Shown here piece after piece: positions 1-64,000 of a DNA stretch of 64,000 bases. The stretch is from NCBI GenBank assembly GCA_017541105.1, contig JAFXZS010000016.1, forward strand, positions 237,633-301,632, in the 5' to 3' direction. The notes beneath the pieces were generated by a model. It was not told the DNA's origin, searched no databases, and saw nothing but the letters and a program-made list of their open reading frames with translations. Numbering within the stretch: position 1 is the first letter of the stretch; each line of letters begins with the position of its first letter. The translations under genes and the position numbers were made by a program. Source of the stretch: Clostridia bacterium (GTDB lineage Bacteria; Bacillota; Clostridia; Christensenellales; Aristaeellaceae).

Positions 1-210
1 ATCGCGAAGAGAAACGGCGGTATCCGTGAAACGTTTACGGTTCGCCGGGTTTCCTACGGTATTGGCGTTGAGAGAACTTTCCCGATCAACTCTCCCAGAG
101 TCGATCATGTGGACCTGATCCGTCACGGCAAGGTTCGCCGCGCGAAGCTGTACTACCTGCGGTCCCGCCAGGGCAAAGCCGCGAAGATCAAGGAAGTCAA
201 GCGCGTGTAA
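1..210 (+). CDS. rplS: 50S ribosomal protein L19, C-terminal part
   Basis: The window opens inside this gene, so only the last 69 codons are present. The reading frame gives the L19 signature ([20 protein letters not shown], then [24 protein letters not shown]) and ends in a basic tail before TAA at 208-210. L19 sits at the 30S-50S interface of the ribosome. The gene normally closes the rpsP-rimM-trmD-rplS operon in Bacillota, and a strong terminator directly follows it here. The missing N-terminus is due to the window edge. The identification is secure. Confidence 0.97.
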
Positions 211-223
211 CATGTTTGTTACG

Positions 224-255
224 CTGCCGCATCACACGATGCGGCAGTTTTTTTC
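224..255 (+). terminator. Rho-independent terminator after rplS
   Basis: A perfect 9-bp stem (CTGCCGCAT, 224-232, with ATGCGGCAG, 239-247) encloses a 6-nt loop and is followed by seven T residues. It sits 14 nt past the rplS stop and separates the ribosomal operon from the following genes. Confidence 0.93.
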
Positions 256-288
256 TTTAAAAAGGTTCCCATTTATTTTCTTATCATG

Positions 289-301
289 TATAATTTATAA
301 T
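289..301 (+). promoter_or_regulatory. possible promoter -10 region for the GH3 gene
   Basis: Two overlapping TATAAT hexamers lie at 289-294 and 296-301 in an AT-rich gap after the rplS terminator. No good TTGACA box lies 16-18 bp upstream, so activator dependence is possible. This is an inference from the -10 sequence and position only. Confidence 0.45.
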
Positions 302-353
302 GGTTTGATATGCAACAGTATCTGCCGCAGAGTACGTTAAGGGAATTCCTTCA

Positions 354-390
354 GTTCCGCACAGCTCCGCCGGAGCCGGTACTGCGGAAC
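354..390 (+). promoter_or_regulatory. large hairpin in the leader of the GH3 gene
   Basis: GTTCCGCA (354-361) pairs perfectly with TGCGGAAC (383-390). Inside it GCTCCG (364-369) pairs with CGGAGC (371-376). The element lies between the proposed promoter and the preferred start codon at 454, so it would fall in a leader of about 150 nt. It could be an RNA structure or an operator palindrome; nothing in it identifies a regulator. Confidence 0.5.
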
Positions 391-453
391 AGCGCACAGA
401 TAAAGAACGACATGATGCAACAAATCCACAATATGCGATCGGGAGATATGATC

Positions 454-2526
454 ATGAGAGACAGGACAGAAGCAAGAAACATGGCAAAGAAACTGGTTGG
501 CCAGATGACACTGGAAGAAAAAGCTTCGCAGCTGAAATACGACGCGCCTGCCATCCCGCGCCTGGGTATTCCCGCATATAACTGGTGGAACGAAGTGCTG
601 CACGGCGTAGCCCGGGCAGGTACCGCCACCGTGTTTCCGCAGGCAATCGGTCTGGCTGCCATGTTTGACGAAGATTTCCAGGAGGAAATCGCTTCTGTCA
701 TCTCCGACGAAGCACGCGCAAAATACAATGGACAGAGCAGCCATGGAGACCGGGATATCTATAAAGGGCTTACCGTATGGAGCCCAAACATCAATATTTT
801 CCGCGATCCCCGCTGGGGGCGCGGACATGAGACCTATGGGGAGGATCCGTACCTGACCAGCCGCCTCGGGGTTCGATTTGTCCAGGGGCTTCAGGGCAAA
901 GGAAAATACCTCAAGGTTGCCGCATGCAGCAAGCATTTTGCCGTTCACTCCGGCCCTGAAGCGCTGCGGCATGAATTTGACGCGGTCGTCAATGCAAAGG
1001 ATTTGAACGAAACTTATCTTCCCGCTTTTGAGGCCACAGTAAAAGAAGCCGGGGTTGAATCGGTCATGGGCGCGTACAACCGCGTCAATGGAGAACCCGC
1101 CTGCGGCAGCGAAACCCTGCTGAAGAAGACACTGCGTGAAAAATGGGGCTTCCAGGGGCATGTTGTCAGTGACTGCTGGGCTGTGCGAGATTTCCATACA
1201 AACCATAAAGTGACCGATACCGCGCCGGAAAGCGCAGCGCTTGCACTGAAGAACGGGTGTGACCTGAACTGCGGAAATACTTATCTGCACATGATAGAAG
1301 CATACCAGGAAGGCCTTGTCACGGAAGAACAGATTACAACCGCATGTGAGCGCCTGTTTACCACGCGCTGCCTGCTGGGCCTGTTTGACGGAAACTGCGA
1401 ATTCAACCGTATCCCTGTTACCGACTGCGATACGGATGATCATGATGCAATGGCGCTGAAGGCAGCGGAAAAAAGCATGGTTCTGCTTGAAAACGACGGA
1501 ACGCTGCCGCTGAATGCTTCCGATATCCGGACGGTGGCCGTGATCGGTCCCAACGCGGACAGCATACCCGCACTGGAAGGCAACTACAACGGAACCAGCA
1601 GCCGATATGTTACCTTCCTGGAAGGGATTCGCACATACTGCAAAGCACATCGAATCAGGGTGCTGTACAGCCTGGGATGCCATCTTTTCCGGGACAGAAC
1701 ATCCGGACTGGCCCAGGCGGACGACCGGTTGGCTGAAGCTGCCATGTACGCGGAAGCGGCAGACGTTACCATTGCCTGCGTCGGGCTGGATGCCGGACTG
1801 GAGGGCGAGGAAGGCGACACGGGTAACGAATATTTCAGCGGAGATAAAAAAGATCTGCTGATTCCGGAATCTCAGCGTAAGCTGATGAATACGCTTATGA
1901 ATTCCGCCAAAAAGCTGGTTACCGTCATTGCTGCCGGTTCCTCCATGAACGTAGAGGGCGGCAACGCGAAGATTATCGCGTGGTACCCGGGTCAGGCCGG
2001 AGGAACAGCCCTTGCCGAACTGCTTTTCGGAGAGAAAAACCCGAGCGGCCATCTGCCGGTTACTTTCTACAGGGATATCGCTGATTTGCCTGCCTTTGAA
2101 GACTACAGCATGAAGGACAGAACCTACCGCTATTTTTCCGGAGATGTCCTTTATCCATTTGGGTTCGGCCTCAGCTATACGACATGGGCGCTTTCGGACC
2201 CCGTCAAGGAGGGAAATACGGTCAAAGTGATGGTTTCCAACACCGGCAGCAGGGACGGGGATGCCGTGGTACAGGTCTATGTCCGGTGTAAAGACAGGAA
2301 TGCTCCGTTGTTCCCGCGGCTTTGCGGATTCGGACGTATCTCCGTTCCGGCAGGGGAAGCGAGGCTTCTTTCCGTGCACCTGGATCCGCTGGCGGATACG
2401 GTTGTGGACGAAAAGGGCGAACGTATTGCGGTTTCAGGGAAAACCTTCTATATCGGTATGAGCCAGCCTGATGAGAAGAGCATTCGCATTTGCGGTGTAA
2501 CACCTCTTAAACTGGATGAGGAATAA
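454..2526 (+). CDS. glycoside hydrolase family 3 protein, probable beta-xylosidase/beta-glucosidase
   Basis: A 690-residue GH3 enzyme releasing terminal sugars from beta-linked oligosaccharides. The N-terminal half is the GH3 TIM barrel (YNWWNEVLHGVAR near the start, then DPRWGRGHETYGEDP and SKHFAVHSGPE). The nucleophile Asp240 lies in HVVSDCWAV. The (alpha/beta) sandwich domain and a C-terminal fibronectin-III-like domain (GDAVVQVYV) follow. The WWNEVLHG motif resembles the plant/bacterial beta-xylosidase branch, so xylosidase is favoured, but specificity cannot be read from sequence. No signal peptide is seen, so it should act inside the cell. The frame is open from 310, but GGGAG at 441-445 sits 8 nt before ATG 454, and homology begins just after it. 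It stands alone between the rplS terminator and a DUF2461 gene. Confidence 0.88.
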   Translation: MRDRTEARNMAKKLVGQMTLEEKASQLKYDAPAIPRLGIPAYNWWNEVLHGVARAGTATVFPQAIGLAAMFDEDFQEEIASVISDEARAKYNGQSSHGDRDIYKGLTVWSPNINIFRDPRWGRGHETYGEDPYLTSRLGVRFVQGLQGKGKYLKVAACSKHFAVHSGPEALRHEFDAVVNAKDLNETYLPAFEATVKEAGVESVMGAYNRVNGEPACGSETLLKKTLREKWGFQGHVVSDCWAVRDFHTNHKVTDTAPESAALALKNGCDLNCGNTYLHMIEAYQEGLVTEEQITTACERLFTTRCLLGLFDGNCEFNRIPVTDCDTDDHDAMALKAAEKSMVLLENDGTLPLNASDIRTVAVIGPNADSIPALEGNYNGTSSRYVTFLEGIRTYCKAHRIRVLYSLGCHLFRDRTSGLAQADDRLAEAAMYAEAADVTIACVGLDAGLEGEEGDTGNEYFSGDKKDLLIPESQRKLMNTLMNSAKKLVTVIAAGSSMNVEGGNAKIIAWYPGQAGGTALAELLFGEKNPSGHLPVTFYRDIADLPAFEDYSMKDRTYRYFSGDVLYPFGFGLSYTTWALSDPVKEGNTVKVMVSNTGSRDGDAVVQVYVRCKDRNAPLFPRLCGFGRISVPAGEARLLSVHLDPLADTVVDEKGERIAVSGKTFYIGMSQPDEKSIRICGVTPLKLDEE

Positions 2527-2544
2527 ATGAGCAGGGAGGCACAC

Positions 2545-3240
2545 ATGTTCTCCGGATTCTCCGAAGAGACCATTCAATTCTTTCTGGATCTGAAATTCAA
2601 CAACTATACGGATTATTTTCATCAGCAGCACGACCGATATATTGAGACGGTTCAGAAACCTTTCTATGAAATGATTGAAGATCTTGGGCCTGCCATGCTG
2701 AAAATCGATCCGGAAATGGAGGTCAGGCCATATAAATGTTTATCCCGCATTCACCGGGATACCCGGTTTTCCAGGGATAAAAGCCCTTATCGGGATCACC
2801 TGTGGTTCCTGTTCAGGAAAGCTGCAGAACCGAGAGACAGAAGCCTGTTTTATTACTTTGAACTTGGTCCGGACCGGCTGAGCTGGGGAATGGGATTCTG
2901 GAATGAAAACCGTGAAGCGTTGGATATCTTCCGCAAAAGAATGCGTGCAAATCCAGAAGGGATGCTTGCTTTTCTGAATGATCTGGAACTTGAAAAGCGG
3001 CATCTGCTCCTGGGAGGATCGGTACACAAAAAGATGGCGCTGCCTCCGGAAATCCCGGAAAGACTGAAAAGATGGTATCTGGCAAAAGATTTTTACATCG
3101 GAAAATGGATGCCTGATTACCGGCAGGTCTATACGGAAAAGATCTGCGGCACGGTACGGAAAGATTTCCAGGCGATGGCTCCGCTGTACAGACTGCTGCG
3201 GGGATATGCAGACGAAATATTACAAACCGGAGGGGAATAA
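2545..3240 (+). CDS. DUF2461 family protein
   Basis: A 231-residue soluble protein of the DUF2461/TIGR02453 family, recognised from the opening FSGFSEETIQFFLDLKFNN, the YKCLSRIHRDTRFSRDKSPY segment and the spacing of the conserved Arg and Lys residues. The family is widespread in bacteria and some fungi and has no established biochemical function. ATG 2545 is preferred over the in-frame ATG 2527 because GGGAGG at 2534-2539 is well placed for it. It follows the GH3 gene by 18 nt and touches the phosphohexomutase gene, so the three are probably cotranscribed. Confidence 0.85.
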   Translation: MFSGFSEETIQFFLDLKFNNYTDYFHQQHDRYIETVQKPFYEMIEDLGPAMLKIDPEMEVRPYKCLSRIHRDTRFSRDKSPYRDHLWFLFRKAAEPRDRSLFYYFELGPDRLSWGMGFWNENREALDIFRKRMRANPEGMLAFLNDLELEKRHLLLGGSVHKKMALPPEIPERLKRWYLAKDFYIGKWMPDYRQVYTEKICGTVRKDFQAMAPLYRLLRGYADEILQTGGE

Positions 3241-3241
3241 G

Positions 3242-4750
3242 ATGAACTGGATGGCATTGAAAAGCGGATCAGACGTACGTGGAACCGCAATCGGCGAAGG
3301 AACAACGCTGACAGACCATGTTGCCAGAAATCTGGGAATGGCATTCGCCCTGTCTCTCGCGGCCCAAAAGAACAAGGATATCCGCCGGATTACCATTGCA
3401 CTCGGAAGAGACAGCCGGGTTACAGGCCCCGGATTGCTGGCGGCAGCGGCAGACGGAATCCGCAGAAGCGGAGCCGGTGTTATGGATTTCGGCCTGTGCA
3501 CGACACCGGCCATGTATATGTGCACAATTACCCATGGATTTGAACCGGACGGATCGATCATGATTACCGCAAGCCACCATCCATGGAATAAGAACGGACT
3601 GAAATTCTTCACGGAAAAAGGCGGTCTGGAAGGCCGCGAAATTGAAAAACTGCTTCAATCGGCTCAGTCACTGGACGCCGAAAAGTCTGCTGCTGTCGGA
3701 TCATACCGGGAGATCGCATTCCTGCCCGTCTACCGGAAGCAGCTGTCAGACAGAATCCGGGCAGGCCTTCACAGCGGAGATGACATGCCTCTGAAAGGAC
3801 TCCATATTGCCGTTGACGCCGGAAACGGCGCAGGCGGATTTTACGCTGAATTGCTGAAGGATCTCGGCGCAGACACGGAGGGCAGCCAGTTCCTGGACCC
3901 TGACGGCACCTTCCCGAATCATATTCCGAACCCGGAAAACGAAACGGCAATTCAGTCTCTGCAGAAAGCCGTCCTGAACGCCCATGCCGATCTGGGCGTG
4001 ATCTTTGACACGGACTGCGACCGTGCGGGAATTGTGGACGCAGACGGTAAAGAGATCAACCGGAACCGTCTGATTGCGCTGATCAGCGCCATCCTGCTGG
4101 AAGAACATCCCGGACAGACAATTGTCACTGATTCCGTGACTTCCTCCGGGCTGAAAAGCTTCATTGCCCGGCATAGCGGAGAGCACTACCGGTATAAGCG
4201 TGGATACCGGAATGTCATCGACGAAGCAATCCGTCTGAACGGTGAAGGAAAAGAATGTCCTCTTGCGATTGAGACCAGCGGCCATGCCGCGCTGAAGGAG
4301 AACCATTTTCTTGACGACGGCATGTACCTTGTCACCGTACTGATTGTTAAAGCCATGCAGATGAAGAAACAGGGACTGTCGCTGGGTTCCCTGATTGCCG
4401 ATCTGAAGGATCCGATCGAAAGCACGGAGATTCGATTACCGATCCAGGAAGAGGATTTCAGGCCAAAGGGAGAGGAAATCATCCGAAGGGTCAGGGATTT
4501 CGCAGAGGCGGACGATACGTGGCATATTGCGCCGGACAACCGGGAAGGGATCAGGATTTCCTTCGATCTGTGCGGGGAATCGGATTCCGGATGGTTCCTC
4601 CTGCGGCTGAGTGTTCATGATCCCGTGCTCCCTCTGAACGCGGAGAGCGATGTTCCGGGCGGAGTACGGATCATGCTGCGGAAGTTATATGATGCGGTAA
4701 AAGATATACAGGGAATTGATTTTTCTTCTTTGAAAGATTCCATTGTATGA
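3242..4750 (+). CDS. phosphomannomutase/phosphoglucomutase (alpha-D-phosphohexomutase)
   Basis: A 502-residue alpha-D-phosphohexomutase that interconverts hexose 1- and 6-phosphates through a phosphoserine enzyme. The active-site loop TASHHPWNKNGLK carries the phosphorylated Ser111. The metal loop is DTDCDR and the sugar-specificity loop ETSGH is followed by FLDDGMY. The C-terminal phosphate-binding domain is present (REGIRISFD). Whether glucose or mannose is preferred cannot be decided here; the ETSGH loop fits bifunctional PMM/PGM enzymes. Start ATG 3242 follows a GGAGGGG site; an open frame from 3206 overlaps the upstream gene and is not used. It could feed glucose-1-phosphate to the glycogen operon at 52-56 kb (inference). 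Confidence 0.9.
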   Translation: MNWMALKSGSDVRGTAIGEGTTLTDHVARNLGMAFALSLAAQKNKDIRRITIALGRDSRVTGPGLLAAAADGIRRSGAGVMDFGLCTTPAMYMCTITHGFEPDGSIMITASHHPWNKNGLKFFTEKGGLEGREIEKLLQSAQSLDAEKSAAVGSYREIAFLPVYRKQLSDRIRAGLHSGDDMPLKGLHIAVDAGNGAGGFYAELLKDLGADTEGSQFLDPDGTFPNHIPNPENETAIQSLQKAVLNAHADLGVIFDTDCDRAGIVDADGKEINRNRLIALISAILLEEHPGQTIVTDSVTSSGLKSFIARHSGEHYRYKRGYRNVIDEAIRLNGEGKECPLAIETSGHAALKENHFLDDGMYLVTVLIVKAMQMKKQGLSLGSLIADLKDPIESTEIRLPIQEEDFRPKGEEIIRRVRDFAEADDTWHIAPDNREGIRISFDLCGESDSGWFLLRLSVHDPVLPLNAESDVPGGVRIMLRKLYDAVKDIQGIDFSSLKDSIV

Positions 4751-4774
4751 GGATAACAGGCGGAGAAACAGCAG

Positions 4775-5656
4775 ATGAACGAAATGAATGCTCCCATTCA
4801 ATGGTATCCGGGGCACATGGCCAAAGCCCGCAGACAGCTTGCGGATCAGATCAGGAAAACCGACCTTGTGATTGAACTTTGCGATGCACGGCTTCCGTTT
4901 TCAAGCAGAAACCCCGAACTCAACAAAATGGTTGCCGGGAAAAAACGGATCCTGTTTTTGAATAAAGCCGATCTTGCAGATCCGAACGCAACAAAAGCCT
5001 GGACTGCAGCATTCAGGAGGGACGGACTGGACGCTTATCCGATTGACGCGACCCGGCTGCGGAATAAGGAAATCCTGAACCTGATCCAGCAGGCCACCCG
5101 TGAACTGATCGAAAAAGCGCTTGCCAAAGGAGTGCGCAAAACCATACGGGCCATGGTTATCGGTGTTCCGAATGTCGGAAAAAGCACGATGATTAACCGA
5201 CTGTACGGATCCGGTATCACCTCGACAGAAGACCGTCCCGGTGTGACCCGGAGCCAGCGATGGGTGCGGATCAATCCATATCTTGAGTTCCTTGATACGC
5301 CAGGCATGCTGTGGCCAAGGCTGGACGACCAGATTGCAGCAAAGCGGTTATGCTATATCGGCTCCGTCAACGATGAGGTTGTGGATCTGTACGCCCTGAC
5401 CATTTCACTGCTGGAAGACCTTTCTGCTCATTGCCCTGAAACACTCAGGACCCGGTTCCATCTTGAAAGCGTTGAACCGCGGGGAACAGATCTGCTTGAC
5501 GCTGCCTGCAAAGGCAGGGGATGGCTGCTGAAAGGAAACCGATACGATTACGACAGGGCCTGCAGCATCATTCTGGACGAATTCAGGGCCGGAAAGCTCG
5601 GAAGGATCACATTGGAAGAACCGGCCGATATAACGGAGGAAAATCAACTTGATTGA
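4775..5656 (+). CDS. rbgA: ribosome biogenesis GTPase RbgA (YlqF)
   Basis: A 293-residue circularly permuted GTPase that helps late 50S subunit assembly. The N-terminal IQWYPGHMAKARR is the RbgA/YlqF signature. The G motifs appear in permuted order: G4 (NKADL, from residue 63) comes before G1 (GVPNVGKS, 130-137) and G3 (DTPG, 174-177). The C-terminal ANTAR-like helical region is present and the length is standard. It lies in the conserved Bacillota order rplS...rbgA-rnhB, although three genes separate it from rplS here. ATG 4784 is an alternative start. Confidence 0.95.
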   Translation: MNEMNAPIQWYPGHMAKARRQLADQIRKTDLVIELCDARLPFSSRNPELNKMVAGKKRILFLNKADLADPNATKAWTAAFRRDGLDAYPIDATRLRNKEILNLIQQATRELIEKALAKGVRKTIRAMVIGVPNVGKSTMINRLYGSGITSTEDRPGVTRSQRWVRINPYLEFLDTPGMLWPRLDDQIAAKRLCYIGSVNDEVVDLYALTISLLEDLSAHCPETLRTRFHLESVEPRGTDLLDAACKGRGWLLKGNRYDYDRACSIILDEFRAGKLGRITLEEPADITEENQLD

Positions 5657-6260
5657 CAGACACCAAAGAGCCTCTGCACTTCTGCAATTCGAAGATGCCT
5701 TCAGAGAAGATGGCGCGGTTGTCGCTGGAATGGATGAGGTCGGGCGCGGACCGTTGGCGGGAAACGTTGTGACTGCCTGTGTGGTTATGCCGGCCGAACC
5801 TCTGCTGATCTGGGTGGACGACAGCAAGAAGCTGAGTGAGAGCAGAAGGGAAAAGGTTTACGAGGAAATCATGAATGTGGCGCTGTATGTGGGCATCGGC
5901 CAGGTGAGCCCGGCGGAGATCGACGAGATCAACATTCTGCAGGCCACAAAAAAAGCGATGCGGATCGCGGCGGAAAACATCCCGGCTGATTTTTTTCTGA
6001 TCGATGCTGTCAGCGGGCTCGGGCTAAAAGGGAAAGAAGTGGCCATTATCAAGGGAGACGCGACAGCCTACAGCATTGCGGCCGCCAGCATTGTAGCCAA
6101 GGTCACACGGGACAGGCAGATGGCTGCGCTGGACAGGATCTATCCCGAATACGGTTTTGCGCGCAATAAAGGATACGGAACACGGGAGCATATAGAGGCC
6201 ATCCGAAAATACGGTCCCTGCCCGGAACACAGGCGGACCTTCATTAAAAATTTCATATGA
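5649..6260 (+). CDS. rnhB: ribonuclease HII
   Basis: A 203-residue RNase HII that cuts RNA in RNA/DNA hybrids and removes single ribonucleotides from DNA. The catalytic pair Asp29-Glu30 lies in GMDEVGRGPLAG, followed by DDSKKLSE, the LIDAVSG segment with a further acidic residue, and GYGTREHIEAI near the end. Translation begins at TTG 5649, supported by GGAGG at 5635-5639; the start overlaps the rbgA stop by 8 nt, which suggests translational coupling. A second RNase H (rnhA) lies at 19,775. Confidence 0.95.
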   Translation: MIDRHQRASALLQFEDAFREDGAVVAGMDEVGRGPLAGNVVTACVVMPAEPLLIWVDDSKKLSESRREKVYEEIMNVALYVGIGQVSPAEIDEINILQATKKAMRIAAENIPADFFLIDAVSGLGLKGKEVAIIKGDATAYSIAAASIVAKVTRDRQMAALDRIYPEYGFARNKGYGTREHIEAIRKYGPCPEHRRTFIKNFI

Positions 6261-6625
6261 AACAGACATATGAAACCGGCCTGACGGGAGAAAAAACCGC
6301 CGAGGAATATCTCTGCGGAGAGCTGGACATGATCTGCCTTGAACGCAGATACAGAAATAAGTGCGGAGAAATCGACCTGATCATGCTGGATCAGGATACG
6401 GTCGTTTTTGTTGAAGTCAAAACGAGAAGAAACAGCGCACCGGGAGAAGGACTGAGCGCGGTGAACCGAACCAAACAGACGCGAATCGCGCGGGCCGCGA
6501 TGATCTACCTCATGCAGAAAAAATGGATACGGCGGCCTGTACGGTTTGATCTGATCGAGATCAACAGAAATGAGATTCTGCATATTCCGGATGCTTTCCA
6601 GCCGGGCGGGCAGTTTTATTGCTGA
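6257..6625 (+). CDS. YraN/UPF0102 family endonuclease-like protein
   Basis: A 122-residue protein of the UPF0102 (YraN) family, which has the PD-(D/E)XK nuclease fold. The conserved core GEKTAEEYL, then EIDLIMLDQDTVVFVEVKTR, supplies the acidic residues and the E-x-K motif. Its role is not firmly known; family members are thought to act in DNA repair or recombination. The ATG overlaps the rnhB stop codon (ATGA), and the rnhB-yraN-comM-dprA-topA neighbourhood fits a DNA-processing cluster. Confidence 0.9.
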   Translation: MKQTYETGLTGEKTAEEYLCGELDMICLERRYRNKCGEIDLIMLDQDTVVFVEVKTRRNSAPGEGLSAVNRTKQTRIARAAMIYLMQKKWIRRPVRFDLIEINRNEILHIPDAFQPGGQFYC

Positions 6626-6638
6626 GAGGATGACCACA

Positions 6639-9600
6639 ATGCCTGAAAAGAAGGGTTTCATGCGATTGCTTTTTCCGGCCTTTCTGTGGATGCTGCTGAT
6701 CTGCTTTATCAGCGCATATGCGGAAGATGGCAGCGAAAATCTCCTGTATAACGGAAGCTTTGAAATTCTGGATGAAGACCGGATGCCGGAAGGTTGGTTT
6801 ACCGATGCCTATCTTATGGATCCGGGTTATTCCATATTCCAGATCTCCGATGAAACGGAAGGAATGACTTCCCGGGCGGCGGTGATCCATAACACTGCAC
6901 AGAACGACGCACGCTTCGCCCAGGTTGTTCATGTCAATCCGGATTCCTTGTATTGCCTGAGCGGATATGTGCTTGCCGAAAACGTACAGGAAGGACATGG
7001 GGCCAATCTCAGCGTTGAAGGCGTGTATGCATTCAGTGAGAAGGTTTACGACACAGACGGACAATGGGAATATATTGAGTACTACGGCGAAACAGGACCG
7101 GATCAGAATACGCTCACCGTATTTGCCAGAGTGGGCGGATACAGCGGAATGAGCAAAGGGACTGCCCGGTTTGACGATCTGTGCCTGAAAGAAGTGGAAG
7201 CTGTTCCGGAAGGCGTAATTGCGGACCGTTGGTTTGTTCTGGATTATGACGACCTGTACGACGGGGATGATTACGACGACGAAGACGGGATTGATACAAC
7301 AGCCGGCCCGGCATGGCCGTGGATTACGTTTGCTGCCGTCCTGTACGGCCTGATCTTTTTCGCGGTAATCTGTCAGAATCCCAAAGAGGAAAATACAATC
7401 CGGAGCAGGGAAGATAAGAAGGCTTTCCCGATCGTTCCGATTCTTTTGACCGCACTGGCCCTGAGAATGATTCTCAGTGCCATGATTGCCGGATACAGCG
7501 TGGATGTCAACTGTTTCCTGAGCTGGGGATATACGATGTGGAAAAACGGTCCAGCCCGGTTCTATCTGGAGACGAGTTTCTGTGATTACCCTCCGCTGTA
7601 TACTTATGTGCTTGGGTTCAATTCCTGGTTCTCCGACATTACAGGCGGCGGAGATGCATGGACGCGCCTGGTCTTCAGGTTCATTCCATGCGTATGCGAC
7701 GTGGCCGGATGCCTGATGCTGGTGACCTACTTCCGGGCAGACAATCGTACAAACCGGAAACTGCCCGGAATTGTGCTGGCCCTGACCGCGTTCAATCCGG
7801 CAATGATCCTGAACAGCGCCGCGTGGGGGCAGATGGACAGCGTACTGTGCATGCTGCTTCTTGCAGTCGCCGTTTCAGCGGTTGAAGGAAAATGGATCCG
7901 CGCGATTCCCCTGTATGTTATTGCATTCCTGATAAAGCCGCAGGCTTTCATGCTGGGTTTTCTCGGGCTGACTTTCATTATCCAGGCTGCAGTCAAAGAC
8001 CGTAAAACCATCAAACCCATTCTGGCCGGCTGCGGAATCGGCATCCTGCTGATTGCCGTATGCGTAATTCCGTTCGGAGTCAACCAGGAGTTCGGATGGC
8101 TGATCAGAAAATACACAGATACGCTGAGTTCCTATCCCTATGCTACGGTCAACACTGCGAATTTTTACTACATTCTGGGAGGAAACTGGAAGGGAATCAC
8201 CCAGCAGCCTCATATTGCTGCGCCGCTGCTTCTTGCCGCTGCCGTGCTGGCACACGGGATCGCCTGGACGAAACTGAACCGGAACAGAAGGTTTTACCGG
8301 ATTGAAACTGCCGTGTCCTTGCTGACGGGATTGTACTTTCTCGGATGCGCGTTTGCCGGTGCGGACTGGTCACTGATCGGCATCGGGGCGATGGTATATT
8401 CTTTTATGATCGTGATATCGATTGCTGTCAGAAAAGGAGATATACGGATATTACCGTATCTCGGCGCATTGCTTTTCATCCTGCTCTATGTTTTCGGTAT
8501 CAAGATGCATGAACGCTATCTGTTCCCTGCACTGTTCCTGCTGCTGTTTGCGTGGATGCTGCACAGGGACAGGAGAATCCTGTATCTGCTGATCCTGTTT
8601 ACCAGCACGATGTTTATCAATGAAGGAATTGTGCTGGATAACAGCATCCGGCTGGGTGCAAGCGGAGGGCATCTGAACACAGATACCGTATGGCTGGCGG
8701 ATCTTCTCAGCATCCTGAATATCCTCGGTGCCGGTTACGCGGTGTTTCTCGGATACCGGCTGCTTCACGGCAGCCTGCTGCAATCACCTGTAAGGATTCC
8801 CACCGTTCTGCCTGTCCGGAGCATTGACAAATCTGTCCTTGAAACAGCTCCGAGCCATGACCGGAAACTGCACTGGAACCGGCGGGATACCGTCCTTCTC
8901 ACAGTGATTACCCTGCTTTATTCCGCCCTGTGCCTGACCACGCTCGGAAGCACAAAAGCTCCGCAAACCGCATGGACTTCCTCTTCCGAAGAGGAAGAGA
9001 TCGTTTTCGATCTGCAGGAATACAGGGATGACATCCGTATCCTGTATTTTGCACAGGTCAGCCGGGAAGATTTCACCGTATCGCAGAGTGAAGACGGAAT
9101 CCTATGGGACGAAGAAACCCCGGCACAGATGGATCAGGGACAATGCTGGAAATGGAAATATGTTACGTATTCCGCAGACAACGGGGACGGTACACGTACC
9201 TATTATAACAATCCGGAAACCGTCATTCATTTTTCGGGAAGGTATATCCGGATCACTTCCGGGCAGGTCGGGCTGGCAATCTGTGAAATTCTGTTCCGGG
9301 ACCCCGACGGGAACAGCATTCCCGCAGTGATCCACAGCCGGACCGGAGAAAACAAGGATTCTCCTCTTTATTCAGACCCCCTTGCGCTTCTGGATGAGCC
9401 GGACACCCTGGAAAACCTGCCGACTGTCTTTTTCGGAACACAGGACGGCGAAGCGGAGCCCTCCTGGTGGAACAGTACTTATTTTGATGAGATATACCAC
9501 GCAAGGACCGGATATGAATTTCTGAAGGGAACAGTGCCTTACGAGACCAGCCATCCGCCGCTCGGAAAGGTTTTTATGAGCTGGTGTATTTCAATATTCG

Positions 9601-10763
9601 GAATGACACCTTTCGGATGGAGATTCGCCGGGGCGCTGGCCGGAATTTTCATGCTGCCCGGGTTATATCTTTTGGGCAAGCAGCTGACGAAACGCACATG
9701 GCTTGCCGCAATCTCCTGCCTGCTGATGGCGCTTGACTGCATGCATCTGACACAGACACAGATCGCGACGATTGACAGTTTCCCGGTTTTATTCATCATC
9801 TATGCTTTCTTCTTCATGCTTCGCTTTATACAGACCGATCTGCGCAGCTGTCCATTCCGGAAGATACTTCCTTCCCTGGCACTCAGCGGGCTCTTTATGG
9901 GGCTTTCCATCGCCAGCAAATGGATCGGAATATACGCGGGAATCGGATTGGCTGTGCTGTATTTCTGGCATTGCATGCGGTTTGTTTTCCCAAGGGAAAA
10001 TCTTTCAGGGGAGGAAAGACGTGCCGCGTGGAAGAAGATCATCATTCTTTCCCTGTGGTGTGTTCTCTTCTTTATCCTGGTTCCGCTGATAATCTACCTG
10101 CTCAGCTATATTCCCTATATGGCCTACAATAACCGTATCCGGACCTTCGGCGATTACGTCGACGCTGTATGGCGGGCACAGATCGGAATGCTGAATTATC
10201 ACAGTACCCCCGGACTGGGTATGAACCATCCGTTCTATTCTCCCTGGTGGCAATGGCCGATTATCGGAAAGCCAATGTACTATGCCACGGAACAGTATAT
10301 TGCTTCTTCAGCCGAATACCACCACAGTATTTTCTGCTTCGGCAACCCGGTCGTCTGGTGGGGAGCACTGGCGGCTTTGCCTGCCGGCATTTTCTTCTGG
10401 ATCCGCCGGCGGCATTACAGGATTGAAGGGACGGCATCCAGATGGCATCTGTATGCTCCGAAGCAGGAAATCCGTACAAGATTCCTGTGGATCAGCCTTT
10501 TGGCTCAGTATCTTCCATGGGTGCTGGTTCCCCGGGGAACTTATATATATCATTACTTTGCCAGCGTTCCGTTCCTGATTCTTTCCATAATGATCTGTCT
10601 GCAAAACGATGACAATGACAGAAAAAGGGAAAAGATCGGGGGAGGCGTGCTCTGCATTGCCGCACTGATGATGTTTATCATATTCCTTCCGTATGTTACA
10701 GGCATGGCAGCACCGAAGGAATGGCTCGATATCGGGAAAAGCATTCTTCGCATCTGGTACTGA
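6639..10763 (+). CDS. giant membrane protein: two GT39/PMT-like glycosyltransferase modules plus two beta-sandwich regions
   Basis: A 1374-residue protein. A signal-anchor-like segment (about residues 8-28) leads into a carbohydrate-binding-like region (NLLYNGSFE) and an Asp-rich stretch (about 201-218). A first polytopic module follows, with the loop motif SVDVNCF (Asp289) and FCDYPPLYTYVLG. A soluble region resembling a galactose-binding/F5-F8 fold lies at about 788-890. The second polytopic module is the clearest PMT/GT39 match: STYFDEIYH with Asp950-Glu951, then ETSHPPLGK. GT39-type enzymes move a sugar from a polyprenyl-phosphate donor to an acceptor on the outer membrane face. Here two modules sit in one chain; substrate and acceptor are unknown. 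Start: GAGAGG at 6624-6629 favours ATG 6639 over ATG 6630. The gene interrupts an otherwise DNA-processing operon. Confidence 0.8.
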   Translation: MPEKKGFMRLLFPAFLWMLLICFISAYAEDGSENLLYNGSFEILDEDRMPEGWFTDAYLMDPGYSIFQISDETEGMTSRAAVIHNTAQNDARFAQVVHVNPDSLYCLSGYVLAENVQEGHGANLSVEGVYAFSEKVYDTDGQWEYIEYYGETGPDQNTLTVFARVGGYSGMSKGTARFDDLCLKEVEAVPEGVIADRWFVLDYDDLYDGDDYDDEDGIDTTAGPAWPWITFAAVLYGLIFFAVICQNPKEENTIRSREDKKAFPIVPILLTALALRMILSAMIAGYSVDVNCFLSWGYTMWKNGPARFYLETSFCDYPPLYTYVLGFNSWFSDITGGGDAWTRLVFRFIPCVCDVAGCLMLVTYFRADNRTNRKLPGIVLALTAFNPAMILNSAAWGQMDSVLCMLLLAVAVSAVEGKWIRAIPLYVIAFLIKPQAFMLGFLGLTFIIQAAVKDRKTIKPILAGCGIGILLIAVCVIPFGVNQEFGWLIRKYTDTLSSYPYATVNTANFYYILGGNWKGITQQPHIAAPLLLAAAVLAHGIAWTKLNRNRRFYRIETAVSLLTGLYFLGCAFAGADWSLIGIGAMVYSFMIVISIAVRKGDIRILPYLGALLFILLYVFGIKMHERYLFPALFLLLFAWMLHRDRRILYLLILFTSTMFINEGIVLDNSIRLGASGGHLNTDTVWLADLLSILNILGAGYAVFLGYRLLHGSLLQSPVRIPTVLPVRSIDKSVLETAPSHDRKLHWNRRDTVLLTVITLLYSALCLTTLGSTKAPQTAWTSSSEEEEIVFDLQEYRDDIRILYFAQVSREDFTVSQSEDGILWDEETPAQMDQGQCWKWKYVTYSADNGDGTRTYYNNPETVIHFSGRYIRITSGQVGLAICEILFRDPDGNSIPAVIHSRTGENKDSPLYSDPLALLDEPDTLENLPTVFFGTQDGEAEPSWWNSTYFDEIYHARTGYEFLKGTVPYETSHPPLGKVFMSWCISIFGMTPFGWRFAGALAGIFMLPGLYLLGKQLTKRTWLAAISCLLMALDCMHLTQTQIATIDSFPVLFIIYAFFFMLRFIQTDLRSCPFRKILPSLALSGLFMGLSIASKWIGIYAGIGLAVLYFWHCMRFVFPRENLSGEERRAAWKKIIILSLWCVLFFILVPLIIYLLSYIPYMAYNNRIRTFGDYVDAVWRAQIGMLNYHSTPGLGMNHPFYSPWWQWPIIGKPMYYATEQYIASSAEYHHSIFCFGNPVVWWGALAALPAGIFFWIRRRHYRIEGTASRWHLYAPKQEIRTRFLWISLLAQYLPWVLVPRGTYIYHYFASVPFLILSIMICLQNDDNDRKREKIGGGVLCIAALMMFIIFLPYVTGMAAPKEWLDIGKSILRIWY

Positions 10764-10785
10764 GCAATGAAAGGAATCCACACCG

Positions 10786-12336
10786 ATGAATGAAATGATG
10801 GCGCGTATTTTAAGCATGGGTGTCAGCGGCGTGAACGGATTCCCTGTTCACGTGGAAGTCTTCGGCATCAACGGAATTCCGGGAATCGAGATCATCGGCC
10901 TTCCGGACGCTTCCGTGCGCGAAAGCCGTGACCGTGTACATGCCGCAATCATCAACAGCGGAAGGAGCATGCAGCCCAGAAGAATCACCGTCAATCTTGC
11001 GCCCGCCGATCTGAAAAAGGAAGGTCCGGCTTTTGACCTGCCAATTGCTGTCGGCATCCTGATCGCCATGAAGGAACTGATTCCCTCGGAAAACTTTCAG
11101 CAGGAAAATACTGTCCTCTTCGGAGAGCTGAGCCTTGACGGCCGGATCAGGCATGTCAGCGGTGCACTCCCTATGGTCATCAGCGCAAAGGAGAACGGCA
11201 TTCAGAACGTGATCCTGCCGTCGAGTAACGCGCAGGAGGTTTCCTGTATTGAAGGCATCCGTGTTTTCCCTGTATCCACGCTGGAACAGGTCATCCTTCA
11301 CGCAGAAGGAAAGGAGATGATTGAGCCGCAGGAACAGACCACGTATCAGGAGCTGCGCCGGGAGCATCCTTCCACGGTCGATATGTCCCAGATCCATGGA
11401 CAGAAAGGCGCGCGGCGCGCGCTGGAAGTCGCTGCAGCCGGCGGGCACAACATGCTGATGATCGGTGTTCCTGGCAGCGGAAAGACCATGCTGGCGCGAT
11501 GCCTTCCGGGTATTCTTCCCCCGATGTCCTTTGAAGAAGCTCTCGAGACCACGCGGATCCATTCCATTTGCGGAAAACTTCCGGCAGGAAGCGGGCTGAT
11601 GGTCAGCAGACCTTTTTCCGCGCCGCATCACAGCGCATCTGTTGCCGCACTGATCGGAGGCGGGCAAAATGCCAGGCCGGGAGAGGTATCCCTTGCGCAC
11701 AACGGTGTCCTGTTTCTGGATGAACTGCCGGAATTCAGCCGCAGCGCACTGGAAGCGCTTCGTCAGCCCCTTGAGGACGGTATCGTATCCGTATCAAGAA
11801 TCCGCCATCAGGCGCAATACCAGTCGTCCTTTATGCTGATTGCCGCCATGAATCCCTGCCCGTGCGGATATTACGGGAGTTCAAACCACCCATGCCGGTG
11901 TACACCGCAGGAAATCAGGCGATACCTGGATAAGGTATCGGGACCGCTGCTGGACCGGATAGACCTGCAAATTGAGGTGGATGCGGTGCCCGTACAGGAA
12001 ATTAATGATTCCGAACCCGCAGAGTCTTCCGCCTGTGTCGCTGAACGGGTCGCCCGGGCAAGAGAGATTCAGCAGGAAAGATACAGGGGCACCTCATGCT
12101 TCTGCAACGCACAGCTCGACAACGAGTCTATCCGGAAAACCTGCGGTATGACAAAGGAAGCATCCGCGTTGCTGAATGCCGCGGTGGAAGCCATGAAAAT
12201 GAGCATGCGCGCATACAACCGGATCCTGAAAGTTGCCCGCACGATTGCTGATCTGGACAGATCCGAACCGATTACCTCCGCGCATATTGCGGAAGCGGTT
12301 CAGTATCGGGAACTTGATCAGAAATACTGGAGATGA
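10786..12336 (+). CDS. comM: YifB/ComM family AAA+ ATPase
   Basis: A 516-residue Mg-chelatase-like AAA+ protein. The N-terminal domain is Lon-protease-like (VEVFGINGIPGIEIIGLPD, RITVNLAPADLKKEGPAFDL). The Walker A motif GVPGSGKT is at residues 227-234 and Walker B is LFLDELPEF. The CPCGYYG cysteine motif and the C-terminal RAYNRILKVARTIADL helix are typical. ComM is a branch-migration helicase in natural transformation in some bacteria; the Bacillota homologue is less studied. It lies 22 nt after the glycosyltransferase and overlaps dprA by 4 nt, which supports a role with incoming or recombining DNA. Confidence 0.93.
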   Translation: MNEMMARILSMGVSGVNGFPVHVEVFGINGIPGIEIIGLPDASVRESRDRVHAAIINSGRSMQPRRITVNLAPADLKKEGPAFDLPIAVGILIAMKELIPSENFQQENTVLFGELSLDGRIRHVSGALPMVISAKENGIQNVILPSSNAQEVSCIEGIRVFPVSTLEQVILHAEGKEMIEPQEQTTYQELRREHPSTVDMSQIHGQKGARRALEVAAAGGHNMLMIGVPGSGKTMLARCLPGILPPMSFEEALETTRIHSICGKLPAGSGLMVSRPFSAPHHSASVAALIGGGQNARPGEVSLAHNGVLFLDELPEFSRSALEALRQPLEDGIVSVSRIRHQAQYQSSFMLIAAMNPCPCGYYGSSNHPCRCTPQEIRRYLDKVSGPLLDRIDLQIEVDAVPVQEINDSEPAESSACVAERVARAREIQQERYRGTSCFCNAQLDNESIRKTCGMTKEASALLNAAVEAMKMSMRAYNRILKVARTIADLDRSEPITSAHIAEAVQYRELDQKYWR

Positions 12337-13460
12337 TTCGAATGAACAGGATTCCTGAGAAGCAAATCTGTGAAGCATGGCTTGCCTGTGCTGAACTTCC
12401 CTCCGAAGTGCTTCGGGCTCTGCTGCAGTTGTATGACGGCGCCAGGGGAATTTATGACAGAATCATGTTTCAGAAAGATTCACTGGCCGATTTCCTTTCA
12501 GCCGCGCAGATTCAGCTTCTGCTTGCAGCGGGGTCGCAGAGCCGGCTGGATCGTATGGCAAAACTGCTGAATGAACATCATATACATACCCTGTGTATCC
12601 TGGACGACGATTATCCGGATTCGCTGCGGGACATTCTCGACCCTCCGGGCATCCTGTTCTGGACCGGAAATCTTGCCTGCCTGCAGCAGCCCAGGCGCCT
12701 TGCCATGGTCGGAAGCAGGAGCGCAAGCTATGCCGGGCTGAAAGCAACCGAAAGGATTGCAAAAGAATTAAGCAGGAAGTCTGTCGTAATCATCAGCGGC
12801 CTTGCATACGGTGTGGATACGGAAAGCCACAGGGGATGCATAGAGGGGGGAAGCCCTACGGTTGCAGTCCTCGGATGCGGACTGGACCAGACGTATCCGG
12901 AAAAGAATCTCGAACTGAAAAACAGCATCCTTCAGCACGGAGGGCTGCTCCTCAGCGAATACGCTCCGGAAGTACGACCCATCGGATATCATTTTCCTTA
13001 CAGAAATCGCATTATCAGCGGCCTCGGATGCGCGGTTGTCCTGATGGAGGCCAGAATACGGTCCGGAAGCTTGACCACGGTGGATCACGCTTTGCGGCAG
13101 GGCAAGGAGGTTTTTGCATATCCCGGGGATCCGACTGCTGCCTGTTCCGACGGAAACCGTTCTCTTCTGCGGGACGGCGCAAGATTCTTTACCACCGCGC
13201 AGGACATACTTTCTGACATGAACTGGCTTGACAATCTTCCGCATGTAGGGCAAAATAGCGATTGTTCCGTGAAGAGCATACCGGAAAACGGGGCAGAGAC
13301 TGCCGTGTACAAAGCGCTGGAAAACGGGACCCTCAGTTTTGAGCAGATTCTTGCCGTCACCGGGCTTTCTTCGGCGGAATTGTCCGGGATCCTGACAATT
13401 ATGCAAATCAAGAAAATGATCGATCCGCTTCCGGGCAAGAAATACCAGCTCACGCATTAA
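12333..13460 (+). CDS. dprA: DNA-processing protein DprA
   Basis: A 375-residue DprA/Smf protein, which loads RecA on incoming single-stranded DNA during transformation. The Rossmann-like core carries VGSRSASYAG, ISGLAYGVDTESHRG and VLGCGLDQTYP, then PIGYHFPYRNRIISGL. An N-terminal SAM-like region and a C-terminal winged-helix remnant (LSFEQILAVTGLSSAELSGIL) complete it. Its start overlaps the comM stop; ATG 12342 is an alternative start. DprA is found well beyond naturally competent species, so its presence alone does not show competence. Confidence 0.95.
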   Translation: MIRMNRIPEKQICEAWLACAELPSEVLRALLQLYDGARGIYDRIMFQKDSLADFLSAAQIQLLLAAGSQSRLDRMAKLLNEHHIHTLCILDDDYPDSLRDILDPPGILFWTGNLACLQQPRRLAMVGSRSASYAGLKATERIAKELSRKSVVIISGLAYGVDTESHRGCIEGGSPTVAVLGCGLDQTYPEKNLELKNSILQHGGLLLSEYAPEVRPIGYHFPYRNRIISGLGCAVVLMEARIRSGSLTTVDHALRQGKEVFAYPGDPTAACSDGNRSLLRDGARFFTTAQDILSDMNWLDNLPHVGQNSDCSVKSIPENGAETAVYKALENGTLSFEQILAVTGLSSAELSGILTIMQIKKMIDPLPGKKYQLTH

Positions 13461-13489
13461 TCCTTTGAGTACAGGAGCAGTGATACAGA

Positions 13490-15616
13490 ATGTCGACCAC
13501 CGCAAAGCAGAAACTGATCATCGTGGAGTCTCCCGCCAAAGCAAAAACCATCGGACGTTACCTTGGGAAAGGCTATAAGGTCGAAGCTTCGCAGGGACAT
13601 GTCTGCGATCTGCCCAAGAGCCAGCTCGGCGTGAATCCGGATCAGGATTTTGCCATGAAATACATCACCATCCGCGGCCGGGGGGAAATCCTCAGCCGGA
13701 TCCGGAAAGAAGCCCGCAATTCTTCTCAGATTTATTTCGCAACAGACCCTGACCGTGAAGGGGAAGCAATCAGCTGGCATCTGTATCATGTCCTGGGTGT
13801 CGATGAAAACAAAGCCTGCAGAATAGAGTTCAATGAAGTCACCAAGAAAGCGGTGCAGAACGCGATTAAAAACCCCCGCAAGCTCGATATGGGGCGTATT
13901 GACGCCCAGCAGGCCCGGCGCGCGCTCGACCGGCTGGTCGGATACAAAATCAGTCCGCTGCTTTGGGCAAAGGTGAAAAAAGGGCTTTCTGCCGGAAGAG
14001 TTCAGAGTGTCGCGACGAGGATGGTCGTTGACCGCGAAAATGAAATCAACAGCTTTATTCCGGAAGAATACTGGGATATTTCCGCTCAGTGTGCGGCTTC
14101 CGGCGGAAAGAAGACACAGGTTTTCAAAGCACGGCTTTCCGCGGTAGACGGAAAGAAAGCACAGATTACAAACGGTGAGGATGCGGAAAACGTACGAAAG
14201 CTGATTGAGAAAGACGCATTTATTGTGTCGGAAATCAGAAACAAAGAGAAGAACAAAATGCCTTCACCGCCCTTTACCACGTCCAGCCTGCAGCAGGAGG
14301 CAGGCCGGAAGCTGAGTTTTACAACTTCACGAACGATGCAGGTGGTTCAGCAGCTGTACGAAGGAATCGAGATCCAGGGGGAAGGCACGCAGGGCCTTGT
14401 TACGTATATTCGTACCGATTCCGTACGCATCAGCGACGAGGCGATGGAAGCTGTACGCGCATTCATACCGGAAAAATACGGTCCCGAATACCTGCCTAAT
14501 GAAAAGAATGAATATAAAGGACGAAAAAACGCACAGGATGCGCACGAAGCCATCCGTCCCACGGATGTGCGACGTACGCCTGAACAGATAAAAGCGTCGC
14601 TTACACGGGAACAATTCATGCTTTACAGGCTTATTTATAACCGCTTTGTCGCCAGCCAGATGGCACCGGCTGTTTACCAGACCATGACGGCAGAGATTAC
14701 CGGGAAGAGCACCAGCCTGCGCTTTTACGGAGAACACAAGACTTTTTCGGGTTTTACCGCGCTGTATGAAGAAGGCACCGACGAAAGCGTGGATTCCATG
14801 GAAACGAATCTTCCGATTCTGAAGGAAGGACAGGCGATCACCGTACAAAAAGTCGACTGTGAGCAGCACTTCACGCAGCCGCCGAGCAGATATACCGAAG
14901 CAAGCCTTGTGCGCACGCTGGAGGAAAACGGAATCGGAAGGCCTTCCACCTACGCGCCTACCATTTCCACCATCATTTCCCGCGGATATGTCTCCCGGGA
15001 AAAGAAGCGGCTGTATCCGACTGAACTCGGCATCATGATCACCGACATGATGAACAAATATTTCCGTGAAATCGTGGATACGGAATTTACGGCTCTGATG
15101 GAATCAAGGCTGGATGCCGTGGAAGAGGGAAGGGAAGACTGGAAGCAGATTCTGCGGGATTTTTATCCGGAGTTTGAACACACGCTGGGCATTGCCGAAA
15201 AAGAAATAGAAAAAATCGACATCAAGGATGAAATCAGCGATGTCGTCTGCGATCAGTGCGGCGCACGGATGGTTTACAAGATGGGAAGATTCGGAAAGTT
15301 CCTGGCTTGCCCGAACTTCCCGAACTGCCGGAACACCATGCCGCTGCTGACCTATATTGACGCACCGTGCCCGAAATGCGGAAAGCGGCTTCTGGAGAAA
15401 GTCAGCAAGAAAAGCCGCAAGTTCTACGGATGTGAAGGATACCCGAAATGTGATTTTGTCAGCTGGGACAAGCCTGTTTCAGCGCATTGCCCGCAATGCG
15501 GAAGCTATATGATCGAAAAGAACAACGGCAAAGGCCAGCTCATGCACCTGTGCTCAAATGAAAAATGCCGCTACAAAACAGTTGTGAATCAATCTGAGGA
15601 AGTACTCGATGACTAA
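13490..15616 (+). CDS. topA: DNA topoisomerase I (type IA)
   Basis: A 708-residue type IA topoisomerase that relaxes negative supercoils. The Toprim domain opens the protein ([13 protein letters not shown], then [10 protein letters not shown]). The catalytic Tyr306 lies in [11 protein letters not shown], with GRPSTYAPT further on. The C-terminus has three tetracysteine zinc ribbons (starting near CDQCG at residue 587, CPKCG and CPQCG). Length and layout are normal. In Bacillota topA usually follows dprA and precedes trmFO, exactly as here. Its last 8 nt overlap trmFO. Confidence 0.97.
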
Positions 15617-16937
15617 TCCTGTCGCTGCTGTCGTCGGTGCCGGACTGGCAGGGTCGGAAGCTGCCTGGCAGCTGGCTGAACGAAATGTCGTGGTTCATCT
15701 GTATGACATGAAGCCGGAAAAGAAAACTCCCGCGCATCATTCGGATCAGTTTGCCGAGCTTGTCTGTTCCAACAGTTTCCGGGGGGAGAGGCTTTCCAGC
15801 GCTGTCGGCCTGCTGAAGGAAGAAATGAGACGCCTGGGTTCGCTGATCATGTACTGGGCCGACCGGACAAGAGTTCCCGCGGGAGACGCGCTGGCCGTAG
15901 ACCGGTCATCCTTTTCCGAAGGGATTACGCAGGCACTGCGCAGCCATCCGAATATCATCCTTCACGAGGAGGAAATCACTTCCATCCCGGACGGTCCGGT
16001 CATTGTCGCCACCGGTCCCCTGACAAGTCCGGCATTGGCTGAATCCATACAGCGTCTGCCGGGGCTGCGGACATTGAATTTTTATGACGCAGCAGCTCCG
16101 ATTGTCATGCGGGATTCGCTGGATGAAACAAAAATGTTCCGTCTCAGCCGTTACGGACGCGGGAATGATTATCTGAACTGCCCTATGACAGAAGCGGAAT
16201 ACAATTTCTTTATTGATGCGTTGCTGAACGCAGAGACCGCTGTAATTCACGGATTTGAGGAATCCGGCGTGTTTGAAGGGTGCATGCCGATTGAGAGCAT
16301 GGCACGAAGGGGAAGAATGGTTCCCGCGTTCGGACCGATGAAACCTGTCGGCCTCCGTAATCCGAGGACCGGAAAAGAGCCCTTTGCGGTCGTCCAGCTA
16401 AGGCAGGATGACACCCACGAAACAATGTACAACATCGTCGGTTTCCAGACACGGCTGAAATTCCCCGAACAGAGAAGAGTTTTCGGGCTGATTCCCGGGC
16501 TGGAACATGCAGCTTTTGCCAGATACGGCGTTATGCATCGGAATACATTTCTGAACAGCCCGGGATTCCTGAATGAACGATATGAAATGATACAGCGGCC
16601 GTTGTGTTATTTTGCCGGACAGATGACCGGCGTGGAAGGCTATGTGGAAAGCGCCGGAAGCGGTTTGTATGCGGGATGGAGCCTGGCGGAACAGCTGCAT
16701 GGCAGAACACCTGTCACGCTGCCTGCGCATACGGCAATCGGCGCTATGGGAAAATACATAGCCGCACCGAACCCACGATTTCAGCCAATGAACTGTACAT
16801 TCGGGATCATCGATCCGCTTCCCGCAATACCGGGCATGAAAAAGATCCGTGACAAGAAGCAGCGGTATGAAGCCATTTCAGAGAGATCATTGCAAACCAT
16901 TAATTCCCTGACCGGGAAGACAGGAGGCATAGGATGA
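15609..16937 (+). CDS. trmFO: methylenetetrahydrofolate-tRNA-(uracil-5-)-methyltransferase TrmFO
   Basis: A 442-residue FAD- and folate-dependent enzyme that makes m5U54 in the T-loop of tRNA. It has the dinucleotide-binding motif [13 protein letters not shown] at the N-terminus, the conserved CSNSFRG segment, [10 protein letters not shown], and the [15 protein letters not shown] motif with GLYAG. Bacillota use TrmFO in place of the SAM-dependent TrmA. The start overlaps topA by 8 nt and the end overlaps hslV by 4 nt, so topA, trmFO and hslVU form one transcript. Confidence 0.96.
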
Positions 16938-17473
16938 GCAGCCCTTTCAAAGGAACCACAATCTGCGCGGTTAAACGCGCCGGTGAAATCGCAATTGCCG
17001 GTGACGGCCAGGTCACTATGGGAGAACATACCATTTTCAAGACAACGGCGCGGAAAGTCCGCAGGCTGTATAACGGACAGGTTGTAGTCGGTTTTGCCGG
17101 AAGCGTCGCGGATGCATTTACGCTGTGTGAAAAGTTTGAGGAAAAACTGCAGCAGTCGGGCGGAAACCTGGAAAAGGCCGCGGTATCCCTGGCACAGAGC
17201 TGGAGAGGCGACCAGATTATGCGCCAGCTGGAATCGATGATGATCGTTGCGGATAAGAATCAGCTGTTGATTCTGAGCGGTACGGGAGAAGTCATTGATC
17301 CCGAAGAAGGCATTGCCGCCATTGGCTCCGGCGGGAATTATGCTCTCGCTTCCGCCCGTGCCCTGATGCAAAATACCGATCTGTCCGCAAAGGAAATCGC
17401 GGAGAAATCTCTTCAGATTGCGGCCAGCATCTGCGTCTTTACCAATGACCATATCACGGTGGAAACCGTTTGA
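16934..17473 (+). CDS. hslV: HslV (ClpQ) protease subunit
   Basis: A 179-residue proteasome-like protease, partner of HslU. The core [38 protein letters not shown] and [16 protein letters not shown] is canonical. The N-terminus reads [13 protein letters not shown], which is a few residues longer than the MTTI-type N-terminus of E. coli HslV and resembles Bacillus subtilis ClpQ (CodW), where Ser is reported as the N-terminal nucleophile. By that analogy Ser2 rather than the internal Thr may be catalytic (inference). It is followed by hslU after 17 nt. Confidence 0.95.
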
Positions 17474-17490
17474 CAGGGGAGGAGCATACG

Positions 17491-18864
17491 ATGAGCGAAC
17501 AGTTCACACCCCGGCAGATTGTTCATGAACTGGATCGGTTTATTGTCGGCCAGCAGGAAGCAAAGAAAGCGGTTGCCATTTCCCTGCGGAACCGATACCG
17601 CCGAAGCAGGGTGGAAGAACACCTGCGGGATGAAATCATCCCGAAAAACATTCTGATGATCGGTCCGACCGGTGTCGGAAAAACGGAAATCGCCAGAAGG
17701 CTTGCGAAACTCGTTAACGCGCCTTTCATTAAGGTGGAGGCTACAAAATTTACCGAAGTGGGTTACGTGGGGCGTGATGTGGAAAGCATGATCCGGGATC
17801 TGGCAGAGAATGCCATCCGGATTGTCCGGAAGGAACATGAGGAAAAAGTCCTGCCGAAAGCCCGCGTTCTTGCAGAAGAAAGGCTCTCCGACCTGCTTGC
17901 GCATCCGCAGAAAAAAAACACCGCCGGAAACCCTCTGGATTTCCTGCTCGGAAGGCAGAAGGATCAGATTGCATCTTCTTCCGAGGAAATGAGTCAGCTG
18001 TCCAAAAAGAAGGAAGAAATCCGGCAGCAGCTTCTTCGCGGTGAAATAGAAGATCTTGAACTGGAACTGGAAGTTGAGGAAGAAGCTCCGACGCTTGAAT
18101 TGGGCGGATCCAGCATCAGCCTGGGCGATATGATGGGCAACATGATGCCGAAACGTACCCGGATGCGCCATGTAAAGGTTCGCGAAGCCCGGAAAATCCT
18201 GACCGATCAGGAAGCCGCGAAACTGATCGACAACGACGCGGTTCAGGAGGAAGCGATCCTTCGGGCTGAACAGAACGGTATTGTATTTATTGACGAAATT
18301 GATAAAATTGCCGGCAATAAGGGCGGCAGCGGTCCGGATGTGAGCCGGGAAGGTGTGCAGCGTGATATCCTGCCGATCGTCGAAGGGTGTACCGTGAACA
18401 CCAAATACGGCGCCATCAAAACAGACTATATGCTGTTTATCGCGGCAGGCGCGTTCCATGTCAGCAAAGTATCCGACCTGATCCCGGAACTGCAGGGACG
18501 GTTCCCGGTGCATGTCCAGCTACACAGTCTGACGAAAGAAGATTTCAGGCAGATCCTGACCGTCCCGGAGAACGCGCTGACAAAGCAGTACCGCGCGCTT
18601 CTGGAAGTGGACAGGGTTTTGCTCACCTTTGAAGACAGCGCCATCGACGCCATTGCGGAAGCCGCATGCAATGCGAATGACCAGGCGGAAGATATCGGCG
18701 CAAGAAGGCTTCACGCTGTCTTTGAACAGCTGCTGGAAGACATTTCCTTCAACGCGGGAGATGAAAACATGCCTCCCTTTGAGCTTGTCATTGATGATAA
18801 ATATGTGAACGATCATCTGAAAGGTGAAAACAAGCCCGCAGACATGAAAAAATACATTCTGTAG
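17491..18864 (+). CDS. hslU: HslU (ClpY) ATPase subunit
   Basis: A 457-residue AAA+ unfoldase that feeds substrates to HslV. FTPRQIVHELDRFIVGQ opens the protein; Walker A is GPTGVGKT (58-65) and Walker B is VFIDEIDKI (about 266). The I-domain between them contains an acidic stretch (about 188-200). The sensor and C-terminal domain end in VNDHLKGENKPADMKKYIL, the tail expected to dock into HslV. ATG 17491 follows GGGGAGGAG; the frame is open to a TTG at 17470, which is less likely. In many Bacillota codY follows hslU, but here proC follows. Confidence 0.96.
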   Translation: MSEQFTPRQIVHELDRFIVGQQEAKKAVAISLRNRYRRSRVEEHLRDEIIPKNILMIGPTGVGKTEIARRLAKLVNAPFIKVEATKFTEVGYVGRDVESMIRDLAENAIRIVRKEHEEKVLPKARVLAEERLSDLLAHPQKKNTAGNPLDFLLGRQKDQIASSSEEMSQLSKKKEEIRQQLLRGEIEDLELELEVEEEAPTLELGGSSISLGDMMGNMMPKRTRMRHVKVREARKILTDQEAAKLIDNDAVQEEAILRAEQNGIVFIDEIDKIAGNKGGSGPDVSREGVQRDILPIVEGCTVNTKYGAIKTDYMLFIAAGAFHVSKVSDLIPELQGRFPVHVQLHSLTKEDFRQILTVPENALTKQYRALLEVDRVLLTFEDSAIDAIAEAACNANDQAEDIGARRLHAVFEQLLEDISFNAGDENMPPFELVIDDKYVNDHLKGENKPADMKKYIL

Positions 18865-18938
18865 ATATTTCACACATCATCTGCCTCACAGCCCGCCCGC
18901 CGGAAAGATCCGGCCGAAAACCAAAGGAGGAATGCATC

Positions 18939-19754
18939 ATGATTCGAACCATCGGTATGATCGGAACCGGCAATATGGGATCTGCGATTCTGCGCGGAAT
19001 TGTGGAATCGGAATATGTAAGGGCTTCGCAGATTATCGCATATGATACGAACCGGAAGCGCCTGAGAGAGCTTGAGGAGGATATTCCCGGAGTTCAGCTT
19101 GGATCTGACTGCCAGGAAGTCGCCGAGAAGGCCGATCTGATCATCCTGGCCGTGAAACCGCTGTTTGTATCCGATGTCATTGAAAGAATCCGCCCCGTTA
19201 TTCAGGGGAAGTCCATTCTCAGCATCGCTGCAGGCTGGACGGTCAAGATGCTCGGAGAATCGCTGAGCGGCAGCGGAGCCACTTATATGCGTGTGATGCC
19301 GAATACTCCGGCACTGGTAGGCGAGGGAATGACGGCTCTCTGCGATGAATCGACTTTTTCAAAAGAGGATTTTGACTACGCGAAAGGGATTTTTGACGCG
19401 ATCGGGAAAACAAGAATCCTGCCGGAACGGCTGTTTGACGGTGTCGTCGCGCTGAGCGGAAGCAGCCCCGCATATGTTTATATGATGATTGAAGCCATGG
19501 CTGATGCGGCTGTCCGCGAAGGAATTCCGAGAGTACACGCGTACGAAATGGCTGCGCAGAGTGTGCTGGGCAGCGCGCTGATGGTATTGTCCACCGGAAC
19601 ACATCCCGCCGCGCTGAAGGACGCTGTCTGCTCTCCGGGCGGTACGACAATCGAAGCCGTTGAGGAACTCGAAAGGAAAGGATTCAGGGCAGCGATTATG
19701 GACGCAATGAAAGCGTGCGCTGACAGAAGCCGTGAAATGTCATCTCAAAAGTGA
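18939..19754 (+). CDS. proC: pyrroline-5-carboxylate reductase
   Basis: A 271-residue NAD(P)H-dependent enzyme making proline from 1-pyrroline-5-carboxylate. The Rossmann motif GMIGTGNMGSAIL is at the N-terminus. MPNTPALVGEGMTAL, SGSSPAYVYMMIEAMAD and the C-terminal CSPGGTTIEAVEELE match the family closely. A strong AAAGGAGG site precedes ATG 18939. The 75-nt gap after hslU holds a weak GCCGGA/TCCGGC hairpin without a T tract, so no terminator can be claimed. Confidence 0.95.
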   Translation: MIRTIGMIGTGNMGSAILRGIVESEYVRASQIIAYDTNRKRLRELEEDIPGVQLGSDCQEVAEKADLIILAVKPLFVSDVIERIRPVIQGKSILSIAAGWTVKMLGESLSGSGATYMRVMPNTPALVGEGMTALCDESTFSKEDFDYAKGIFDAIGKTRILPERLFDGVVALSGSSPAYVYMMIEAMADAAVREGIPRVHAYEMAAQSVLGSALMVLSTGTHPAALKDAVCSPGGTTIEAVEELERKGFRAAIMDAMKACADRSREMSSQK

Positions 19755-19774
19755 CAGATTGAGGATTTCTAGAA

Positions 19775-20266
19775 ATGGATGAAAAACGTAAATCGGTAAA
19801 CATCTATACAGACGGAGCTTGCAGCGGCAATCCGGGGCCCGGCGGATGGGGCGCGATCCTTGAGTTCGGTCCTCACCGGAAGGAAATGAGCGGGTATATG
19901 GCCGGAACCACCAACAACCGAATGGAACTGTTCGCGGCGATCAGCGCGCTGGGCGCCCTGAAGGAACCCTGCAATGTCACGCTCTATTCCGACAGCAATT
20001 ATCTGGTACAGGCATTCAACGATCACTGGATTGACAACTGGAAAGCCAAGGGATGGAAAACCAGCAGCGGTTCCGCCGTCGAAAACCAGGACTTATGGTT
20101 TATCCTGATGGCTCAAACGAAAAAACACCATGTGACATTCGTCAAGGTAAAAGGACATGCGGATCATCCGGAAAACAACCGCTGCGACGAACTGGCAAGG
20201 GAAGCGATTGAAGAATACCGGAAACTGAATCCGCCGATCGAGGAAGGGAATCCTGAAAAACCTTGA
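19775..20266 (+). CDS. rnhA: ribonuclease HI
   Basis: A 163-residue type 1 RNase H that degrades the RNA strand of RNA/DNA hybrids. Active-site residues are visible: Asp13 in IYTDGACSGNPG, Glu51 in NNRMELFAA, Asp73 in LYSDSNY, and the C-terminal HADHPENNRCDELA. No N-terminal hybrid-binding domain is present. The stop codon overlaps the -35 box of the promoter for the downstream recombinase. Confidence 0.95.
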   Translation: MDEKRKSVNIYTDGACSGNPGPGGWGAILEFGPHRKEMSGYMAGTTNNRMELFAAISALGALKEPCNVTLYSDSNYLVQAFNDHWIDNWKAKGWKTSSGSAVENQDLWFILMAQTKKHHVTFVKVKGHADHPENNRCDELAREAIEEYRKLNPPIEEGNPEKP

Positions 20267-20292
20267 CAAAGCATGCTTCTTTGCGGTATGAT
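20263..20292 (+). promoter_or_regulatory. promoter of the tyrosine recombinase gene
   Basis: TTGACA (20263-20268) and TATGAT (20287-20292) are separated by 18 bp. The -35 box overlaps the rnhA stop codon. Transcription would start near 20299, at the edge of the 34-bp palindrome, so the recombinase has its own promoter inside the gene run. Confidence 0.78.
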
Positions 20293-20300
20293 GCAGCTGC

Positions 20301-20334
20301 AACTATTCGCTAAACCACAGTTTTACGAATAGTT
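20301..20334. repeat. 34-bp imperfect palindrome upstream of the recombinase; candidate recombination site or operator
   Basis: AACTATTCG (20301-20309) is an exact inverted repeat of CGAATAGTT (20326-20334). A second inner pair, AAAC (20312-20315) with GTTT (20320-20323), follows a 2-bp mismatch. The layout allows 13-bp arms around an 8-bp centre, as in simple tyrosine-recombinase sites. It starts at the predicted +1 of the recombinase transcript, so an operator or an RNA hairpin is also possible. There is no T tract, so it is not a terminator. Confidence 0.6.
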
Positions 20335-20375
20335 GGGCGCCAGAACGGAAGAATCATGAAAGAGGATGACTCCCG

Positions 20376-21473
20376 ATGCCTGATACAGCATCCGGTTCCT
20401 ACAGAGAACAGCAGGATCAGAAAAGAATCATACAAATCCGTTCCATTATACGTGAACTGCCCCAGGCGTGTTCTGATTTTATCCGGTCCATTGCGATCTC
20501 CACCGGTACCTTTACCCGGCTGGCATACGCCATTGATTTGAGAACGTTTTTTCTTTTTCTTCAGAAAGAAAGAGTTGCCTTCTCAGAAAAACCGATTTCC
20601 CTTCTGACGGATCAGGATCTTGAAAAACTGACCCGGAATGATCTCACCGCCTATACAGAATACCTGACATATTATTATAAGGATGACATTGATTCGGTAC
20701 CTAACAAAGCGTATGTGAATCATGATTTATCCATAAAACGAAAGCTTTGCGCGATTCGGTCATTCTATGACTATCTGTTCAAAAATCAGCGGATTTCTTC
20801 CAATGTGACGGAGCTTGTTCCACTCCCCCGGATTCATGAAAAGCCGATCATACGTCTGAATAAGGAAGAAATGGTCCAGATGCTGAGCCAGGCTCAATCC
20901 GGTGAACGTTTGACCGAAAGCCAGAAAAAATACCAGAAAATCACCGCTAAACGCGATTTTGCCATCCTATCGCTTTTCCTCGGCACTGGAATCCGTGTCA
21001 GCGAATGCGTCGGAATGAATATCAACGATGTGGATCTGGAGAACAATGCCTTTATCGTAACCCGAAAAGGCGGAAATCAGGTTGTGCTCTATTATCCGCC
21101 GGAAGTAGCTGAGGCTCTGGCGGATTATATGGAAGAACGATTGGAAACGGAAGCGCTTCCGGGTCATGAGGATGCGCTCTTTCTCAGCCTGCAGCACAAG
21201 CGTATTACACAACGCGCCATACAGAATCTCGTCAAAAAATATGCCGCCATCGCGGCACCGCTGAAGCCCAGGGTCAGTCCTCATAAACTGAGAAGCACAT
21301 ACGCCACCAACCTTTATCATGAAACCGGAGATATATATCTGGTTGCCGATGTGCTCGGGCATACATCTGTGGATACGACGCGCAAACATTACGCGGACAT
21401 GACGGACGCCCGGAGAAAGATGGCCGCGGAGCATGTTCATCTTCCGGGAGATCCGGAATTCAGAACGGAATAA
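20376..21473 (+). CDS. tyrosine recombinase with XerS-like architecture
   Basis: A 365-residue site-specific recombinase. The full catalytic set is present: Arg207 (GTGIRVSE), Lys231 (TRKGG), His303 and Arg306 (HKLRSTYA), His329 (LGHTS) and the nucleophile Tyr339 (KHYADM). The N-terminal SAM-like domain (FTRLAYAIDLRTFFLFL) is present. It is longer than XerC/XerD (about 300) and close to streptococcal XerS (356), with an extra segment before the catalytic domain (LTESQKKYQK); this likeness comes from remembered sequence, not an alignment run. XerC-like genes also occur near topA-trmFO-hslVU in Bacillota, so it may be the chromosome-dimer resolvase. It has its own promoter and ends in a hairpin. 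Confidence 0.88.
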   Translation: MPDTASGSYREQQDQKRIIQIRSIIRELPQACSDFIRSIAISTGTFTRLAYAIDLRTFFLFLQKERVAFSEKPISLLTDQDLEKLTRNDLTAYTEYLTYYYKDDIDSVPNKAYVNHDLSIKRKLCAIRSFYDYLFKNQRISSNVTELVPLPRIHEKPIIRLNKEEMVQMLSQAQSGERLTESQKKYQKITAKRDFAILSLFLGTGIRVSECVGMNINDVDLENNAFIVTRKGGNQVVLYYPPEVAEALADYMEERLETEALPGHEDALFLSLQHKRITQRAIQNLVKKYAAIAAPLKPRVSPHKLRSTYATNLYHETGDIYLVADVLGHTSVDTTRKHYADMTDARRKMAAEHVHLPGDPEFRTE

Positions 21474-21491
21474 TTCCGGTTATTGTTTTTT
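21453..21491 (+). terminator. possible terminator at the end of the recombinase gene
   Basis: CCGGAATT (21453-21460) pairs with AATTCCGG (21472-21479) and is followed by a T-rich run (TTATTGTTTTTT). The first arm lies inside the coding end and the tail runs over the stop codon of the convergent metallo-hydrolase gene. The 11-nt loop is large, so strength is uncertain. Confidence 0.5.
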
Positions 21492-23105
21492 GAATGAACG
21501 GATCAGGTCTTTCACACGCTCTGTCATGGTTCGGATTTCATGATTGGATGATTCTCTGTACGTGCCGACGATTTCATTCAGCTCCTGAACCGATCTGAGA
21601 AGCTCTTCAAAAGGAACCTCCTTCTGAGGAGAACGATTCCGGATAATCTTTTCATTCTGAGCGGTACTTTGGAATACCGGATCGGTCAGACGGATCCATT
21701 CACCCTTCAGCAGATCGTATTCCGATCCGGAACAAGGCGCAAGACCGTCGATTCCGAACGTATCCTTCACTGCCTGCACAAATCCCGTGCAGGACTCTTC
21801 ATCTCCGTGATTGACAAAGAGATAGGAGGGTTTCTTTTCAAAAGCAGAAATCCAGGAAAGGAGGCCGTCACGGTCCGCGTGTCCTGACAGGCCCTGAAGC
21901 AGCTTTATCTCCGCATGAACCTCAATTTCCTCTCCGAGGATTTTCACGGTTTTCGCACCGTCATATATGATTCTTCCGAGTGTGCCGGCTGCCTGATAGC
22001 CGACAAAAAGAACCGTGTCCTTTTCATTCCAGAGATGATGCTTCAGATGATGCCGAATTCTTCCTCCTTCGCACATTCCTCCGGACGCGATAATGACTTT
22101 GGGCTGAGAATCGGTATTCAGAGCTTTGGATTCCTCCGAGGAAACCGTTGCGAACAGATTGTCAAACCAGATCGGGTTGTCTCCTTCCCGCATGATCTGA
22201 ACGGTTTCCTCATCCAGGCAGGATACAGAGCATTGAAGAAAAACAGCCGTTGCCTCATTTGCAAGAGGACTGTCCACATAGACAGGAAAAGAAGAATATT
22301 CCGGCAATAGGTTCCGCTTTTTGATTTCCCGGAAGAAATACAGCAGCTCCTGGGTACGGCCGATCGCAAAGGACGGAATAATCACAGACCCGCCCCGGAC
22401 AAATGTATTCCGGAGGACATCCGTAAGCACCGGAATCGGATTCCGTGTTTTCTCATGATTGCGTGTTCCATAGGTGGATTCAATCAGCAGATAGTCAGCT
22501 TCTGAAACAGGCTGCGGGTTCCTGATAATCGGTTGATTCAGGTTGCCGACGTCTCCGCTGCAAACGAGCTTTCTCGCCTGTCCGCCCTCCTCCAGGAAAA
22601 ATTCGATGAACGATGAACCCAACAGGTGTCCGGCATCGGTAAAGCGTACGGAAAGCCCTTCATCTACCATAATGATTCTTCCGTATTCACAGGGAATGAA
22701 GTGTTCCATCGTTCTCGCGGCGTCTTCTTTGGTATATAAGGGCAAAACTTCCTTACCGCCCGTGCGTAGGTTTTTCTTGGTCTGATATGCGGCATCCGTC
22801 TCCTGAATATGCGCACTGTCCGCCAGCATGACGGCGCAGAGTTTTTCTGTCTCCGGCGTCGCATATATTTTCCCCTGAAAGCCCTCTTTGACCAGTACCG
22901 GAAGTATACCGGAGTGGTCAATATGCGCATGAGTCAGGAAAACATATTCTATCTGTCCGGCGGGAACCGGTGTTTCCGCCATAACCAGTTGGTTTTCTCC
23001 CTGTTCCATTCCGCAGTCAACAAGGAAAAAACGGCCGGGAAGCCATTCCACCAGCGTCCTGCTGCCTGTTACCTGGCGGGCAGCTCCCAAAAAAGTAATT
23101 TTCAT
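21480..23105 (-). CDS. MBL-fold beta-CASP metallo-hydrolase (RNA-processing exonuclease-like)
   Basis: A 541-residue metallo-beta-lactamase protein. FLGAARQVTGSRTLVE opens it, the metal motif FLTHAHIDHSG follows, and DAGHLLGSSFIE supplies further ligands. The beta-CASP insert (STYGTRNH, SFAIGRTQELLYF) and the RMMBL tail (LQGLSGHADRDGLLSWI) place it with CPSF/KH-free bacterial RNA hydrolases. Such enzymes process RNA 5' or 3' ends; the substrate is not known for this branch. The last 60 residues look like a charged helical extension. A GGAGG site precedes ATG 23105. It converges on the recombinase gene with a 6-nt gap. Confidence 0.9.
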   Translation of the reverse strand: MKITFLGAARQVTGSRTLVEWLPGRFFLVDCGMEQGENQLVMAETPVPAGQIEYVFLTHAHIDHSGILPVLVKEGFQGKIYATPETEKLCAVMLADSAHIQETDAAYQTKKNLRTGGKEVLPLYTKEDAARTMEHFIPCEYGRIIMVDEGLSVRFTDAGHLLGSSFIEFFLEEGGQARKLVCSGDVGNLNQPIIRNPQPVSEADYLLIESTYGTRNHEKTRNPIPVLTDVLRNTFVRGGSVIIPSFAIGRTQELLYFFREIKKRNLLPEYSSFPVYVDSPLANEATAVFLQCSVSCLDEETVQIMREGDNPIWFDNLFATVSSEESKALNTDSQPKVIIASGGMCEGGRIRHHLKHHLWNEKDTVLFVGYQAAGTLGRIIYDGAKTVKILGEEIEVHAEIKLLQGLSGHADRDGLLSWISAFEKKPSYLFVNHGDEESCTGFVQAVKDTFGIDGLAPCSGSEYDLLKGEWIRLTDPVFQSTAQNEKIIRNRSPQKEVPFEELLRSVQELNEIVGTYRESSNHEIRTMTERVKDLIRSFKKQ

Positions 23106-23169
23106 TGTTCAGGCGCCTCCATATTTCAAGAAATCATTTGATTTTGCAAACACCAGAACATATAATGAT

Positions 23170-23367
23170 TCAGGGAATATCGGTATCATCTAGTTTCTCG
23201 TGGGGAATCAGGATGTCCTCAATCATAATCCCCCTGTATTCGGCATCGCTGCTGACACATTTCATGCAGTTATCACAGATCTTTTCCGGATCCAGGTCAC
23301 AGCGGTCACATTCCCCGCAGCCGATGCAGTCCCTGTCATACAGTACACAAGGCCGGTTTGATGCCAA
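23170..23367 (-). CDS. small cysteine-rich protein with ferredoxin-like CxxCxxC motifs
   Basis: A 65-residue protein with nine cysteines, arranged as CIGCGECDRC and later ICDNCMKC. The first group looks like an iron-sulphur CxxCxxCxxC knot and the second like a zinc or Fe-S CxxCxxC. The C-terminus is acidic. I do not recognise a named family or function. Translation probably starts at TTG 23367, 7 nt after GGGGAG, and a consensus-like promoter lies just upstream, which supports expression as a single gene. Confidence 0.75.
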   Translation of the reverse strand: MASNRPCVLYDRDCIGCGECDRCDLDPEKICDNCMKCVSSDAEYRGIMIEDILIPHEKLDDTDIP

Positions 23368-23392
23368 CGTGTCTCTCCCCTTTCTTTCTTTT

Positions 23393-23422
23393 ATTATACT
23401 GCTGAGCGGAAGGGGCGGTCAA
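23393..23422 (-). promoter_or_regulatory. promoter of the small Cys-rich gene
   Basis: On the - strand, TTGACC (23422-23417) and TATAAT (23398-23393) are 18 bp apart, about 26 bp upstream of the TTG start at 23367. Confidence 0.75.
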
Positions 23423-23582
23423 GTTTTGAAATGCATCCGGCCGGGTGCCTATATCCGTTATGAAAGCAGGAGGCCGATCTGTTTTTACGGGTTTACAGGC
23501 AGCAAAAGAATGCTGAATACCATGGAATACCAGGCGGAAACAGTTTTATCATGAAAAAACTATACAGAGGAGAATCATTGAA

Positions 23583-24758
23583 ATGCCGGACGTCTTTTTA
23601 AAGGCAGGAAAAGAAAAAAGAGTCTATACCCGTCATCCGTGGGTCTTCAGAAGTGATATTGATCATACGGAGAATTCCGTGCACGCAGGGGATATCGTTT
23701 CGATCCGCAGCGCGAAAGGCCGTTTCCTCGCAAAAGCGTACTATAATCCCGGCAGCCAGATCGCTTTAAGAATTATGAGCTATCAGGATGAAGCGATTGA
23801 CCGGGCTCTGATATTCCGCCGAATTCATGAAGCGGTTGAATACCGCCGGAGTTTTGCCGACCTCAGAAGCTGCAGGCTGGTCTTTGCCGAAAGCGACAGG
23901 CTTCCCGCATTGATTGTCGATTCTTTCGGGGATATTCTCGTGCTGCAGTGCCTGGCGCTTGGCATGGAGCAATTCAAGGCTGATATTGTGGATGCGCTTG
24001 TGTCAGAGATGCATCCGAAAGGAATCTGGGAGAGAAACGACGTTCCTGTGCGAAAACTTGAAGGGCTTGAACTGACAACCGGCCTGCTGTATGGCCAGGT
24101 ACCCGATCGTGTGGAAATGTCGGAAAACGGAGTCCGTTTTTATGTGGATGTAAAACAGGGGCAGAAAACAGGTTTTTTCCTGGATCAGAAAGAAAACAGA
24201 GCCGCCATTGCTCCGTTTGTCCGCGGGAAAAAAGTTCTTGACTGCTTTACTCATACAGGTTCTTTTGCGCTGCATGCGGGCTACTACGGCGCGGAAGAGG
24301 TTTTCGGGGTGGATATCAGCGAATACGCGTGCCGATTTGCGGAAGAAAACGCCCGCCTCAATCAGCTTGAAGGCCGCGTTCATTTTGTGGAGGCGAACGC
24401 ATTTGATCTTCTGGCCGAAGAAAGCAGAGGCGGTACAAAATATGATGTGATTATTCTGGACCCCCCTGCTTTCACCAAAAGCAAATCAGCGCTTGACAAT
24501 GCCATTCGCGGATATAAAGAAATTAATCTCAGGGCAATGAAAATGATCGTACCGGGCGGATATCTCATCACATGCTCATGCAGCCAGCATGTTTCCCCGC
24601 AGATGTTTAAATCCATGATCTCGGATGCTGCGGGAGACGCAAAAGTTCTTCTGCGCCAGGTGGAATTCAGAACGCAGGGAAAGGACCATCCGATTCTTCC
24701 GGCTGCTCCGGAAACAGAATACCTGAAGTGCGGGATCTACCAGGTTATGCCGATATAA
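23583..24758 (+). CDS. class I SAM-dependent rRNA methyltransferase, RlmI-like
   Basis: A 391-residue enzyme of the RlmI/YccW family, which makes m5C in 23S rRNA (position 1962 in E. coli). An N-terminal PUA domain (HPWVFRSDID, GRFLAKAYYNPGSQIALR) is followed by a central segment (VKQGQKTGFFLDQKENR) and the SAM-binding motif KVLDCFTHTGSFALHAG. The catalytic motifs are ILDPPAFTKSK and TCSCSQHVSP. The position methylated in this organism is inferred from the family. A GAGGAG site precedes ATG 23583. The gene is flanked by - strand genes on both sides. Confidence 0.9.
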   Translation: MPDVFLKAGKEKRVYTRHPWVFRSDIDHTENSVHAGDIVSIRSAKGRFLAKAYYNPGSQIALRIMSYQDEAIDRALIFRRIHEAVEYRRSFADLRSCRLVFAESDRLPALIVDSFGDILVLQCLALGMEQFKADIVDALVSEMHPKGIWERNDVPVRKLEGLELTTGLLYGQVPDRVEMSENGVRFYVDVKQGQKTGFFLDQKENRAAIAPFVRGKKVLDCFTHTGSFALHAGYYGAEEVFGVDISEYACRFAEENARLNQLEGRVHFVEANAFDLLAEESRGGTKYDVIILDPPAFTKSKSALDNAIRGYKEINLRAMKMIVPGGYLITCSCSQHVSPQMFKSMISDAAGDAKVLLRQVEFRTQGKDHPILPAAPETEYLKCGIYQVMPI

Positions 24759-24763
24759 ACCTC

Positions 24764-25660
24764 TCATTTCTCATAACCGAGATTCTTCAGATCGGAAGCG
24801 TTGTTTCTCCAGTCATTTCTGATTTTAACCCATAATTTCAGATTGACGTGACAGTCCAGAAGCCGTTCGATATCCATTCTGGCTTCTGTGCCGATCGTCT
24901 GCAGCATTGTTCCGTGATGCCCGATGATGATTCCTTTATGCGCTTCTCTTTCGCAGTATACATTCGCATGGATTTCCGTAAGCCCGTCACGGATCGCGGT
25001 GATACCGAGTATTTCGACTCCGATCCCGTGAGGCACCTCATCCCGCAGATGCCTCAATGCTTTCTCCCGGATGATTTCCGCGCAGATCACGCGTTCCGGC
25101 TGGTCTGTAATCATATCATCCGGGAAATATCTGGGGCCTTCCGGCAGGATTTTCCGCAGGTTTTCGAGCAGGACATCCAGGCCGCTTCCTGTTTTTGCGC
25201 TGATCGGAATGATTTCATCAAACCCGGCTTCCGCAAAGGAAGCTGTCGCAGCCAGGACCTTCTCGGGATGAACCAGATCGATTTTGTTCAGCGCCAGAAT
25301 CTTCGGGGTTTTCTTTCCTGATAGATCCCGCGCAATGGCTAAATCTTTCTCCGTTATATGGCTGACATCGGAGAGCATCAGGATACAATCCATTCCGTCC
25401 AACGCACCCTGGACAGACTGCATCATGTATTCTCCGAGCTTTGTCCGGGGATTATGTATTCCGGGAGTATCCAGGAATACAATCTGATTATTCTCATGGG
25501 TCAGTACGCCCATGATTCTGTTTCTGGTTGTCTGCGGACGGCTGGAAACAATCGCTACCTTTTCGCCCACAAGCGCATTCATCAGAGAAGACTTTCCGAC
25601 ATTCGGAAGGCCGACAATCGTTACAAATCCGGAGAAAAACTTTTCCTGTTGTCCGTTCAT
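24764..25660 (-). CDS. era: GTPase Era
   Basis: A 298-residue GTPase that binds the 3' end of 16S rRNA and assists 30S maturation. G1 is GLPNVGKSS, followed by the switch TTRNRI, G3 DTPG and G4 LNKIDL. A C-terminal KH domain (EILGITAIRDGLTEIHANVYCER, then KGIIIGHHGTMLQTIG) ends the protein. ATG 25660 is preferred; the frame is open 11 codons further upstream without a clear ribosome site. It closes the phoH-pgpH-ybeY-era cluster; dgkA and cdd, often found between ybeY and era, are missing here. Confidence 0.95.
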   Translation of the reverse strand: MNGQQEKFFSGFVTIVGLPNVGKSSLMNALVGEKVAIVSSRPQTTRNRIMGVLTHENNQIVFLDTPGIHNPRTKLGEYMMQSVQGALDGMDCILMLSDVSHITEKDLAIARDLSGKKTPKILALNKIDLVHPEKVLAATASFAEAGFDEIIPISAKTGSGLDVLLENLRKILPEGPRYFPDDMITDQPERVICAEIIREKALRHLRDEVPHGIGVEILGITAIRDGLTEIHANVYCEREAHKGIIIGHHGTMLQTIGTEARMDIERLLDCHVNLKLWVKIRNDWRNNASDLKNLGYEK

Positions 25661-25714
25661 GGTATACCCTGCTCCTTCTCGCGGCATCCGCATTTCCGGA
25701 ATATGATTCCTTAT

Positions 25715-26209
25715 TCAGTTTCGACCGATGGCTAATGAATGAAGGATTTTTTCTTCCATGCCGCGCATTTTTATTTTGTCTTCATCCTGCATATGATCAT
25801 ACCCCATCAGGTGGCAGATTCCATGCACGAGCAGATAACATGCTTCCCTTTCCTCGGAATGGCCGTAGGATTTCGCCTGAGCCTTCAGATGAGGAACAGA
25901 AATCACAATATCCCCGAGAAAACATGCCCCGCTTTCATCATCATACTCTTTCCGAAGAAGATGTTCACACATTCCGGCAGTCTGTCCCGAAGGGTAATTG
26001 ACGGTCGGAAAAGACAGAACGTCCGTGGCCCTGGGAACTCCCCGCTGAGTCTGGTTCAATGTCGCAATGGATGCATCATCGCACAGGCGAACATTAATGG
26101 CACAAGACAGCTCAATTCCTTCCGCCGCAGCGCATTGTTCTGCGCACTTCTCCATTTTCAGAAGTGTTTCGGCCGGAAGATCCGCATCCGGAATCCATTC
26201 AATCTTCAT
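25715..26209 (-). CDS. ybeY: rRNA maturation endoribonuclease YbeY
   Basis: A 164-residue metallo-RNase needed for 16S rRNA 3'-end maturation and ribosome quality control. The zinc motif HGICHLMGYDH gives the three His ligands, and RGVPRATDVLSFP is the other conserved block. ATG 26209 is chosen because GGAAGGA lies just upstream and homology begins there (MKIEWIP); a longer open frame to 26380 lies inside pgpH. It overlaps the end of pgpH by 11 nt and is followed by era. Confidence 0.95.
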   Translation of the reverse strand: MKIEWIPDADLPAETLLKMEKCAEQCAAAEGIELSCAINVRLCDDASIATLNQTQRGVPRATDVLSFPTVNYPSGQTAGMCEHLLRKEYDDESGACFLGDIVISVPHLKAQAKSYGHSEEREACYLLVHGICHLMGYDHMQDEDKIKMRGMEEKILHSLAIGRN

Positions 26210-28481
26210 TTTCGGATCCTTCCTGTTCATTCGTTTCGCCGGCAGCGGAAGGTTCTTCGGCTGTCTTTTGATCCTTTCGGACCTGTTCTTCCTGTTCCTT
26301 CGGATCGGATGGATTCCCGACAGTCTGCTGCATGTTGTATCGCGGCACATTTGGATACTCAATTCTCTCGTGGTAGACACCCTTCAGAATATCCGAAAAA
26401 GCTTTGCAGATTTCATCAATATCCCGGAGAGAGAGCGGACTGTCGGAAAGCTGGTCATCCTCCAGCTTTCCGCGAATCAGCCTTTCAATAAACTGATCGA
26501 TTGCCTTCGGTGTAGGTGTTTTCATCGATCGTACTGCTGCTTCTATGGTATCCGCCAGCATTACAATTGCTGCTTCCTTGGTGTTCGGCTTTGGGCCGGA
26601 ATACCGGAATTCGTTAATATCCACCTGGTTTCCGTGAGAACTTTGCAGCGCTTTATGGTAAAAATACATAACAGGTGTAACGCCGTGATGCTGCAGAATA
26701 ATCTGTTGGATTTCCGGGGGAATATGTTCTTTCTGTGCCATCAGCATACCATCCATCGTATGGCTCGTCAGAATAGCAGCGGAAACATACGGATCGGTAT
26801 GCTCGTGCGGATTGCTTCCCATCTGGTTTTCCTTAAAGTAGATCGGCCGTTTCAGCTTGCCGATATCATGATAATATGCACCGGCTCTCGCGAGAAAAGG
26901 ATTTGCTCCGATGGCTGATGCGGCCGCTTCAGCCAGATTGGCAACGATAATGGAATGATGATACGTCCCGGGAGCCTCGATCATCAAACGTTTCATCAGG
27001 GGCTGATTCGGGTTTGTCAGTTCAAGCAGTCTGGTCGGAGTGGCAAGACGGAATAGAATTTCAAAAACAGGCTGAAGGGCAATGGCCAGAATTCCGCTCA
27101 GAAAACCGCCGCCGACCGCCCATCCGATGCTCCCCGTCGTGTCAAGTGTTTCGGCAGATGTCAGAAGTTTGATGCCAAAGATCATAATCACGCTGATGAC
27201 AGAAGCAATCAGGCCGGAGATAAGGACCCGTGCACGCTGCGGATGCCCTTTCAGAAACCATATGGTGACCATTCCTTCTGAGATGGTCATGGTAGTAATC
27301 AGTACGACTTCGTAAAAGGAAGATTGGTTGTTGCCGGTTGTCATTGCCGCAAACAGCAATGAAAGTGTAAGTGTAAGTGTCATCCCGATTCTGTATCCGA
27401 TCAGAACCGTACCGAGTGCGGCACCCAGCGCCACCGGAATGATATAAATGCTTGGAAGCAGATGTGCCAGTGCAGCGAATCCGATGCACAAGCACAGGAT
27501 TAACAGGACAACCGCCATCTGGCGGACATCTGACAGGATCTCACGCCGAAGCAGCAGCAGCGTGATGAAAAACACAGTCATGGACAACAGAACGGCAATC
27601 AGGGATCCCCAGTAAGATGAATAATCATAATGATCATCATTCAGAAGTCCGAGCTGGCGCAGCATCTCATACTGCCCTCTTGTAATTCTGTCGCCGTCAC
27701 GTATGATGTTCTGCCCCTGCAGGTATACGGTAGGCTCGACGGATTCCATGGCTTTCGTACGCGCCTCATCCGTCGCTTCCTGATCAATAATCATATTGGC
27801 CCGGATGCATGTTCTGAGAACAGTCGGCAGAATGTTCTGCGTCAGGGAGATATCCAGCTTGTAACCGACGATTTGCAGAATGGTTTGAATCGATTGATTG
27901 ACCTGCCCTTCCCGGATGGTGGTGTTCAGGGCATTCTGCACGGCTGTTGTGACCGTACTGACCATATCGTTGAACTCTTCCGTATTGACCCGGAGCAATG
28001 TGATAATCTGATTTCTGGTAAAAGTCAGCTCATCCAGGAGGTTGATCGCATAGGCTATCTCATCCTCGGAAAAAGCTTCCGGACGAATGCTTTCTTCCGA
28101 CCTGAGCGTTATCCCGTATTGCTGAATTGTGCGCAGTTCACTGAATGCCTTGCTGAGGGAGGACATGACTTCTTCCTTTACGCCCTGCAGAAACCGATAA
28201 GTCGGTTCGACAAGCGCAGCTGCGGCATTTTTCTTTTCCTGTGTGGTGACCTCATCAATTACATCTTTGGTCGCGTTGATTGTGTCATGAGAAATGGATC
28301 CGACGGACAAATCATACTTTTTGGGAACGCATACGGCAAAAAACAAGCACAGAATCAGCGCAACCGCGGCAGCATCCATCAGACAGCACCTGAAAAAGGA
28401 GCTTTTCAGCCATTGGATGATGCGTGCGCCGGAAGAGTGCTTCTCATCTGAGGACAATTTCCTGCTGCTTGAATCTGTCAT
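26199..28481 (-). CDS. pgpH: 7TMR-HDED/HD-domain c-di-AMP phosphodiesterase, PgpH (YqfF) family
   Basis: A 760-residue membrane protein. One TM segment near the N-terminus leads to an extracellular 7TMR-HDED domain (about 60-280). A seven-helix membrane region follows (about 290-480), then a cytoplasmic HD domain with YYHDIGKLKRP, SHTMDGMLMA and IILQHHG. PgpH enzymes hydrolyse c-di-AMP to pApA. The C-terminal 60 residues are charged and low-complexity (EEQVRKDQKTAEE). The start overlaps the phoH stop by 4 nt. The window also encodes DarA, a c-di-AMP receptor, at 62,668. Confidence 0.93.
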   Translation of the reverse strand: MTDSSSRKLSSDEKHSSGARIIQWLKSSFFRCCLMDAAAVALILCLFFAVCVPKKYDLSVGSISHDTINATKDVIDEVTTQEKKNAAAALVEPTYRFLQGVKEEVMSSLSKAFSELRTIQQYGITLRSEESIRPEAFSEDEIAYAINLLDELTFTRNQIITLLRVNTEEFNDMVSTVTTAVQNALNTTIREGQVNQSIQTILQIVGYKLDISLTQNILPTVLRTCIRANMIIDQEATDEARTKAMESVEPTVYLQGQNIIRDGDRITRGQYEMLRQLGLLNDDHYDYSSYWGSLIAVLLSMTVFFITLLLLRREILSDVRQMAVVLLILCLCIGFAALAHLLPSIYIIPVALGAALGTVLIGYRIGMTLTLTLSLLFAAMTTGNNQSSFYEVVLITTMTISEGMVTIWFLKGHPQRARVLISGLIASVISVIMIFGIKLLTSAETLDTTGSIGWAVGGGFLSGILAIALQPVFEILFRLATPTRLLELTNPNQPLMKRLMIEAPGTYHHSIIVANLAEAAASAIGANPFLARAGAYYHDIGKLKRPIYFKENQMGSNPHEHTDPYVSAAILTSHTMDGMLMAQKEHIPPEIQQIILQHHGVTPVMYFYHKALQSSHGNQVDINEFRYSGPKPNTKEAAIVMLADTIEAAVRSMKTPTPKAIDQFIERLIRGKLEDDQLSDSPLSLRDIDEICKAFSDILKGVYHERIEYPNVPRYNMQQTVGNPSDPKEQEEQVRKDQKTAEEPSAAGETNEQEGSENED

Positions 28482-29461
28482 ACGGACTCCTCACTCCTGT
28501 TTGGGTTTTCTTTGAGCGCATATGCGTCAACGATCCGCTGAACCAGCTCATGGCGGACAATATCTTTTCCGGTAAGCCTGACAATACCGATATCCGGAAT
28601 GCCGTTCAGCAATTCAATGGCTTCGGCGAGTCCGGATTTTTTCCCGAATGGAAGATCCGTCTGCGTAATATCCCCCGTTACGATCACTTTGGAATGAAAA
28701 CCGATACGGGTCAAAAACATCTTCATCTGTTCGGACGTTGTGTTTTGTGCTTCATCCAGTATGATAAACGCGTCAGACAGTGTGCGCCCGCGCATATACG
28801 CAAGAGGTGCCACCTCAACTGCTCCCTTTTCAAAAAGGCGCGTATAGGAATCCGCCCCCATGAAATCGTACATGGCATCGTACAGAGGCCGCAGATACGG
28901 ATCGACTTTCTGTGTCAGGTCTCCCGGAAGAAAACCCAGTTTTTCACCCGCCTCAACAGCGGGACGGGTCAGAATGATTCTTTCTGCTTCCCTGTTGCGA
29001 AGCGCCATGACGGAAAGCGCCATGGCTAAATAGGTTTTCCCTGTCCCGGCAGGGCCGATGGCAAATGTCAGCGTATTCTTCCGGATCGTTTCAACATATT
29101 GCTGCTGGCCGAGCGTTTTACAGGTAATCGGTTTCCCGCGATGGGTAATGGCGATCACTTTTTTGAGGGATTCTTCAATCTGGTCAGCTTTTCCTTCCCG
29201 AACCGACTGGATCACATAACGAATACGAAGCCGGTCTACAGTTTCATTCTGCCGGATCAGACGAAACAGAATGTCGACGGACTGCTCGGCAAGCCTGATC
29301 TGTTCCTGTTCCCCCTGGATGACAAGCCGGTTTCCGCGAAGCGCAACGGATACTGCACATTCCTGCTCTATAAAGGAGATATTCTGATCATTCAGCCCGA
29401 AAAGAGCGATATACGAATCCATGGAATCCGCTGTCAGAATGATTTCACGTTCTTCGGTCAA
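28478..29461 (-). CDS. PhoH family ATPase (PhoH/YbeZ)
   Basis: A 327-residue PhoH-like ATPase, regularly linked to YbeY and thought to act in RNA handling. An N-terminal KH-like region precedes the P-loop GPAGTGKT; Walker B is FIILDEAQNTT, followed by TRIGFHSKVIVTGDITQTDLP. Translation appears to start at TTG 29461 with AAGG about 8 nt upstream. It is the first gene of the phoH-pgpH-ybeY-era operon and has a good promoter upstream. Confidence 0.93.
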   Translation of the reverse strand: MTEEREIILTADSMDSYIALFGLNDQNISFIEQECAVSVALRGNRLVIQGEQEQIRLAEQSVDILFRLIRQNETVDRLRIRYVIQSVREGKADQIEESLKKVIAITHRGKPITCKTLGQQQYVETIRKNTLTFAIGPAGTGKTYLAMALSVMALRNREAERIILTRPAVEAGEKLGFLPGDLTQKVDPYLRPLYDAMYDFMGADSYTRLFEKGAVEVAPLAYMRGRTLSDAFIILDEAQNTTSEQMKMFLTRIGFHSKVIVTGDITQTDLPFGKKSGLAEAIELLNGIPDIGIVRLTGKDIVRHELVQRIVDAYALKENPNRSEESV

Positions 29462-29503
29462 AAATGAGACCTTCCCTTCTGATGGAATCTTTCTTCAAGT
29501 CAT

Positions 29504-29531
29504 ATGATACTGAATTTCATGGTTTTGTCAA
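29504..29531 (-). promoter_or_regulatory. promoter of the phoH-pgpH-ybeY-era operon
   Basis: On the - strand, TTGACA (29531-29526) and TATCAT (29509-29504) are 16 bp apart, about 43 bp upstream of the phoH start. It is divergent from the T-box promoter at 29,639. Confidence 0.65.
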
Positions 29532-29638
29532 TTTGTTCCGGATTTCACGGTATCATCTGTTCCGGACTTCATGCCGGCGTGCATACATGGACAACGTCAT
29601 GAACATCAAAAGAACATCCCGCAGAAGAAAGTGAACGG

Positions 29639-29668
29639 TTGACACGGCATATCTGTATATGTTAGTAT
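29639..29668 (+). promoter_or_regulatory. promoter of the T-box operon
   Basis: TTGACA (29639-29644) and TAGTAT (29663-29668) are 18 bp apart. Transcription would start near 29675, directly before the T-box leader. Confidence 0.8.
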
Positions 29669-29674
29669 CTCGCT

Positions 29675-29949
29675 TGTAACTGAATAGGAAAGACGATGAA
29701 GGAAAGAATGTTTCCCGGGTGGTTTCAGAGAGTTGCCGTTCAGCTGCGAGGCAATACCGGAAAGGAAACTGACTGCTTCCGGAGTTGATTCTGTGAAAGG
29801 GTTCTTCCCCCGGTAATAGAATCCGGCCGCCCCGTAATCGGCTGAGGATTTGTCAGAATCCAAGAGAGACTGCATATACTGCAGTAACAAGGGTGGTACC
29901 GCGATGTTTTTCGTCCCTGAGGCCGGATGGCTTCAGGGTTTATTTTTCA
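29675..29949 (+). ncRNA. T-box riboswitch leader with terminator
   Basis: A leader of about 275 nt that should sense an uncharged tRNA. The diagnostic T-box sequence AAGGGTGGTACCGCG is at 29889-29903. It is followed by the terminator: CCCTGAGGCC (29915-29924) pairing with GGCTTCAGGG (29929-29938), then a T-rich tail. Upstream, the AGAGAGTTGCC...GAGGCAA region (about 29727-29753) matches Stem I features. The specifier is hard to fix by eye. GAAA-CTG-AC around 29765-29773 gives CTG (Leu, 29769-29771) as best candidate; ACT (Thr) and GAC (Asp) in shifted registers are not excluded. Leu would suit the LeuA-like gene that follows. Confidence 0.92.
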
Positions 29950-29963
29950 GGAGGATGAAGGAA

Positions 29964-31388
29964 ATGGAAAACTCTAAGATTGTCAGATTTTGCGACTGTA
30001 CGCTTTGCCAGGGTGAAAAAACACCTGAAATGAGTTTCAGGGAAAGAATTGAACTGTGCAGGCTTCTGGATCGCCTCAATGTTGACCTGATAGAATTGAC
30101 GGAGATTCGCCAGAAAAAAATCGACAGCCTTCTGATCAAATCCGTCTCCCAGACGGTTCAGCACGCGCAGATCGCCGTACCTGTTTTTCTGAATCCGGAG
30201 TCTGTGGGGATGACCTGGGATGCCCTGAAAGAAGCAAGGCATCCGCGCCTCCAGGTTCCCGCCTCTGTCAGCTCTGTCCAGATGGAATACCTTTATCATC
30301 TGAAACCTGCTGTTATGCTTGAAAAAACAGTTGATACGATTCGGGCATGCGTCTCCTGCTGCAGCGATGTTGAATTCATCGCACAGGATGCAACCAGGAG
30401 TGATCCGGCATTTCTGCGGAAAATTGTTGCCGCTGCCATTGAAGCCGGGGCATCCACGGTCACGTTCTGCGATACAGCCGGTTCCATGCTTCCGGACGAG
30501 GTTGCGGCCTTTCTGAGACCTCTCCTGTCGGATATTCCTGCGCTGTCGGAAATCACCGTTGGATATGCCTGCACGGATCCCATGAATCTGGCGGATGCCT
30601 GTGCAATCGCCGCGATTGCCTGCGGTATCCGTGAAATCAAGGCTGCCGCATTCAACACCGACAGTATATCTCTTAAAAATGTCGTCCGTATTCTTCATTC
30701 AAAGGGAAACTGCTTCGGTGTTACGGATCATATCGGAGTGGAAAAAATCCGCATGCTGACCAATCAGATTGAAACACTTTGCCGTGCGGGACTGGGCCAT
30801 CGTATCAATACAGCGGAATATCCCGGAGACGCGCTTCACGGACAGATTACCCTCAGCGCGCATGAATCAAAAGAATCCATCCAGAAAGCCGTCGTAAAAC
30901 TTGGTTACGATCTCACTGACGACGACCTTGAAAAAGTTTGGAGCCGTTTTCAAAACCTCTCAGACAAGAAAGATGTCATCACCATGAAGGAACTTGAAGC
31001 CATTATTGCGACAGAGGCCATGCAGGTTCCTCCTGCCTACGCGGATGTCCAGTATGTCATCAACACCGGTAACACAATAGGAGCGATGTCCCATATGATT
31101 CTTTCATTCCACGGGAAACCGCTGGAAGGCATTTCCGCAGGGGACGGCGCAATCGACGCTGCGTTCCGGTCCATAGAAACAGCCACAGGACGCCATTTCG
31201 AGCTGGATGATTTCCAGATTCAGTCCGTTACGGAAGGCCGTGAAGCCATGGGTGAAACGCTTGTCAAGCTCCGTTCTGACGGAAAGCTTTATTCCGGCAA
31301 AGGCATTTCAACGGATATTGTCGGTGCGAGTATTATGGCATATGTGAACGCACTGAATAAGATCATCTATGAGGAGGAAGAAACATGA
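29964..31388 (+). CDS. LeuA-like protein (HMGL fold plus LeuA regulatory domain) with altered active site
   Basis: A 474-residue relative of 2-isopropylmalate synthase. The N-terminal part has the HMGL-like TIM barrel and the C-terminal 120 residues have the LeuA allosteric domain (VINTGNTIGAMSHMI, then GDGAIDAAFRSIE and STDIVGASIMAYVNAL). The active site differs from true LeuA. The usual TTLRDGEQ motif reads CTLCQGEKT, replacing the catalytic Arg and the metal-binding Asp by Cys and Gln. The metal-binding HCHND reads YACTD, without either His. So ordinary isopropylmalate synthase activity is doubtful, while leucine-like sensing may remain (inference). ATG 29964 follows AGGAGG with 9-nt spacing. 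It is controlled by the T-box leader and overlaps the next gene by 4 nt. Confidence 0.82.
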   Translation: MENSKIVRFCDCTLCQGEKTPEMSFRERIELCRLLDRLNVDLIELTEIRQKKIDSLLIKSVSQTVQHAQIAVPVFLNPESVGMTWDALKEARHPRLQVPASVSSVQMEYLYHLKPAVMLEKTVDTIRACVSCCSDVEFIAQDATRSDPAFLRKIVAAAIEAGASTVTFCDTAGSMLPDEVAAFLRPLLSDIPALSEITVGYACTDPMNLADACAIAAIACGIREIKAAAFNTDSISLKNVVRILHSKGNCFGVTDHIGVEKIRMLTNQIETLCRAGLGHRINTAEYPGDALHGQITLSAHESKESIQKAVVKLGYDLTDDDLEKVWSRFQNLSDKKDVITMKELEAIIATEAMQVPPAYADVQYVINTGNTIGAMSHMILSFHGKPLEGISAGDGAIDAAFRSIETATGRHFELDDFQIQSVTEGREAMGETLVKLRSDGKLYSGKGISTDIVGASIMAYVNALNKIIYEEEET

Positions 31389-33904
31389 ATCTTTCATTTT
31401 CAACACGCGGATGGCGTGAAGAGGACTGGCAGATTCAGGTGGACGACGCATGCGAGATGCGTTTTCAGGGAATTGAAGTCTACAACCTTCATAAAATCTC
31501 TTCTCTGACAGACCGCGGCGCGGCATTCCATAAATACAACCGGTATGAAACCGAGCGCAACCTGCGTGAAAAAAACCTGAAGATTCCATGCCTGGATACC
31601 GCGGAAGATCTCAGCGATTCTTCGGCAGACCTTCACGGCCTGTTGAGTCTTTTTGAAATCGCAGCAGATATGCATATCCCCTACGTGGCGGTTTGTGCGC
31701 TGCATGACCGGGAGGATAACGTCAAAAAAGCGCTGGATTCCCTGCTTCCGCAGGCAAAAGAAATGAAAGCCACGCTTTTGATCAAGACGACCGGGATCTA
31801 TGCAAATACAAAACGCCTGTGTGAGCTGATGGATGAATATGCCTGTGATGAACTTGCCGCACTGTGGGATATGCATCATCCCTATCGTGATTATCATGAA
31901 TCTCCCGATACCACGATCCGCAATCTGGGCGGTTATGTCAAACACGTCCATCTTCGGGACTCAGATGAGGAATTGAATTACAATCTGATCGGTGAAGGCA
32001 CAATTCCCATTGTGGAAATGATGAATGCGCTTTCATCCATAGATTACAGCGGGTTCATTTCTCTGGAATGGAAACCTGAATGGATGGAGGATCTGACGGA
32101 CCGGGAAATCATTTTCTCGCATTTCCTTAATTACATGAATCGGTTTGACAATCCAAAGGGCAAGAAAAAAACCTTATATTTCAATCATGACGGTACAGGG
32201 CGTTATGTATGGAAAAAGGATGAACTGATTGATGAAACCTTCAGTCAGGTTCTTGACAGAATGGCATTGGAATTTCCGGACCAATATGCCTTCAAGTATA
32301 CGACACTGGATTATACGAGAACCTATTCCGAATTCCGGGAAGATGTGGATCATTTTGCAAGAGCATTGATTTCTCTTGGTGTACGTCCCGGCACAAAAGT
32401 CGCCATCTGGGCCACGAATGTTCCCGCGTGGTATATTACATTCTGGGCATGCACCAGAATCGGAGCCGTTCTCGTCACGGTCAATACAGCCTACAAAATT
32501 CATGAAGCCGAGTACCTGCTTCGCCAGAGTGACACGCATACTCTCGTGATGATTGAGAAAGCTCTGGACAGTAATTACAGGGAAATCATCAATGAATTGT
32601 GCCCGGAAATCATTGCATCAAAGCCCGGGGACGCGCTTCACTGCAAGAAGCTTCCGTTTTTACGGAATGTCATTACCGTGGACTACGCTCAGCCTGGCTG
32701 CCTGACCTTTGAGCAGGCTATGCGGAGGTATGACACGGTTTCCCATGAAACACTCCAGGCTTTTTCCGCCAGGGTAAAACCCGATGATGTCTGCAACATG
32801 CAGTATACTTCCGGAACGACCGGATTTCCCAAAGGGGTCATGCTGACAAACTATAACGTCGTAAATGACGGCAAGTGTATCGGCGACAGAATGGGTTTGT
32901 CCACTGCAGACCGGATGATGATCCAGGTACCCATGTTTCACTGCTTCGGTATGGTTCTGGCCATGACCGCTTCCATGACGCATGGGACAACCCTGTGTCC
33001 CCTGCCGTATTTTTCCGCAAAGAATTCCCTTGCCTGTATTCAGCAGGAGCAGATTACGTGCTTCCATGGCGTACCTACCATGTTTATTGCGATGTTTAAT
33101 CATGAAGATTATCGCAAAACCGATTTTTCTCATATGCGAACAGGCATTATGGCCGGTTCAGGGTGCCCTCCCGAACTGATGAAGAGAGCAGCCAGGCCCG
33201 ATGAAATGAATATGAGAGGAATTGTCAGCGTATACGGGCAAACAGAATCCTCCCCAGGAAGCACAATGTCCGCCTGGACTGATTCGCTGGAGCTGAGAAC
33301 GGAAACCGTCGGCTATGCCTTCCCCCACGTTCAGTGCAAAATCATCAATCCGGAAACCGGCGAGGAATTGCCGGACGGCCAGGACGGTGAATTCTGCTCA
33401 AGAGGTTACCATATCATGAAGGGGTATTACAAAATGCCCGAGGCAACCAACGCTGCCATTGATCAGGACGGATGGCTGCATTCCGGCGATCTTGCCCGCA
33501 GAAATCCGGACGGCACTTTCCTGATCACAGGCCGGTTAAAGGATATGATTATTCGCGGCGGTGAAAATATCTATCCAAAGGAAATTGAAGAATTCATTTA
33601 TACGCATCCCGATGTCGAAGATGTTCAGGTAATCGGTGTTCCTGATGCGCGCTACGGAGAAGCGGTCATGGCATGCATCATTCGAAAATCAGGTTCCTCC
33701 CTGACGGCTGAGGAGATGTCGGAATACATCCGGAGTCACCTGGCCCGGCACAAACTGCCCCAGTATATCGAATTTGTAGACAGCTTTCCGATGAATGCTG
33801 CCGGAAAGATCCTGAAATATAAGATGAGAGAGGAAGCGGCCCAGCGGCTTGGCCTGGTCGGAGCAGCGGGGATTGATACCGCAGGGAACCCAGGGAAATC
33901 CTGA
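31385..33904 (+). CDS. fusion of sugar-phosphate isomerase/epimerase-like TIM barrel and AMP-forming acyl-CoA synthetase
   Basis: An 839-residue two-domain protein. Residues 1-265 form an AP-endonuclease-2/xylose-isomerase-like barrel (RFQGIEVYN, ALWDMHHPY, VKHVHLRDSDE, ISLEWKPEW), as in hydroxypyruvate isomerases and inosose enzymes. Residues 275-825 are an ANL-superfamily acyl-CoA ligase: YTSGTTGFPKG near 475, YGQTESSPG, GWLHSGDLARR, GRLKDMIIRGGENIYP near 717, and the catalytic Lys808 in NAAGKILKYK. The frame runs through both domains without a break. The ligase half resembles medium/short-chain acyl-CoA synthetases; the acid activated is unknown. It is coupled to the LeuA-like gene (ATGA overlap) under the T-box. 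Confidence 0.88.
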   Translation: MNLSFSTRGWREEDWQIQVDDACEMRFQGIEVYNLHKISSLTDRGAAFHKYNRYETERNLREKNLKIPCLDTAEDLSDSSADLHGLLSLFEIAADMHIPYVAVCALHDREDNVKKALDSLLPQAKEMKATLLIKTTGIYANTKRLCELMDEYACDELAALWDMHHPYRDYHESPDTTIRNLGGYVKHVHLRDSDEELNYNLIGEGTIPIVEMMNALSSIDYSGFISLEWKPEWMEDLTDREIIFSHFLNYMNRFDNPKGKKKTLYFNHDGTGRYVWKKDELIDETFSQVLDRMALEFPDQYAFKYTTLDYTRTYSEFREDVDHFARALISLGVRPGTKVAIWATNVPAWYITFWACTRIGAVLVTVNTAYKIHEAEYLLRQSDTHTLVMIEKALDSNYREIINELCPEIIASKPGDALHCKKLPFLRNVITVDYAQPGCLTFEQAMRRYDTVSHETLQAFSARVKPDDVCNMQYTSGTTGFPKGVMLTNYNVVNDGKCIGDRMGLSTADRMMIQVPMFHCFGMVLAMTASMTHGTTLCPLPYFSAKNSLACIQQEQITCFHGVPTMFIAMFNHEDYRKTDFSHMRTGIMAGSGCPPELMKRAARPDEMNMRGIVSVYGQTESSPGSTMSAWTDSLELRTETVGYAFPHVQCKIINPETGEELPDGQDGEFCSRGYHIMKGYYKMPEATNAAIDQDGWLHSGDLARRNPDGTFLITGRLKDMIIRGGENIYPKEIEEFIYTHPDVEDVQVIGVPDARYGEAVMACIIRKSGSSLTAEEMSEYIRSHLARHKLPQYIEFVDSFPMNAAGKILKYKMREEAAQRLGLVGAAGIDTAGNPGKS

Positions 33905-33907
33905 ACC

Positions 33908-34915
33908 TTATACGGCAGACAAAAGATGGCGCATGCCCGACGGATCCATCATGACTTTTGCGCAGCCGAGTACCACGCAATCCCTTGCATCAGGCGCTAC
34001 TCTGCAGGGTATTCTGAGAACGCCGCTGATAGCCTCTGCCAGGCCGTACAGGGAGGCAGCGCCTCCTGTCAGCGTAACTCCTCCCTCAAAGATATCAGAC
34101 GCAAGCTGGGGAGGAGTTTTTTCAATGACTGCCTGAACCCCTTCAATGAGATCATCCACATAATCATTCAGCGCTTCATAGATTTCGTCAGAATCCACTG
34201 CGATTGTTTTCGGCAGGCCGGAAATCAGATTTCTTCCCGTAACATCCATTTCCACTTTTGGATTTCTGCGCATCGCCCCGCCGAGTGTAATTTTCACCTG
34301 TTCGGACGTTCTTTCACCGATCAGCAGATTATATTTTTTCCTCAGGTAGCGAATGATGGCGTCATCAAAATGATCCCCGCCGATATGAAGCGAATTGAAT
34401 ACCGTAACGGTACTGTTGCATAATACAGCGATGTCTGTTCCACCCGCGCTCAGGTCAGCGACCATGCTTCCGTATGTGCCCATAAAATTCAGCTGGGCTC
34501 CAAGTGCCGCGGCAATATTCCGGTCAAGGATCTGCGTCCTGCGCAGTCCTGCATCGAACAGCGAAGTAATCAATGCTTTCTTTTCCATTTCCTTCACACC
34601 GGACGGAACTGACATGATCGCGCGGGGTCTGGAAAAGAAATGTTTGCCGATAATCGTGGACAAATAATAACGGAGCATGGAGGAAGTCAGATCGAAATCA
34701 ATCATTTCCCCCTGCGCCAGCGGCCTGATAATACTGATATTGGATGGCGCCCGGCCGACCATTCTGTACGCCTCGTTTCCGAAGGCGAGGATATGATTGC
34801 TTTCCTGCTCAACAGCCACAATCGACGGTTCGCGAAACACGACCCCGTTTCCCCGCATATAAACCACTACATTGGACGTGCCAAGATCGATTCCGATGTC
34901 TCCGCGCTGTGCCAT
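33908..34915 (-). CDS. MreB/Mbl family rod-shape protein
   Basis: A 335-residue bacterial actin. The phosphate-1 motif GIDLGTSNVVVY is at the N-terminus. MSVPSGVKEMEKKAL, then LDRNIAAALGAQLNF, DLSAGGTDIAVL and VTLTGGAASLYGLAE follow. It should form membrane-associated filaments guiding cell-wall synthesis. mreC and mreD are not adjacent, so it is a stand-alone copy, as is common for mbl-type genes in Clostridia. ATG 34915 follows GGAGAG; an open frame begins 5 codons earlier. It ends 3 nt from the convergent fusion gene. Confidence 0.93.
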   Translation of the reverse strand: MAQRGDIGIDLGTSNVVVYMRGNGVVFREPSIVAVEQESNHILAFGNEAYRMVGRAPSNISIIRPLAQGEMIDFDLTSSMLRYYLSTIIGKHFFSRPRAIMSVPSGVKEMEKKALITSLFDAGLRRTQILDRNIAAALGAQLNFMGTYGSMVADLSAGGTDIAVLCNSTVTVFNSLHIGGDHFDDAIIRYLRKKYNLLIGERTSEQVKITLGGAMRRNPKVEMDVTGRNLISGLPKTIAVDSDEIYEALNDYVDDLIEGVQAVIEKTPPQLASDIFEGGVTLTGGAASLYGLAEAISGVLRIPCRVAPDARDCVVLGCAKVMMDPSGMRHLLSAV

Positions 34916-35038
34916 ACAATCTCTCTCCATATCATTCAGGAATAACCTGTGACCGGTTCATATTATCATTATCGGTCAAAAAAGACAACAGCCGGGTGTT
35001 TCCCGGGATACCGCAACACGCAGGAGCATCAGTAATTC

Positions 35039-35067
35039 TTGACATTTATACTGAATTTTCGCATAAT
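35039..35067 (+). promoter_or_regulatory. promoter of the DUF512-der-plsY-lepA operon
   Basis: TTGACA (35039-35044) and CATAAT (35062-35067) are 17 bp apart, about 36 bp upstream of the start of the DUF512 gene. Confidence 0.75.
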
Positions 35068-35102
35068 AAATTGGATATTTATGGGGATGGGAGGGATGAT
35101 AT

Positions 35103-36434
35103 ATGCCGATCAGAATTCTGGAAATCCTGCCCTCCTCTCCCGCCGCCAAAGCCGGTATTCATCCCGGAGAATCACTCGTATCCATCAACGGGGAGCCTGT
35201 GCTGGACGAAATAGATTATCAGTCCCTGATTCAGCATTCCCACCTTGAAGTCACCCTGACGGATGACAGGGGACTGGAACGAACGGTCAGTATCGCAAAG
35301 TCTTCCTGGGAGCCTCTTGGGATCTGCCTGGATGAATCGGTTGTTATGAAACCCCGCTCCTGCAGGAATCACTGCATGTTCTGTTTTATTGACCAGATGC
35401 CGAAAGGAATGCGCAGGACACTTTATGTGAAGGACGATGACTGGCGTCTGAGCCTGATGATGGGTAATTATGTCACTTTAACCAATGTGGACGATACGGA
35501 GTTTGTCAGGATTCTTCAGAGAAAAGCTTCCCCGCTGTTCATTTCCGTTCACGCCACCGATCCGGAAATCAGAATCAGACTTCTGCGGAATCCGAATGCC
35601 GGGAATATTCTTGAGCGTCTCAAGGCACTGAAAAATCATGGCCTTCAGTTCCATGCCCAGGTCGTCCTCTGCCCGGGAATCAATGACGGTTCTGTACTGA
35701 GGCGCACCATCGAAGATCTGGCCGATCTGTGGCCTTCTGCCGTTTCACTTGCGATTGTTCCCGTCGGTATGACACGTTTCCGTGACGGTCTGGCAGATAT
35801 TCCTGCGGTTGACCCCGCCATGGCCGCAGAACTGATTGGGATTGTGGAATCCTATCAGCAGCAATATCTCCAGCGTTTCGGATCAAGGTTTGTCTTTCTG
35901 TCTGATGAGTTTTACTGCCTCTGCGGCAAAGAGCTTCCCGCGGAAACGGATTATGAGGATTATCCGCAGATTGAAAACGGCGTAGGAATGATCCGCCAGC
36001 TGGAACAGGAATGTATGGACGCATGGCAGGATCTGTCTGATGATCTGCCCAAAGTCAGCCCCGAGCGTGAAACTGTTCACATCATCATTCCGACCGGTGT
36101 TTCCGCCTGCCCGCATATCCGCCGGATCGTAAACAGGTTTGCTCCTGGCTGGGTTCATGCGGAAGTAATGCCGGTAGTTAACCGGTTTTTCGGCGAACGA
36201 ATTACTGTCACAGGCCTGATTGTCGGAGCCGACCTGATCCATGCGCTGCAGAACAGATCCTTTGACAGAGTCCTGATTTCGGGAAATATGCTGCGTGAAA
36301 ACACGGACAGGTTTCTGGATGATGTAACCCTGGATCAGGTACGCCGTGCTGTGAATAAGCCTGTCGTCGTGGTGGATAATAACGGAGAGTCTCTGATCCG
36401 GGCACTGTATTGTATGGAGGTGCATCATGAGTAA
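35103..36434 (+). CDS. DUF512 protein with PDZ and radical-SAM-like domains
   Basis: A 443-residue member of the TIGR03279/DUF512 family. An N-terminal PDZ-like domain (ILPSSPAAKAGIHPGESLVSING) is followed by a cysteine cluster in CRNHCMFCFIDQMPKGMR (CxxxCxxC), then FISVHATDPEIR and QVVLCPGINDG, which are radical-SAM features. The DUF512 domain fills the C-terminal half (RFVFLSDEFY, TGVSACPHIRRIV, VTGLIVGADLIHAL). The family is common in Clostridia and cyanobacteria and has no proven reaction. It overlaps der by 8 nt; the der-plsY linkage is conserved in many relatives. Confidence 0.9.
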   Translation: MPIRILEILPSSPAAKAGIHPGESLVSINGEPVLDEIDYQSLIQHSHLEVTLTDDRGLERTVSIAKSSWEPLGICLDESVVMKPRSCRNHCMFCFIDQMPKGMRRTLYVKDDDWRLSLMMGNYVTLTNVDDTEFVRILQRKASPLFISVHATDPEIRIRLLRNPNAGNILERLKALKNHGLQFHAQVVLCPGINDGSVLRRTIEDLADLWPSAVSLAIVPVGMTRFRDGLADIPAVDPAMAAELIGIVESYQQQYLQRFGSRFVFLSDEFYCLCGKELPAETDYEDYPQIENGVGMIRQLEQECMDAWQDLSDDLPKVSPERETVHIIIPTGVSACPHIRRIVNRFAPGWVHAEVMPVVNRFFGERITVTGLIVGADLIHALQNRSFDRVLISGNMLRENTDRFLDDVTLDQVRRAVNKPVVVVDNNGESLIRALYCMEVHHE

Positions 36435-37764
36435 ACCGATCGTCGCGATAGTAGGCCGGCCGAATGTCGGCAAATCCACTTTCTTCAATAAACTTGCCGG
36501 AAGGCGCATCAGCATTGTCGAAGATATTCCCGGCGTTACGCGTGACCGTATCCATGCAGATACGGAATGGCTGGGCCGTTCGTTTACCCTGATTGACACG
36601 GGCGGAATAGATCCGCACAGTGATGATCAGCTTCTTGCCCAGATGCGTTCCCAGGCTGAGACAGCCATGGATCTTGCGGATGTAATCTGTTTCTTTACGG
36701 ATGCGCGGGAAGGCATTACGGATGATGACCGCGATGTTGCCAACCTTCTCCGCCGGACCGGAAAGCCCGTTCTCCTGATTGTAAACAAAGTGGATTACGC
36801 CGGCCTGAACGATTCTCTTTACGAGTTTTATGAACTGGGGCTCGGCGATCCGATCGGCATCAGCTCTGTCAACATGCTCGGTTTCGGCGATTTACTGGAT
36901 CAGATTGTCAGTTGTTTCCCTCCTCCCGATGAAATTGATACTGCATCTTCAGCAAAGCCCCTTCAACTGGCAATTGTCGGCCGTCCGAATGTCGGGAAAA
37001 GCTCCCTGACAAATCGCCTCCTGGGCGAAAACAGAACGATGGTATCCGATATTCCCGGCACTACAAGGGATGCGGTGGATACGGCATTCACCGGAGAAGA
37101 CGGTACGGAATACAATATCATTGATACCGCCGGTATCCGCAGGAAAAGAGCGATCGAGGAGGAAAGCCTTGAACGGTACAGCGTTGTGCGTTCCATTGCG
37201 GCCATACGGCGCTGCGATGTTGCACTGCTTCTGATTGATGCGCAGGACGGAGTTACCGAGCAGGATACAAAAATCGCCGGCCTGATTGAAGAGGAAGGAA
37301 AAGCTGTCATCGTCATTGTCAACAAATGGGATGCGCTGGATAAGGAAACCGGTACGCTGGAAAAATACAGGAAAAACGTCCTGGAAGAACTGAAATTTTT
37401 AAGCTATGCTCCCGTCCTGTTTGTATCTGCCAAATCCGGCCAGCGGGTTCAGACAATCCTTCCGAAGGTCTGCGAAATTTATCAGAATGCTTCCAGAAGA
37501 ATTCCCACAGGTGTCCTGAATGATGTTCTGAATGACGCGATAAATGATTTTCAGCCGCCGATTCAGGGAACTCGCCGCCTGAAGGTTTATTACGCCACAC
37601 AGACGGATACCAAGCCCCCGAAATTCGTACTTTTTGTCAATGATGAAAAACTGATGAATTTCTCCTACGAGCGGTATCTGGAAAACTATTTCAGAAAATC
37701 CTTTGTCCTGGACGGTACTCCTATTCGGCTTGTTCTGCGTGAAAAATCCAGCAAGGAGCAGTGA
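36427..37764 (+). CDS. der: ribosome biogenesis GTPase Der (EngA)
   Basis: A 445-residue protein with two tandem GTPase domains, acting in 50S assembly. First domain: GRPNVGKSTFFN (about residues 11-22), DTGG, NKVDY. Second: GRPNVGKSSLTN (about 181-192), DTAGIRRK, NKWD. A C-terminal KH-like domain ends with LKVYYATQTDTKPPKFVLFVN. Layout and length are standard. Overlaps with DUF512 upstream (8 nt) and plsY downstream (4 nt) indicate one transcript. Confidence 0.97.
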   Translation: MSKPIVAIVGRPNVGKSTFFNKLAGRRISIVEDIPGVTRDRIHADTEWLGRSFTLIDTGGIDPHSDDQLLAQMRSQAETAMDLADVICFFTDAREGITDDDRDVANLLRRTGKPVLLIVNKVDYAGLNDSLYEFYELGLGDPIGISSVNMLGFGDLLDQIVSCFPPPDEIDTASSAKPLQLAIVGRPNVGKSSLTNRLLGENRTMVSDIPGTTRDAVDTAFTGEDGTEYNIIDTAGIRRKRAIEEESLERYSVVRSIAAIRRCDVALLLIDAQDGVTEQDTKIAGLIEEEGKAVIVIVNKWDALDKETGTLEKYRKNVLEELKFLSYAPVLFVSAKSGQRVQTILPKVCEIYQNASRRIPTGVLNDVLNDAINDFQPPIQGTRRLKVYYATQTDTKPPKFVLFVNDEKLMNFSYERYLENYFRKSFVLDGTPIRLVLREKSSKEQ

Positions 37765-38396
37765 CCATGATTCCGAATATAGTGTATGAAAAACCCTGGA
37801 TGATCATTCTGTCCTGCGTTATCTCCTATCTGATCGGATCTGTTTCCACCGGCATTCTTGTTTCCCGGGCTGCACACGGCCCCGACCTGCGGAAAGTCGG
37901 AAGCAAAAACACGGGAGCCAGCAATGTTCAGCGGACCATGGGATGGAAATACGGGTTAATTACCTTCGCAGGAGATATCCTGAAAGGACTCCTTTCCTGC
38001 CTGATCGGTTATCTTATGACAGGGGATCATATGGGAGCACTCGCGGCAGGTTTCTTCTCTGTAGTGGGGCATAACTGGCCGATATTCTTCGGGTTTAAAG
38101 GCGGAAAGGGTGTCGCGACCAGCTGCGGTGTTATGTGTTACTGCTTTCCCATACCCGCGGTAATATGTTTTATTCTGACCGTTGCGTTGATCGCCTGGAA
38201 GCGTTACATCTCTCTCGGAAGTATGTTTCTGCTGACATTATATGCAATTCTTGTGCCTGTTTTCTATACCGGATCGGCGAGGTACTTTGTTATTCTGTGG
38301 GCAGTCCTTCTGGCATTGATCTGTATTTTCCGCCACAGATCCAACATACAGCGCCTGATCCACGGGACAGAGAACAAACTCGGCCACAAAAAGTGA
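37761..38396 (+). CDS. plsY: glycerol-3-phosphate acyltransferase PlsY
   Basis: A 211-residue membrane enzyme that acylates glycerol-3-phosphate with acyl-phosphate, the first step of phospholipid synthesis. About five TM segments are seen. The conserved motifs are [30 protein letters not shown] and [19 protein letters not shown]. The start overlaps der by 4 nt. Confidence 0.95.
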
Positions 38397-38421
38397 TCAC
38401 AGGCTGCGGAGGATATTTCGT

Positions 38422-40224
38422 ATGGCAAATGAGAGTCTGAAAATCAGAAACTTCTGTATTGTTGCTCATATCGACCATGGCAAGAGCACTCTGGCGGACC
38501 GGATTCTGGAAAAAACAGGCGTTTTTGAAAAACGCGAAATGGTTGACCAGATTCTGGACAGCATGGAACTGGAGCGGGAACGGGGAATCACGATCAAAAG
38601 CAAGGCTGTCCACATGAATTATGCTGCAAAGGACGGCAGGGAATATATTTTGAATCTGATCGACACGCCCGGCCATGTCGATTTTACCTATGAAGTCAGT
38701 CGCGCGCTTGCCGCATGCGAAGGAGCTTTGCTTGTGGTGGATGCCACCCAGGGAATCGAAGCACAAACCCTTGCCAATGTATACATGGCGCTGGATCATG
38801 ATCTTGAGATTATTCCGGTGATCAATAAAATTGATCTTCTTTCCGCACAGCCGGAAATTGTGCGCCGGGAAATAGAAGATGTCATCGGGCTGGACGCGAG
38901 TTATGCCCCCTGTATTTCTGCCAAGACCGGATTGAATGTGGAGGATGTGCTGGAAGCCATAGTTGAGCACATTCCCTCTCCTTCGGGAAATGATCAGGCA
39001 CCGCTGCGTGCTTTGATTTTTGACGCTTTCTATGATAACTACCGGGGAGCCATCTGTTTTATCCGCGTCAAGGAAGGGGTCATTCGTCCGGGCATGAAAA
39101 TGCGTCTGATGTCAACCGGCAGCGAGTTCGACGTCGTGGAAGTCGGTCATTTTACTCCGGGTTATTCTCCCTGTGATGAGCTGTTCGCCGGTGATGTCGG
39201 ATACGTTGCTGCTTCGATCAAGGATGTCCGGGATACACGTGTAGGGGATACCATTACAAATGCAGCCTGCCCTGCCGATTCTCCGCTTCCCGGTTACCGT
39301 CATGTCACACCGATGGTTTACTGCGGTATTTATCCGGCGGACGGTGCTGATTATCCCGCGCTGAAGGAAGCCCTTGAAAAGCTGAGGATGAATGATGCTT
39401 CTTTGTCTTTCGAACCTGAAACATCCGTTGCGCTCGGCTATGGGTTTCGCTGCGGTTTTCTTGGCTTGCTGCATATGGATATTATCACAACCAGGCTTGA
39501 GAGGGAATATGACCTGAATCTCGTCACAACTGCGCCGAGTGTTATCTACAAGGTCATCAGAACCAATGGCGAAGAGATCATGATCGACAATCCCACAAAC
39601 CTTCCGCCGATGGGTGAAATATCCTCCATGGAAGAGCCGTTTGTCCATGCCACAATCTATACGCCGCAGGAATCTGTCGGAACGATTATGGATCTTTGCC
39701 AGGATAAAAGAGGCGTGTTTATTGACATGCAATATGAAGGGAACCGTGTGAAACTGAATTATGATATGCCTCTGAATGAGATTATCTTTGATTTCTTTGA
39801 TCAGATTAAAAGCAGAAGCCGCGGATACGCCTCTTTTGACTATGAATTGAAAGACTATCGGAAAAGCGACCTGGTGAAACTTGACATTCTTCTGAACGGA
39901 GATCTGTGCGATGCTTTTTCTATTATCGTTCACCGTGACAAAGCCTATGCGAGGGGACGCGGAATCGCTGAAAAGCTGAAAGATGTGATTCCGCGGCAGA
40001 TGTTTGAGATTCCGATCCAGGCAGCGATCGGCGGAAAAGTAATTGCAAGGGAAACGGTCAAAGCCATGCGCAAGGATGTCCTTGCGAAATGTTACGGGGG
40101 AGATATCACGCGGAAGAAGAAGCTTCTTGAAAAACAAAAAGAAGGAAAAAAGCGCATGCGTCAGTTTGGTACGGTACAAGTCCCCAGTGAAGCATTTCTT
40201 GCCGTTTTGAAAATGGATACATAA
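38422..40224 (+). CDS. lepA: elongation factor 4 (LepA)
   Basis: A 600-residue translational GTPase (EF-4) that acts on ribosome initiation or back-translocation. G1 is [13 protein letters not shown] and G3 DTPGHVDF, followed by INKIDL. The EF-G-like domains and the LepA-specific C-terminal domain ([14 protein letters not shown], then [27 protein letters not shown] and [16 protein letters not shown]) are complete. A GGAGG-like site precedes ATG 38422. It is followed by a SLOG protein and hemW; lepA-hemW linkage is widespread. Confidence 0.97.
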
Positions 40225-40227
40225 CGG

Positions 40228-40893
40228 ATGATGAGTACAGCTGATATGGATTTTCTCACGGAAGATGAAAGCACTGTTTGCTTCACAGGCCACAGGACGA
40301 TTCCGGAATCAGACAGAAGCGGAATCATTATCAGCCTGCAGCAGGTTATGGAGGATGCATTCCGCATGGGATTCAGAAGATTTCTTTGCGGAGGCGCCGT
40401 CGGATTTGATACTATTGCCGCGCTTGAAGTGCTTGCTTTCAGGGAGAGCCATCCATCCGTCCGCCTGATTATTGCGGTTCCCTGCCGGTCTCAGCCACTC
40501 TACTGGCCTCTTCGGGACCGGGAAATCTATCAGTCCGTCCTGGACCGCGCGAATGAGGTCAGAATTCTGTCCGATCATTACTATAACGGATGTATGCAGG
40601 CAAGAAATCATTATATGGTGAATCATTCCTCTCTCTGTGTCTGCTATATGAAGCAGATGAAAGGAGGCACCTGGTCCACCGTGCGTTATGCCATGCATCG
40701 GGGAATACGGATCATCAATCTTGCAATGCCTTCCCCGGATCTGCATTCTGTATTAAAGGAGCCTCCATGGAAATCTATATACATATCCCCTTCTGCGCCA
40801 GAAAATGTGAGTATTGTTCATTTGTCTCATTCACCGGAAAGGACGACCGGATTGATGCGTATCTCCTCGCGCTGCTTGAGGAAGCGTCCCTGA
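40228..40893 (+). CDS. SLOG/DUF1273 (YpsA-like) family protein with tail overlapping hemW
   Basis: A 221-residue protein. Its first 165 residues match the SLOG/DUF1273 Rossmann-like family: CFTGHRTIP, FLCGGAVGFDTIAALE, LIIAVPCRSQPLYW, then GTWSTVRYAMHRGIRIINL. SLOG proteins are thought to bind nucleotide-derived ligands; the YpsA role in Bacillus is only partly known. After residue 179 the frame runs on for 127 nt inside hemW in another frame. That tail (WKSIYISPSAP...) is basic and low in conservation signals and probably reflects loss of an earlier stop codon. It sits 4 nt after lepA. Confidence 0.82.
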   Translation: MMSTADMDFLTEDESTVCFTGHRTIPESDRSGIIISLQQVMEDAFRMGFRRFLCGGAVGFDTIAALEVLAFRESHPSVRLIIAVPCRSQPLYWPLRDREIYQSVLDRANEVRILSDHYYNGCMQARNHYMVNHSSLCVCYMKQMKGGTWSTVRYAMHRGIRIINLAMPSPDLHSVLKEPPWKSIYISPSAPENVSIVHLSHSPERTTGLMRISSRCLRKRP

Positions 40894-41918
40894 GAAAGAA
40901 TGAGATCACGGAAAAAATCACGACACTCTACATCGGCGGAGGAACACCTTCGCTGCTGAAGCCGGAACAATTACGTTTCCTGTTTCAGGAACTGCGTAAA
41001 ACGATCCCTTTCGGAGACCTGCAGGAAATAACCATGGAAGCCAACCCCGGAACTCTTACGGAATCACTTCTGCGGGAAATGTCCGATGCGGGTGTAAACC
41101 GTGTATCCATGGGAATGCAGTCTTCCGATGACTCTGAACTGAAACGCCTGGGAAGGATTCATCTTTTCCGGGATGTTGTCCGATCCGTCGAATTGCTGAA
41201 TGCATACGGACTGCATAATTTCAATCTGGATCTGATTTTCGGCCTCCCCGGCCAGACGCGGATCAGCTGGATGAAAACCCTGCATGACGCCATTATGCTG
41301 AATCCGAAACATATCAGTGCATATGGCTTAATACCGGAGGAAGGTACTCCTCTGGATGCCCGCCTGAAAACCGGAGAATGGGCACTTCCGGACCCTGAGG
41401 TGGAACGTGATATGTATGAAGATGCTCTGCGCATTCTTCGTCAGACAGGTTTCATTCAGTATGAGATCTCAAATTTCGCACGGGAAGGATTCCGCTGCCT
41501 TCATAATATCGGATACTGGACGCAAATACCGTATATGGGCCTTGGTGTCTCTGCTGCATCCATGGCCGTTACGGACACTCATGAAGCGGGAATGCATTGC
41601 CGGAGAAGAACAAATTTCACATCCCTGGACAAATATATTCAGTATGTTTCAGATGGCAGGATTCCTGCTGAACCGGATGACGTGATTTCTCCGGCAGAAG
41701 CAAGGTTCGAAACGATTATGCTCAGCCTCAGAATGAACCAGGGGATTTCGGAACGCGGCTTTTTCCGGATGCATGGACGGACTGTTGAGGAATGCTATCC
41801 GGAACAGCTTGCAAAAATGGAAAAAGCAGGATTGCTTCTGCACAGAAACGGAGCATGGGTGCTGTCACGCCGCGGAATGGATATACAAAACAGTATTCTG
41901 CTTGAATTTATGGATTGA
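40767..41918 (+). CDS. hemW: radical SAM protein HemW (oxygen-independent coproporphyrinogen III oxidase-like)
   Basis: A 383-residue radical SAM protein. The Fe-S motif is IPFCARKCEYCSF (CxxxCxxC). YIGGGTPSLL, EITMEANPGTL, RVSMGMQSSD, NFNLDLIFGLPGQT and a C-terminal HemN-like domain follow. HemW is considered a heme chaperone rather than a true CPG oxidase; many anaerobes carry it next to lepA. ATG 40767 follows AAAGGAG. The frame is open back to 40590, inside the SLOG gene, but homology and the ribosome site fix the start. Confidence 0.93.
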   Translation: MEIYIHIPFCARKCEYCSFVSFTGKDDRIDAYLLALLEEASLRKNEITEKITTLYIGGGTPSLLKPEQLRFLFQELRKTIPFGDLQEITMEANPGTLTESLLREMSDAGVNRVSMGMQSSDDSELKRLGRIHLFRDVVRSVELLNAYGLHNFNLDLIFGLPGQTRISWMKTLHDAIMLNPKHISAYGLIPEEGTPLDARLKTGEWALPDPEVERDMYEDALRILRQTGFIQYEISNFAREGFRCLHNIGYWTQIPYMGLGVSAASMAVTDTHEAGMHCRRRTNFTSLDKYIQYVSDGRIPAEPDDVISPAEARFETIMLSLRMNQGISERGFFRMHGRTVEECYPEQLAKMEKAGLLLHRNGAWVLSRRGMDIQNSILLEFMD

Positions 41919-41928
41919 ATGATTGCCG

Positions 41929-43938
41929 TCAGTTTAATGCAATGCCGTGTCCGGATTCATGAAAATATGATTCGGCATAACGGTTGAGCAACTGAAGTGT
42001 AGCTTGTTGGGAAGGATCCTCGTGCAGCTGTTTCACAGCCCTGGAAACCTCTTCCAGCAATTTGGCATCTCCGCCGATCAGGTCGGTTCCCGGCGCATCA
42101 CCGCTCTGGCGGGTTCCCATCATATCTCCCGGCCCACGCAATTCAAGGTCTTTCCTCGATATTTCAAATCCGTCATTGGTTTTGCAAAGAATACTCATTT
42201 TTTCAGATGCTTCCGAAAGAAGGAAACACCAGCTTTCGATCTCTCCCCTGCCCACCCGGCCCCGCAGCTGATGAAGCTGGCTGAGGCCAAACCGTTCCGC
42301 GTCTTCAATAATCATGATCGTAGCATTCGGATTGTTGATGCCGACTTCAATGACTGTCGTGGAAACCAGCACATCATAGCAGCCTTCAGCGAAATCATGC
42401 AGGATTTGCTCCTTTTCCGTACCCTTCTGTCCGCCCCAGGTCAGCGCTGCACGAACATCTTTCAGCGCAGTATCCTTCAGCTGCTCAAATACAGCTTTTG
42501 CGCTGTGAAGCTCATCATTGTTCTCGGAATCTTCCACGGACGGGCATACAATGTACGCTTGTCTTCCTTCCCGTATCCGCTCACGAAGAAATCCGTACAT
42601 CCCGGACCGCTTTGCTTCCGGAACAATTCTGGTTTTCACCGGAATTCTGCCTTTCGGGAGCTCGTCTATGACGGAAATATCCAGGTCCCCGTACAGAATC
42701 AGGGCAAGCGTTCGCGGAATCGGAGTTGCGGAAAGAACCAGAACATGCGGAAAAGAATGGTCCTTGCTCTCCCCCTTTTCATGGAGCATCGACCTCTGGC
42801 GAACCCCGAACCGATGCTGTTCGTCGGTGATGACAAGTCCGAGCTGCTGATAAACCACATCCTTGCTGATCAGCGCATGTGTACCGAATACAGCGTTGCA
42901 CGTTCCTTCCTTCAATTCTGTCAGAATCGCGCGCCTGTCCTTTGGCTTTGTACTGCCTGTCAGGAGCCTGCAGACAACACCGTGAGGCTCCAGAATCCTG
43001 CGTGCGGACTCATAATGCTGAACAGCGAGGATCTCAGTCGGCGCCATCATGGCTGATTGATATCCTGCCGTATAGGAAAGCCAGATGCTTCCGAAGGCAA
43101 CCGCAGTTTTCCCGCTTCCCACATCCCCCTGAACCAGCCTTGCCATCGTAAACGGCTTTTGCAGATCCGCCATGATCTCAGACAGCACCTTTTTCTGGGC
43201 CGATGTCGGTTCAAAAGGAAGGAAACTCCAGTATTGCTCTGAATGCCTGGCGGTAATCTCAAAAGAATGTGCCGGCAGTTTATCGTTTCCCGCCATGGAA
43301 ACATAAAGGAGATACAGAAGGATCCTTTCGAAAGAAAGCCTGCGCCGTGCCATCTCAAGATTGTTCATCGACGCCGGAAAATGCGCTTCCCGCAGGGCAA
43401 AATTCAATTCGCACAGATGATGCTGCAGGCGGAATTCTCTAGGCAGCGTTTCAGGGCAGCAGTCCTCAAGGTATGAGAATCCAGTCATCATCAGCTTTCT
43501 GAAAGTTTTTTCCGGAACGCTTCGGTTTGTTTTGTATACTGGAAACCATCCGTCATCTGTAACAATTTTGGGATTCTGCAATTGCCTTTTTCCGTTTTTT
43601 ATGCTCATTCTGCCGAACAGGCGTATCGTTTCCCCCGGATGGATCTGCTGCATTATCCAGGGAGCATTGAACCAACAGACCGGCATGCTTCCCGTCTCAT
43701 CTGTCAGAGACCCGGAAACTCTTGAAATACCGTGAAACCGTGTAAGCCTGACAGGGTCACGAAACTTTCCTGAGATCATGATCATACCGGGTTCTTTGGT
43801 CGCGCAGGGGTATACAGTATGATGGTCTTCGTAGCAGGTAGGCAGCGTAAACAGCAAATCGCGCAATGAGACAATCCCCATTGCGCGTAATGACTCAGCA
43901 CGTACAGGTCCGATTCCTTTCAGATCCGTAAGATTCAT
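41929..43938 (-). CDS. recG: ATP-dependent DNA helicase RecG
   Basis: A 669-residue branched-DNA helicase. The wedge/OB domain occupies the N-terminus (LKGIGPVRAESL, then MIMISGKFRDPV). Helicase motifs follow: GDVGSGKTAVA (Walker A), DEQHRFG (DEQH box), LSATPIPRTLAL, and the C-terminal HQLRGRVGRG and DLELRGPGDMMGTRQSG. It remodels stalled forks and Holliday junctions. It lies 3 nt after yloV, the normal partner order in Bacillota. Confidence 0.96.
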   Translation of the reverse strand: MNLTDLKGIGPVRAESLRAMGIVSLRDLLFTLPTCYEDHHTVYPCATKEPGMIMISGKFRDPVRLTRFHGISRVSGSLTDETGSMPVCWFNAPWIMQQIHPGETIRLFGRMSIKNGKRQLQNPKIVTDDGWFPVYKTNRSVPEKTFRKLMMTGFSYLEDCCPETLPREFRLQHHLCELNFALREAHFPASMNNLEMARRRLSFERILLYLLYVSMAGNDKLPAHSFEITARHSEQYWSFLPFEPTSAQKKVLSEIMADLQKPFTMARLVQGDVGSGKTAVAFGSIWLSYTAGYQSAMMAPTEILAVQHYESARRILEPHGVVCRLLTGSTKPKDRRAILTELKEGTCNAVFGTHALISKDVVYQQLGLVITDEQHRFGVRQRSMLHEKGESKDHSFPHVLVLSATPIPRTLALILYGDLDISVIDELPKGRIPVKTRIVPEAKRSGMYGFLRERIREGRQAYIVCPSVEDSENNDELHSAKAVFEQLKDTALKDVRAALTWGGQKGTEKEQILHDFAEGCYDVLVSTTVIEVGINNPNATIMIIEDAERFGLSQLHQLRGRVGRGEIESWCFLLSEASEKMSILCKTNDGFEISRKDLELRGPGDMMGTRQSGDAPGTDLIGGDAKLLEEVSRAVKQLHEDPSQQATLQLLNRYAESYFHESGHGIALN

Positions 43939-43941
43939 TCT

Positions 43942-45615
43942 TTACTCCACAGAAATCAGATAATAATACAGAGGCTGCCCGCCATTGTGGCATTCCACAT
44001 CGCAGTAATCATATTCTTTCTCAATATCCGCTGAAATCGCTTCCGCATCCGCTTCTGTCACATCTGCGCCGTAATAGACGGTAATCAATTCATCATCATC
44101 CGTCACGATGCTTTTCATCATATCCATAATCACGTCATGGATAGACGGCCCGGAAAACTCTATCTGGCCGTTGTGCAGTCCGATGATATTTCCCTGCTTG
44201 ATCTCAATGCCGTTATATTCGCTGTCCCGAATGGCATAGGTAACCATGCCGGTTTTTACATGCATGGATGCTTCATCCATTCTCCGAACATTCTCTTCAG
44301 GATCCAGATCATTCTGGAATGCGATGGCGGCAGCGATACCCATCGCAACATTTTTCGTCGGAATCACGCGGACATCCTTTTTGGACAGTTCTGCCGCCTG
44401 ATTTGCCGCAAAAATGACATTCCCATTGTTTGGCAGGATAAACACACATTCGGCGTGAACCTGATTCACCGCGTTCAGCAGATCATCCACGGAAGGATTC
44501 ATCGTCTGACCGCCTTCGACAATTTTATCAACATTCAGATCGGTAAAAAACTGAGAAAACCCGGCACCGAGCGATACTGCAACAAATCCGTATTTTTTCT
44601 CAGGATCCGCCGGCGAATCGGCCTCCGCCTTATCCTCAGCCTTTTCCGGCTGCCTGGCGGCCTCAAACTGCCGCTTCATTTCGAGCAGATTATCAATCCT
44701 GACTTCAGATATTTCAGCCAGTTCAACACCGTATTCCAGCGCGGAGCCCGGATTATCCGTATGGACATGCACCGTAGCTTTATCAAGATCACCGACAACA
44801 GAGACATTATCCCCGATCCGGTTCAATCTGCGCCGGAATGAATCCAGATCATGTTCGTCACAGTCTTCACGGAAGTTGCTGATTGTGAAATTGACACAAT
44901 AGGAGTATGTCAGATCACGGCTCAGATCATGGCAGTCATCTGTGGATACAGAGGTGTCATTCTCCATGCCTGTATCTGCGAGAGTGATATCTTCCCCGCG
45001 AAGGACTGCGGCATAACCCTGGTAAATCAGCATCAGCCCGCGTCCGCCGGAATCCACTACCCCCGCCTGTTTTAATGCAGGCAGCATATCCGGCGTCTTT
45101 TTTAATATCGCTTCACCGCTTTTCAGGATGACATGAAACAGCTGGTCATAGTCGTCCGGATCTTTCTGGGCCTGCTTCACTGCATCTTCGGCGACCACAC
45201 GCGCAACGGTCAGGATGGTGCCTTCCTTGGGTTTCATAACAGCTTTATAAGCCATTTCCGCGCCTTTTGTCAGTGCCTGCGCAAATTGGATGGGAGTAAT
45301 CTTCTCCACGCCGTTCAGCGCCTTGGCAAATCCCCTCAGAAGCTGGCTTGTAATAACTCCCGAATTGCCTCTGGCCCCTTTTAACGCGCCTTTGGACAAT
45401 GCATTGGCGGCTTCGTCCGCACGCAGGAATTCCTTGCTGTTAATCTCCCGTGTTGCGCTTTGCATCGTCAGGGACATATTTGTTCCCGTGTCTCCGTCCG
45501 GTACGGGGAAAACATTCAGTGCGTCGACCGCCTCACGGTTCTTTTCCAGTAAAGCTGTCCCGGCCATCACCATATCCCGCAGAAGCAGACCGTCTATTGT
45601 TTTAAACTGTATCAA
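43942..45615 (-). CDS. DAK2/DhaL-domain protein YloV (FakA-like)
   Basis: A 557-residue protein. The N-terminal DhaL domain has NVFPVPDGDTGTNMSLTM and ALKGARGNSGVI, the nucleotide- and magnesium-binding parts of dihydroxyacetone-kinase-like proteins. The DegV-like C-terminus ends with ITVYYGADVTEADAE. Homologues include FakA, the ATP-binding half of fatty acid kinase, which works with a DegV-type FakB; no FakB is in this window. It is flanked by yloU and recG in the conserved operon. The acidic linker near 320-340 (KAEDKAEAD) is variable. Confidence 0.9.
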   Translation of the reverse strand: MIQFKTIDGLLLRDMVMAGTALLEKNREAVDALNVFPVPDGDTGTNMSLTMQSATREINSKEFLRADEAANALSKGALKGARGNSGVITSQLLRGFAKALNGVEKITPIQFAQALTKGAEMAYKAVMKPKEGTILTVARVVAEDAVKQAQKDPDDYDQLFHVILKSGEAILKKTPDMLPALKQAGVVDSGGRGLMLIYQGYAAVLRGEDITLADTGMENDTSVSTDDCHDLSRDLTYSYCVNFTISNFREDCDEHDLDSFRRRLNRIGDNVSVVGDLDKATVHVHTDNPGSALEYGVELAEISEVRIDNLLEMKRQFEAARQPEKAEDKAEADSPADPEKKYGFVAVSLGAGFSQFFTDLNVDKIVEGGQTMNPSVDDLLNAVNQVHAECVFILPNNGNVIFAANQAAELSKKDVRVIPTKNVAMGIAAAIAFQNDLDPEENVRRMDEASMHVKTGMVTYAIRDSEYNGIEIKQGNIIGLHNGQIEFSGPSIHDVIMDMMKSIVTDDDELITVYYGADVTEADAEAISADIEKEYDYCDVECHNGGQPLYYYLISVE

Positions 45616-45656
45616 AGGAATTCTCCTCCGTTATTCAAGTATTCAGATGCGTATCG

Positions 45657-46007
45657 TCAGATACGGATTCCTTCGACGGAAACGCCTACCTTCCGAACTT
45701 TCACCCCGGTCATGCTTTCAAGTTTGTATCGGACGGTATCCACAATGGTCTTGCATACCTCAGAGATGGAAATGCCGTATTCCACAATAATGTACAGGTC
45801 AACATCCAGCATGTCGCCGACATTCCTGATCTGGACACCTTTGGAAAGATTCTCCCGGCCAAGCCATTCGACAATCCCGTCGGTCGCTCTCTTGCCGGAC
45901 ATCGCTACAATGCCGTAGCATTCCAGCGCGGCATAGCCAACTACTTTAAGCATAACATCTTCCGCAATAAAGATTGTTCCAAGATCATTCTTTATCTTGC
46001 ATTCCAT
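45657..46007 (-). CDS. Asp23/Gls24 family protein YloU
   Basis: A 116-residue Asp23/Gls24 domain protein: GTIFIAEDVMLKVVGYAALECYG, then VDLYIIVEYGISISEV and VNV-like VGVSVEGIRI. Family members are linked to cell-envelope stress and often sit beside yloV. ATG 46007 follows GGGAGG with 9-nt spacing; the longer open frame to 46121 covers the promoter and is rejected. It is the first gene of the yloU-yloV-recG operon. Confidence 0.92.
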   Translation of the reverse strand: MECKIKNDLGTIFIAEDVMLKVVGYAALECYGIVAMSGKRATDGIVEWLGRENLSKGVQIRNVGDMLDVDLYIIVEYGISISEVCKTIVDTVRYKLESMTGVKVRKVGVSVEGIRI

Positions 46008-46073
46008 TCTTTCATTCCTCCCGTGAATCCCGAAGGCAGCGGATGCTCCTGCAATCCTAAAAGGATTCATATT

Positions 46074-46102
46074 ATTATACAGGATTATAAATGCAGAATC
46101 AA
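46074..46102 (-). promoter_or_regulatory. promoter of the yloU-yloV-recG operon
   Basis: On the - strand, TTGATT (46102-46097) and TATAAT (46079-46074) are 17 bp apart. It is divergent from the aminotransferase promoter 12 bp away. Confidence 0.72.
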
Positions 46103-46114
46103 GCCGAAAAAAAC

Positions 46115-46143
46115 TTGACATTATCCCCTGTATTCACGATAAT
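46115..46143 (+). promoter_or_regulatory. promoter of the aminotransferase-tyrS-yigZ operon
   Basis: TTGACA (46115-46120) and GATAAT (46138-46143) are 17 bp apart; transcription would start near 46150, 77 nt before the start codon. Confidence 0.8.
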
Positions 46144-46160
46144 AATAAGGTCTGTGAAAC

Positions 46161-46206
46161 GGTACCGCGGTTCTTCGTCTCCCGAGGGATCCGCGGTTTA
46201 TCTTTA
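46161..46206 (+). promoter_or_regulatory. leader hairpin resembling the 3' end of a T-box
   Basis: GGTACCGCGG (46161-46170) and the TTCGTCTCCC stretch after it look like the antiterminator and terminator part of a T-box. ACCGCGG (46164-46170) pairs with CCGCGGT (46191-46197), with a small inner TCCC/GGGA hairpin, followed by TTATCTTT. There is no room for Stem I: the promoter ends at 46143. It could be a remnant, a simple attenuator or a processing site. Confidence 0.55.
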
Positions 46207-46226
46207 CAAAGAATGGAGGCTTTCGC

Positions 46227-47408
46227 ATGGATCCTGTTTCTTTCCCTTTTGCACACCGTTTCGACCAGGTCTCCGGAAGTGCCATCCGTGAAATCTTTAA
46301 GGTCATTGCACAGCCGGGGATGATTTCCTTCGCAGGAGGAAATCCCTCTCCCGATGCGCTGCCGGATCAGATGGTTCGTGAAATCGCTTCCGAAGTACTT
46401 CTTGCCAACGGCAAGCAGCTTCTTCAGTATGGGGCCACGGAAGGGTATCCGCCTTTTGTGGAAAGCCTGAAACAGTATGTATATGAGCAGCTGCATTGTG
46501 ATATTCCCGCAATTCTTCCCGTAACAGGGTCGACTCAGGCGATGGATCTGCTCTGCAAAGCCATGATTGATCCGGGCGATACGATTCTGGTTGAAAACCC
46601 TTCCTTTCTGGGGAATATCCAGTGTATGAAGCTGTACCAGGCAAATCTTGTTCCGGTCGAAAGTGATGATTCCGGGCTTCTGATAGATGATCTTGAGCAG
46701 AAAATCATCCAGTATCATCCGAAAATGCTTTATACGATTCCGACATTCCAGAATCCTTCCGGAAAGACGCTTCCCGCTGATCGCAGAAAAAAAATAGCGG
46801 AGCTGGCAAATCAGTATCATGTCATCGTTGCCGAGGATGATCCGTATCGGGATCTCCGGTATGAAGGATCTTCGCTTCCGGCAATCAAGTCTTTTGACCG
46901 GGAGGGATGGGTTGTTTTCCTTGGCAGTTTTTCAAAGATTATTTCCCCGGGCCTGCGCGTGGGGTATGTGGCCGGCCATCCGGACGTGATCAGAAAATGT
47001 ACTGTCGGGAAGCAGTCGACGGATGTGCATACCGCCAATTTAAATCAGGCGGTGGTTGATCAGTTTATCCGCCGGAATCTTCTTCCGGATCATATCCGCT
47101 CAATCTGCGCCGGTTACGGTGAAAAAATGCGTTTCATGCTGAAGAAACTGTCCGAATTTCCCGGAGAAGTACATTTTACGCATCCTGAAGGCGGCCTCTT
47201 TATCTGGGCAGAGCTTCCTGAGCATATGAATGCGCTGAAACTGCTTCCCCAGGCAATTGAAAAGAAGGTCGCATATGTTCCCGGCACCCATTTTTGTGTG
47301 AACGGCGGGCATGAGAACACCATTCGCCTGAATTTTTCTAACAGTTCGATGGAACAGATTGAAACCGGTATGGACATTCTCAATCAGATTATATCCAATA
47401 ACCTATAA
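46227..47408 (+). CDS. PLP-dependent aminotransferase, class I/II (MocR-related/2-aminoadipate type)
   Basis: A 393-residue fold-type I aminotransferase. MISFAGGNPSPDALP and LLQYGATEGYPPF are typical of the 2-aminoadipate/aromatic aminotransferase group. The PLP pocket is shown by VTGSTQAMDLL, PTFQNPSGKTLP, AEDDPYRDLRY and the Schiff-base Lys237 in GSFSKIISPGLRVGY; the substrate carboxylate Arg lies in NTIRLNFS. No GntR DNA-binding domain is present. The amino-acid substrate is not determined. It is followed after 15 nt by tyrS, so an aromatic amino acid is a reasonable guess. Confidence 0.9.
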   Translation: MDPVSFPFAHRFDQVSGSAIREIFKVIAQPGMISFAGGNPSPDALPDQMVREIASEVLLANGKQLLQYGATEGYPPFVESLKQYVYEQLHCDIPAILPVTGSTQAMDLLCKAMIDPGDTILVENPSFLGNIQCMKLYQANLVPVESDDSGLLIDDLEQKIIQYHPKMLYTIPTFQNPSGKTLPADRRKKIAELANQYHVIVAEDDPYRDLRYEGSSLPAIKSFDREGWVVFLGSFSKIISPGLRVGYVAGHPDVIRKCTVGKQSTDVHTANLNQAVVDQFIRRNLLPDHIRSICAGYGEKMRFMLKKLSEFPGEVHFTHPEGGLFIWAELPEHMNALKLLPQAIEKKVAYVPGTHFCVNGGHENTIRLNFSNSSMEQIETGMDILNQIISNNL

Positions 47409-47423
47409 TGGGAGGAATTATCC

Positions 47424-48653
47424 ATGGCTCATATTCTTGATATTCTGAAAGAACGCGGATTTATTGCCCAGATGACTTTTGAGGATGAACTCTATGAACA
47501 GCTGAAAAATCCGACAACCTTCTATGTGGGTTTTGATCCGACTGCGGACAGCCTGCACATCGGCCATTATATACCGATTATGGCAATGGCGCATATGCAG
47601 CGGGCCGGACATCAGCCGATCGCCCTTATGGGCGGAGGCACCGCCATGATCGGAGATCCTTCCGGCAAAACAGATATGCGGAAAATGCTGACGACAGAAA
47701 CAATTGATCACAACGTTGAATGCATTAAGGCACAGATGTCCCGCTTTTTGGATTTTTCGGATGGAAAAGCAATTATCGTCAATAACGGCGACTGGCTTCG
47801 CCATCTGAACTTTATTGATTTTATGCGTGATATCGGATCTATGTTTTCTGTCAACAAAATGCTTACAGCGGAGTGTTACAAGGCCCGCCTTGCGACAGAA
47901 AACGGCTTGAGTTTCCTGGAGTTTACCTATATGCTGATGCAAAGCTATGATTTTCTTGAACTGTTTCATCGATATGGATGCCGTCTTGAAATGGGAGGCA
48001 ATGATCAGTGGAGCAATATGCTGGGAGGCGCGGATCTTGTCCGCCGTAAAGAGCAGGAAAAAGCATTTGCCTGTACCTTTCAGCTGCTGCTGACCCATGA
48101 CGGAAGAAAAATGGGCAAAACCGAAGCGGGCGCGCTTTGGCTGGATCCTGCCAAAACATCTCCGTACCATTTCTATCAGTACTGGCGCAATGTAGACGAT
48201 AAGGACGTGGAAAAATGCCTTGCGCTGCTTACTTTCCTGCCGATGGATGAAGTTCGCCGTCTTGGTGCGCTGAAGGACGCGGAAATCAACGAGGCAAAAA
48301 AAGTACTTGCTTTTGAAGTGACGAAACTGGTTCATGGAGAAGAAGCAGCCCGCCAGGCAGAAGAAGGGGCAAAGGCCCTCTTTGGCGGCGGCGCAGCTTC
48401 GGGAGATATTCCGACCGTTGAGCTTACGAAGGATGAATGGGCTGAAGACTCCCGCATCTCCACGATGCTTGTCCGTTCAGGTCTGTGCAAAAGCCAGAGT
48501 GATGCACGGAAGCAGATCGAACAGAATGCCGTTTCTTTGAATGATCAGCGTGTGACGGATACGGCTGCCGCCCTTCGGGAGGAGGATTTCGGCGATCACG
48601 GAGCTTTGCTGAAAAAGGGGAAAAAGGGGTTCTGCAGGATTGTTCTGAAATGA
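47424..48653 (+). CDS. tyrS: tyrosyl-tRNA synthetase
   Basis: A 409-residue class I synthetase charging tRNA-Tyr. [16 protein letters not shown] holds the HIGH motif, QWSNMLGG lies in the active site, and the KMSKS loop reads KMGKT, the usual TyrS variant. A C-terminal S4 RNA-binding domain ([20 protein letters not shown]) is present. A GGGAGG site precedes ATG 47424. TyrS is T-box controlled in many Bacillota; here only a partial T-box-like hairpin lies upstream of the operon. It overlaps yigZ by 4 nt. Confidence 0.96.
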
Positions 48654-49297
48654 ATGATTCATATATAACTGTCCGCAGTCAGGGACATGGTGAAACGGTG
48701 ATACAGAAAAGCCGTTTCATCGGATATGCTGCTCCCTGTGAAACAGAAGAAGAAGCCCAATCTTTTATCCGTTCTCTGCGGGAGATGCATCGTGATGCTA
48801 AACATCACTGCTATGGGTATATTGTAGGGCTGAACAGCGGGATTATGCGCTACAGCGATGACGGTGAACCCGGGGGAACAGCCGGCCTTCCGATCATGAA
48901 CGTTCTCCGGGGTGAAAAGGTTGTCAATTGCTGTGTAGTGGTTGTGCGATACTTTGGCGGTATCCTTCTGGGAACCGGAGGCCTTGTCAGGGCATACACC
49001 GAAGGATGCAAAACAGCGCTGAAAGCCGCAGGGCTTGTACGGATGGAAATGACATCCCTCTGTCTGTGTGAAGTGCCGTATTCTGCCTGGGACCAGGTTC
49101 GTTACGGTGTTCAGGAAATGCCGGTACGTCTGGACTCCGTGGAATACGGGGTTTCCGTCAGTTTCAGGCTCTGTGCCCGCACGGAGACCATGCCGATGGT
49201 GCTTGATTCTCTGCAGAATCGTACCGGCCGCAGGCTGACCGCAATCCCGCTGGAGGATCAGTTTATGGACTGGGATCTTCGGGCGGAGGACTTATAA
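48650..49297 (+). CDS. YigZ/IMPACT family protein
   Basis: A 215-residue protein of the YigZ/IMPACT family. The N-terminal domain has [44 protein letters not shown] and [16 protein letters not shown]. The C-terminal domain has the UPF0029 ferredoxin-like fold. The family is conserved but its bacterial role is unproven. Its end overlaps the convergent TetR gene by 6 nt. Confidence 0.92.
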
Positions 49298-49993
49298 TCG
49301 TTCGCTTTTCCAATGGAGATGGATCTTTTCTGCAAGAGACTGGCAGTCCGGCAGACGGATCAGTGTGATACTCCCATACGGCGCATACAGGAATCTCTCT
49401 GCCGTCAGTCTGTACTGATCTGACAGATGAAGAAGCTCTCCGGGATCCGTCAGGATGCCGGATTCTTCATTTTTGATGATGATCTCGCAGATCCTGCACC
49501 AGAAATCATTGACAAGTCCTGTCATGATCCGGCTGCTGAATTCCGGATCAGGACACGCAAAGGATCCATCCCGGTTCCCGGCAGTCAATACTTCCTCTAT
49601 CATTGGAGCAAAACAGCGGGACAGCTCTCTGCAATACCTTTCTCTGACCTGAATTCCTTCGGTTAATCTGAACACTGGAAGCAGCATCAGAATAAACGTC
49701 AGTTTTTCGCCGTTCAGTGGAATCATCCCAAAAAGAAGATCATTCAGGCGCCGCAGGGACGTTTCATTCTCCGGAATGTTCTCTCTCGCCTGTTCACTGC
49801 TTGCTGCCGCTCTCCGCGTACAGATTTCCTCAAGCAATGATTCCTTGCTTTCGAAATGATGATAGAAGCTGCCTTTGCTTGTATGAAGTGCATCCAGAAT
49901 ATCCTGTACGCTGGTAGCGGAAAATCCTTTCCGGCAGAACATGGTTTCGGCGGTTGTCAGGATTTCCTGTTTTTTGATTTCTCCTTTTTTCAT
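49292..49993 (-). CDS. TetR/AcrR family transcriptional regulator
   Basis: A 233-residue repressor-type protein. The N-terminal TetR helix-turn-helix is clear: ILTTAETMFCRKGFSATSVQDILDALHTSKGSFYHHFESKE within residues 8-50. The C-terminal ligand domain is unassigned. ATG 49993 overlaps the stop of the upstream flavoprotein gene (ATGA), so the two are coupled; targets could include that gene, but no operator was identified. Confidence 0.9.
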   Translation of the reverse strand: MKKGEIKKQEILTTAETMFCRKGFSATSVQDILDALHTSKGSFYHHFESKESLLEEICTRRAAASSEQARENIPENETSLRRLNDLLFGMIPLNGEKLTFILMLLPVFRLTEGIQVRERYCRELSRCFAPMIEEVLTAGNRDGSFACPDPEFSSRIMTGLVNDFWCRICEIIIKNEESGILTDPGELLHLSDQYRLTAERFLYAPYGSITLIRLPDCQSLAEKIHLHWKSERL

Positions 49994-51219
49994 ATGCCGG
50001 TATCCTTCCTTCCGTTCTCCCCTGCCAGAATACCGCTGGCCAACGCAAACATCAGGTTGTATCCGCCGCATTCTCCATCCACATTCAGCACTTCACCGGA
50101 TGCATGAAGACCGGAAAGGATAAGGGATTCCATCGTAGCCGGTTCAAATTCGCTGCATAACGCGCCGCCCGCAGTGACCTGCGCTTCATCAAATCCCTTT
50201 GTACCCTGTACCTGTAGCGTATAGTGATACATTCGTCTGATGATCAGTTCAATCTGCTTGTCCGTAATACAATCTGCAGGTTCACCCTTCAATGGAATTC
50301 CTGCCTGTTTCATGACCGCAAACCCAAGTTTTGGAACAAGCATGCCGGTCATCAGGTTTTCCGCCGGCATACTCCGGAAAATATGCCGCCTTCGTTGCAG
50401 ATCTCTCCGAAGCTCATGCTCATCCGTGAAAACCCGGGAGGCAAAATCCAGCTCGATTTTTTCGACGCCTCCGGTGAGATGCCTTGCCATCTGCATGGCA
50501 CAGATTCCGCTGATGCCGGTTTCTGTAAAAAGCACTTCTCCGGATGTGCTGTGTTCCCGATCCCCCTTTTCATCCATAAGGTGCACATTGCAGCGTACGC
50601 GGATTCCGGCCAATCCGGATATGCTTTTTTTGTCCGTCAGAATCGGACATAAAGACGGACGAATGGGAAGGATCCGATGCCCAAAAGACTGAAGAAGATT
50701 ATAGCCGGATTCAGTACCGCCCAGTTTCGGAGAAGCGGCTCCTCCTGCAGCAATCAGAAGGCGCCTGGCCCCGTATTTTTCCCCGGAACAGCTGATCTGA
50801 AAAAAAGAATTCCCGAAAGTACACTCCGTAACCGCTGCCTGCAGACGAACATGAACATGGCACTGCCTCAGCGCGTTTTTCATTGCGTCCAGGACGGAAA
50901 CTGCCTGATACGAGCAGGGATACATACGGCCTTCATTCTCTTCGCAGCAGCGGATCCCCAGGGATGAACAGAATTCTTCCACTCTGTTTCTGCTGCATTT
51001 TTCAAAAACTTGCCGGGCGAACACTTCCTCCCCATAATACTGAAGCGGTCCGCTGTTCATCAGATTGCACCGACCGTTTCCTGACGCAGCAACCTTCCTC
51101 CCAAGGGCATTCGATTTTTCAAGCAGAAGGACCCTGTCTCCGCAACGAGCGGCGGCAATAGCGGCCGTCATTCCCGAAGCACCGCCGCCCACGATGGCTA
51201 AATCCCATACATCATTCAT
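49990..51219 (-). CDS. NAD(P)/FAD-dependent oxidoreductase, HI0933/BaiN family
   Basis: A 409-residue flavoprotein. The FAD Rossmann motif is LAIVGGGASGMTAAIAAAR, followed by KVAASGNGRCNLMN, LLIAAGGAASPKLGGTESGY and the C-terminal EVLNVDGECGGYNLMFALASG, all typical of the HI0933 family. BaiN from a bile-acid-converting clostridium belongs here, but most members have unknown substrates, so bile acid activity should not be assumed. It lies between a tRNA methyltransferase and a TetR gene. Confidence 0.9.
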   Translation of the reverse strand: MNDVWDLAIVGGGASGMTAAIAAARCGDRVLLLEKSNALGRKVAASGNGRCNLMNSGPLQYYGEEVFARQVFEKCSRNRVEEFCSSLGIRCCEENEGRMYPCSYQAVSVLDAMKNALRQCHVHVRLQAAVTECTFGNSFFQISCSGEKYGARRLLIAAGGAASPKLGGTESGYNLLQSFGHRILPIRPSLCPILTDKKSISGLAGIRVRCNVHLMDEKGDREHSTSGEVLFTETGISGICAMQMARHLTGGVEKIELDFASRVFTDEHELRRDLQRRRHIFRSMPAENLMTGMLVPKLGFAVMKQAGIPLKGEPADCITDKQIELIIRRMYHYTLQVQGTKGFDEAQVTAGGALCSEFEPATMESLILSGLHASGEVLNVDGECGGYNLMFALASGILAGENGRKDTGI

Positions 51220-51241
51220 CTGATGAACTCCTCCGGAAAAA

Positions 51242-52000
51242 TCAGACCGGATTCTGTTTTATATGATAAACAGACTTTAGTTCGTTTGTCAAGATTTGAT
51301 TGTCTTCATAGATAATCAGCGGCGGAAGAGGGTGCAAAGTTGGCCTGGCGTCTTTTACGGCTTCGAGAAGCACCAGATTCGCCGGCCTGTTTATATACGG
51401 ATATACAAGCCTGAAACGCTTGGGCTCCAGATGGTTTTTTCTCAGCTGAATCATCATCGAAAACATTTGGGATGCGGGATATACCAGAAAGATCCTTCCT
51501 TTTCCTTTCAGAATACGAAATGCGCTGTGAAAGAAGCGGTCAAGCGCATTTTCCTGCTGGCTTCGTGAAATGGCGCGGGTTTCATTTGGGCTTGCCAGCA
51601 CTTTGCCCGGAATCCCATAGGGCGGATTGCAGACGACCGAATCAACACTGCATGACGGAAGCCATAATTCCGTATCTGCAACATCTCCGCAAATAATTTC
51701 CATCCGTTCCTCGAGGCTGTTGATCCGGACAGTTCTGTCGGCCATTTCTGCAAGTTCTTTCTGTATCTCTATACAGAAGAAATGCTTTCCCTTTCCTCTT
51801 CCTATGAGCAGCAACGGAATGATACCGCTTCCCGTTCCAAAATCAGCAACCGTTTCATCCGGTCGGATCGAAGCAAAATGCGCGAGGAGCACTGAATCCA
51901 TTCCGAATCTGAATCCGTCTTTCTTCTGCAGAAGCTTCAGACCATTAAGCTGAAGATCCTCAAGCGTTTCGTTTTCATGAATCCATTCTTTTCCGTTCAT
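51242..52000 (-). CDS. tRNA1(Val) (adenine(37)-N6)-methyltransferase-like protein
   Basis: A 252-residue class I SAM methyltransferase of the TrmN6/YfiC-like group. FGMDSVLLAHFASI is followed by the SAM motif VADFGTGSGIIPLLL, CIEIQKELAEMADRTV, and the N6-adenine motif VCNPPYGIPG (NPPY). RAISRSQ and a C-terminal LPPLIIYED complete the family pattern. ATG 52000 is chosen; two neighbouring Met codons make it uncertain by one residue. It starts just after the glycogen operon terminator. Confidence 0.88.
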   Translation of the reverse strand: MNGKEWIHENETLEDLQLNGLKLLQKKDGFRFGMDSVLLAHFASIRPDETVADFGTGSGIIPLLLIGRGKGKHFFCIEIQKELAEMADRTVRINSLEERMEIICGDVADTELWLPSCSVDSVVCNPPYGIPGKVLASPNETRAISRSQQENALDRFFHSAFRILKGKGRIFLVYPASQMFSMMIQLRKNHLEPKRFRLVYPYINRPANLVLLEAVKDARPTLHPLPPLIIYEDNQILTNELKSVYHIKQNPV

Positions 52001-52012
52001 CATTTTTTCCCT

Positions 52013-52043
52013 GATAAAGAGGGATGTGCGTTTTGCACATCCC
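52013..52043 (-). terminator. terminator of the glycogen operon
   Basis: A perfect 9-bp stem (GGGATGTGC 52021-52029 with GCACATCCC 52035-52043, 5-nt loop) lies 22 nt past the glgA stop. On the - strand it is followed by TCTTTATC. Confidence 0.85.
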
Positions 52044-52065
52044 TTTCTTCCTGTCACAGAATCAT

Positions 52066-53568
52066 TCAGTTTCCGATGTCCACAACTACAGGATTCTCTT
52101 CCTCTGTCTTTTTATCGCCGTTTTCCTTTTTTTCTTCAAATAATCCCTTATAAAGCTTCAGGTATTCGGCCGCTGAATGCGTCCAGCTGTAATCTCCGGA
52201 CATTCCCCGCTTCTGGAGAGACAGCCATATGTCTTTCCGGTTCCTGTAATAACCGATTGCTCTTTCAATGACATGGAGCATATCATGGGCATTGTAATTG
52301 AAAAACGAGAAGCCGTTCCCCTCATCCTTAAACTCATTGTAACTCAGAACCGTATCGCGTAAACCGCCTGTCTCCCGTACGATCGGAACACTGCCGTAGC
52401 GCATCGCGATCATCTGGCTCAAACCGCAGGGCTCAAACTGGCTCGGCATAAGGAACATGTCGGATCCCGCATAGATTTTGTGTGCCAGCGTATGATCCAT
52501 TGTAAACCGGGCAGCAACTCGTCCTTTATACTCTCCTTCAGCCCAGCTGAACAGATTGAAATACCTGCCTTCCCCCATGCCGAGAACCACCAGCTGCACA
52601 TCCTGCCGCATAATATCCGTAATCACGTAGTCGACCAGATCGAGCCCTTTCTGGTTGCTCAATCGTCCGACCATTCCGATAATCGGCACATCTTCCCGGA
52701 CATCCAGTCCAAGTTCTTCCTGCAGGGCTTTCTTGCAAACTGCCTTACCCGCAAGATCCTGGATACCGTAGTTTTGCGCAATACGCGGATCTGTGACGGG
52801 ATTATAATCTTCCATATCAATACCGTTGAGAACACCGCGAAGATCTTCCCGCCTGGAGCGAAGCAGGCCATCCAGCCGTTCCCCGTAATACGCGGTCTGA
52901 ATCTCTTCCGCATAGGATGGGCTCACCGTTGTGATCAGATCAGAATACACCAGCGCGGCTTTCATAAAGTTGGCACACCCGAAGCATTCCAGCTTGTCTT
53001 CGGTCCATAGGCTGTCTCCAAGGCCGAGTACATCCTGAACCTCACGGATTCCGAAGATTCCCTGATACTGCAGATTATGGATTGTAAATACGGTCTTGAT
53101 GTCCGAATAAAACGGAAGATGCGCGTATTGAATTTTCAGCAGCGCAGGAATCATACCGCTCTGCCAATCGTGTGCGTGAATCACATCCGGTTGAAAATCC
53201 ACCAGTGGAAGCATATTCAATACACTTCGGCAGAAAAACCCGAATCGCTCATACTCATCTCCGCCCATTCCGTAGATATAAGGGCGGCCGAAGTAGTATT
53301 TATTGTCCATGAAATACCAGACAACACCGTCTTTTTCCAGTTTTTCAATGCCGCAGTATTGCCTTCTCCAACCCAGCTGTACTTCAAAATCACATACATG
53401 GGACAGCTGTGACAGATATTCATGGGGAATTGCGCCGAATTCGGGAATAATCACCCGCACATCATGCCCCTGCCCGGCCAGAACGGGCGCAAGAGCGCCT
53501 ACAACATCTGCCAGACCGCCGGTCTTGACAAAAGGAACCGATTCACTTGCGGCGAACAGAATTTTCAC
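52066..53568 (-). CDS. glgA: glycogen synthase GlgA
   Basis: A 500-residue GT5 enzyme that extends alpha-1,4-glucan from ADP-glucose. The N-terminal KTGGLADVVGALAP loop binds ADP-glucose; HAHDWQSGMIPALL, VSPSYAEEIQT, GMVGRLSNQKGLDL and PSQFEPCGLSQMIAMRYG follow. A 20-residue charged tail (KKENGDKKTEEEN) extends past the usual end. It is the last gene of glgC-glgD-glgA. Confidence 0.96.
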   Translation of the reverse strand: MKILFAASESVPFVKTGGLADVVGALAPVLAGQGHDVRVIIPEFGAIPHEYLSQLSHVCDFEVQLGWRRQYCGIEKLEKDGVVWYFMDNKYYFGRPYIYGMGGDEYERFGFFCRSVLNMLPLVDFQPDVIHAHDWQSGMIPALLKIQYAHLPFYSDIKTVFTIHNLQYQGIFGIREVQDVLGLGDSLWTEDKLECFGCANFMKAALVYSDLITTVSPSYAEEIQTAYYGERLDGLLRSRREDLRGVLNGIDMEDYNPVTDPRIAQNYGIQDLAGKAVCKKALQEELGLDVREDVPIIGMVGRLSNQKGLDLVDYVITDIMRQDVQLVVLGMGEGRYFNLFSWAEGEYKGRVAARFTMDHTLAHKIYAGSDMFLMPSQFEPCGLSQMIAMRYGSVPIVRETGGLRDTVLSYNEFKDEGNGFSFFNYNAHDMLHVIERAIGYYRNRKDIWLSLQKRGMSGDYSWTHSAAEYLKLYKGLFEEKKENGDKKTEEENPVVVDIGN

Positions 53569-53582
53569 TGATTTCCCTCCCG

Positions 53583-54704
53583 TTAAATCACAACATCTTT
53601 CCCGATTACGATCGGGTAAGCTTCAGGCCCGATCAGCCGTGCGTTGCGTTTAATGACGGATTGTTTGTCCAGGATACAGTTCTCGATATAGGCGCCGTCG
53701 TGTACCTGCCCGTCCTGCATGATGATACAGTTTTTCACATGTGCTCCGGCCGCGATCTTAACGCCTCTGAACAGGACGCTGTTTTCCACAATACCATCAA
53801 TCTGGCAGCCGTCTGCTACCAATGAATTAATGGAATGGGAATTCACCCCATAGTACGCGGGCATTTCGTCCCGGACCTTGGTAAATACAGGGAGATCGTC
53901 CCGGAACAGGCCCTTGCGCATCTTCGGATCCAGAATATCCATGTTGAAACGGAAATAACTCTGGACAGAGTCAATCTGCCAGCTCTTTCCTTTGTACTCA
54001 TATGCGTTGATCTTGGCGGACTTATCCTGAACAAGGCGAAGCAGAATATCACGGTCCAGGGAATGCTGCCCGTGTGAAACAGCCTTGTCAACAAGCTCAC
54101 GAAGCAGTTCGCGTTTTGTGACAAGTACTTCCATATAGGTATTATCATAGGCCGGATGAGTCGGCTGTACCTCAAGGTCGATCACATTGCCGCTTTTATC
54201 CAGGGATAAATAGGTCCCATACTCATCCCGTTTCATGGATGGATCCTTTGTATAAAGGAGCGTGATGTCTGCTCCCGTATCCTTATAGTACCGAATCAGC
54301 TCGTCCAGATGCGCGTTGTAGATAATGGTGCTGTTGCTCAGCACAACATATTCCTGCTTGCTTCGAACAAGGAAATTGCTGTTGGAGCGGAGCGCGTCCA
54401 GCAATCCTGGATAAACGCCTACGTTTTCCCTTGTCAGAAAAGGCGGAAGGATATGAAGCCCTTCATTCTTTCCGTGCAGGTCCCATTCCTTTCCGGATCC
54501 GAGATGGTCCATCAGGCTGTGGTAATTTTTCTGTGTGATCACACCGATATTCTTCATTCCGCCGTTGACCATGCTGGAAACAAGAAAATCAATGACCCGA
54601 TATCTTCCGGCAACAGGCATGGCCGCGATTGCACGGGTGACCGTCAGTTCGCGAAGACGGGCATCATTCTCGCCGGTATAGATTATTCCCATTACATCCT
54701 TCAT
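53583..54704 (-). CDS. glgD: glucose-1-phosphate adenylyltransferase subunit GlgD
   Basis: A 373-residue GlgD-type protein: an N-terminal nucleotidyltransferase-like domain and a C-terminal left-handed beta-helix (GVKIAAGAHVKNCIIMQDG). The canonical GGxGxRL nucleotide loop of GlgC is replaced by YTGENDARLRELT, as is normal for GlgD, which modulates GlgC rather than acting alone. It lies 14 nt before glgA and 26 nt after glgC. Confidence 0.94.
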   Translation of the reverse strand: MKDVMGIIYTGENDARLRELTVTRAIAAMPVAGRYRVIDFLVSSMVNGGMKNIGVITQKNYHSLMDHLGSGKEWDLHGKNEGLHILPPFLTRENVGVYPGLLDALRSNSNFLVRSKQEYVVLSNSTIIYNAHLDELIRYYKDTGADITLLYTKDPSMKRDEYGTYLSLDKSGNVIDLEVQPTHPAYDNTYMEVLVTKRELLRELVDKAVSHGQHSLDRDILLRLVQDKSAKINAYEYKGKSWQIDSVQSYFRFNMDILDPKMRKGLFRDDLPVFTKVRDEMPAYYGVNSHSINSLVADGCQIDGIVENSVLFRGVKIAAGAHVKNCIIMQDGQVHDGAYIENCILDKQSVIKRNARLIGPEAYPIVIGKDVVI

Positions 54705-54730
54705 ATTGTTACATCCTTTCTAGCCGTCAT

Positions 54731-55915
54731 TCAGAAAGTATATGCCTCGTCTACCTGCTCTCCCGCAGGAATACTGACGCCTGCCGGGATGGACATTCCC
54801 TGTCCGATCACTGCAATGTTACCGGTTTCCTCACCGACGATGGCGCCGGGACCGACCTGGGCGTTTTCAGCGACAATGGATCTGCGTACCACCGCACCGC
54901 GGCGGATGACGCTTCCCGGCATGATTACGCTGGATTCCACCAACGCCCCTTCTTCCACGATTACACCGGCAAACAGTACGGAATGATTGACATTCCCGTA
55001 TACCTCGCAGCCTTCCGTGATCAGCGTGTCCGTTACGCTGGCGCCTTTGGCAATGTAGTGAGGCGCCATTCCGGGATTCTTGGCAAAAATCCTCCATTTT
55101 TTGTCATGCATGTCGATGGGCATCGGCGTTTCCAGCAAATCCATATTGGCTTCCCAAAGGCTTTCAATCGTTCCGACGTCCTTCCAGTAACCGCTGAAAT
55201 TGTAGGCTACCAGCACCTGTTTGTCATTCAGCATGTTCGGAATAATGTTTTTCCCGAAGTCGTTGTTGCTCTTTTTGTCCGCTTCGTCTGCTTCCAGATA
55301 ATGGCGCAGTTTTTCCCATGTGAAAATGTATACGCCCATGGATGCTTTATTGCTTTTGGGATTCTTCGGTTTTTCCTCAAATTCAATGATTCTGTCTTCC
55401 GAATCCGTATTCATGATGCCGAAGCGGGATGCTTCCTCCCATGGCACTTCGCGCACGGCAATGGTCGCATCCGCACCATGCCGGATATGGTAATTCAGCA
55501 TCGCGTTATAATCCATCTTGTAAATATGGTCGCCGCTGAGAATCAGCACATAATCCGGATTGTACTGCTCGATAAATGCAACGTTCTGATAAATGGCGTT
55601 CGCCGTACCGCGGTACCATTCACCGCTTTTCCCTTTCTGATAGGGCGGGAGAACGAAGACACCGCCGTTGGAAATATCCAGATCCCACGGCGCACCGCTG
55701 CCAATATAAGCATTCAGTTCCAGTGGCTGATACTGTGTCAGCACACCCACGGTGTCAATACCGCTGTTCGTGCAGTTGCTGAGCGGGAAATCAATGATTC
55801 TGTATTTCCCTCCGTAAGGAACAGCAGGCTTGGCCACTTTCTTCGTCAGGATTCCAAGCCGGCTTCCCTGCCCTCCGGCAAGTAGCATTGCAACACAAGT
55901 CTTCTTTCTTAACAC
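54731..55915 (-). CDS. glgC: glucose-1-phosphate adenylyltransferase GlgC
   Basis: A 394-residue catalytic ADP-glucose pyrophosphorylase. The nucleotide loop is [51 protein letters not shown] and the beta-helix ([14 protein letters not shown]) follow. Translation most likely starts at GTG 55915: AAGGAG lies 11 nt upstream, whereas the GTG at 55927 overlaps that site. It begins the operon and has a recognisable promoter. Confidence 0.95.
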
Positions 55916-55982
55916 AGAATGACACACTCCTTAAACATAATATAAAACTAAATGGAAACTAAAGAAAACCTTGGTTTTACTT

Positions 55983-56012
55983 ATTTTACCTGTTTTATGT
56001 ATTATTCGTCAA
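55983..56012 (-). promoter_or_regulatory. promoter of the glgC-glgD-glgA operon
   Basis: On the - strand, TTGACG (56012-56007) and TAAAAT (55988-55983) are 18 bp apart, giving a leader of about 60 nt. It is divergent from the sigma-factor promoter. Confidence 0.6.
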
Positions 56013-56028
56013 GTGCAAATTTATATCA

Positions 56029-56057
56029 TTGCTGTTTTCCGTTCCCGCGTTTATAAT
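56029..56057 (+). promoter_or_regulatory. promoter of the ECF sigma factor operon
   Basis: TTGCTG (56029-56034) and TATAAT (56052-56057) are 17 bp apart. Transcription would start near 56064, giving a leader of about 110 nt. Confidence 0.7.
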
Positions 56058-56060
56058 AGT

Positions 56061-56138
56061 CCGGGTGGGATGATCCGTGAAATGCGGCTCGGGCCGTGAG
56101 TCAGACCCGGATGATGTAATCGAACGCATTTTATTTTT
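56061..56138 (+). promoter_or_regulatory. structured leader of the ECF sigma factor gene, possible pseudoknot or attenuator
   Basis: CCGGGT (56061-56066) can pair with ACCCGG (56105-56110). AAATGCG (56080-56086), in the loop of that stem, can pair with CGCATTT (56125-56131), which lies outside it. A third short stem CGGC/GCCG is at 56085-56096. The first two pairings cross, so they form either an H-type pseudoknot or two exclusive folds. The second stem runs into a T-rich tract. I do not recognise a known riboswitch class. The predicted start near 56064 would trim a few bases of the first arm. Confidence 0.5.
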
Positions 56139-56173
56139 TTCTGATATTTTTTTCTGATGGGGGAAGAAACACC

Positions 56174-56704
56174 TTGTCTGAATCGTTAAATCAGCTGGAA
56201 TGGACTGAGGATGCCTCCGGCGCCTCTTTTGAGGAGCTGTATGAATCCTATGCAACAGATGTTCTGCGTGTGGCGTATTATTATCTGGGAGACAGGCAGC
56301 GGGCTGAAGATGTGACTCAGGATGTCTTCGTTAAGCTCATCCAGAACCGTCCCGCTCTTGTTCGGGGAAAAGAAAAACCGTGGCTTCTGAAGGTTACCCT
56401 TAACCGGTGCAGGGATTTGTGGCGCAGCAGCTGGCTTAAAAAAGTTGTCCTCGGCCATCCTGCCTTTGAGCTCTTTCCGGCAGAGGATGATATCGGCAAA
56501 GCATCTGACCGGCTTTCCCTGGCTGAAGCCATCAACCATCTGCCAGCAGATTTTAAAGAGGTTGTTCTCCTGCATTATTACCAGGGATATGGCGTCTCCG
56601 ATGTAGCTCAAATTCTTGGCATTGCGGAAGGTACCGTTTCTTCTCGGCTCAGCCGTGCCCGTTCCCGGCTTCAGAACGAATTAAAAGGAGAGGATAATCC
56701 ATGA
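56174..56704 (+). CDS. ECF-type RNA polymerase sigma factor
   Basis: A 176-residue sigma-70 family protein with only regions 2 and 4. Region 2 is FEELYESYATDVLRVAYYYLGDRQRAEDVTQDVFVKLI; region 4 is LPADFKEVVLLHYYQGYGVSDVAQILGIAEGTVSSRLSRAR, each seen as parts of a standard ECF layout. TTG 56174 is the probable start, 7 nt after a GGGGAAG site. The ATG of the next gene overlaps its stop (ATGA), typical for a sigma/anti-sigma pair. The signal it answers is unknown. Confidence 0.9.
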   Translation: MSESLNQLEWTEDASGASFEELYESYATDVLRVAYYYLGDRQRAEDVTQDVFVKLIQNRPALVRGKEKPWLLKVTLNRCRDLWRSSWLKKVVLGHPAFELFPAEDDIGKASDRLSLAEAINHLPADFKEVVLLHYYQGYGVSDVAQILGIAEGTVSSRLSRARSRLQNELKGEDNP

Positions 56705-57141
56705 ATTCCCTTGACCAGCTTCCGGAAATAACATCCGAAATCCTTTCCGGCCTGAAAGCTGACGAAACGCTCAAACACCGTATTCTCCTCTCCGCTGCGG
56801 AGAGCGGGCGCAGCACCCGTGTTCCTCGCCGGACGCTTGTGCCTCTCTGTGCATTGTCTGCGCTTGTCATTGCGCTCTGTGTCCTGATTCCGCAGCTGTC
56901 CGGGCCCGGATCTTCCTCCGGGACATCCATTCAGGTGATCGCTGCCGGAAGCAGACGCACTTCTTCCCCCATTCATCTGCACAGCATGATCACAACAGCG
57001 GCAAATCTCGATCACGAAGAGAAGGCTGCCTGCGATGATTCCCCTTCCGGCGTCGAAGAGCTTTCTCCGGAAAACGATGATTTTTCTGTGGCTTCCCCCG
57101 AAGATGACAGTCTGCCCGAGACAGAAAGCCCGGCCGAATAA
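56701..57141 (+). CDS. single-pass membrane protein, putative anti-sigma factor
   Basis: A 146-residue protein coupled to the ECF sigma gene. Residues 1-45 are soluble and could be the sigma-binding part. One TM segment (about residues 47-66, LVPLCALSALVIALCVLIP) follows, then an outer tail that is rich in Ser, Asp and Glu. No zinc-binding HxxxCxxC motif is visible, so it is not a ZAS-type anti-sigma factor. The function is inferred from position and topology only. Confidence 0.7.
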   Translation: MNSLDQLPEITSEILSGLKADETLKHRILLSAAESGRSTRVPRRTLVPLCALSALVIALCVLIPQLSGPGSSSGTSIQVIAAGSRRTSSPIHLHSMITTAANLDHEEKAACDDSPSGVEELSPENDDFSVASPEDDSLPETESPAE

Positions 57142-57155
57142 TGGCTGGGCTTTTA
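57127..57155 (+). terminator. terminator after the sigma/anti-sigma pair
   Basis: AGCCCGGCC (57127-57135) pairs with GGCTGGGCT (57143-57151) with one G-T pair and a 7-nt loop, followed by TTTT. The first arm lies in the coding end. It also reaches the stop of the convergent sigH gene. Confidence 0.8.
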
Positions 57156-57833
57156 CAGATGGTTTTCTTCCAGGTATTTTTCCAGTTTACGCTTTACGCG
57201 CTGCAAAGCGTTGTCGATTGATTTTACATGACGTCCCAGCGTTTCTGCGATTTCCTGATAGCTTTTGCCGTCAAGATACGCGTTTAATACTTCCTGTTCC
57301 AGCCCTGAAAGGACTTCGTTGATCTTCGCATGGATATTCCCGACATTTTCCCGGTTGATAATCATCTCTTCCGGGTCTGATATTCTCCCTTCCACAATGA
57401 CATCCAGCAGCGTTCTGTCGCTTTCCTCATCATACAGCGGTTTATTCAGGGACACATAATTATTCAGCGGAATATGCTTCTGCCTGGTCGCAGTCTTGAT
57501 GGCCGTAATGATCTGACGCGTAATGCAGAGTTCCGCAAATGCGCGGAAGGAACTCAACTTGTCATTTCGGAAATCCCGAATGGATTTATATAGCCCTATC
57601 ATTCCCTCCTGAACAATATCCTCATGATCCGCACCTACCAGGAAATAGCTTCTGGCTTTCGACCGGACAAAATTCTTGTATTTATTCAGCAGGTATTCTT
57701 CCGCTTCCAGATCTCCCTGATGGCTCTTTTCCACAATTTGCTCATCAGTCATTGCCGCGTACGGGCTGAGTTCGCAGGAATCCTCTTCTTTTTTCTCCGG
57801 ATAAAATTCCTTTTTACTCTCTTTCCAATCCAT
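57153..57833 (-). CDS. sigH: RNA polymerase sigma factor SigH
   Basis: A 226-residue sigma factor of the SigH (Spo0H) type. Region 2 is LLNKYKNFVRSKARSYFLVGADHEDIVQEGMIGLYKSIRDF in parts; region 4 is LSGLEQEVLNAYLDGKSYQEIAETLG with VKSIDNALQRVKRKL. SigH directs early stationary-phase and sporulation genes in Bacillus and Clostridium. It stands at the end of mrnC-thyX-rlmB-sigH, matching the mrnC-rlmB-sigH order of Bacillota. Confidence 0.94.
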   Translation of the reverse strand: MDWKESKKEFYPEKKEEDSCELSPYAAMTDEQIVEKSHQGDLEAEEYLLNKYKNFVRSKARSYFLVGADHEDIVQEGMIGLYKSIRDFRNDKLSSFRAFAELCITRQIITAIKTATRQKHIPLNNYVSLNKPLYDEESDRTLLDVIVEGRISDPEEMIINRENVGNIHAKINEVLSGLEQEVLNAYLDGKSYQEIAETLGRHVKSIDNALQRVKRKLEKYLEENHL

Positions 57834-57837
57834 TCCT

Positions 57838-58686
57838 TCAGCCTCTGATTCCAGATTTTTGACGGTATGACATCACTTTGTACATAATGATTCCAGCAGC
57901 GACGGATGCATTGAGGCTGTTTATATGACCCATCATCGGAAGACGTACCGCCATATCACATTTCTCTTCTGAGAGTTTGCTGATTCCTTCGCCTTCCGCG
58001 CCGATCACCAGGGCAGTACCGCCCTCAAAAGCGACTTCTTCATAATCCTCGCCTTTCATGGTCATTGCGTAGACCCAGATATTCTTTTTTTGCAATTGTT
58101 CAATCGTCCTGTTCAGATTGGTCACCCGTGCCACAGGGATATATTCCACGGCGCCGGCCGATGCCTTAACGGCTGACGGCGTCAATCCGACACTCCTGTG
58201 CTGCGGAACAATAATGCCATGAACCCCGGAGCATTCCGCAGTGCGAATGATAGCTCCAAGATTATGAGGATCTGTAATCCCGTCCAGCAGCAGAAGAAAT
58301 GGAGGTTCCTTCCTCTCTTCGGAAACCCGCAGAATGTCTTCCAGCGTTGCATACTGATAAGCACTTGCGTATGCTATCAGTCCCTGATGGTGCGGCGCGA
58401 TATCATCCAGGCGGCTTTTGTCCACGACCTGAACCATCACTCCCATTTCCTTGGCTTTCTGGACAATCTCCAAAGCTGAACCGGAGAGATCGCCTCTCTG
58501 AACAAGCAGTTTTTCCAGATCACGATGGTTTTTTATGGCCTCGCGAATGGGATTGCGTCCCGTAAGAATAAACGAACTGTCCGAAGAACAGATTTCTGTC
58601 CTGCGTGATGGCTCTTTCTTTTCATGATATTCATATTCCTGATATGTTTTGCGTTCCGATATCTTTTCCGGTCTGGATATTGCCAT
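57838..58686 (-). CDS. rlmB: 23S rRNA (guanosine-2'-O-)-methyltransferase RlmB
   Basis: A 282-residue SPOUT (TrmH/RlmB) methyltransferase. A variable, charged N-terminus of about 40 residues precedes the substrate-binding domain (LTGRNPIREAIKN). The knot motifs are LLLDGITDPHNLGAIIRTAE, ALVIGAEGEGIS and MMGHINSLNASVAAGIIMY. The family methylates G2251 of 23S rRNA in E. coli. It lies 2 nt after thyX and 4 nt before sigH. Confidence 0.95.
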   Translation of the reverse strand: MAISRPEKISERKTYQEYEYHEKKEPSRRTEICSSDSSFILTGRNPIREAIKNHRDLEKLLVQRGDLSGSALEIVQKAKEMGVMVQVVDKSRLDDIAPHHQGLIAYASAYQYATLEDILRVSEERKEPPFLLLLDGITDPHNLGAIIRTAECSGVHGIIVPQHRSVGLTPSAVKASAGAVEYIPVARVTNLNRTIEQLQKKNIWVYAMTMKGEDYEEVAFEGGTALVIGAEGEGISKLSEEKCDMAVRLPMMGHINSLNASVAAGIIMYKVMSYRQKSGIRG

Positions 58687-58688
58687 GC

Positions 58689-59444
58689 TTATTGTTCCTC
58701 CGTACCCCTGTTCAGTAAGATTCTTCTTTCTTTTCTCTTTGCCTCTGCCATTCCGCAGCTCTTTTCACCTTCGGGACAGCGTCCCTTCAGGCAGGCCGGG
58801 CCTGCGTCAGCAAACAATGCGGGAGCGGTTTCCAGGCAAAGTCTGTGCATTTGTTCGGCCATGGTTCGGATCTCCCACTGCGCCCGGTTGCACATCCTCA
58901 GGGAAAAGAAATGCCAAAGCTCCCGAACGTTCATTGTCATCAGGATTCTTGTTTCGCATGCATTCGGCAAAACAAATCGCGCATCTTCATTGGTCTTTTC
59001 GCCCAGATTCCCCAGTTGTTTCTGCCAGTCAACATACCAGCTCTCAATCTGGTTCATCTGTTCAGCATATTTTCGGACTGCTTCGGAACCGAGGGCTTCA
59101 ATGTTGGGAGGAATAATATAGCCAAATCCGCTTTCATAGGAAACATACCGCTGGCTTTGTACGGAAAAGCTTGCCAGGCGATGCCTTGTCAGCTGCGCAA
59201 GCAAAACGCGGCTGACACCTTCAATCCCGAAGGTGAAAGATGCATGTTCAAAGATGGACTCATGGCCCATGCTTTTTAGCTTTTCGATAAACGCACTCTG
59301 ATCTTTTTCGCTGATCTTCTCTGTCAGGTTTTCGATCGTTGATTTTGAATAGCAAAGCTTTGCGCCGAGTGCAATGGTTTCTTCTGGTGATAAAGTATGG
59401 CGAATCAGAATCACTTTCATTTTTTTCTGTTCAGCCATTAGCAT
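58689..59444 (-). CDS. thyX: FAD-dependent thymidylate synthase ThyX
   Basis: A 251-residue flavin-dependent thymidylate synthase converting dUMP to dTMP. The ThyX motif RHRxxSxxxxSxR appears as RHRLASFSVQSQR, with HESIFEHASFTFGIEG before it and NVRELWHFFSLRMCNRAQWEIR after it. It sits between mrnC and rlmB, as in many Clostridia. It overlaps mrnC by 14 nt. Confidence 0.96.
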   Translation of the reverse strand: MLMAEQKKMKVILIRHTLSPEETIALGAKLCYSKSTIENLTEKISEKDQSAFIEKLKSMGHESIFEHASFTFGIEGVSRVLLAQLTRHRLASFSVQSQRYVSYESGFGYIIPPNIEALGSEAVRKYAEQMNQIESWYVDWQKQLGNLGEKTNEDARFVLPNACETRILMTMNVRELWHFFSLRMCNRAQWEIRTMAEQMHRLCLETAPALFADAGPACLKGRCPEGEKSCGMAEAKRKERRILLNRGTEEQ

Positions 59445-59844
59445 TTCCTCCGATCATCATTCTGGACAGTTGTAACAGCCTTTCCTCTTTTCCTGTCAGA
59501 TAAAGATATCCGATCAGCGCTTCAAATCCGGTGGATGCGCTGTAGTCTTCGGGATGCTGGTTGCGGGGAACCGGATGCCTCGTATGTGCATTCCTTCCTC
59601 TTCGGAGGATTTCCCGCTCCTTATCCTCCAGCTCCGGCAGGATCTGTTCAGCAAATACGGCCTGTGCGTGTGCGTTGACTAATTCAATGCAGGAATTATG
59701 CATGTGATGAACATTTTTGCCCTGCCGAAGAAGCTCGTTCCGTACGAGCACTTCCCATACGGAGTCGCCCAGATAAGCCAGCTGAAGCATGTTGAGCAGA
59801 GAAGCTGCTTGCTCCGTCATCGGTTCATAAGCACTCAGACTCAA
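59431..59844 (-). CDS. mrnC: Mini-ribonuclease 3
   Basis: A 137-residue Mini-III RNase that matures 23S rRNA termini. It is an RNase III catalytic domain without a dsRNA-binding domain: LAYLGDSVWEVLVR (with the catalytic Asp), LRRGRNAHTRHPVPRN and STGFEALIGYLYLTG. TTG 59844 is preferred because AAGGAGG lies 8 nt upstream; an in-frame ATG at 59862 lies only about 5 nt from the predicted transcription start, so it would be almost leaderless. It heads the mrnC-thyX-rlmB-sigH operon. Confidence 0.92.
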   Translation of the reverse strand: MSLSAYEPMTEQAASLLNMLQLAYLGDSVWEVLVRNELLRQGKNVHHMHNSCIELVNAHAQAVFAEQILPELEDKEREILRRGRNAHTRHPVPRNQHPEDYSASTGFEALIGYLYLTGKEERLLQLSRMMIGGNANG

Positions 59845-59873
59845 GACGGCTTCCTCCTTCATCAAACTGTATT

Positions 59874-59903
59874 ATTATACCATAATCTCTCTAAACTTTT
59901 CAA
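59874..59903 (-). promoter_or_regulatory. promoter of the mrnC-thyX-rlmB-sigH operon
   Basis: On the - strand, TTGAAA (59903-59898) and TATAAT (59879-59874) are 18 bp apart. Confidence 0.68.
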
Positions 59904-59997
59904 TGAGAATCCGTTATGCCGTCCGATGGCATATTCGCTGCCGCCTCAGTTTTCATCATAAATAATGGCCAAAAACATAAATATGCTATATTTTTTG

Positions 59998-60025
59998 TTG
60001 ACAAAAGCTGTAAAGCGTGTATAAT
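59998..60025 (+). promoter_or_regulatory. promoter of the tRNA-Lys gene
   Basis: TTGACA (59998-60003) and TATAAT (60020-60025), 16 bp apart, lie just upstream of the tRNA gene. Confidence 0.85.
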
Positions 60026-60042
60026 ACTCTTTGTTCGCTTGA

Positions 60043-60115
60043 GCACCATTAGCTCAGTTGGTAGAGCACCTGACTCTTAATCAGGGTGTCTAGGGTTCGA
60101 GTCCCTAATGGTGTA
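60043..60115 (+). tRNA. tRNA-Lys, anticodon CTT
   Basis: All arms can be drawn. The acceptor stem is GCACCAT with ATGGTGT (first pair G-U). The D arm is GCTC...GAGC, the anticodon stem is CCTGA/TCAGG with loop CTCTTAA, and the T arm is TAGGG-TTCGAGT-CCCTA. The anticodon is CTT, reading AAG (Lys). The discriminator is A, and CCA is not encoded. It stands alone with its own promoter and terminator. Confidence 0.95.
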
Positions 60116-60119
60116 CACG

Positions 60120-60149
60120 GCCTCCGGTTTTCGGAGGCTGTTTCTTTTT
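60120..60149 (+). terminator. terminator of the tRNA-Lys gene
   Basis: GCCTCCG (60120-60126) pairs with CGGAGGC (60132-60138) around a 5-nt loop, followed by TGTTTCTTTTT. It begins 5 nt after the tRNA. Confidence 0.9.
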
Positions 60150-60162
60150 GCTGCACAAATGA

Positions 60163-60190
60163 AAAAGAAAAAACCGGCGTCTGCCGGCTT
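60163..60190 (-). terminator. terminator of the ferredoxin gene
   Basis: The stem CCGGC (60174-60178) with GCCGG (60183-60187) has T-rich sequence on either side, so it can act in both directions. On the - strand it lies 23 nt past the ferredoxin stop. Confidence 0.75.
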
Positions 60191-60210
60191 TTCTTTTCGT
60201 CCGTCTGAGA

Positions 60211-60381
60211 TTATTCCTGAGCGGGAGCTCCTACGGGGCAGGTCTCCGCACAGGCACCGCATTCGATGCAGGTTTCCGGATTGATTTCATACTTTCCGTC
60301 ACCCTCAGAAATGGCAGAAACGGGGCAGGCTGCTGCGCAAGCACCGCAGCTGATGCATTCATCAGAAATCTTGTAAGCCAT
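60211..60381 (-). CDS. 2[4Fe-4S] ferredoxin
   Basis: A 56-residue clostridial-type ferredoxin. Two classic cluster motifs are visible: CISCGACAAACP and CIECGACAETCP, each CxxCxxCxxxCP, arranged as a pseudo-repeat. The protein starts MAYKISDE and ends PVGAPAQE. It is a soluble low-potential electron carrier. ATG 60381 follows GGAGG with 6-nt spacing. It is monocistronic: promoter at 60429-60457 and terminator at 60163-60190. Electron partners cannot be read from context. Confidence 0.95.
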   Translation of the reverse strand: MAYKISDECISCGACAAACPVSAISEGDGKYEINPETCIECGACAETCPVGAPAQE

Positions 60382-60400
60382 TTTATACCTCCAAATTAAT

Positions 60401-60416
60401 ACGTTCAGCAGAACGT
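60401..60416. repeat. 16-bp palindrome in the ferredoxin leader
   Basis: ACGTTC (60401-60406) is an inverted repeat of GAACGT (60411-60416) with AGCA between. It lies about 7-22 nt after the predicted transcription start of the ferredoxin gene. It could be an operator or an mRNA hairpin. It has GTTC-N4-GAAC, the reverse arrangement of the GAAC-N4-GTTC SOS box, so LexA is not indicated. Confidence 0.5.
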
Positions 60417-60428
60417 TTGATCATGCTT

Positions 60429-60457
60429 ATCATACCATTATCGCAAAAAAGTTTCAA
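60429..60457 (-). promoter_or_regulatory. promoter of the ferredoxin gene
   Basis: On the - strand, TTGAAA (60457-60452) and TATGAT (60434-60429) are 17 bp apart. Confidence 0.75.
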
Positions 60458-60488
60458 GTACTGCTTTGCTATTGGTCCGTTCTCCGTT

Positions 60489-61649
60489 TCAGCGTATGGA
60501 ATCCATGGCCTTTTGCACGGCATCTGCCCAGCTTGTAACCTTTTCTTCCTTTTGTTCTGCCGCGGCCGTATTTGCGGCAGGACGGTTCGGATTTTCTCTC
60601 ATCACCGGTTTCCCAAGTTGATGCTCCTTTTTGGAAATGTCGCTCTTTTCAGCTTTTTTTGTTTCTTTTTGTTTCATCTGATATCCGCCCTTATTCCTTT
60701 TCGCAGGGCGCAGCGTCCGGTTTTTCTCCTGTGTTTCATCGGCAGGGTTCTTATCCGCAGCCTTGTCCGCGGAAGTTGGATCCTCCCCTTCCTCTGAATC
60801 CTGAACCGCCCGCGGAGGTTCATCATGCGTGTATGCCGGAGCCTGGACTTTTTCAATCATCCCCAGCGGGTATTCCTTGATTTCATTGGCATCTCCGTTG
60901 GCAATCCTGACAAATACGGTCTCCTTCACGATATTCAGGTCTGTGACGGTTCCGTTTCCGTCGGGAGTAATCACTTCTTTTCCGATTCTCGGCATGATCT
61001 TCCGGGTCTGTTCATAATGATCCTGCTCGTATTTCAGGCAGCACATCAGCCGGCCGCAAACTCCGCTGATTTTTGTGGGATTCAGGGAAAGATTCTGCTC
61101 CTTGGCCATTTTGATGGAGACCGGCTGGAATTCATCCAGAAACGCCCTGCAGCAAATCGGACGCCCGCAGGGACCTAACCCTCCCAGCATCCTTGCTTCA
61201 TCCCGCACGCCAATCTGCCTGAGTTCTATACGCATCCTGAATATGGAAGCAAGATCTTTTACCAGTGATCTGAAATCCACCCGTCCGTTTGCGGTGAAAT
61301 AGAAAATCGCCTTGCTGTTATCGAACGCGTATTCCACAGAAACCAGTTTCATGTCCAACTGATGCTCTGCGATTTTTTCCTGACAAATCCGGTACGCTTC
61401 TTTCTCCTTTTCGCGGTTTTCCGTACTTCTCTGCAGATCCTGTTCCGTGGCAATTCGAATCAGCTTCTTCAACGGCTCATCCGTTTCCTTTTCATCTGTC
61501 TGAACCGGCCTTGAAAACACCTGTCCGAGATCTGTCCCTCTCTGTGTCTCCGCAATCACATAATCACCCGGCTGAACTTCCAGATGATTGGTATCATAAT
61601 CATATACTTTTCCATTCTTCTGAAACTGGATACCGACTATTCTGACCAT
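60489..61649 (-). CDS. PSP1-domain protein RicT (YaaT) with extended tail
   Basis: A 386-residue PSP1-domain protein of the RicT/YaaT family, which in Bacillus forms the Fe-S RicA-RicF-RicT complex affecting RNase Y and sporulation. The PSP1 core has VSVEYAFDNSKAIFYFTANGRVDFR, LGGLGPCGRPICCRAFL and GVCGRLMCCLKYEQ, holding the cysteine groups. After about residue 275 there is a low-complexity tail of 110 residues rich in Lys, Glu and Ala, ending in SWADAVQKAMDSIR. The start overlaps the holB end by 13 nt; the holB-yaaT order is conserved in Bacillota. Confidence 0.93.
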   Translation of the reverse strand: MVRIVGIQFQKNGKVYDYDTNHLEVQPGDYVIAETQRGTDLGQVFSRPVQTDEKETDEPLKKLIRIATEQDLQRSTENREKEKEAYRICQEKIAEHQLDMKLVSVEYAFDNSKAIFYFTANGRVDFRSLVKDLASIFRMRIELRQIGVRDEARMLGGLGPCGRPICCRAFLDEFQPVSIKMAKEQNLSLNPTKISGVCGRLMCCLKYEQDHYEQTRKIMPRIGKEVITPDGNGTVTDLNIVKETVFVRIANGDANEIKEYPLGMIEKVQAPAYTHDEPPRAVQDSEEGEDPTSADKAADKNPADETQEKNRTLRPAKRNKGGYQMKQKETKKAEKSDISKKEHQLGKPVMRENPNRPAANTAAAEQKEEKVTSWADAVQKAMDSIR

Positions 61650-62662
61650 TGGTTTCCTTCCCCCATGAACAAAAATAAAAGCTTTTCAATAACAGTCTGA
61701 AAATTCGCGGAGTAAAGCAATTGCTTCCTGGCCTGGGCAACAGCATCCATCAGCATCAGAAATCTTTCAGGCTCCGCTTCCCGGGAAAAACGCTGCCAGG
61801 GCGGAGGAAAAGCATTCAATCCCGGGTTGTCCGCTTCTGCATTTCGGGATGTCAGAAGTACTCTCACGTCCGCCTCCAGCATGCTCAGAATCTGTTCTGC
61901 CTCCCCTTTCCGGTTTTTCCATCCATTGGAGATGCGCAGAATATCGCTTCGCCGGAAAGTATAGAAGAAATTGTCTTTAACTTCTTTTTTCAGCTTCCAG
62001 TAAGCTTCGTCGGAAGCAAGTTCCAACGCTTTTCCTATAGATCCATCCGCGGCAGCCAGTACTTCTTCAGCTCTTTCCTGGCCAATCCCCTGTTCTTTCA
62101 GGATTCTCAGAATCACTGCATCATCCCAGGGTTTAAACCGGATGATTCTGCACCTGCTGAGTACCGTGGGCAGTAATGCTTCCGTATGTTCGGTCACCAA
62201 CACAATGCATATATCTTCCGGAGGGTCTTCCAGTGTTTTGAGCAGACAGTTCTGCGCCTGTACAGTCATTCTGTCCGCGTCAAAAATAAGCACAATCCGC
62301 ATATTCCCATCGGAAGACCGGACCGAACAGAAGCGGATCATTTCCCGTATATCATCCACTGGGATGGTTGTCCTGTCCTTTGGAATGCCCGGGGCCAGCG
62401 GCGCCCCCTTTGCAATAACGGCCAGATCAGGGTGTTCACCCGCGGAAGCAAGCGTACAATTTCTGCAGTGTCCACAGGGGCGGAAATGCGGATCCTGGCA
62501 CAGCAGCGCCTGCCCCATCAGGCCGGCAAAAGTACGTTTTCCAAGCCCTTTTTCACCGGACAGTAAATAGGCATGTACTGTGGCATGCTGTTGAATCTGT
62601 CCGATCAGAGCGCGCAAATCTTCTCCCTGTTGTGAATAATCCTGCAGCAGAGGCTTGATCAT
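61637..62662 (-). CDS. holB: DNA polymerase III delta' subunit
   Basis: A 341-residue clamp-loader subunit. HAYLLSGEKGLGKRTFAGL is the P-loop region, the zinc knot is CGHCRNC in a run ending CTLASAGEHPDL, and the SRC motif is PTVLSRCRIIRF with LKTLEDPPEDICIVLVTE before it. It helps load the sliding clamp. It lies 5 nt after darA and overlaps ricT. Confidence 0.93.
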   Translation of the reverse strand: MIKPLLQDYSQQGEDLRALIGQIQQHATVHAYLLSGEKGLGKRTFAGLMGQALLCQDPHFRPCGHCRNCTLASAGEHPDLAVIAKGAPLAPGIPKDRTTIPVDDIREMIRFCSVRSSDGNMRIVLIFDADRMTVQAQNCLLKTLEDPPEDICIVLVTEHTEALLPTVLSRCRIIRFKPWDDAVILRILKEQGIGQERAEEVLAAADGSIGKALELASDEAYWKLKKEVKDNFFYTFRRSDILRISNGWKNRKGEAEQILSMLEADVRVLLTSRNAEADNPGLNAFPPPWQRFSREAEPERFLMLMDAVAQARKQLLYSANFQTVIEKLLFLFMGEGNQWSE

Positions 62663-62667
62663 GGTCG

Positions 62668-63000
62668 TTATACCTTCATGAACTGATCAATAGAAAGTAC
62701 AAACAGCGTAGCACCACCGACCGTAACCTCTACAGGATACGTCGTATATTCGCTGTGTGTCAGCCCCGCGATGGTTGTGGATGCGGAAGTCATCTGTTTT
62801 CTACTCTTGCATACAGATTCAATGATCTTTACCGCCTCGGGAATTCTGTCATCCTCGACGCCAAGCAGCAGCGTTGTGTTGCCGGCTTTTAAAAATCCAC
62901 CTGTTGTGGCAAGCTTTGTGACCCCATATCCCTTCTGCATCAGTTTTGATAACAGCTTGGAAGAATCTTCATCCTGTACGATTGCAATGATCAGCTTCAT
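62668..63000 (-). CDS. darA: cyclic-di-AMP receptor DarA (PstA)
   Basis: A 110-residue PII-like c-di-AMP-binding protein. MKLIIAIVQDEDSSKLLSKL opens it; LATTGGFLKAGNTTLLLGVED and the C-terminal VTVGGATLFVLSIDQF match the DarA/PstA family. It binds c-di-AMP as a trimer; its downstream targets are not settled. ATG 63000 follows GGGAGG with 9-nt spacing. darA next to holB and ricT is the usual Bacillota arrangement. Confidence 0.95.
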   Translation of the reverse strand: MKLIIAIVQDEDSSKLLSKLMQKGYGVTKLATTGGFLKAGNTTLLLGVEDDRIPEAVKIIESVCKSRKQMTSASTTIAGLTHSEYTTYPVEVTVGGATLFVLSIDQFMKV

Positions 63001-63034
63001 CAATGAACACCTCCCTTGCAGATACTGATGTTTC

Positions 63035-63063
63035 AGTATATCTTAGAATTACCTTAAAATCAA
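63035..63063 (-). promoter_or_regulatory. promoter of the darA-holB-ricT operon
   Basis: On the - strand, TTGATT (63063-63058) and TATACT (63040-63035) are 17 bp apart, about 35 bp upstream of darA. Confidence 0.7.
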
Positions 63064-63147
63064 GAACTGCGCAGAGATTGCATCGTATCTTTTCCTTTAC
63101 AAGACGCCGGATTCCCTGTAAACTTTTCCTGAAAAGGAGGCTTTGCC

Positions 63148-63879
63148 GTGGACTTTTTCTCATGTTACGCTTCTGCCGCATTCGGATTCGAAGGGCTGGT
63201 TGCGGAGGAACTGAGAACATATCATCTCAGGGATGTTCGTGCGGAAAACGGCGGAGTGCGGTTTTCCGCCACCCTGGAAGAATTATACCTCTGCAATCTT
63301 CGGCTTCGGTACAGTGACCGTGTCTTTCTTCTTGCGGCAGAGCAACACTGCACATCCTTCGAAGATCTTTTTCAGCTCGTCTTTTCAGTTCCATGGGGTG
63401 ATTATGTCCGCGGTAATGAGGCTCTGAATTTCTCAGCCCATTGCACACGCAGCATCTTAATGAGTCCGCGAGATTGTCAGTCCATCGGAAAAAAAGCCAT
63501 GATCGAGAAGCTGAAAAAAGATCCCGGTATCAGTCACTTCCCTGAGAACGGTCCTGCTTTTCCTGTCGTCATCTCCATACATTCCGATAAGGCACGCATC
63601 ACGATCAACATGTCCGGGAATGCACTTTCCCGCCGCGGATACCGCACGTGGAACGGGGAAGCACCGATTCGGGAAACACTTGCCGCTGCTCTTGTGCATC
63701 TGAGCCCATGGAAACCCGGCAGACCGGTATACGAAAAAACCCTGTCAACTTTGATACAAACCAACGAAACTTATGAATCGACGCAAATCGACGCATTTTT
63801 TGAGTCGAAACCAAAAATCGACGCATTTTTGAAAATCGACGCAAATGTCCAAAGGCAGGAATACAAAATGGCATCCTGA
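63148..63879 (+). pseudogene. RlmL-like THUMP-domain rRNA methyltransferase, truncated by insertion
   Basis: The first 195 codons match the N-terminal THUMP half of RlmL/YcbY-type 23S rRNA (guanine-N2) methyltransferases: ASAAFGFEGLVAEELR, NGGVRFSATLEEL, SARDS-like SPRDCQSIGKKAM, NMSGNALSRRGYR and APIRETLAAALV. Family members continue from PWKPGRPLYDPFCGSGT into the SAM domain. Here the match stops at GRPVYE (Tyr195, 63730-63732). The frame then reads 48 unrelated residues encoded by repeats and stops at 63879. The methyltransferase domain is absent inside the window, so the gene is probably inactive, unless the remainder lies beyond the right edge after the inserted element. GGAGG precedes the GTG/ATG region near 63148. 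Confidence 0.8.
63777..63843. repeat. four direct copies of ATCGACGCA
   Basis: Exact copies lie at 63777-63785, 63787-63795, 63817-63825 and 63835-63843, most within the context AAATCGACGCA followed by A or T runs. They are confined to the foreign segment and may be transposase-binding repeats (inference). Confidence 0.8.
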
Positions 63880-63917
63880 CACCAGAGATTCTGGAAGCAG
63901 GATGCCATTTTTTTCAT
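63866..63917. terminator. bidirectional hairpin terminator in the inserted segment
   Basis: AAATGGCATCCTG (63866-63878) pairs perfectly with CAGGATGCCATTT (63898-63910), with an inner CCAG/CTGG stem, and is followed by a T run on the + strand. On the - strand it lies 11 nt past the stop of the partial CDS and also ends in T residues. Confidence 0.85.
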
Positions 63918-63921
63918 CTCA

Positions 63922-64000
63922 CTATTTCTTTGTTTTCGGAGCAGGCAATTCATCATACACAGCCGTCAGCAGCTGTGTCAGGAAATCCCTGTTATCGACA
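63922..64000 (-). CDS. C-terminal fragment of a CDS in the inserted element, possibly a transposase
   Basis: On the - strand the frame from the window edge gives 25 residues (VDNRDFLTQLLTAVYDELPA, then PKTKK) and a TAG stop at 63922-63924. The sequence is too short to identify. Its position beside the gene interruption and the following terminator suggests the transposase end of an insertion sequence. The start is beyond the window. Confidence 0.5.
   Translation of the reverse strand, partial: VDNRDFLTQLLTAVYDELPAPKTKK

Follow-up and report, generated by a model that had tools for sequence, protein, structure and literature searches.

Rumen bacteria that make leucine from isovalerate have been known to physiology since the 1960s, and activation of the acid, reductive carboxylation and transamination are the steps to be expected of such a conversion. 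The carboxylation of isovalerate to leucine in the rumen is also stated in a passage of PMC7356843 (its references 42 and 47), and the literature searched named no gene for an isovalerate-activating ligase in rumen leucine synthesis. Activation of short branched acids from outside the cell, by an AMP-forming reaction, is described for the methylbutyryl-CoA synthetase MbcS of Staphylococcus aureus, which according to a passage of PMC10026030 activates 2-methylbutyrate and isobutyrate, and isovalerate poorly. As to control, T-box specifiers agreed with gene function in the verified cases of a survey of 2008, which also reports a T-box ahead of leuA for two Proteobacteria; the word acyl-CoA is absent from its main text, the part of the source considered here, whereas here acyl-CoA ligases presumed to act on branched acids stand as T-box targets (PMC2494555). 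The operon described here lies in a window of 64,000 nucleotides from a Clostridia bacterium. It comprises a LeuA homologue (gene A) and a fused acyl-CoA ligase (gene B), and to a conversion of rumen and gut anaerobes known as physiology it adds candidate genes, leucine-specific control and an apparently dead LeuA.

Results

Leader and Specifier of the Operon

The operon is preceded on the forward strand by a sigma-70-type promoter at 29639..29668 (TTGACA, 18 nt and TAGTAT, with TG ahead of the second hexamer). Since three promoter-like sites were found against 0.7 expected in shuffled sequence, the promoter call is weak when taken alone; the same box recurs upstream in aligned relatives. The T-box leader (RF00230) at 29687..29921 (+) reached 104.7 bits in Rfam (gathering score 93, E = 4.8e-22), and alignment to the Rfam model, as the earlier note had proposed, gave the specifier triplet CUG, a leucine codon, at 29773..29775 (+; position checked). 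The bulge AAGGGTGGTACCGCG, by which a T-box pairs with the 3' end of the tRNA, was read in the sequence at 29889..29903 (+) and is conserved across the aligned leaders. An intrinsic terminator with a 10-pair stem (29915-29938) and a T-rich tail covers 29915..29948 (+), so that the promoter, T-box and terminator claimed by the earlier note were all located. From the terminator and the antiterminator bulge it is predicted that uncharged tRNA-Leu antiterminates the leader. Among the leaders of relatives, those of 17 of the 20 loci given reached the T-box gathering score.

In the 62 distinct leaders of the pair (72 rows, 10 of them repeats of a single locus and not counted), the specifier was CUC in 28, CUG in 27 and CUU in 7, with no other codon. 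Two motif matches, L099 and L103 (at 11475), were left out of this count because no T-box surrounds either; 9 of the 35 fetched pair loci showed no readable T-box, one of them having no upstream sequence, and the Rfam search at distant loci covered a subset of 9 of the 35. Readings of the specifier in other frames (ACU, UCU) were rejected, since only the CUN frame yields a single amino acid throughout. The T-box of the operon reads leucine, which had been named as the probable controlling amino acid from the letters of the window.

Domains and Catalytic Residues of A and B

Gene A (29964..31388, +) encodes a protein of 474 aa in which the Pfam search recognized HMGL-like and LeuA_dimer (residues 339-467), the Pfam domains that LeuA also has (2-isopropylmalate synthase; TIGR00973, PF00682 and PF08502). 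It differs from LeuA in adjoining a ligase and in scoring far under the cut-offs of the curated LeuA models, the best reaching 284 bits (cut-off 532) and TIGR00973 240 bits (cut-off 598.7). LeuA binds its metal through the Asp in RDGEQ and both His in HxH, and A has lost all three ligands: neither the Asp nor either His is kept by any of the 34 A proteins. By contrast, the regulatory domain PF08502 scored 95.5 bits against a cut-off of 24.9, and positions invariant in four canonical LeuA proteins are retained at 56% in this domain vs 31% in the barrel, which bears out the altered active site and intact regulatory domain seen in the earlier note. Judged by its residues, A is a catalytically dead LeuA homologue that is probably kept as a leucine sensor, its regulatory domain being the putative site of leucine binding. 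One member, L096, retains more of the ancestral motif than the others.

Gene B (31385..33904, +; 839 aa) shares 4 nt, ATGA, with gene A and carries AP_endonuc_2, AMP-binding and AMP-binding_C (Pfam domain search) in a single frame, the fusion that had been read from the DNA. Residues 1-265 (31385..32179, +) form a degenerate xylose-isomerase-like TIM barrel, whose best NCBIfam matches are sugar epimerases far under the cut-off. Barrels of this kind (PF01261) bind metal through E-D-H-E, in place of which the B of the window reads K-D-H-E; the full set is present in 4 of the 35 fused barrels and at least one of the four ligands is lost in 31, and in L147 and L148 the TIM neighbours, which are not fused, have the full set as judged by eye. 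The acyl-CoA ligase part, about residues 281-823 (32225..33853, +; domain search), has intact catalytic motifs and scored 298 bits for PF00501 and 67 bits for PF13193, the model scoring B best being PRK12583. The core motifs of AMP-forming ligases and the Lys of the C-terminal AGK motif are found in 35/35 B sequences, and 297 of 564 ligase positions are identical in at least 33 of the 35. As the ligands of A are lost (34/34) and the TIM site is mostly incomplete (31/35), the ligase is likely the only active part of A and B.

Distribution of the Pair and Gene Content of the Genomes

The earlier note had considered that the pair might occur only here and had proposed a genome search. Within one class the two genes are conserved side by side across 21 family labels, with A directly 5' of B in all 35 loci for which flanks were fetched (a contig end truncates one A and one B), and this adjacency, together with the leucine specifier throughout, upholds the idea of a coherent two-gene system. 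Full-length A was present in 31 of 61 genomes (own genome and relatives). In the class sample A occurred in 26 of 293 genomes (own genome counted; in one, a contig end truncates A), and it was found in 24 named loci, again with one truncated. Outside the class, A was not found in the flanks of B in the 15 loci fetched, where B stands behind a leucine T-box; the readable leaders carried CUC (8/8), and leuB was kept in 13 of the 16 B genomes there.

Genomes with and without the pair differed in their pathway genes: leuB over the cut-off was present in 4/40 vs 27/32 (Fisher p 8.6e-11), leuC in 7/40 vs 27/32 (p 1.3e-8), ilvD in 4/40 vs 18/32 (p 2.8e-5) and the oxidoreductase subunit VorB in 40/40 vs 19/32 (p 4.9e-6). 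The tests take no account of kinship (a single genus supplies 11 of the 40 pair genomes), and the comparison set of 32 was hand-picked, three of its genomes (G037, G056 and G060) for their canonical LeuA, which favours the contrast. LeuB-like proteins under the cut-off (227-265 bits) occur in G047, G306 and G298, and IlvD-like ones (497-574 bits vs 618) in G105 and G106; pair genomes may also hold a LeuA of the PRK03739 type. Four pair genomes (G084, G130, G093 and G165) retain leuB, leuC and ilvD, which along with the leuB kept in genomes outside the class means that the presence of B does not depend on pathway loss; of the two genes, only A is nearly tied to it.

Partner Genes

Of 59 loci, 20 have VorB in their flanks; in 7 of these 20 it forms one same-strand run with the pair, and 5 of these 7 runs also contain ilvE; at one locus NCBIfam gave 541 bits for VorB (cut-off 399) and 506 for IlvE (cut-off 307). 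IlvE_II was present in all 14 pair genomes tested. Where looked at in the genus of the window, the pair had neither the VOR genes nor ilvE as neighbours; the genome of the window, only 62% complete, contains a three-subunit VOR and IlvE, so that oxidoreductase and branched-chain aminotransferase occur together in this genome as well.

Discussion

We consider it probable that the operon is a leucine-controlled entry to leucine synthesis from isovalerate, used by Clostridia of gut and rumen in which the normal leucine pathway has been lost, and that A is a dead LeuA sensor that slows B. When tRNA-Leu is uncharged, the T-box would antiterminate and A and B would be made. The ligase of B would then convert exogenous isovalerate, ATP and CoA to isovaleryl-CoA, from which a VorB-type 2-oxoacid:ferredoxin oxidoreductase working in the carboxylating direction would form 2-oxoisocaproate, to be transaminated to leucine by IlvE. 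A, a LeuA that presumably no longer catalyses and was retained for its leucine-binding domain, would when leucine is plentiful most likely bind B and slow the ligase, and would in this way bring back, at the level of the ligase, the feedback exerted by LeuA in ordinary leucine synthesis. The earlier note had the operon make or activate an unusual organic acid; with the ligands of A gone, most TIM sites incomplete, VorB-type and IlvE partners and rare leuB and ilvD, the evidence points instead to isovalerate, an ordinary acid, within physiology already described. The partner genes fit leucine synthesis and the specifier accords with the downstream function as we infer it, a relation between T-box and enzymes whose absence would have spoken against a coherent system. 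VorB-type enzymes also run oxidatively, and the presence of VorB in 19 of the 32 genomes without the pair speaks against the carboxylation reading.

Several other functions could be assigned to the operon. It is unlikely, though the best placed of these, that the isovaleryl-CoA from B serves mainly to prime iso-branched membrane fatty acids, with induction by leucine starvation because isovaleryl-CoA normally derives from leucine. This would also explain the leucine T-box and would suit the B genomes outside the class, which mostly keep leuB, and it has a precedent with other acids in the MbcS of S. aureus, as a passage of PMC10026030 describes. The same-strand runs with VorB-type genes and ilvE, however, favour a 2-oxoacid and an amino acid as products, as do the presence of VorB in every pair genome and the scarcity there of leuB and ilvD, the gene contents compared being those of branched-chain amino-acid metabolism. 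We give a somewhat smaller chance to an undescribed route to leucine, in which a different acid of leucine metabolism (2-hydroxy- or 2-oxoisocaproate, or hydroxylated isovalerate, for example) is the substrate of the ligase and the TIM barrel is an isomerase or epimerase. The intact ligands in L147, L148 and the four fused barrels suggest that the barrel was once catalytic beside this ligase, and the epimerase matches, weak as their scores are, lean the same way; the loss of ligands in the 31 other barrels indicates that the present system seems to run without barrel chemistry, and the partner genes suit simple carboxylation.

A role of A and B in leucine breakdown, from isovaleryl-CoA to isovalerate with the T-box merely tuning expression, appears very improbable. 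VorB-type enzymes are able to oxidise branched 2-oxoacids, as such breakdown would need, but AMP-forming ligases work in the activating direction and leuB over the cut-off is missing from 36 of the 40 pair genomes. A T-box, moreover, raises expression when its amino acid is scarce, and specifiers matched function in the verified cases of PMC2494555. Hardly any weight is left for the view of the earlier note that A is an active LeuA-like synthase of changed specificity whose unusual acid is activated by B: A is conserved, and L096 has kept more of the ancestral motif than other members, but an active A of new specificity was rejected on the residues, and outside the class B is found with no A nearby.

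Next to the pair stand MbcS-like ligases with T-boxes of their own, for isoleucine in 23 and valine in 6 of 29 leaders. B resembles MbcS in that it presumably activates short branched acids from outside the cell by an AMP-forming reaction, but it scores best with PRK12583, the MbcS-like genes are separate neighbours with isoleucine or valine T-boxes, and MbcS itself, in the cited passage of PMC10026030, handles isovalerate poorly. There is about an even chance, in our estimate, that the dead LeuA is a leucine-sensing subunit of the ligase and that the ligases behind leucine, isoleucine and valine T-boxes start the three branched-chain amino acids from volatile fatty acids. If true, this would identify the genes with which many Clostridia of gut and rumen begin the synthesis of all three, the T-box of each ligase answering to the amino acid into which its own acid is converted. 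A is likely to be an example of a biosynthetic enzyme that is catalytically dead and has been retained solely for allosteric regulation. A point against the reading is that at L044 and L057 the ligase behind an isoleucine T-box belongs to the valine-type clade. The search for shared neighbours also yielded an amidohydrolase (C1) and a P-loop protein (C8).

Operon Organization and T-Box Specifier

In the window, a promoter (29639–29668), a T-box leader (29687–29921; 104.7 bits, above the Rfam threshold) and a terminator (29915–29938) precede gene A (29964–31388), coding for a LeuA homologue of 474 aa with HMGL-like and LeuA_dimer matches, and gene B (31385–33904), coding for 839 aa that join a xylose-isomerase-like barrel to AMP-binding and AMP-binding_C domains in one frame. 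The genes overlap by ATGA, as expected from the earlier note, which had described a T-box leader before two overlapping genes. The best NCBIfam matches remained below cut-off, namely 284 bits against 532 of a LeuA model for A and, among the best 25 of 112 matches, 660 bits against 832 of PRK12583 for B.

The specifier was read at the position given by the Rfam alignment. After removal of 10 repeats of loci fetched twice from 72 rows, 62 distinct leaders of the A–B pair were obtained, and all carried a leucine codon (CUG 27, CUC 28, CUU 7; 25 of the 27 CUG leaders come from the window's genus and hence are not independent). The third base varies while the amino acid is constant, and leucine is the amino acid previously thought probable. 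The relative L106 shows the textbook context GAA-CUC-A. Nine of 35 fetched pair loci showed no T-box ahead of A, one of which has no upstream sequence; at L096 and L121 the pair is part of a longer run of genes on one strand. At 15 loci outside the class, a readable T-box precedes B in eight cases, all CUC, and A in one (CUC, counted among the 62), and none was found in six. Two further T-box-like leaders of the window's own genome, L002 1501–1759 (79.8 bits) and L003 1501–1702 (48.5 bits), score below the gathering score and may read UGG and ACC by eye.

Proteins A and B

Judged by its residues, A is dead as a synthase: none of 34 proteins retains the RDGEQ Asp or either His of HxH, and the GERAGN motif is degraded. 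The altered active site and the retained regulatory domain claimed earlier were both recovered: among positions invariant in four canonical LeuA proteins, A keeps 56% in the regulatory domain, as compared to 31% in the barrel and 16% in the linker. A quick tree separates A from 10 canonical LeuA by a single branch (support 100), with the members of genomes G095, G093 and G165 nearest to canonical LeuA in the midpoint-rooted drawing.

The ligase part of B looks intact from its alignment: the core catalytic motifs occur in 35 of 35 sequences, and 297 of 564 positions are identical in at least 33 of them. The TIM barrel of B is degenerate: 4 of 35 sequences retain the full set of four metal ligands. 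At L147 and L148, ligase and barrel are separate adjoining genes and the barrel ligands are intact by eye; at L148, 2-oxoacid oxidoreductase subunits follow.

Distribution and Gene Content

The genome search proposed earlier established that the pair recurs, B directly following A at all 35 loci retrieved together with their flanks and, among earlier-fetched loci, wherever B was within reach. Of 37 genomes of the genus, the own one among them, 27 carry full-length A, as do 4 of 24 from elsewhere in the order, giving 31 of 61; in the class sample, 26 of 293 genomes contain A (including the own genome, 62% complete; one A cut). Twenty-four named loci carry A as well (one copy cut); their titles all mark them as uncultured or metagenome-derived, and 13 of these titles name a gut source (ruminant 12, horse 1). 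Among 298 other genomes sampled from the phylum, 16 carry B relatives at E 1e-200 or better, 14 as whole fusion and two as ligase alone. Fifteen of these loci outside the class were examined with flanks (G598 was left out); A was present at one (L146) and was not found in the flanks of the other 14.

Gene content was compared between 40 pair genomes with 21 family labels and 32 genomes without the pair, which were hand-picked after the canonical LeuA search (G037, G056 and G060 for showing canonical LeuA), 29 of them from families that also contain pair genomes. The contrasts, for which the Fisher tests ignore kinship, were 4/40 versus 27/32 for leuB over cut-off, 7/40 versus 27/32 for leuC, 4/40 versus 18/32 for ilvD and 40/40 versus 19/32 for VorB, a 2-oxoacid:ferredoxin oxidoreductase (VOR) subunit. 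The branched-chain aminotransferase IlvE was present in 14 of 14 pair genomes tested. Canonical LeuA over cut-off occurred in 2 of 25 class-sample pair genomes (G093, G165; window's own left out) as compared to 93 of 267 other genomes. Four exceptions, G084, G130, G093 and G165, retain leuB, leuC and ilvD; relatives below cut-off are leuB-like in G047, G306 and G298 and IlvD-like in G105 and G106. Three of the seven leuC-positive pair genomes are genus mates (G001, G008, G035) with a LeuC-like protein over cut-off and no leuB over cut-off, and this protein may be another dehydratase. Among genomes with B outside the class, VorB is present in 16/16 and leuB in 13/16 (8/11 and 5/11 in genomes without B). 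With leuB in 13 of 16 B genomes there versus 4 of 40 pair genomes, loss of the normal leucine pathway therefore goes with A more than with B.

Proposed Role in Leucine Synthesis

The most likely mechanism is that under leucine shortage uncharged tRNA-Leu would cause the leader to antiterminate, that the ligase of B would convert isovalerate, its putative substrate, to isovaleryl-CoA, and that a VorB-type oxidoreductase, presumably running in the carboxylating direction, would form 2-oxoisocaproate, from which IlvE would yield leucine. A would sense leucine and report it to the ligase of B. In the rumen, leucine formation from isovalerate by carboxylation is described in PMC7356843, which cites Allison. 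Among best-ranked titles and abstract openings of largely non-subscription literature, none was found to connect isovalerate carboxylation with the pair, with a T-box or with a dead LeuA; the isovalerate physiology and the riboswitch class are already known, whereas the candidate genes and the dead LeuA were not met in the literature searched.

Of 59 loci (L034–L057, L093–L127; L034 and L122 are the same place), 20 have VorB in their flanks, 13 of them on the facing strand and seven (L049, L050, L096, L099, L100, L113, L121) in a single run with the pair on the same strand; five of these seven runs include ilvE. Neighbour names rest on NCBIfam at one locus and on similarity at all others. In the window's own genome the VOR subunits lie together, away from the pair, and IlvE is present. 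An FMN riboswitch (L128 14210–14333, contig C8, 108.4 bits) lies a few kb from these VOR genes, with no link to the operon seen. A conserved P-loop protein of ~230 aa (cluster C8; L099 10663–11352 and relatives), weakly matching the iron-sulfur carriers MrpORP and ApbC, adjoins the VorB subunit in many runs, and an amidohydrolase-like protein of ~265 aa without NCBIfam match (cluster C1; L100 12903–13712 and relatives) lies before or after the pair in several families.

A second neighbour is an XRE-cupin protein fused to or beside a ligase resembling MbcS, the methylbutyryl-CoA synthetase of S. aureus, with its own T-boxes (L037–L039, L041, L043–L048, L055, L057, L096, L100, L102, L104–L106, L111, L112, L115, L116, L118–L120). 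The 29 leaders near the pair read isoleucine in 23 and valine in six cases (AUC 22, GUA 5 and GUC 1 by script; AUC 1 by eye), and such ligases would provide equivalent activation for isoleucine and valine. The S. aureus enzyme activates 2-methylbutyrate and isobutyrate but acts poorly on isovalerate (PMC10026030). In the ligase tree, the Ile and Val labels group by amino acid (0 and 1 of 500 shuffles gave equally low values) and do not form two clean clades. At L044 (6269) and L057 (6197, minus strand), an isoleucine T-box precedes a valine-type-clade ligase, as if the isoleucine-type ligase gene had been lost.
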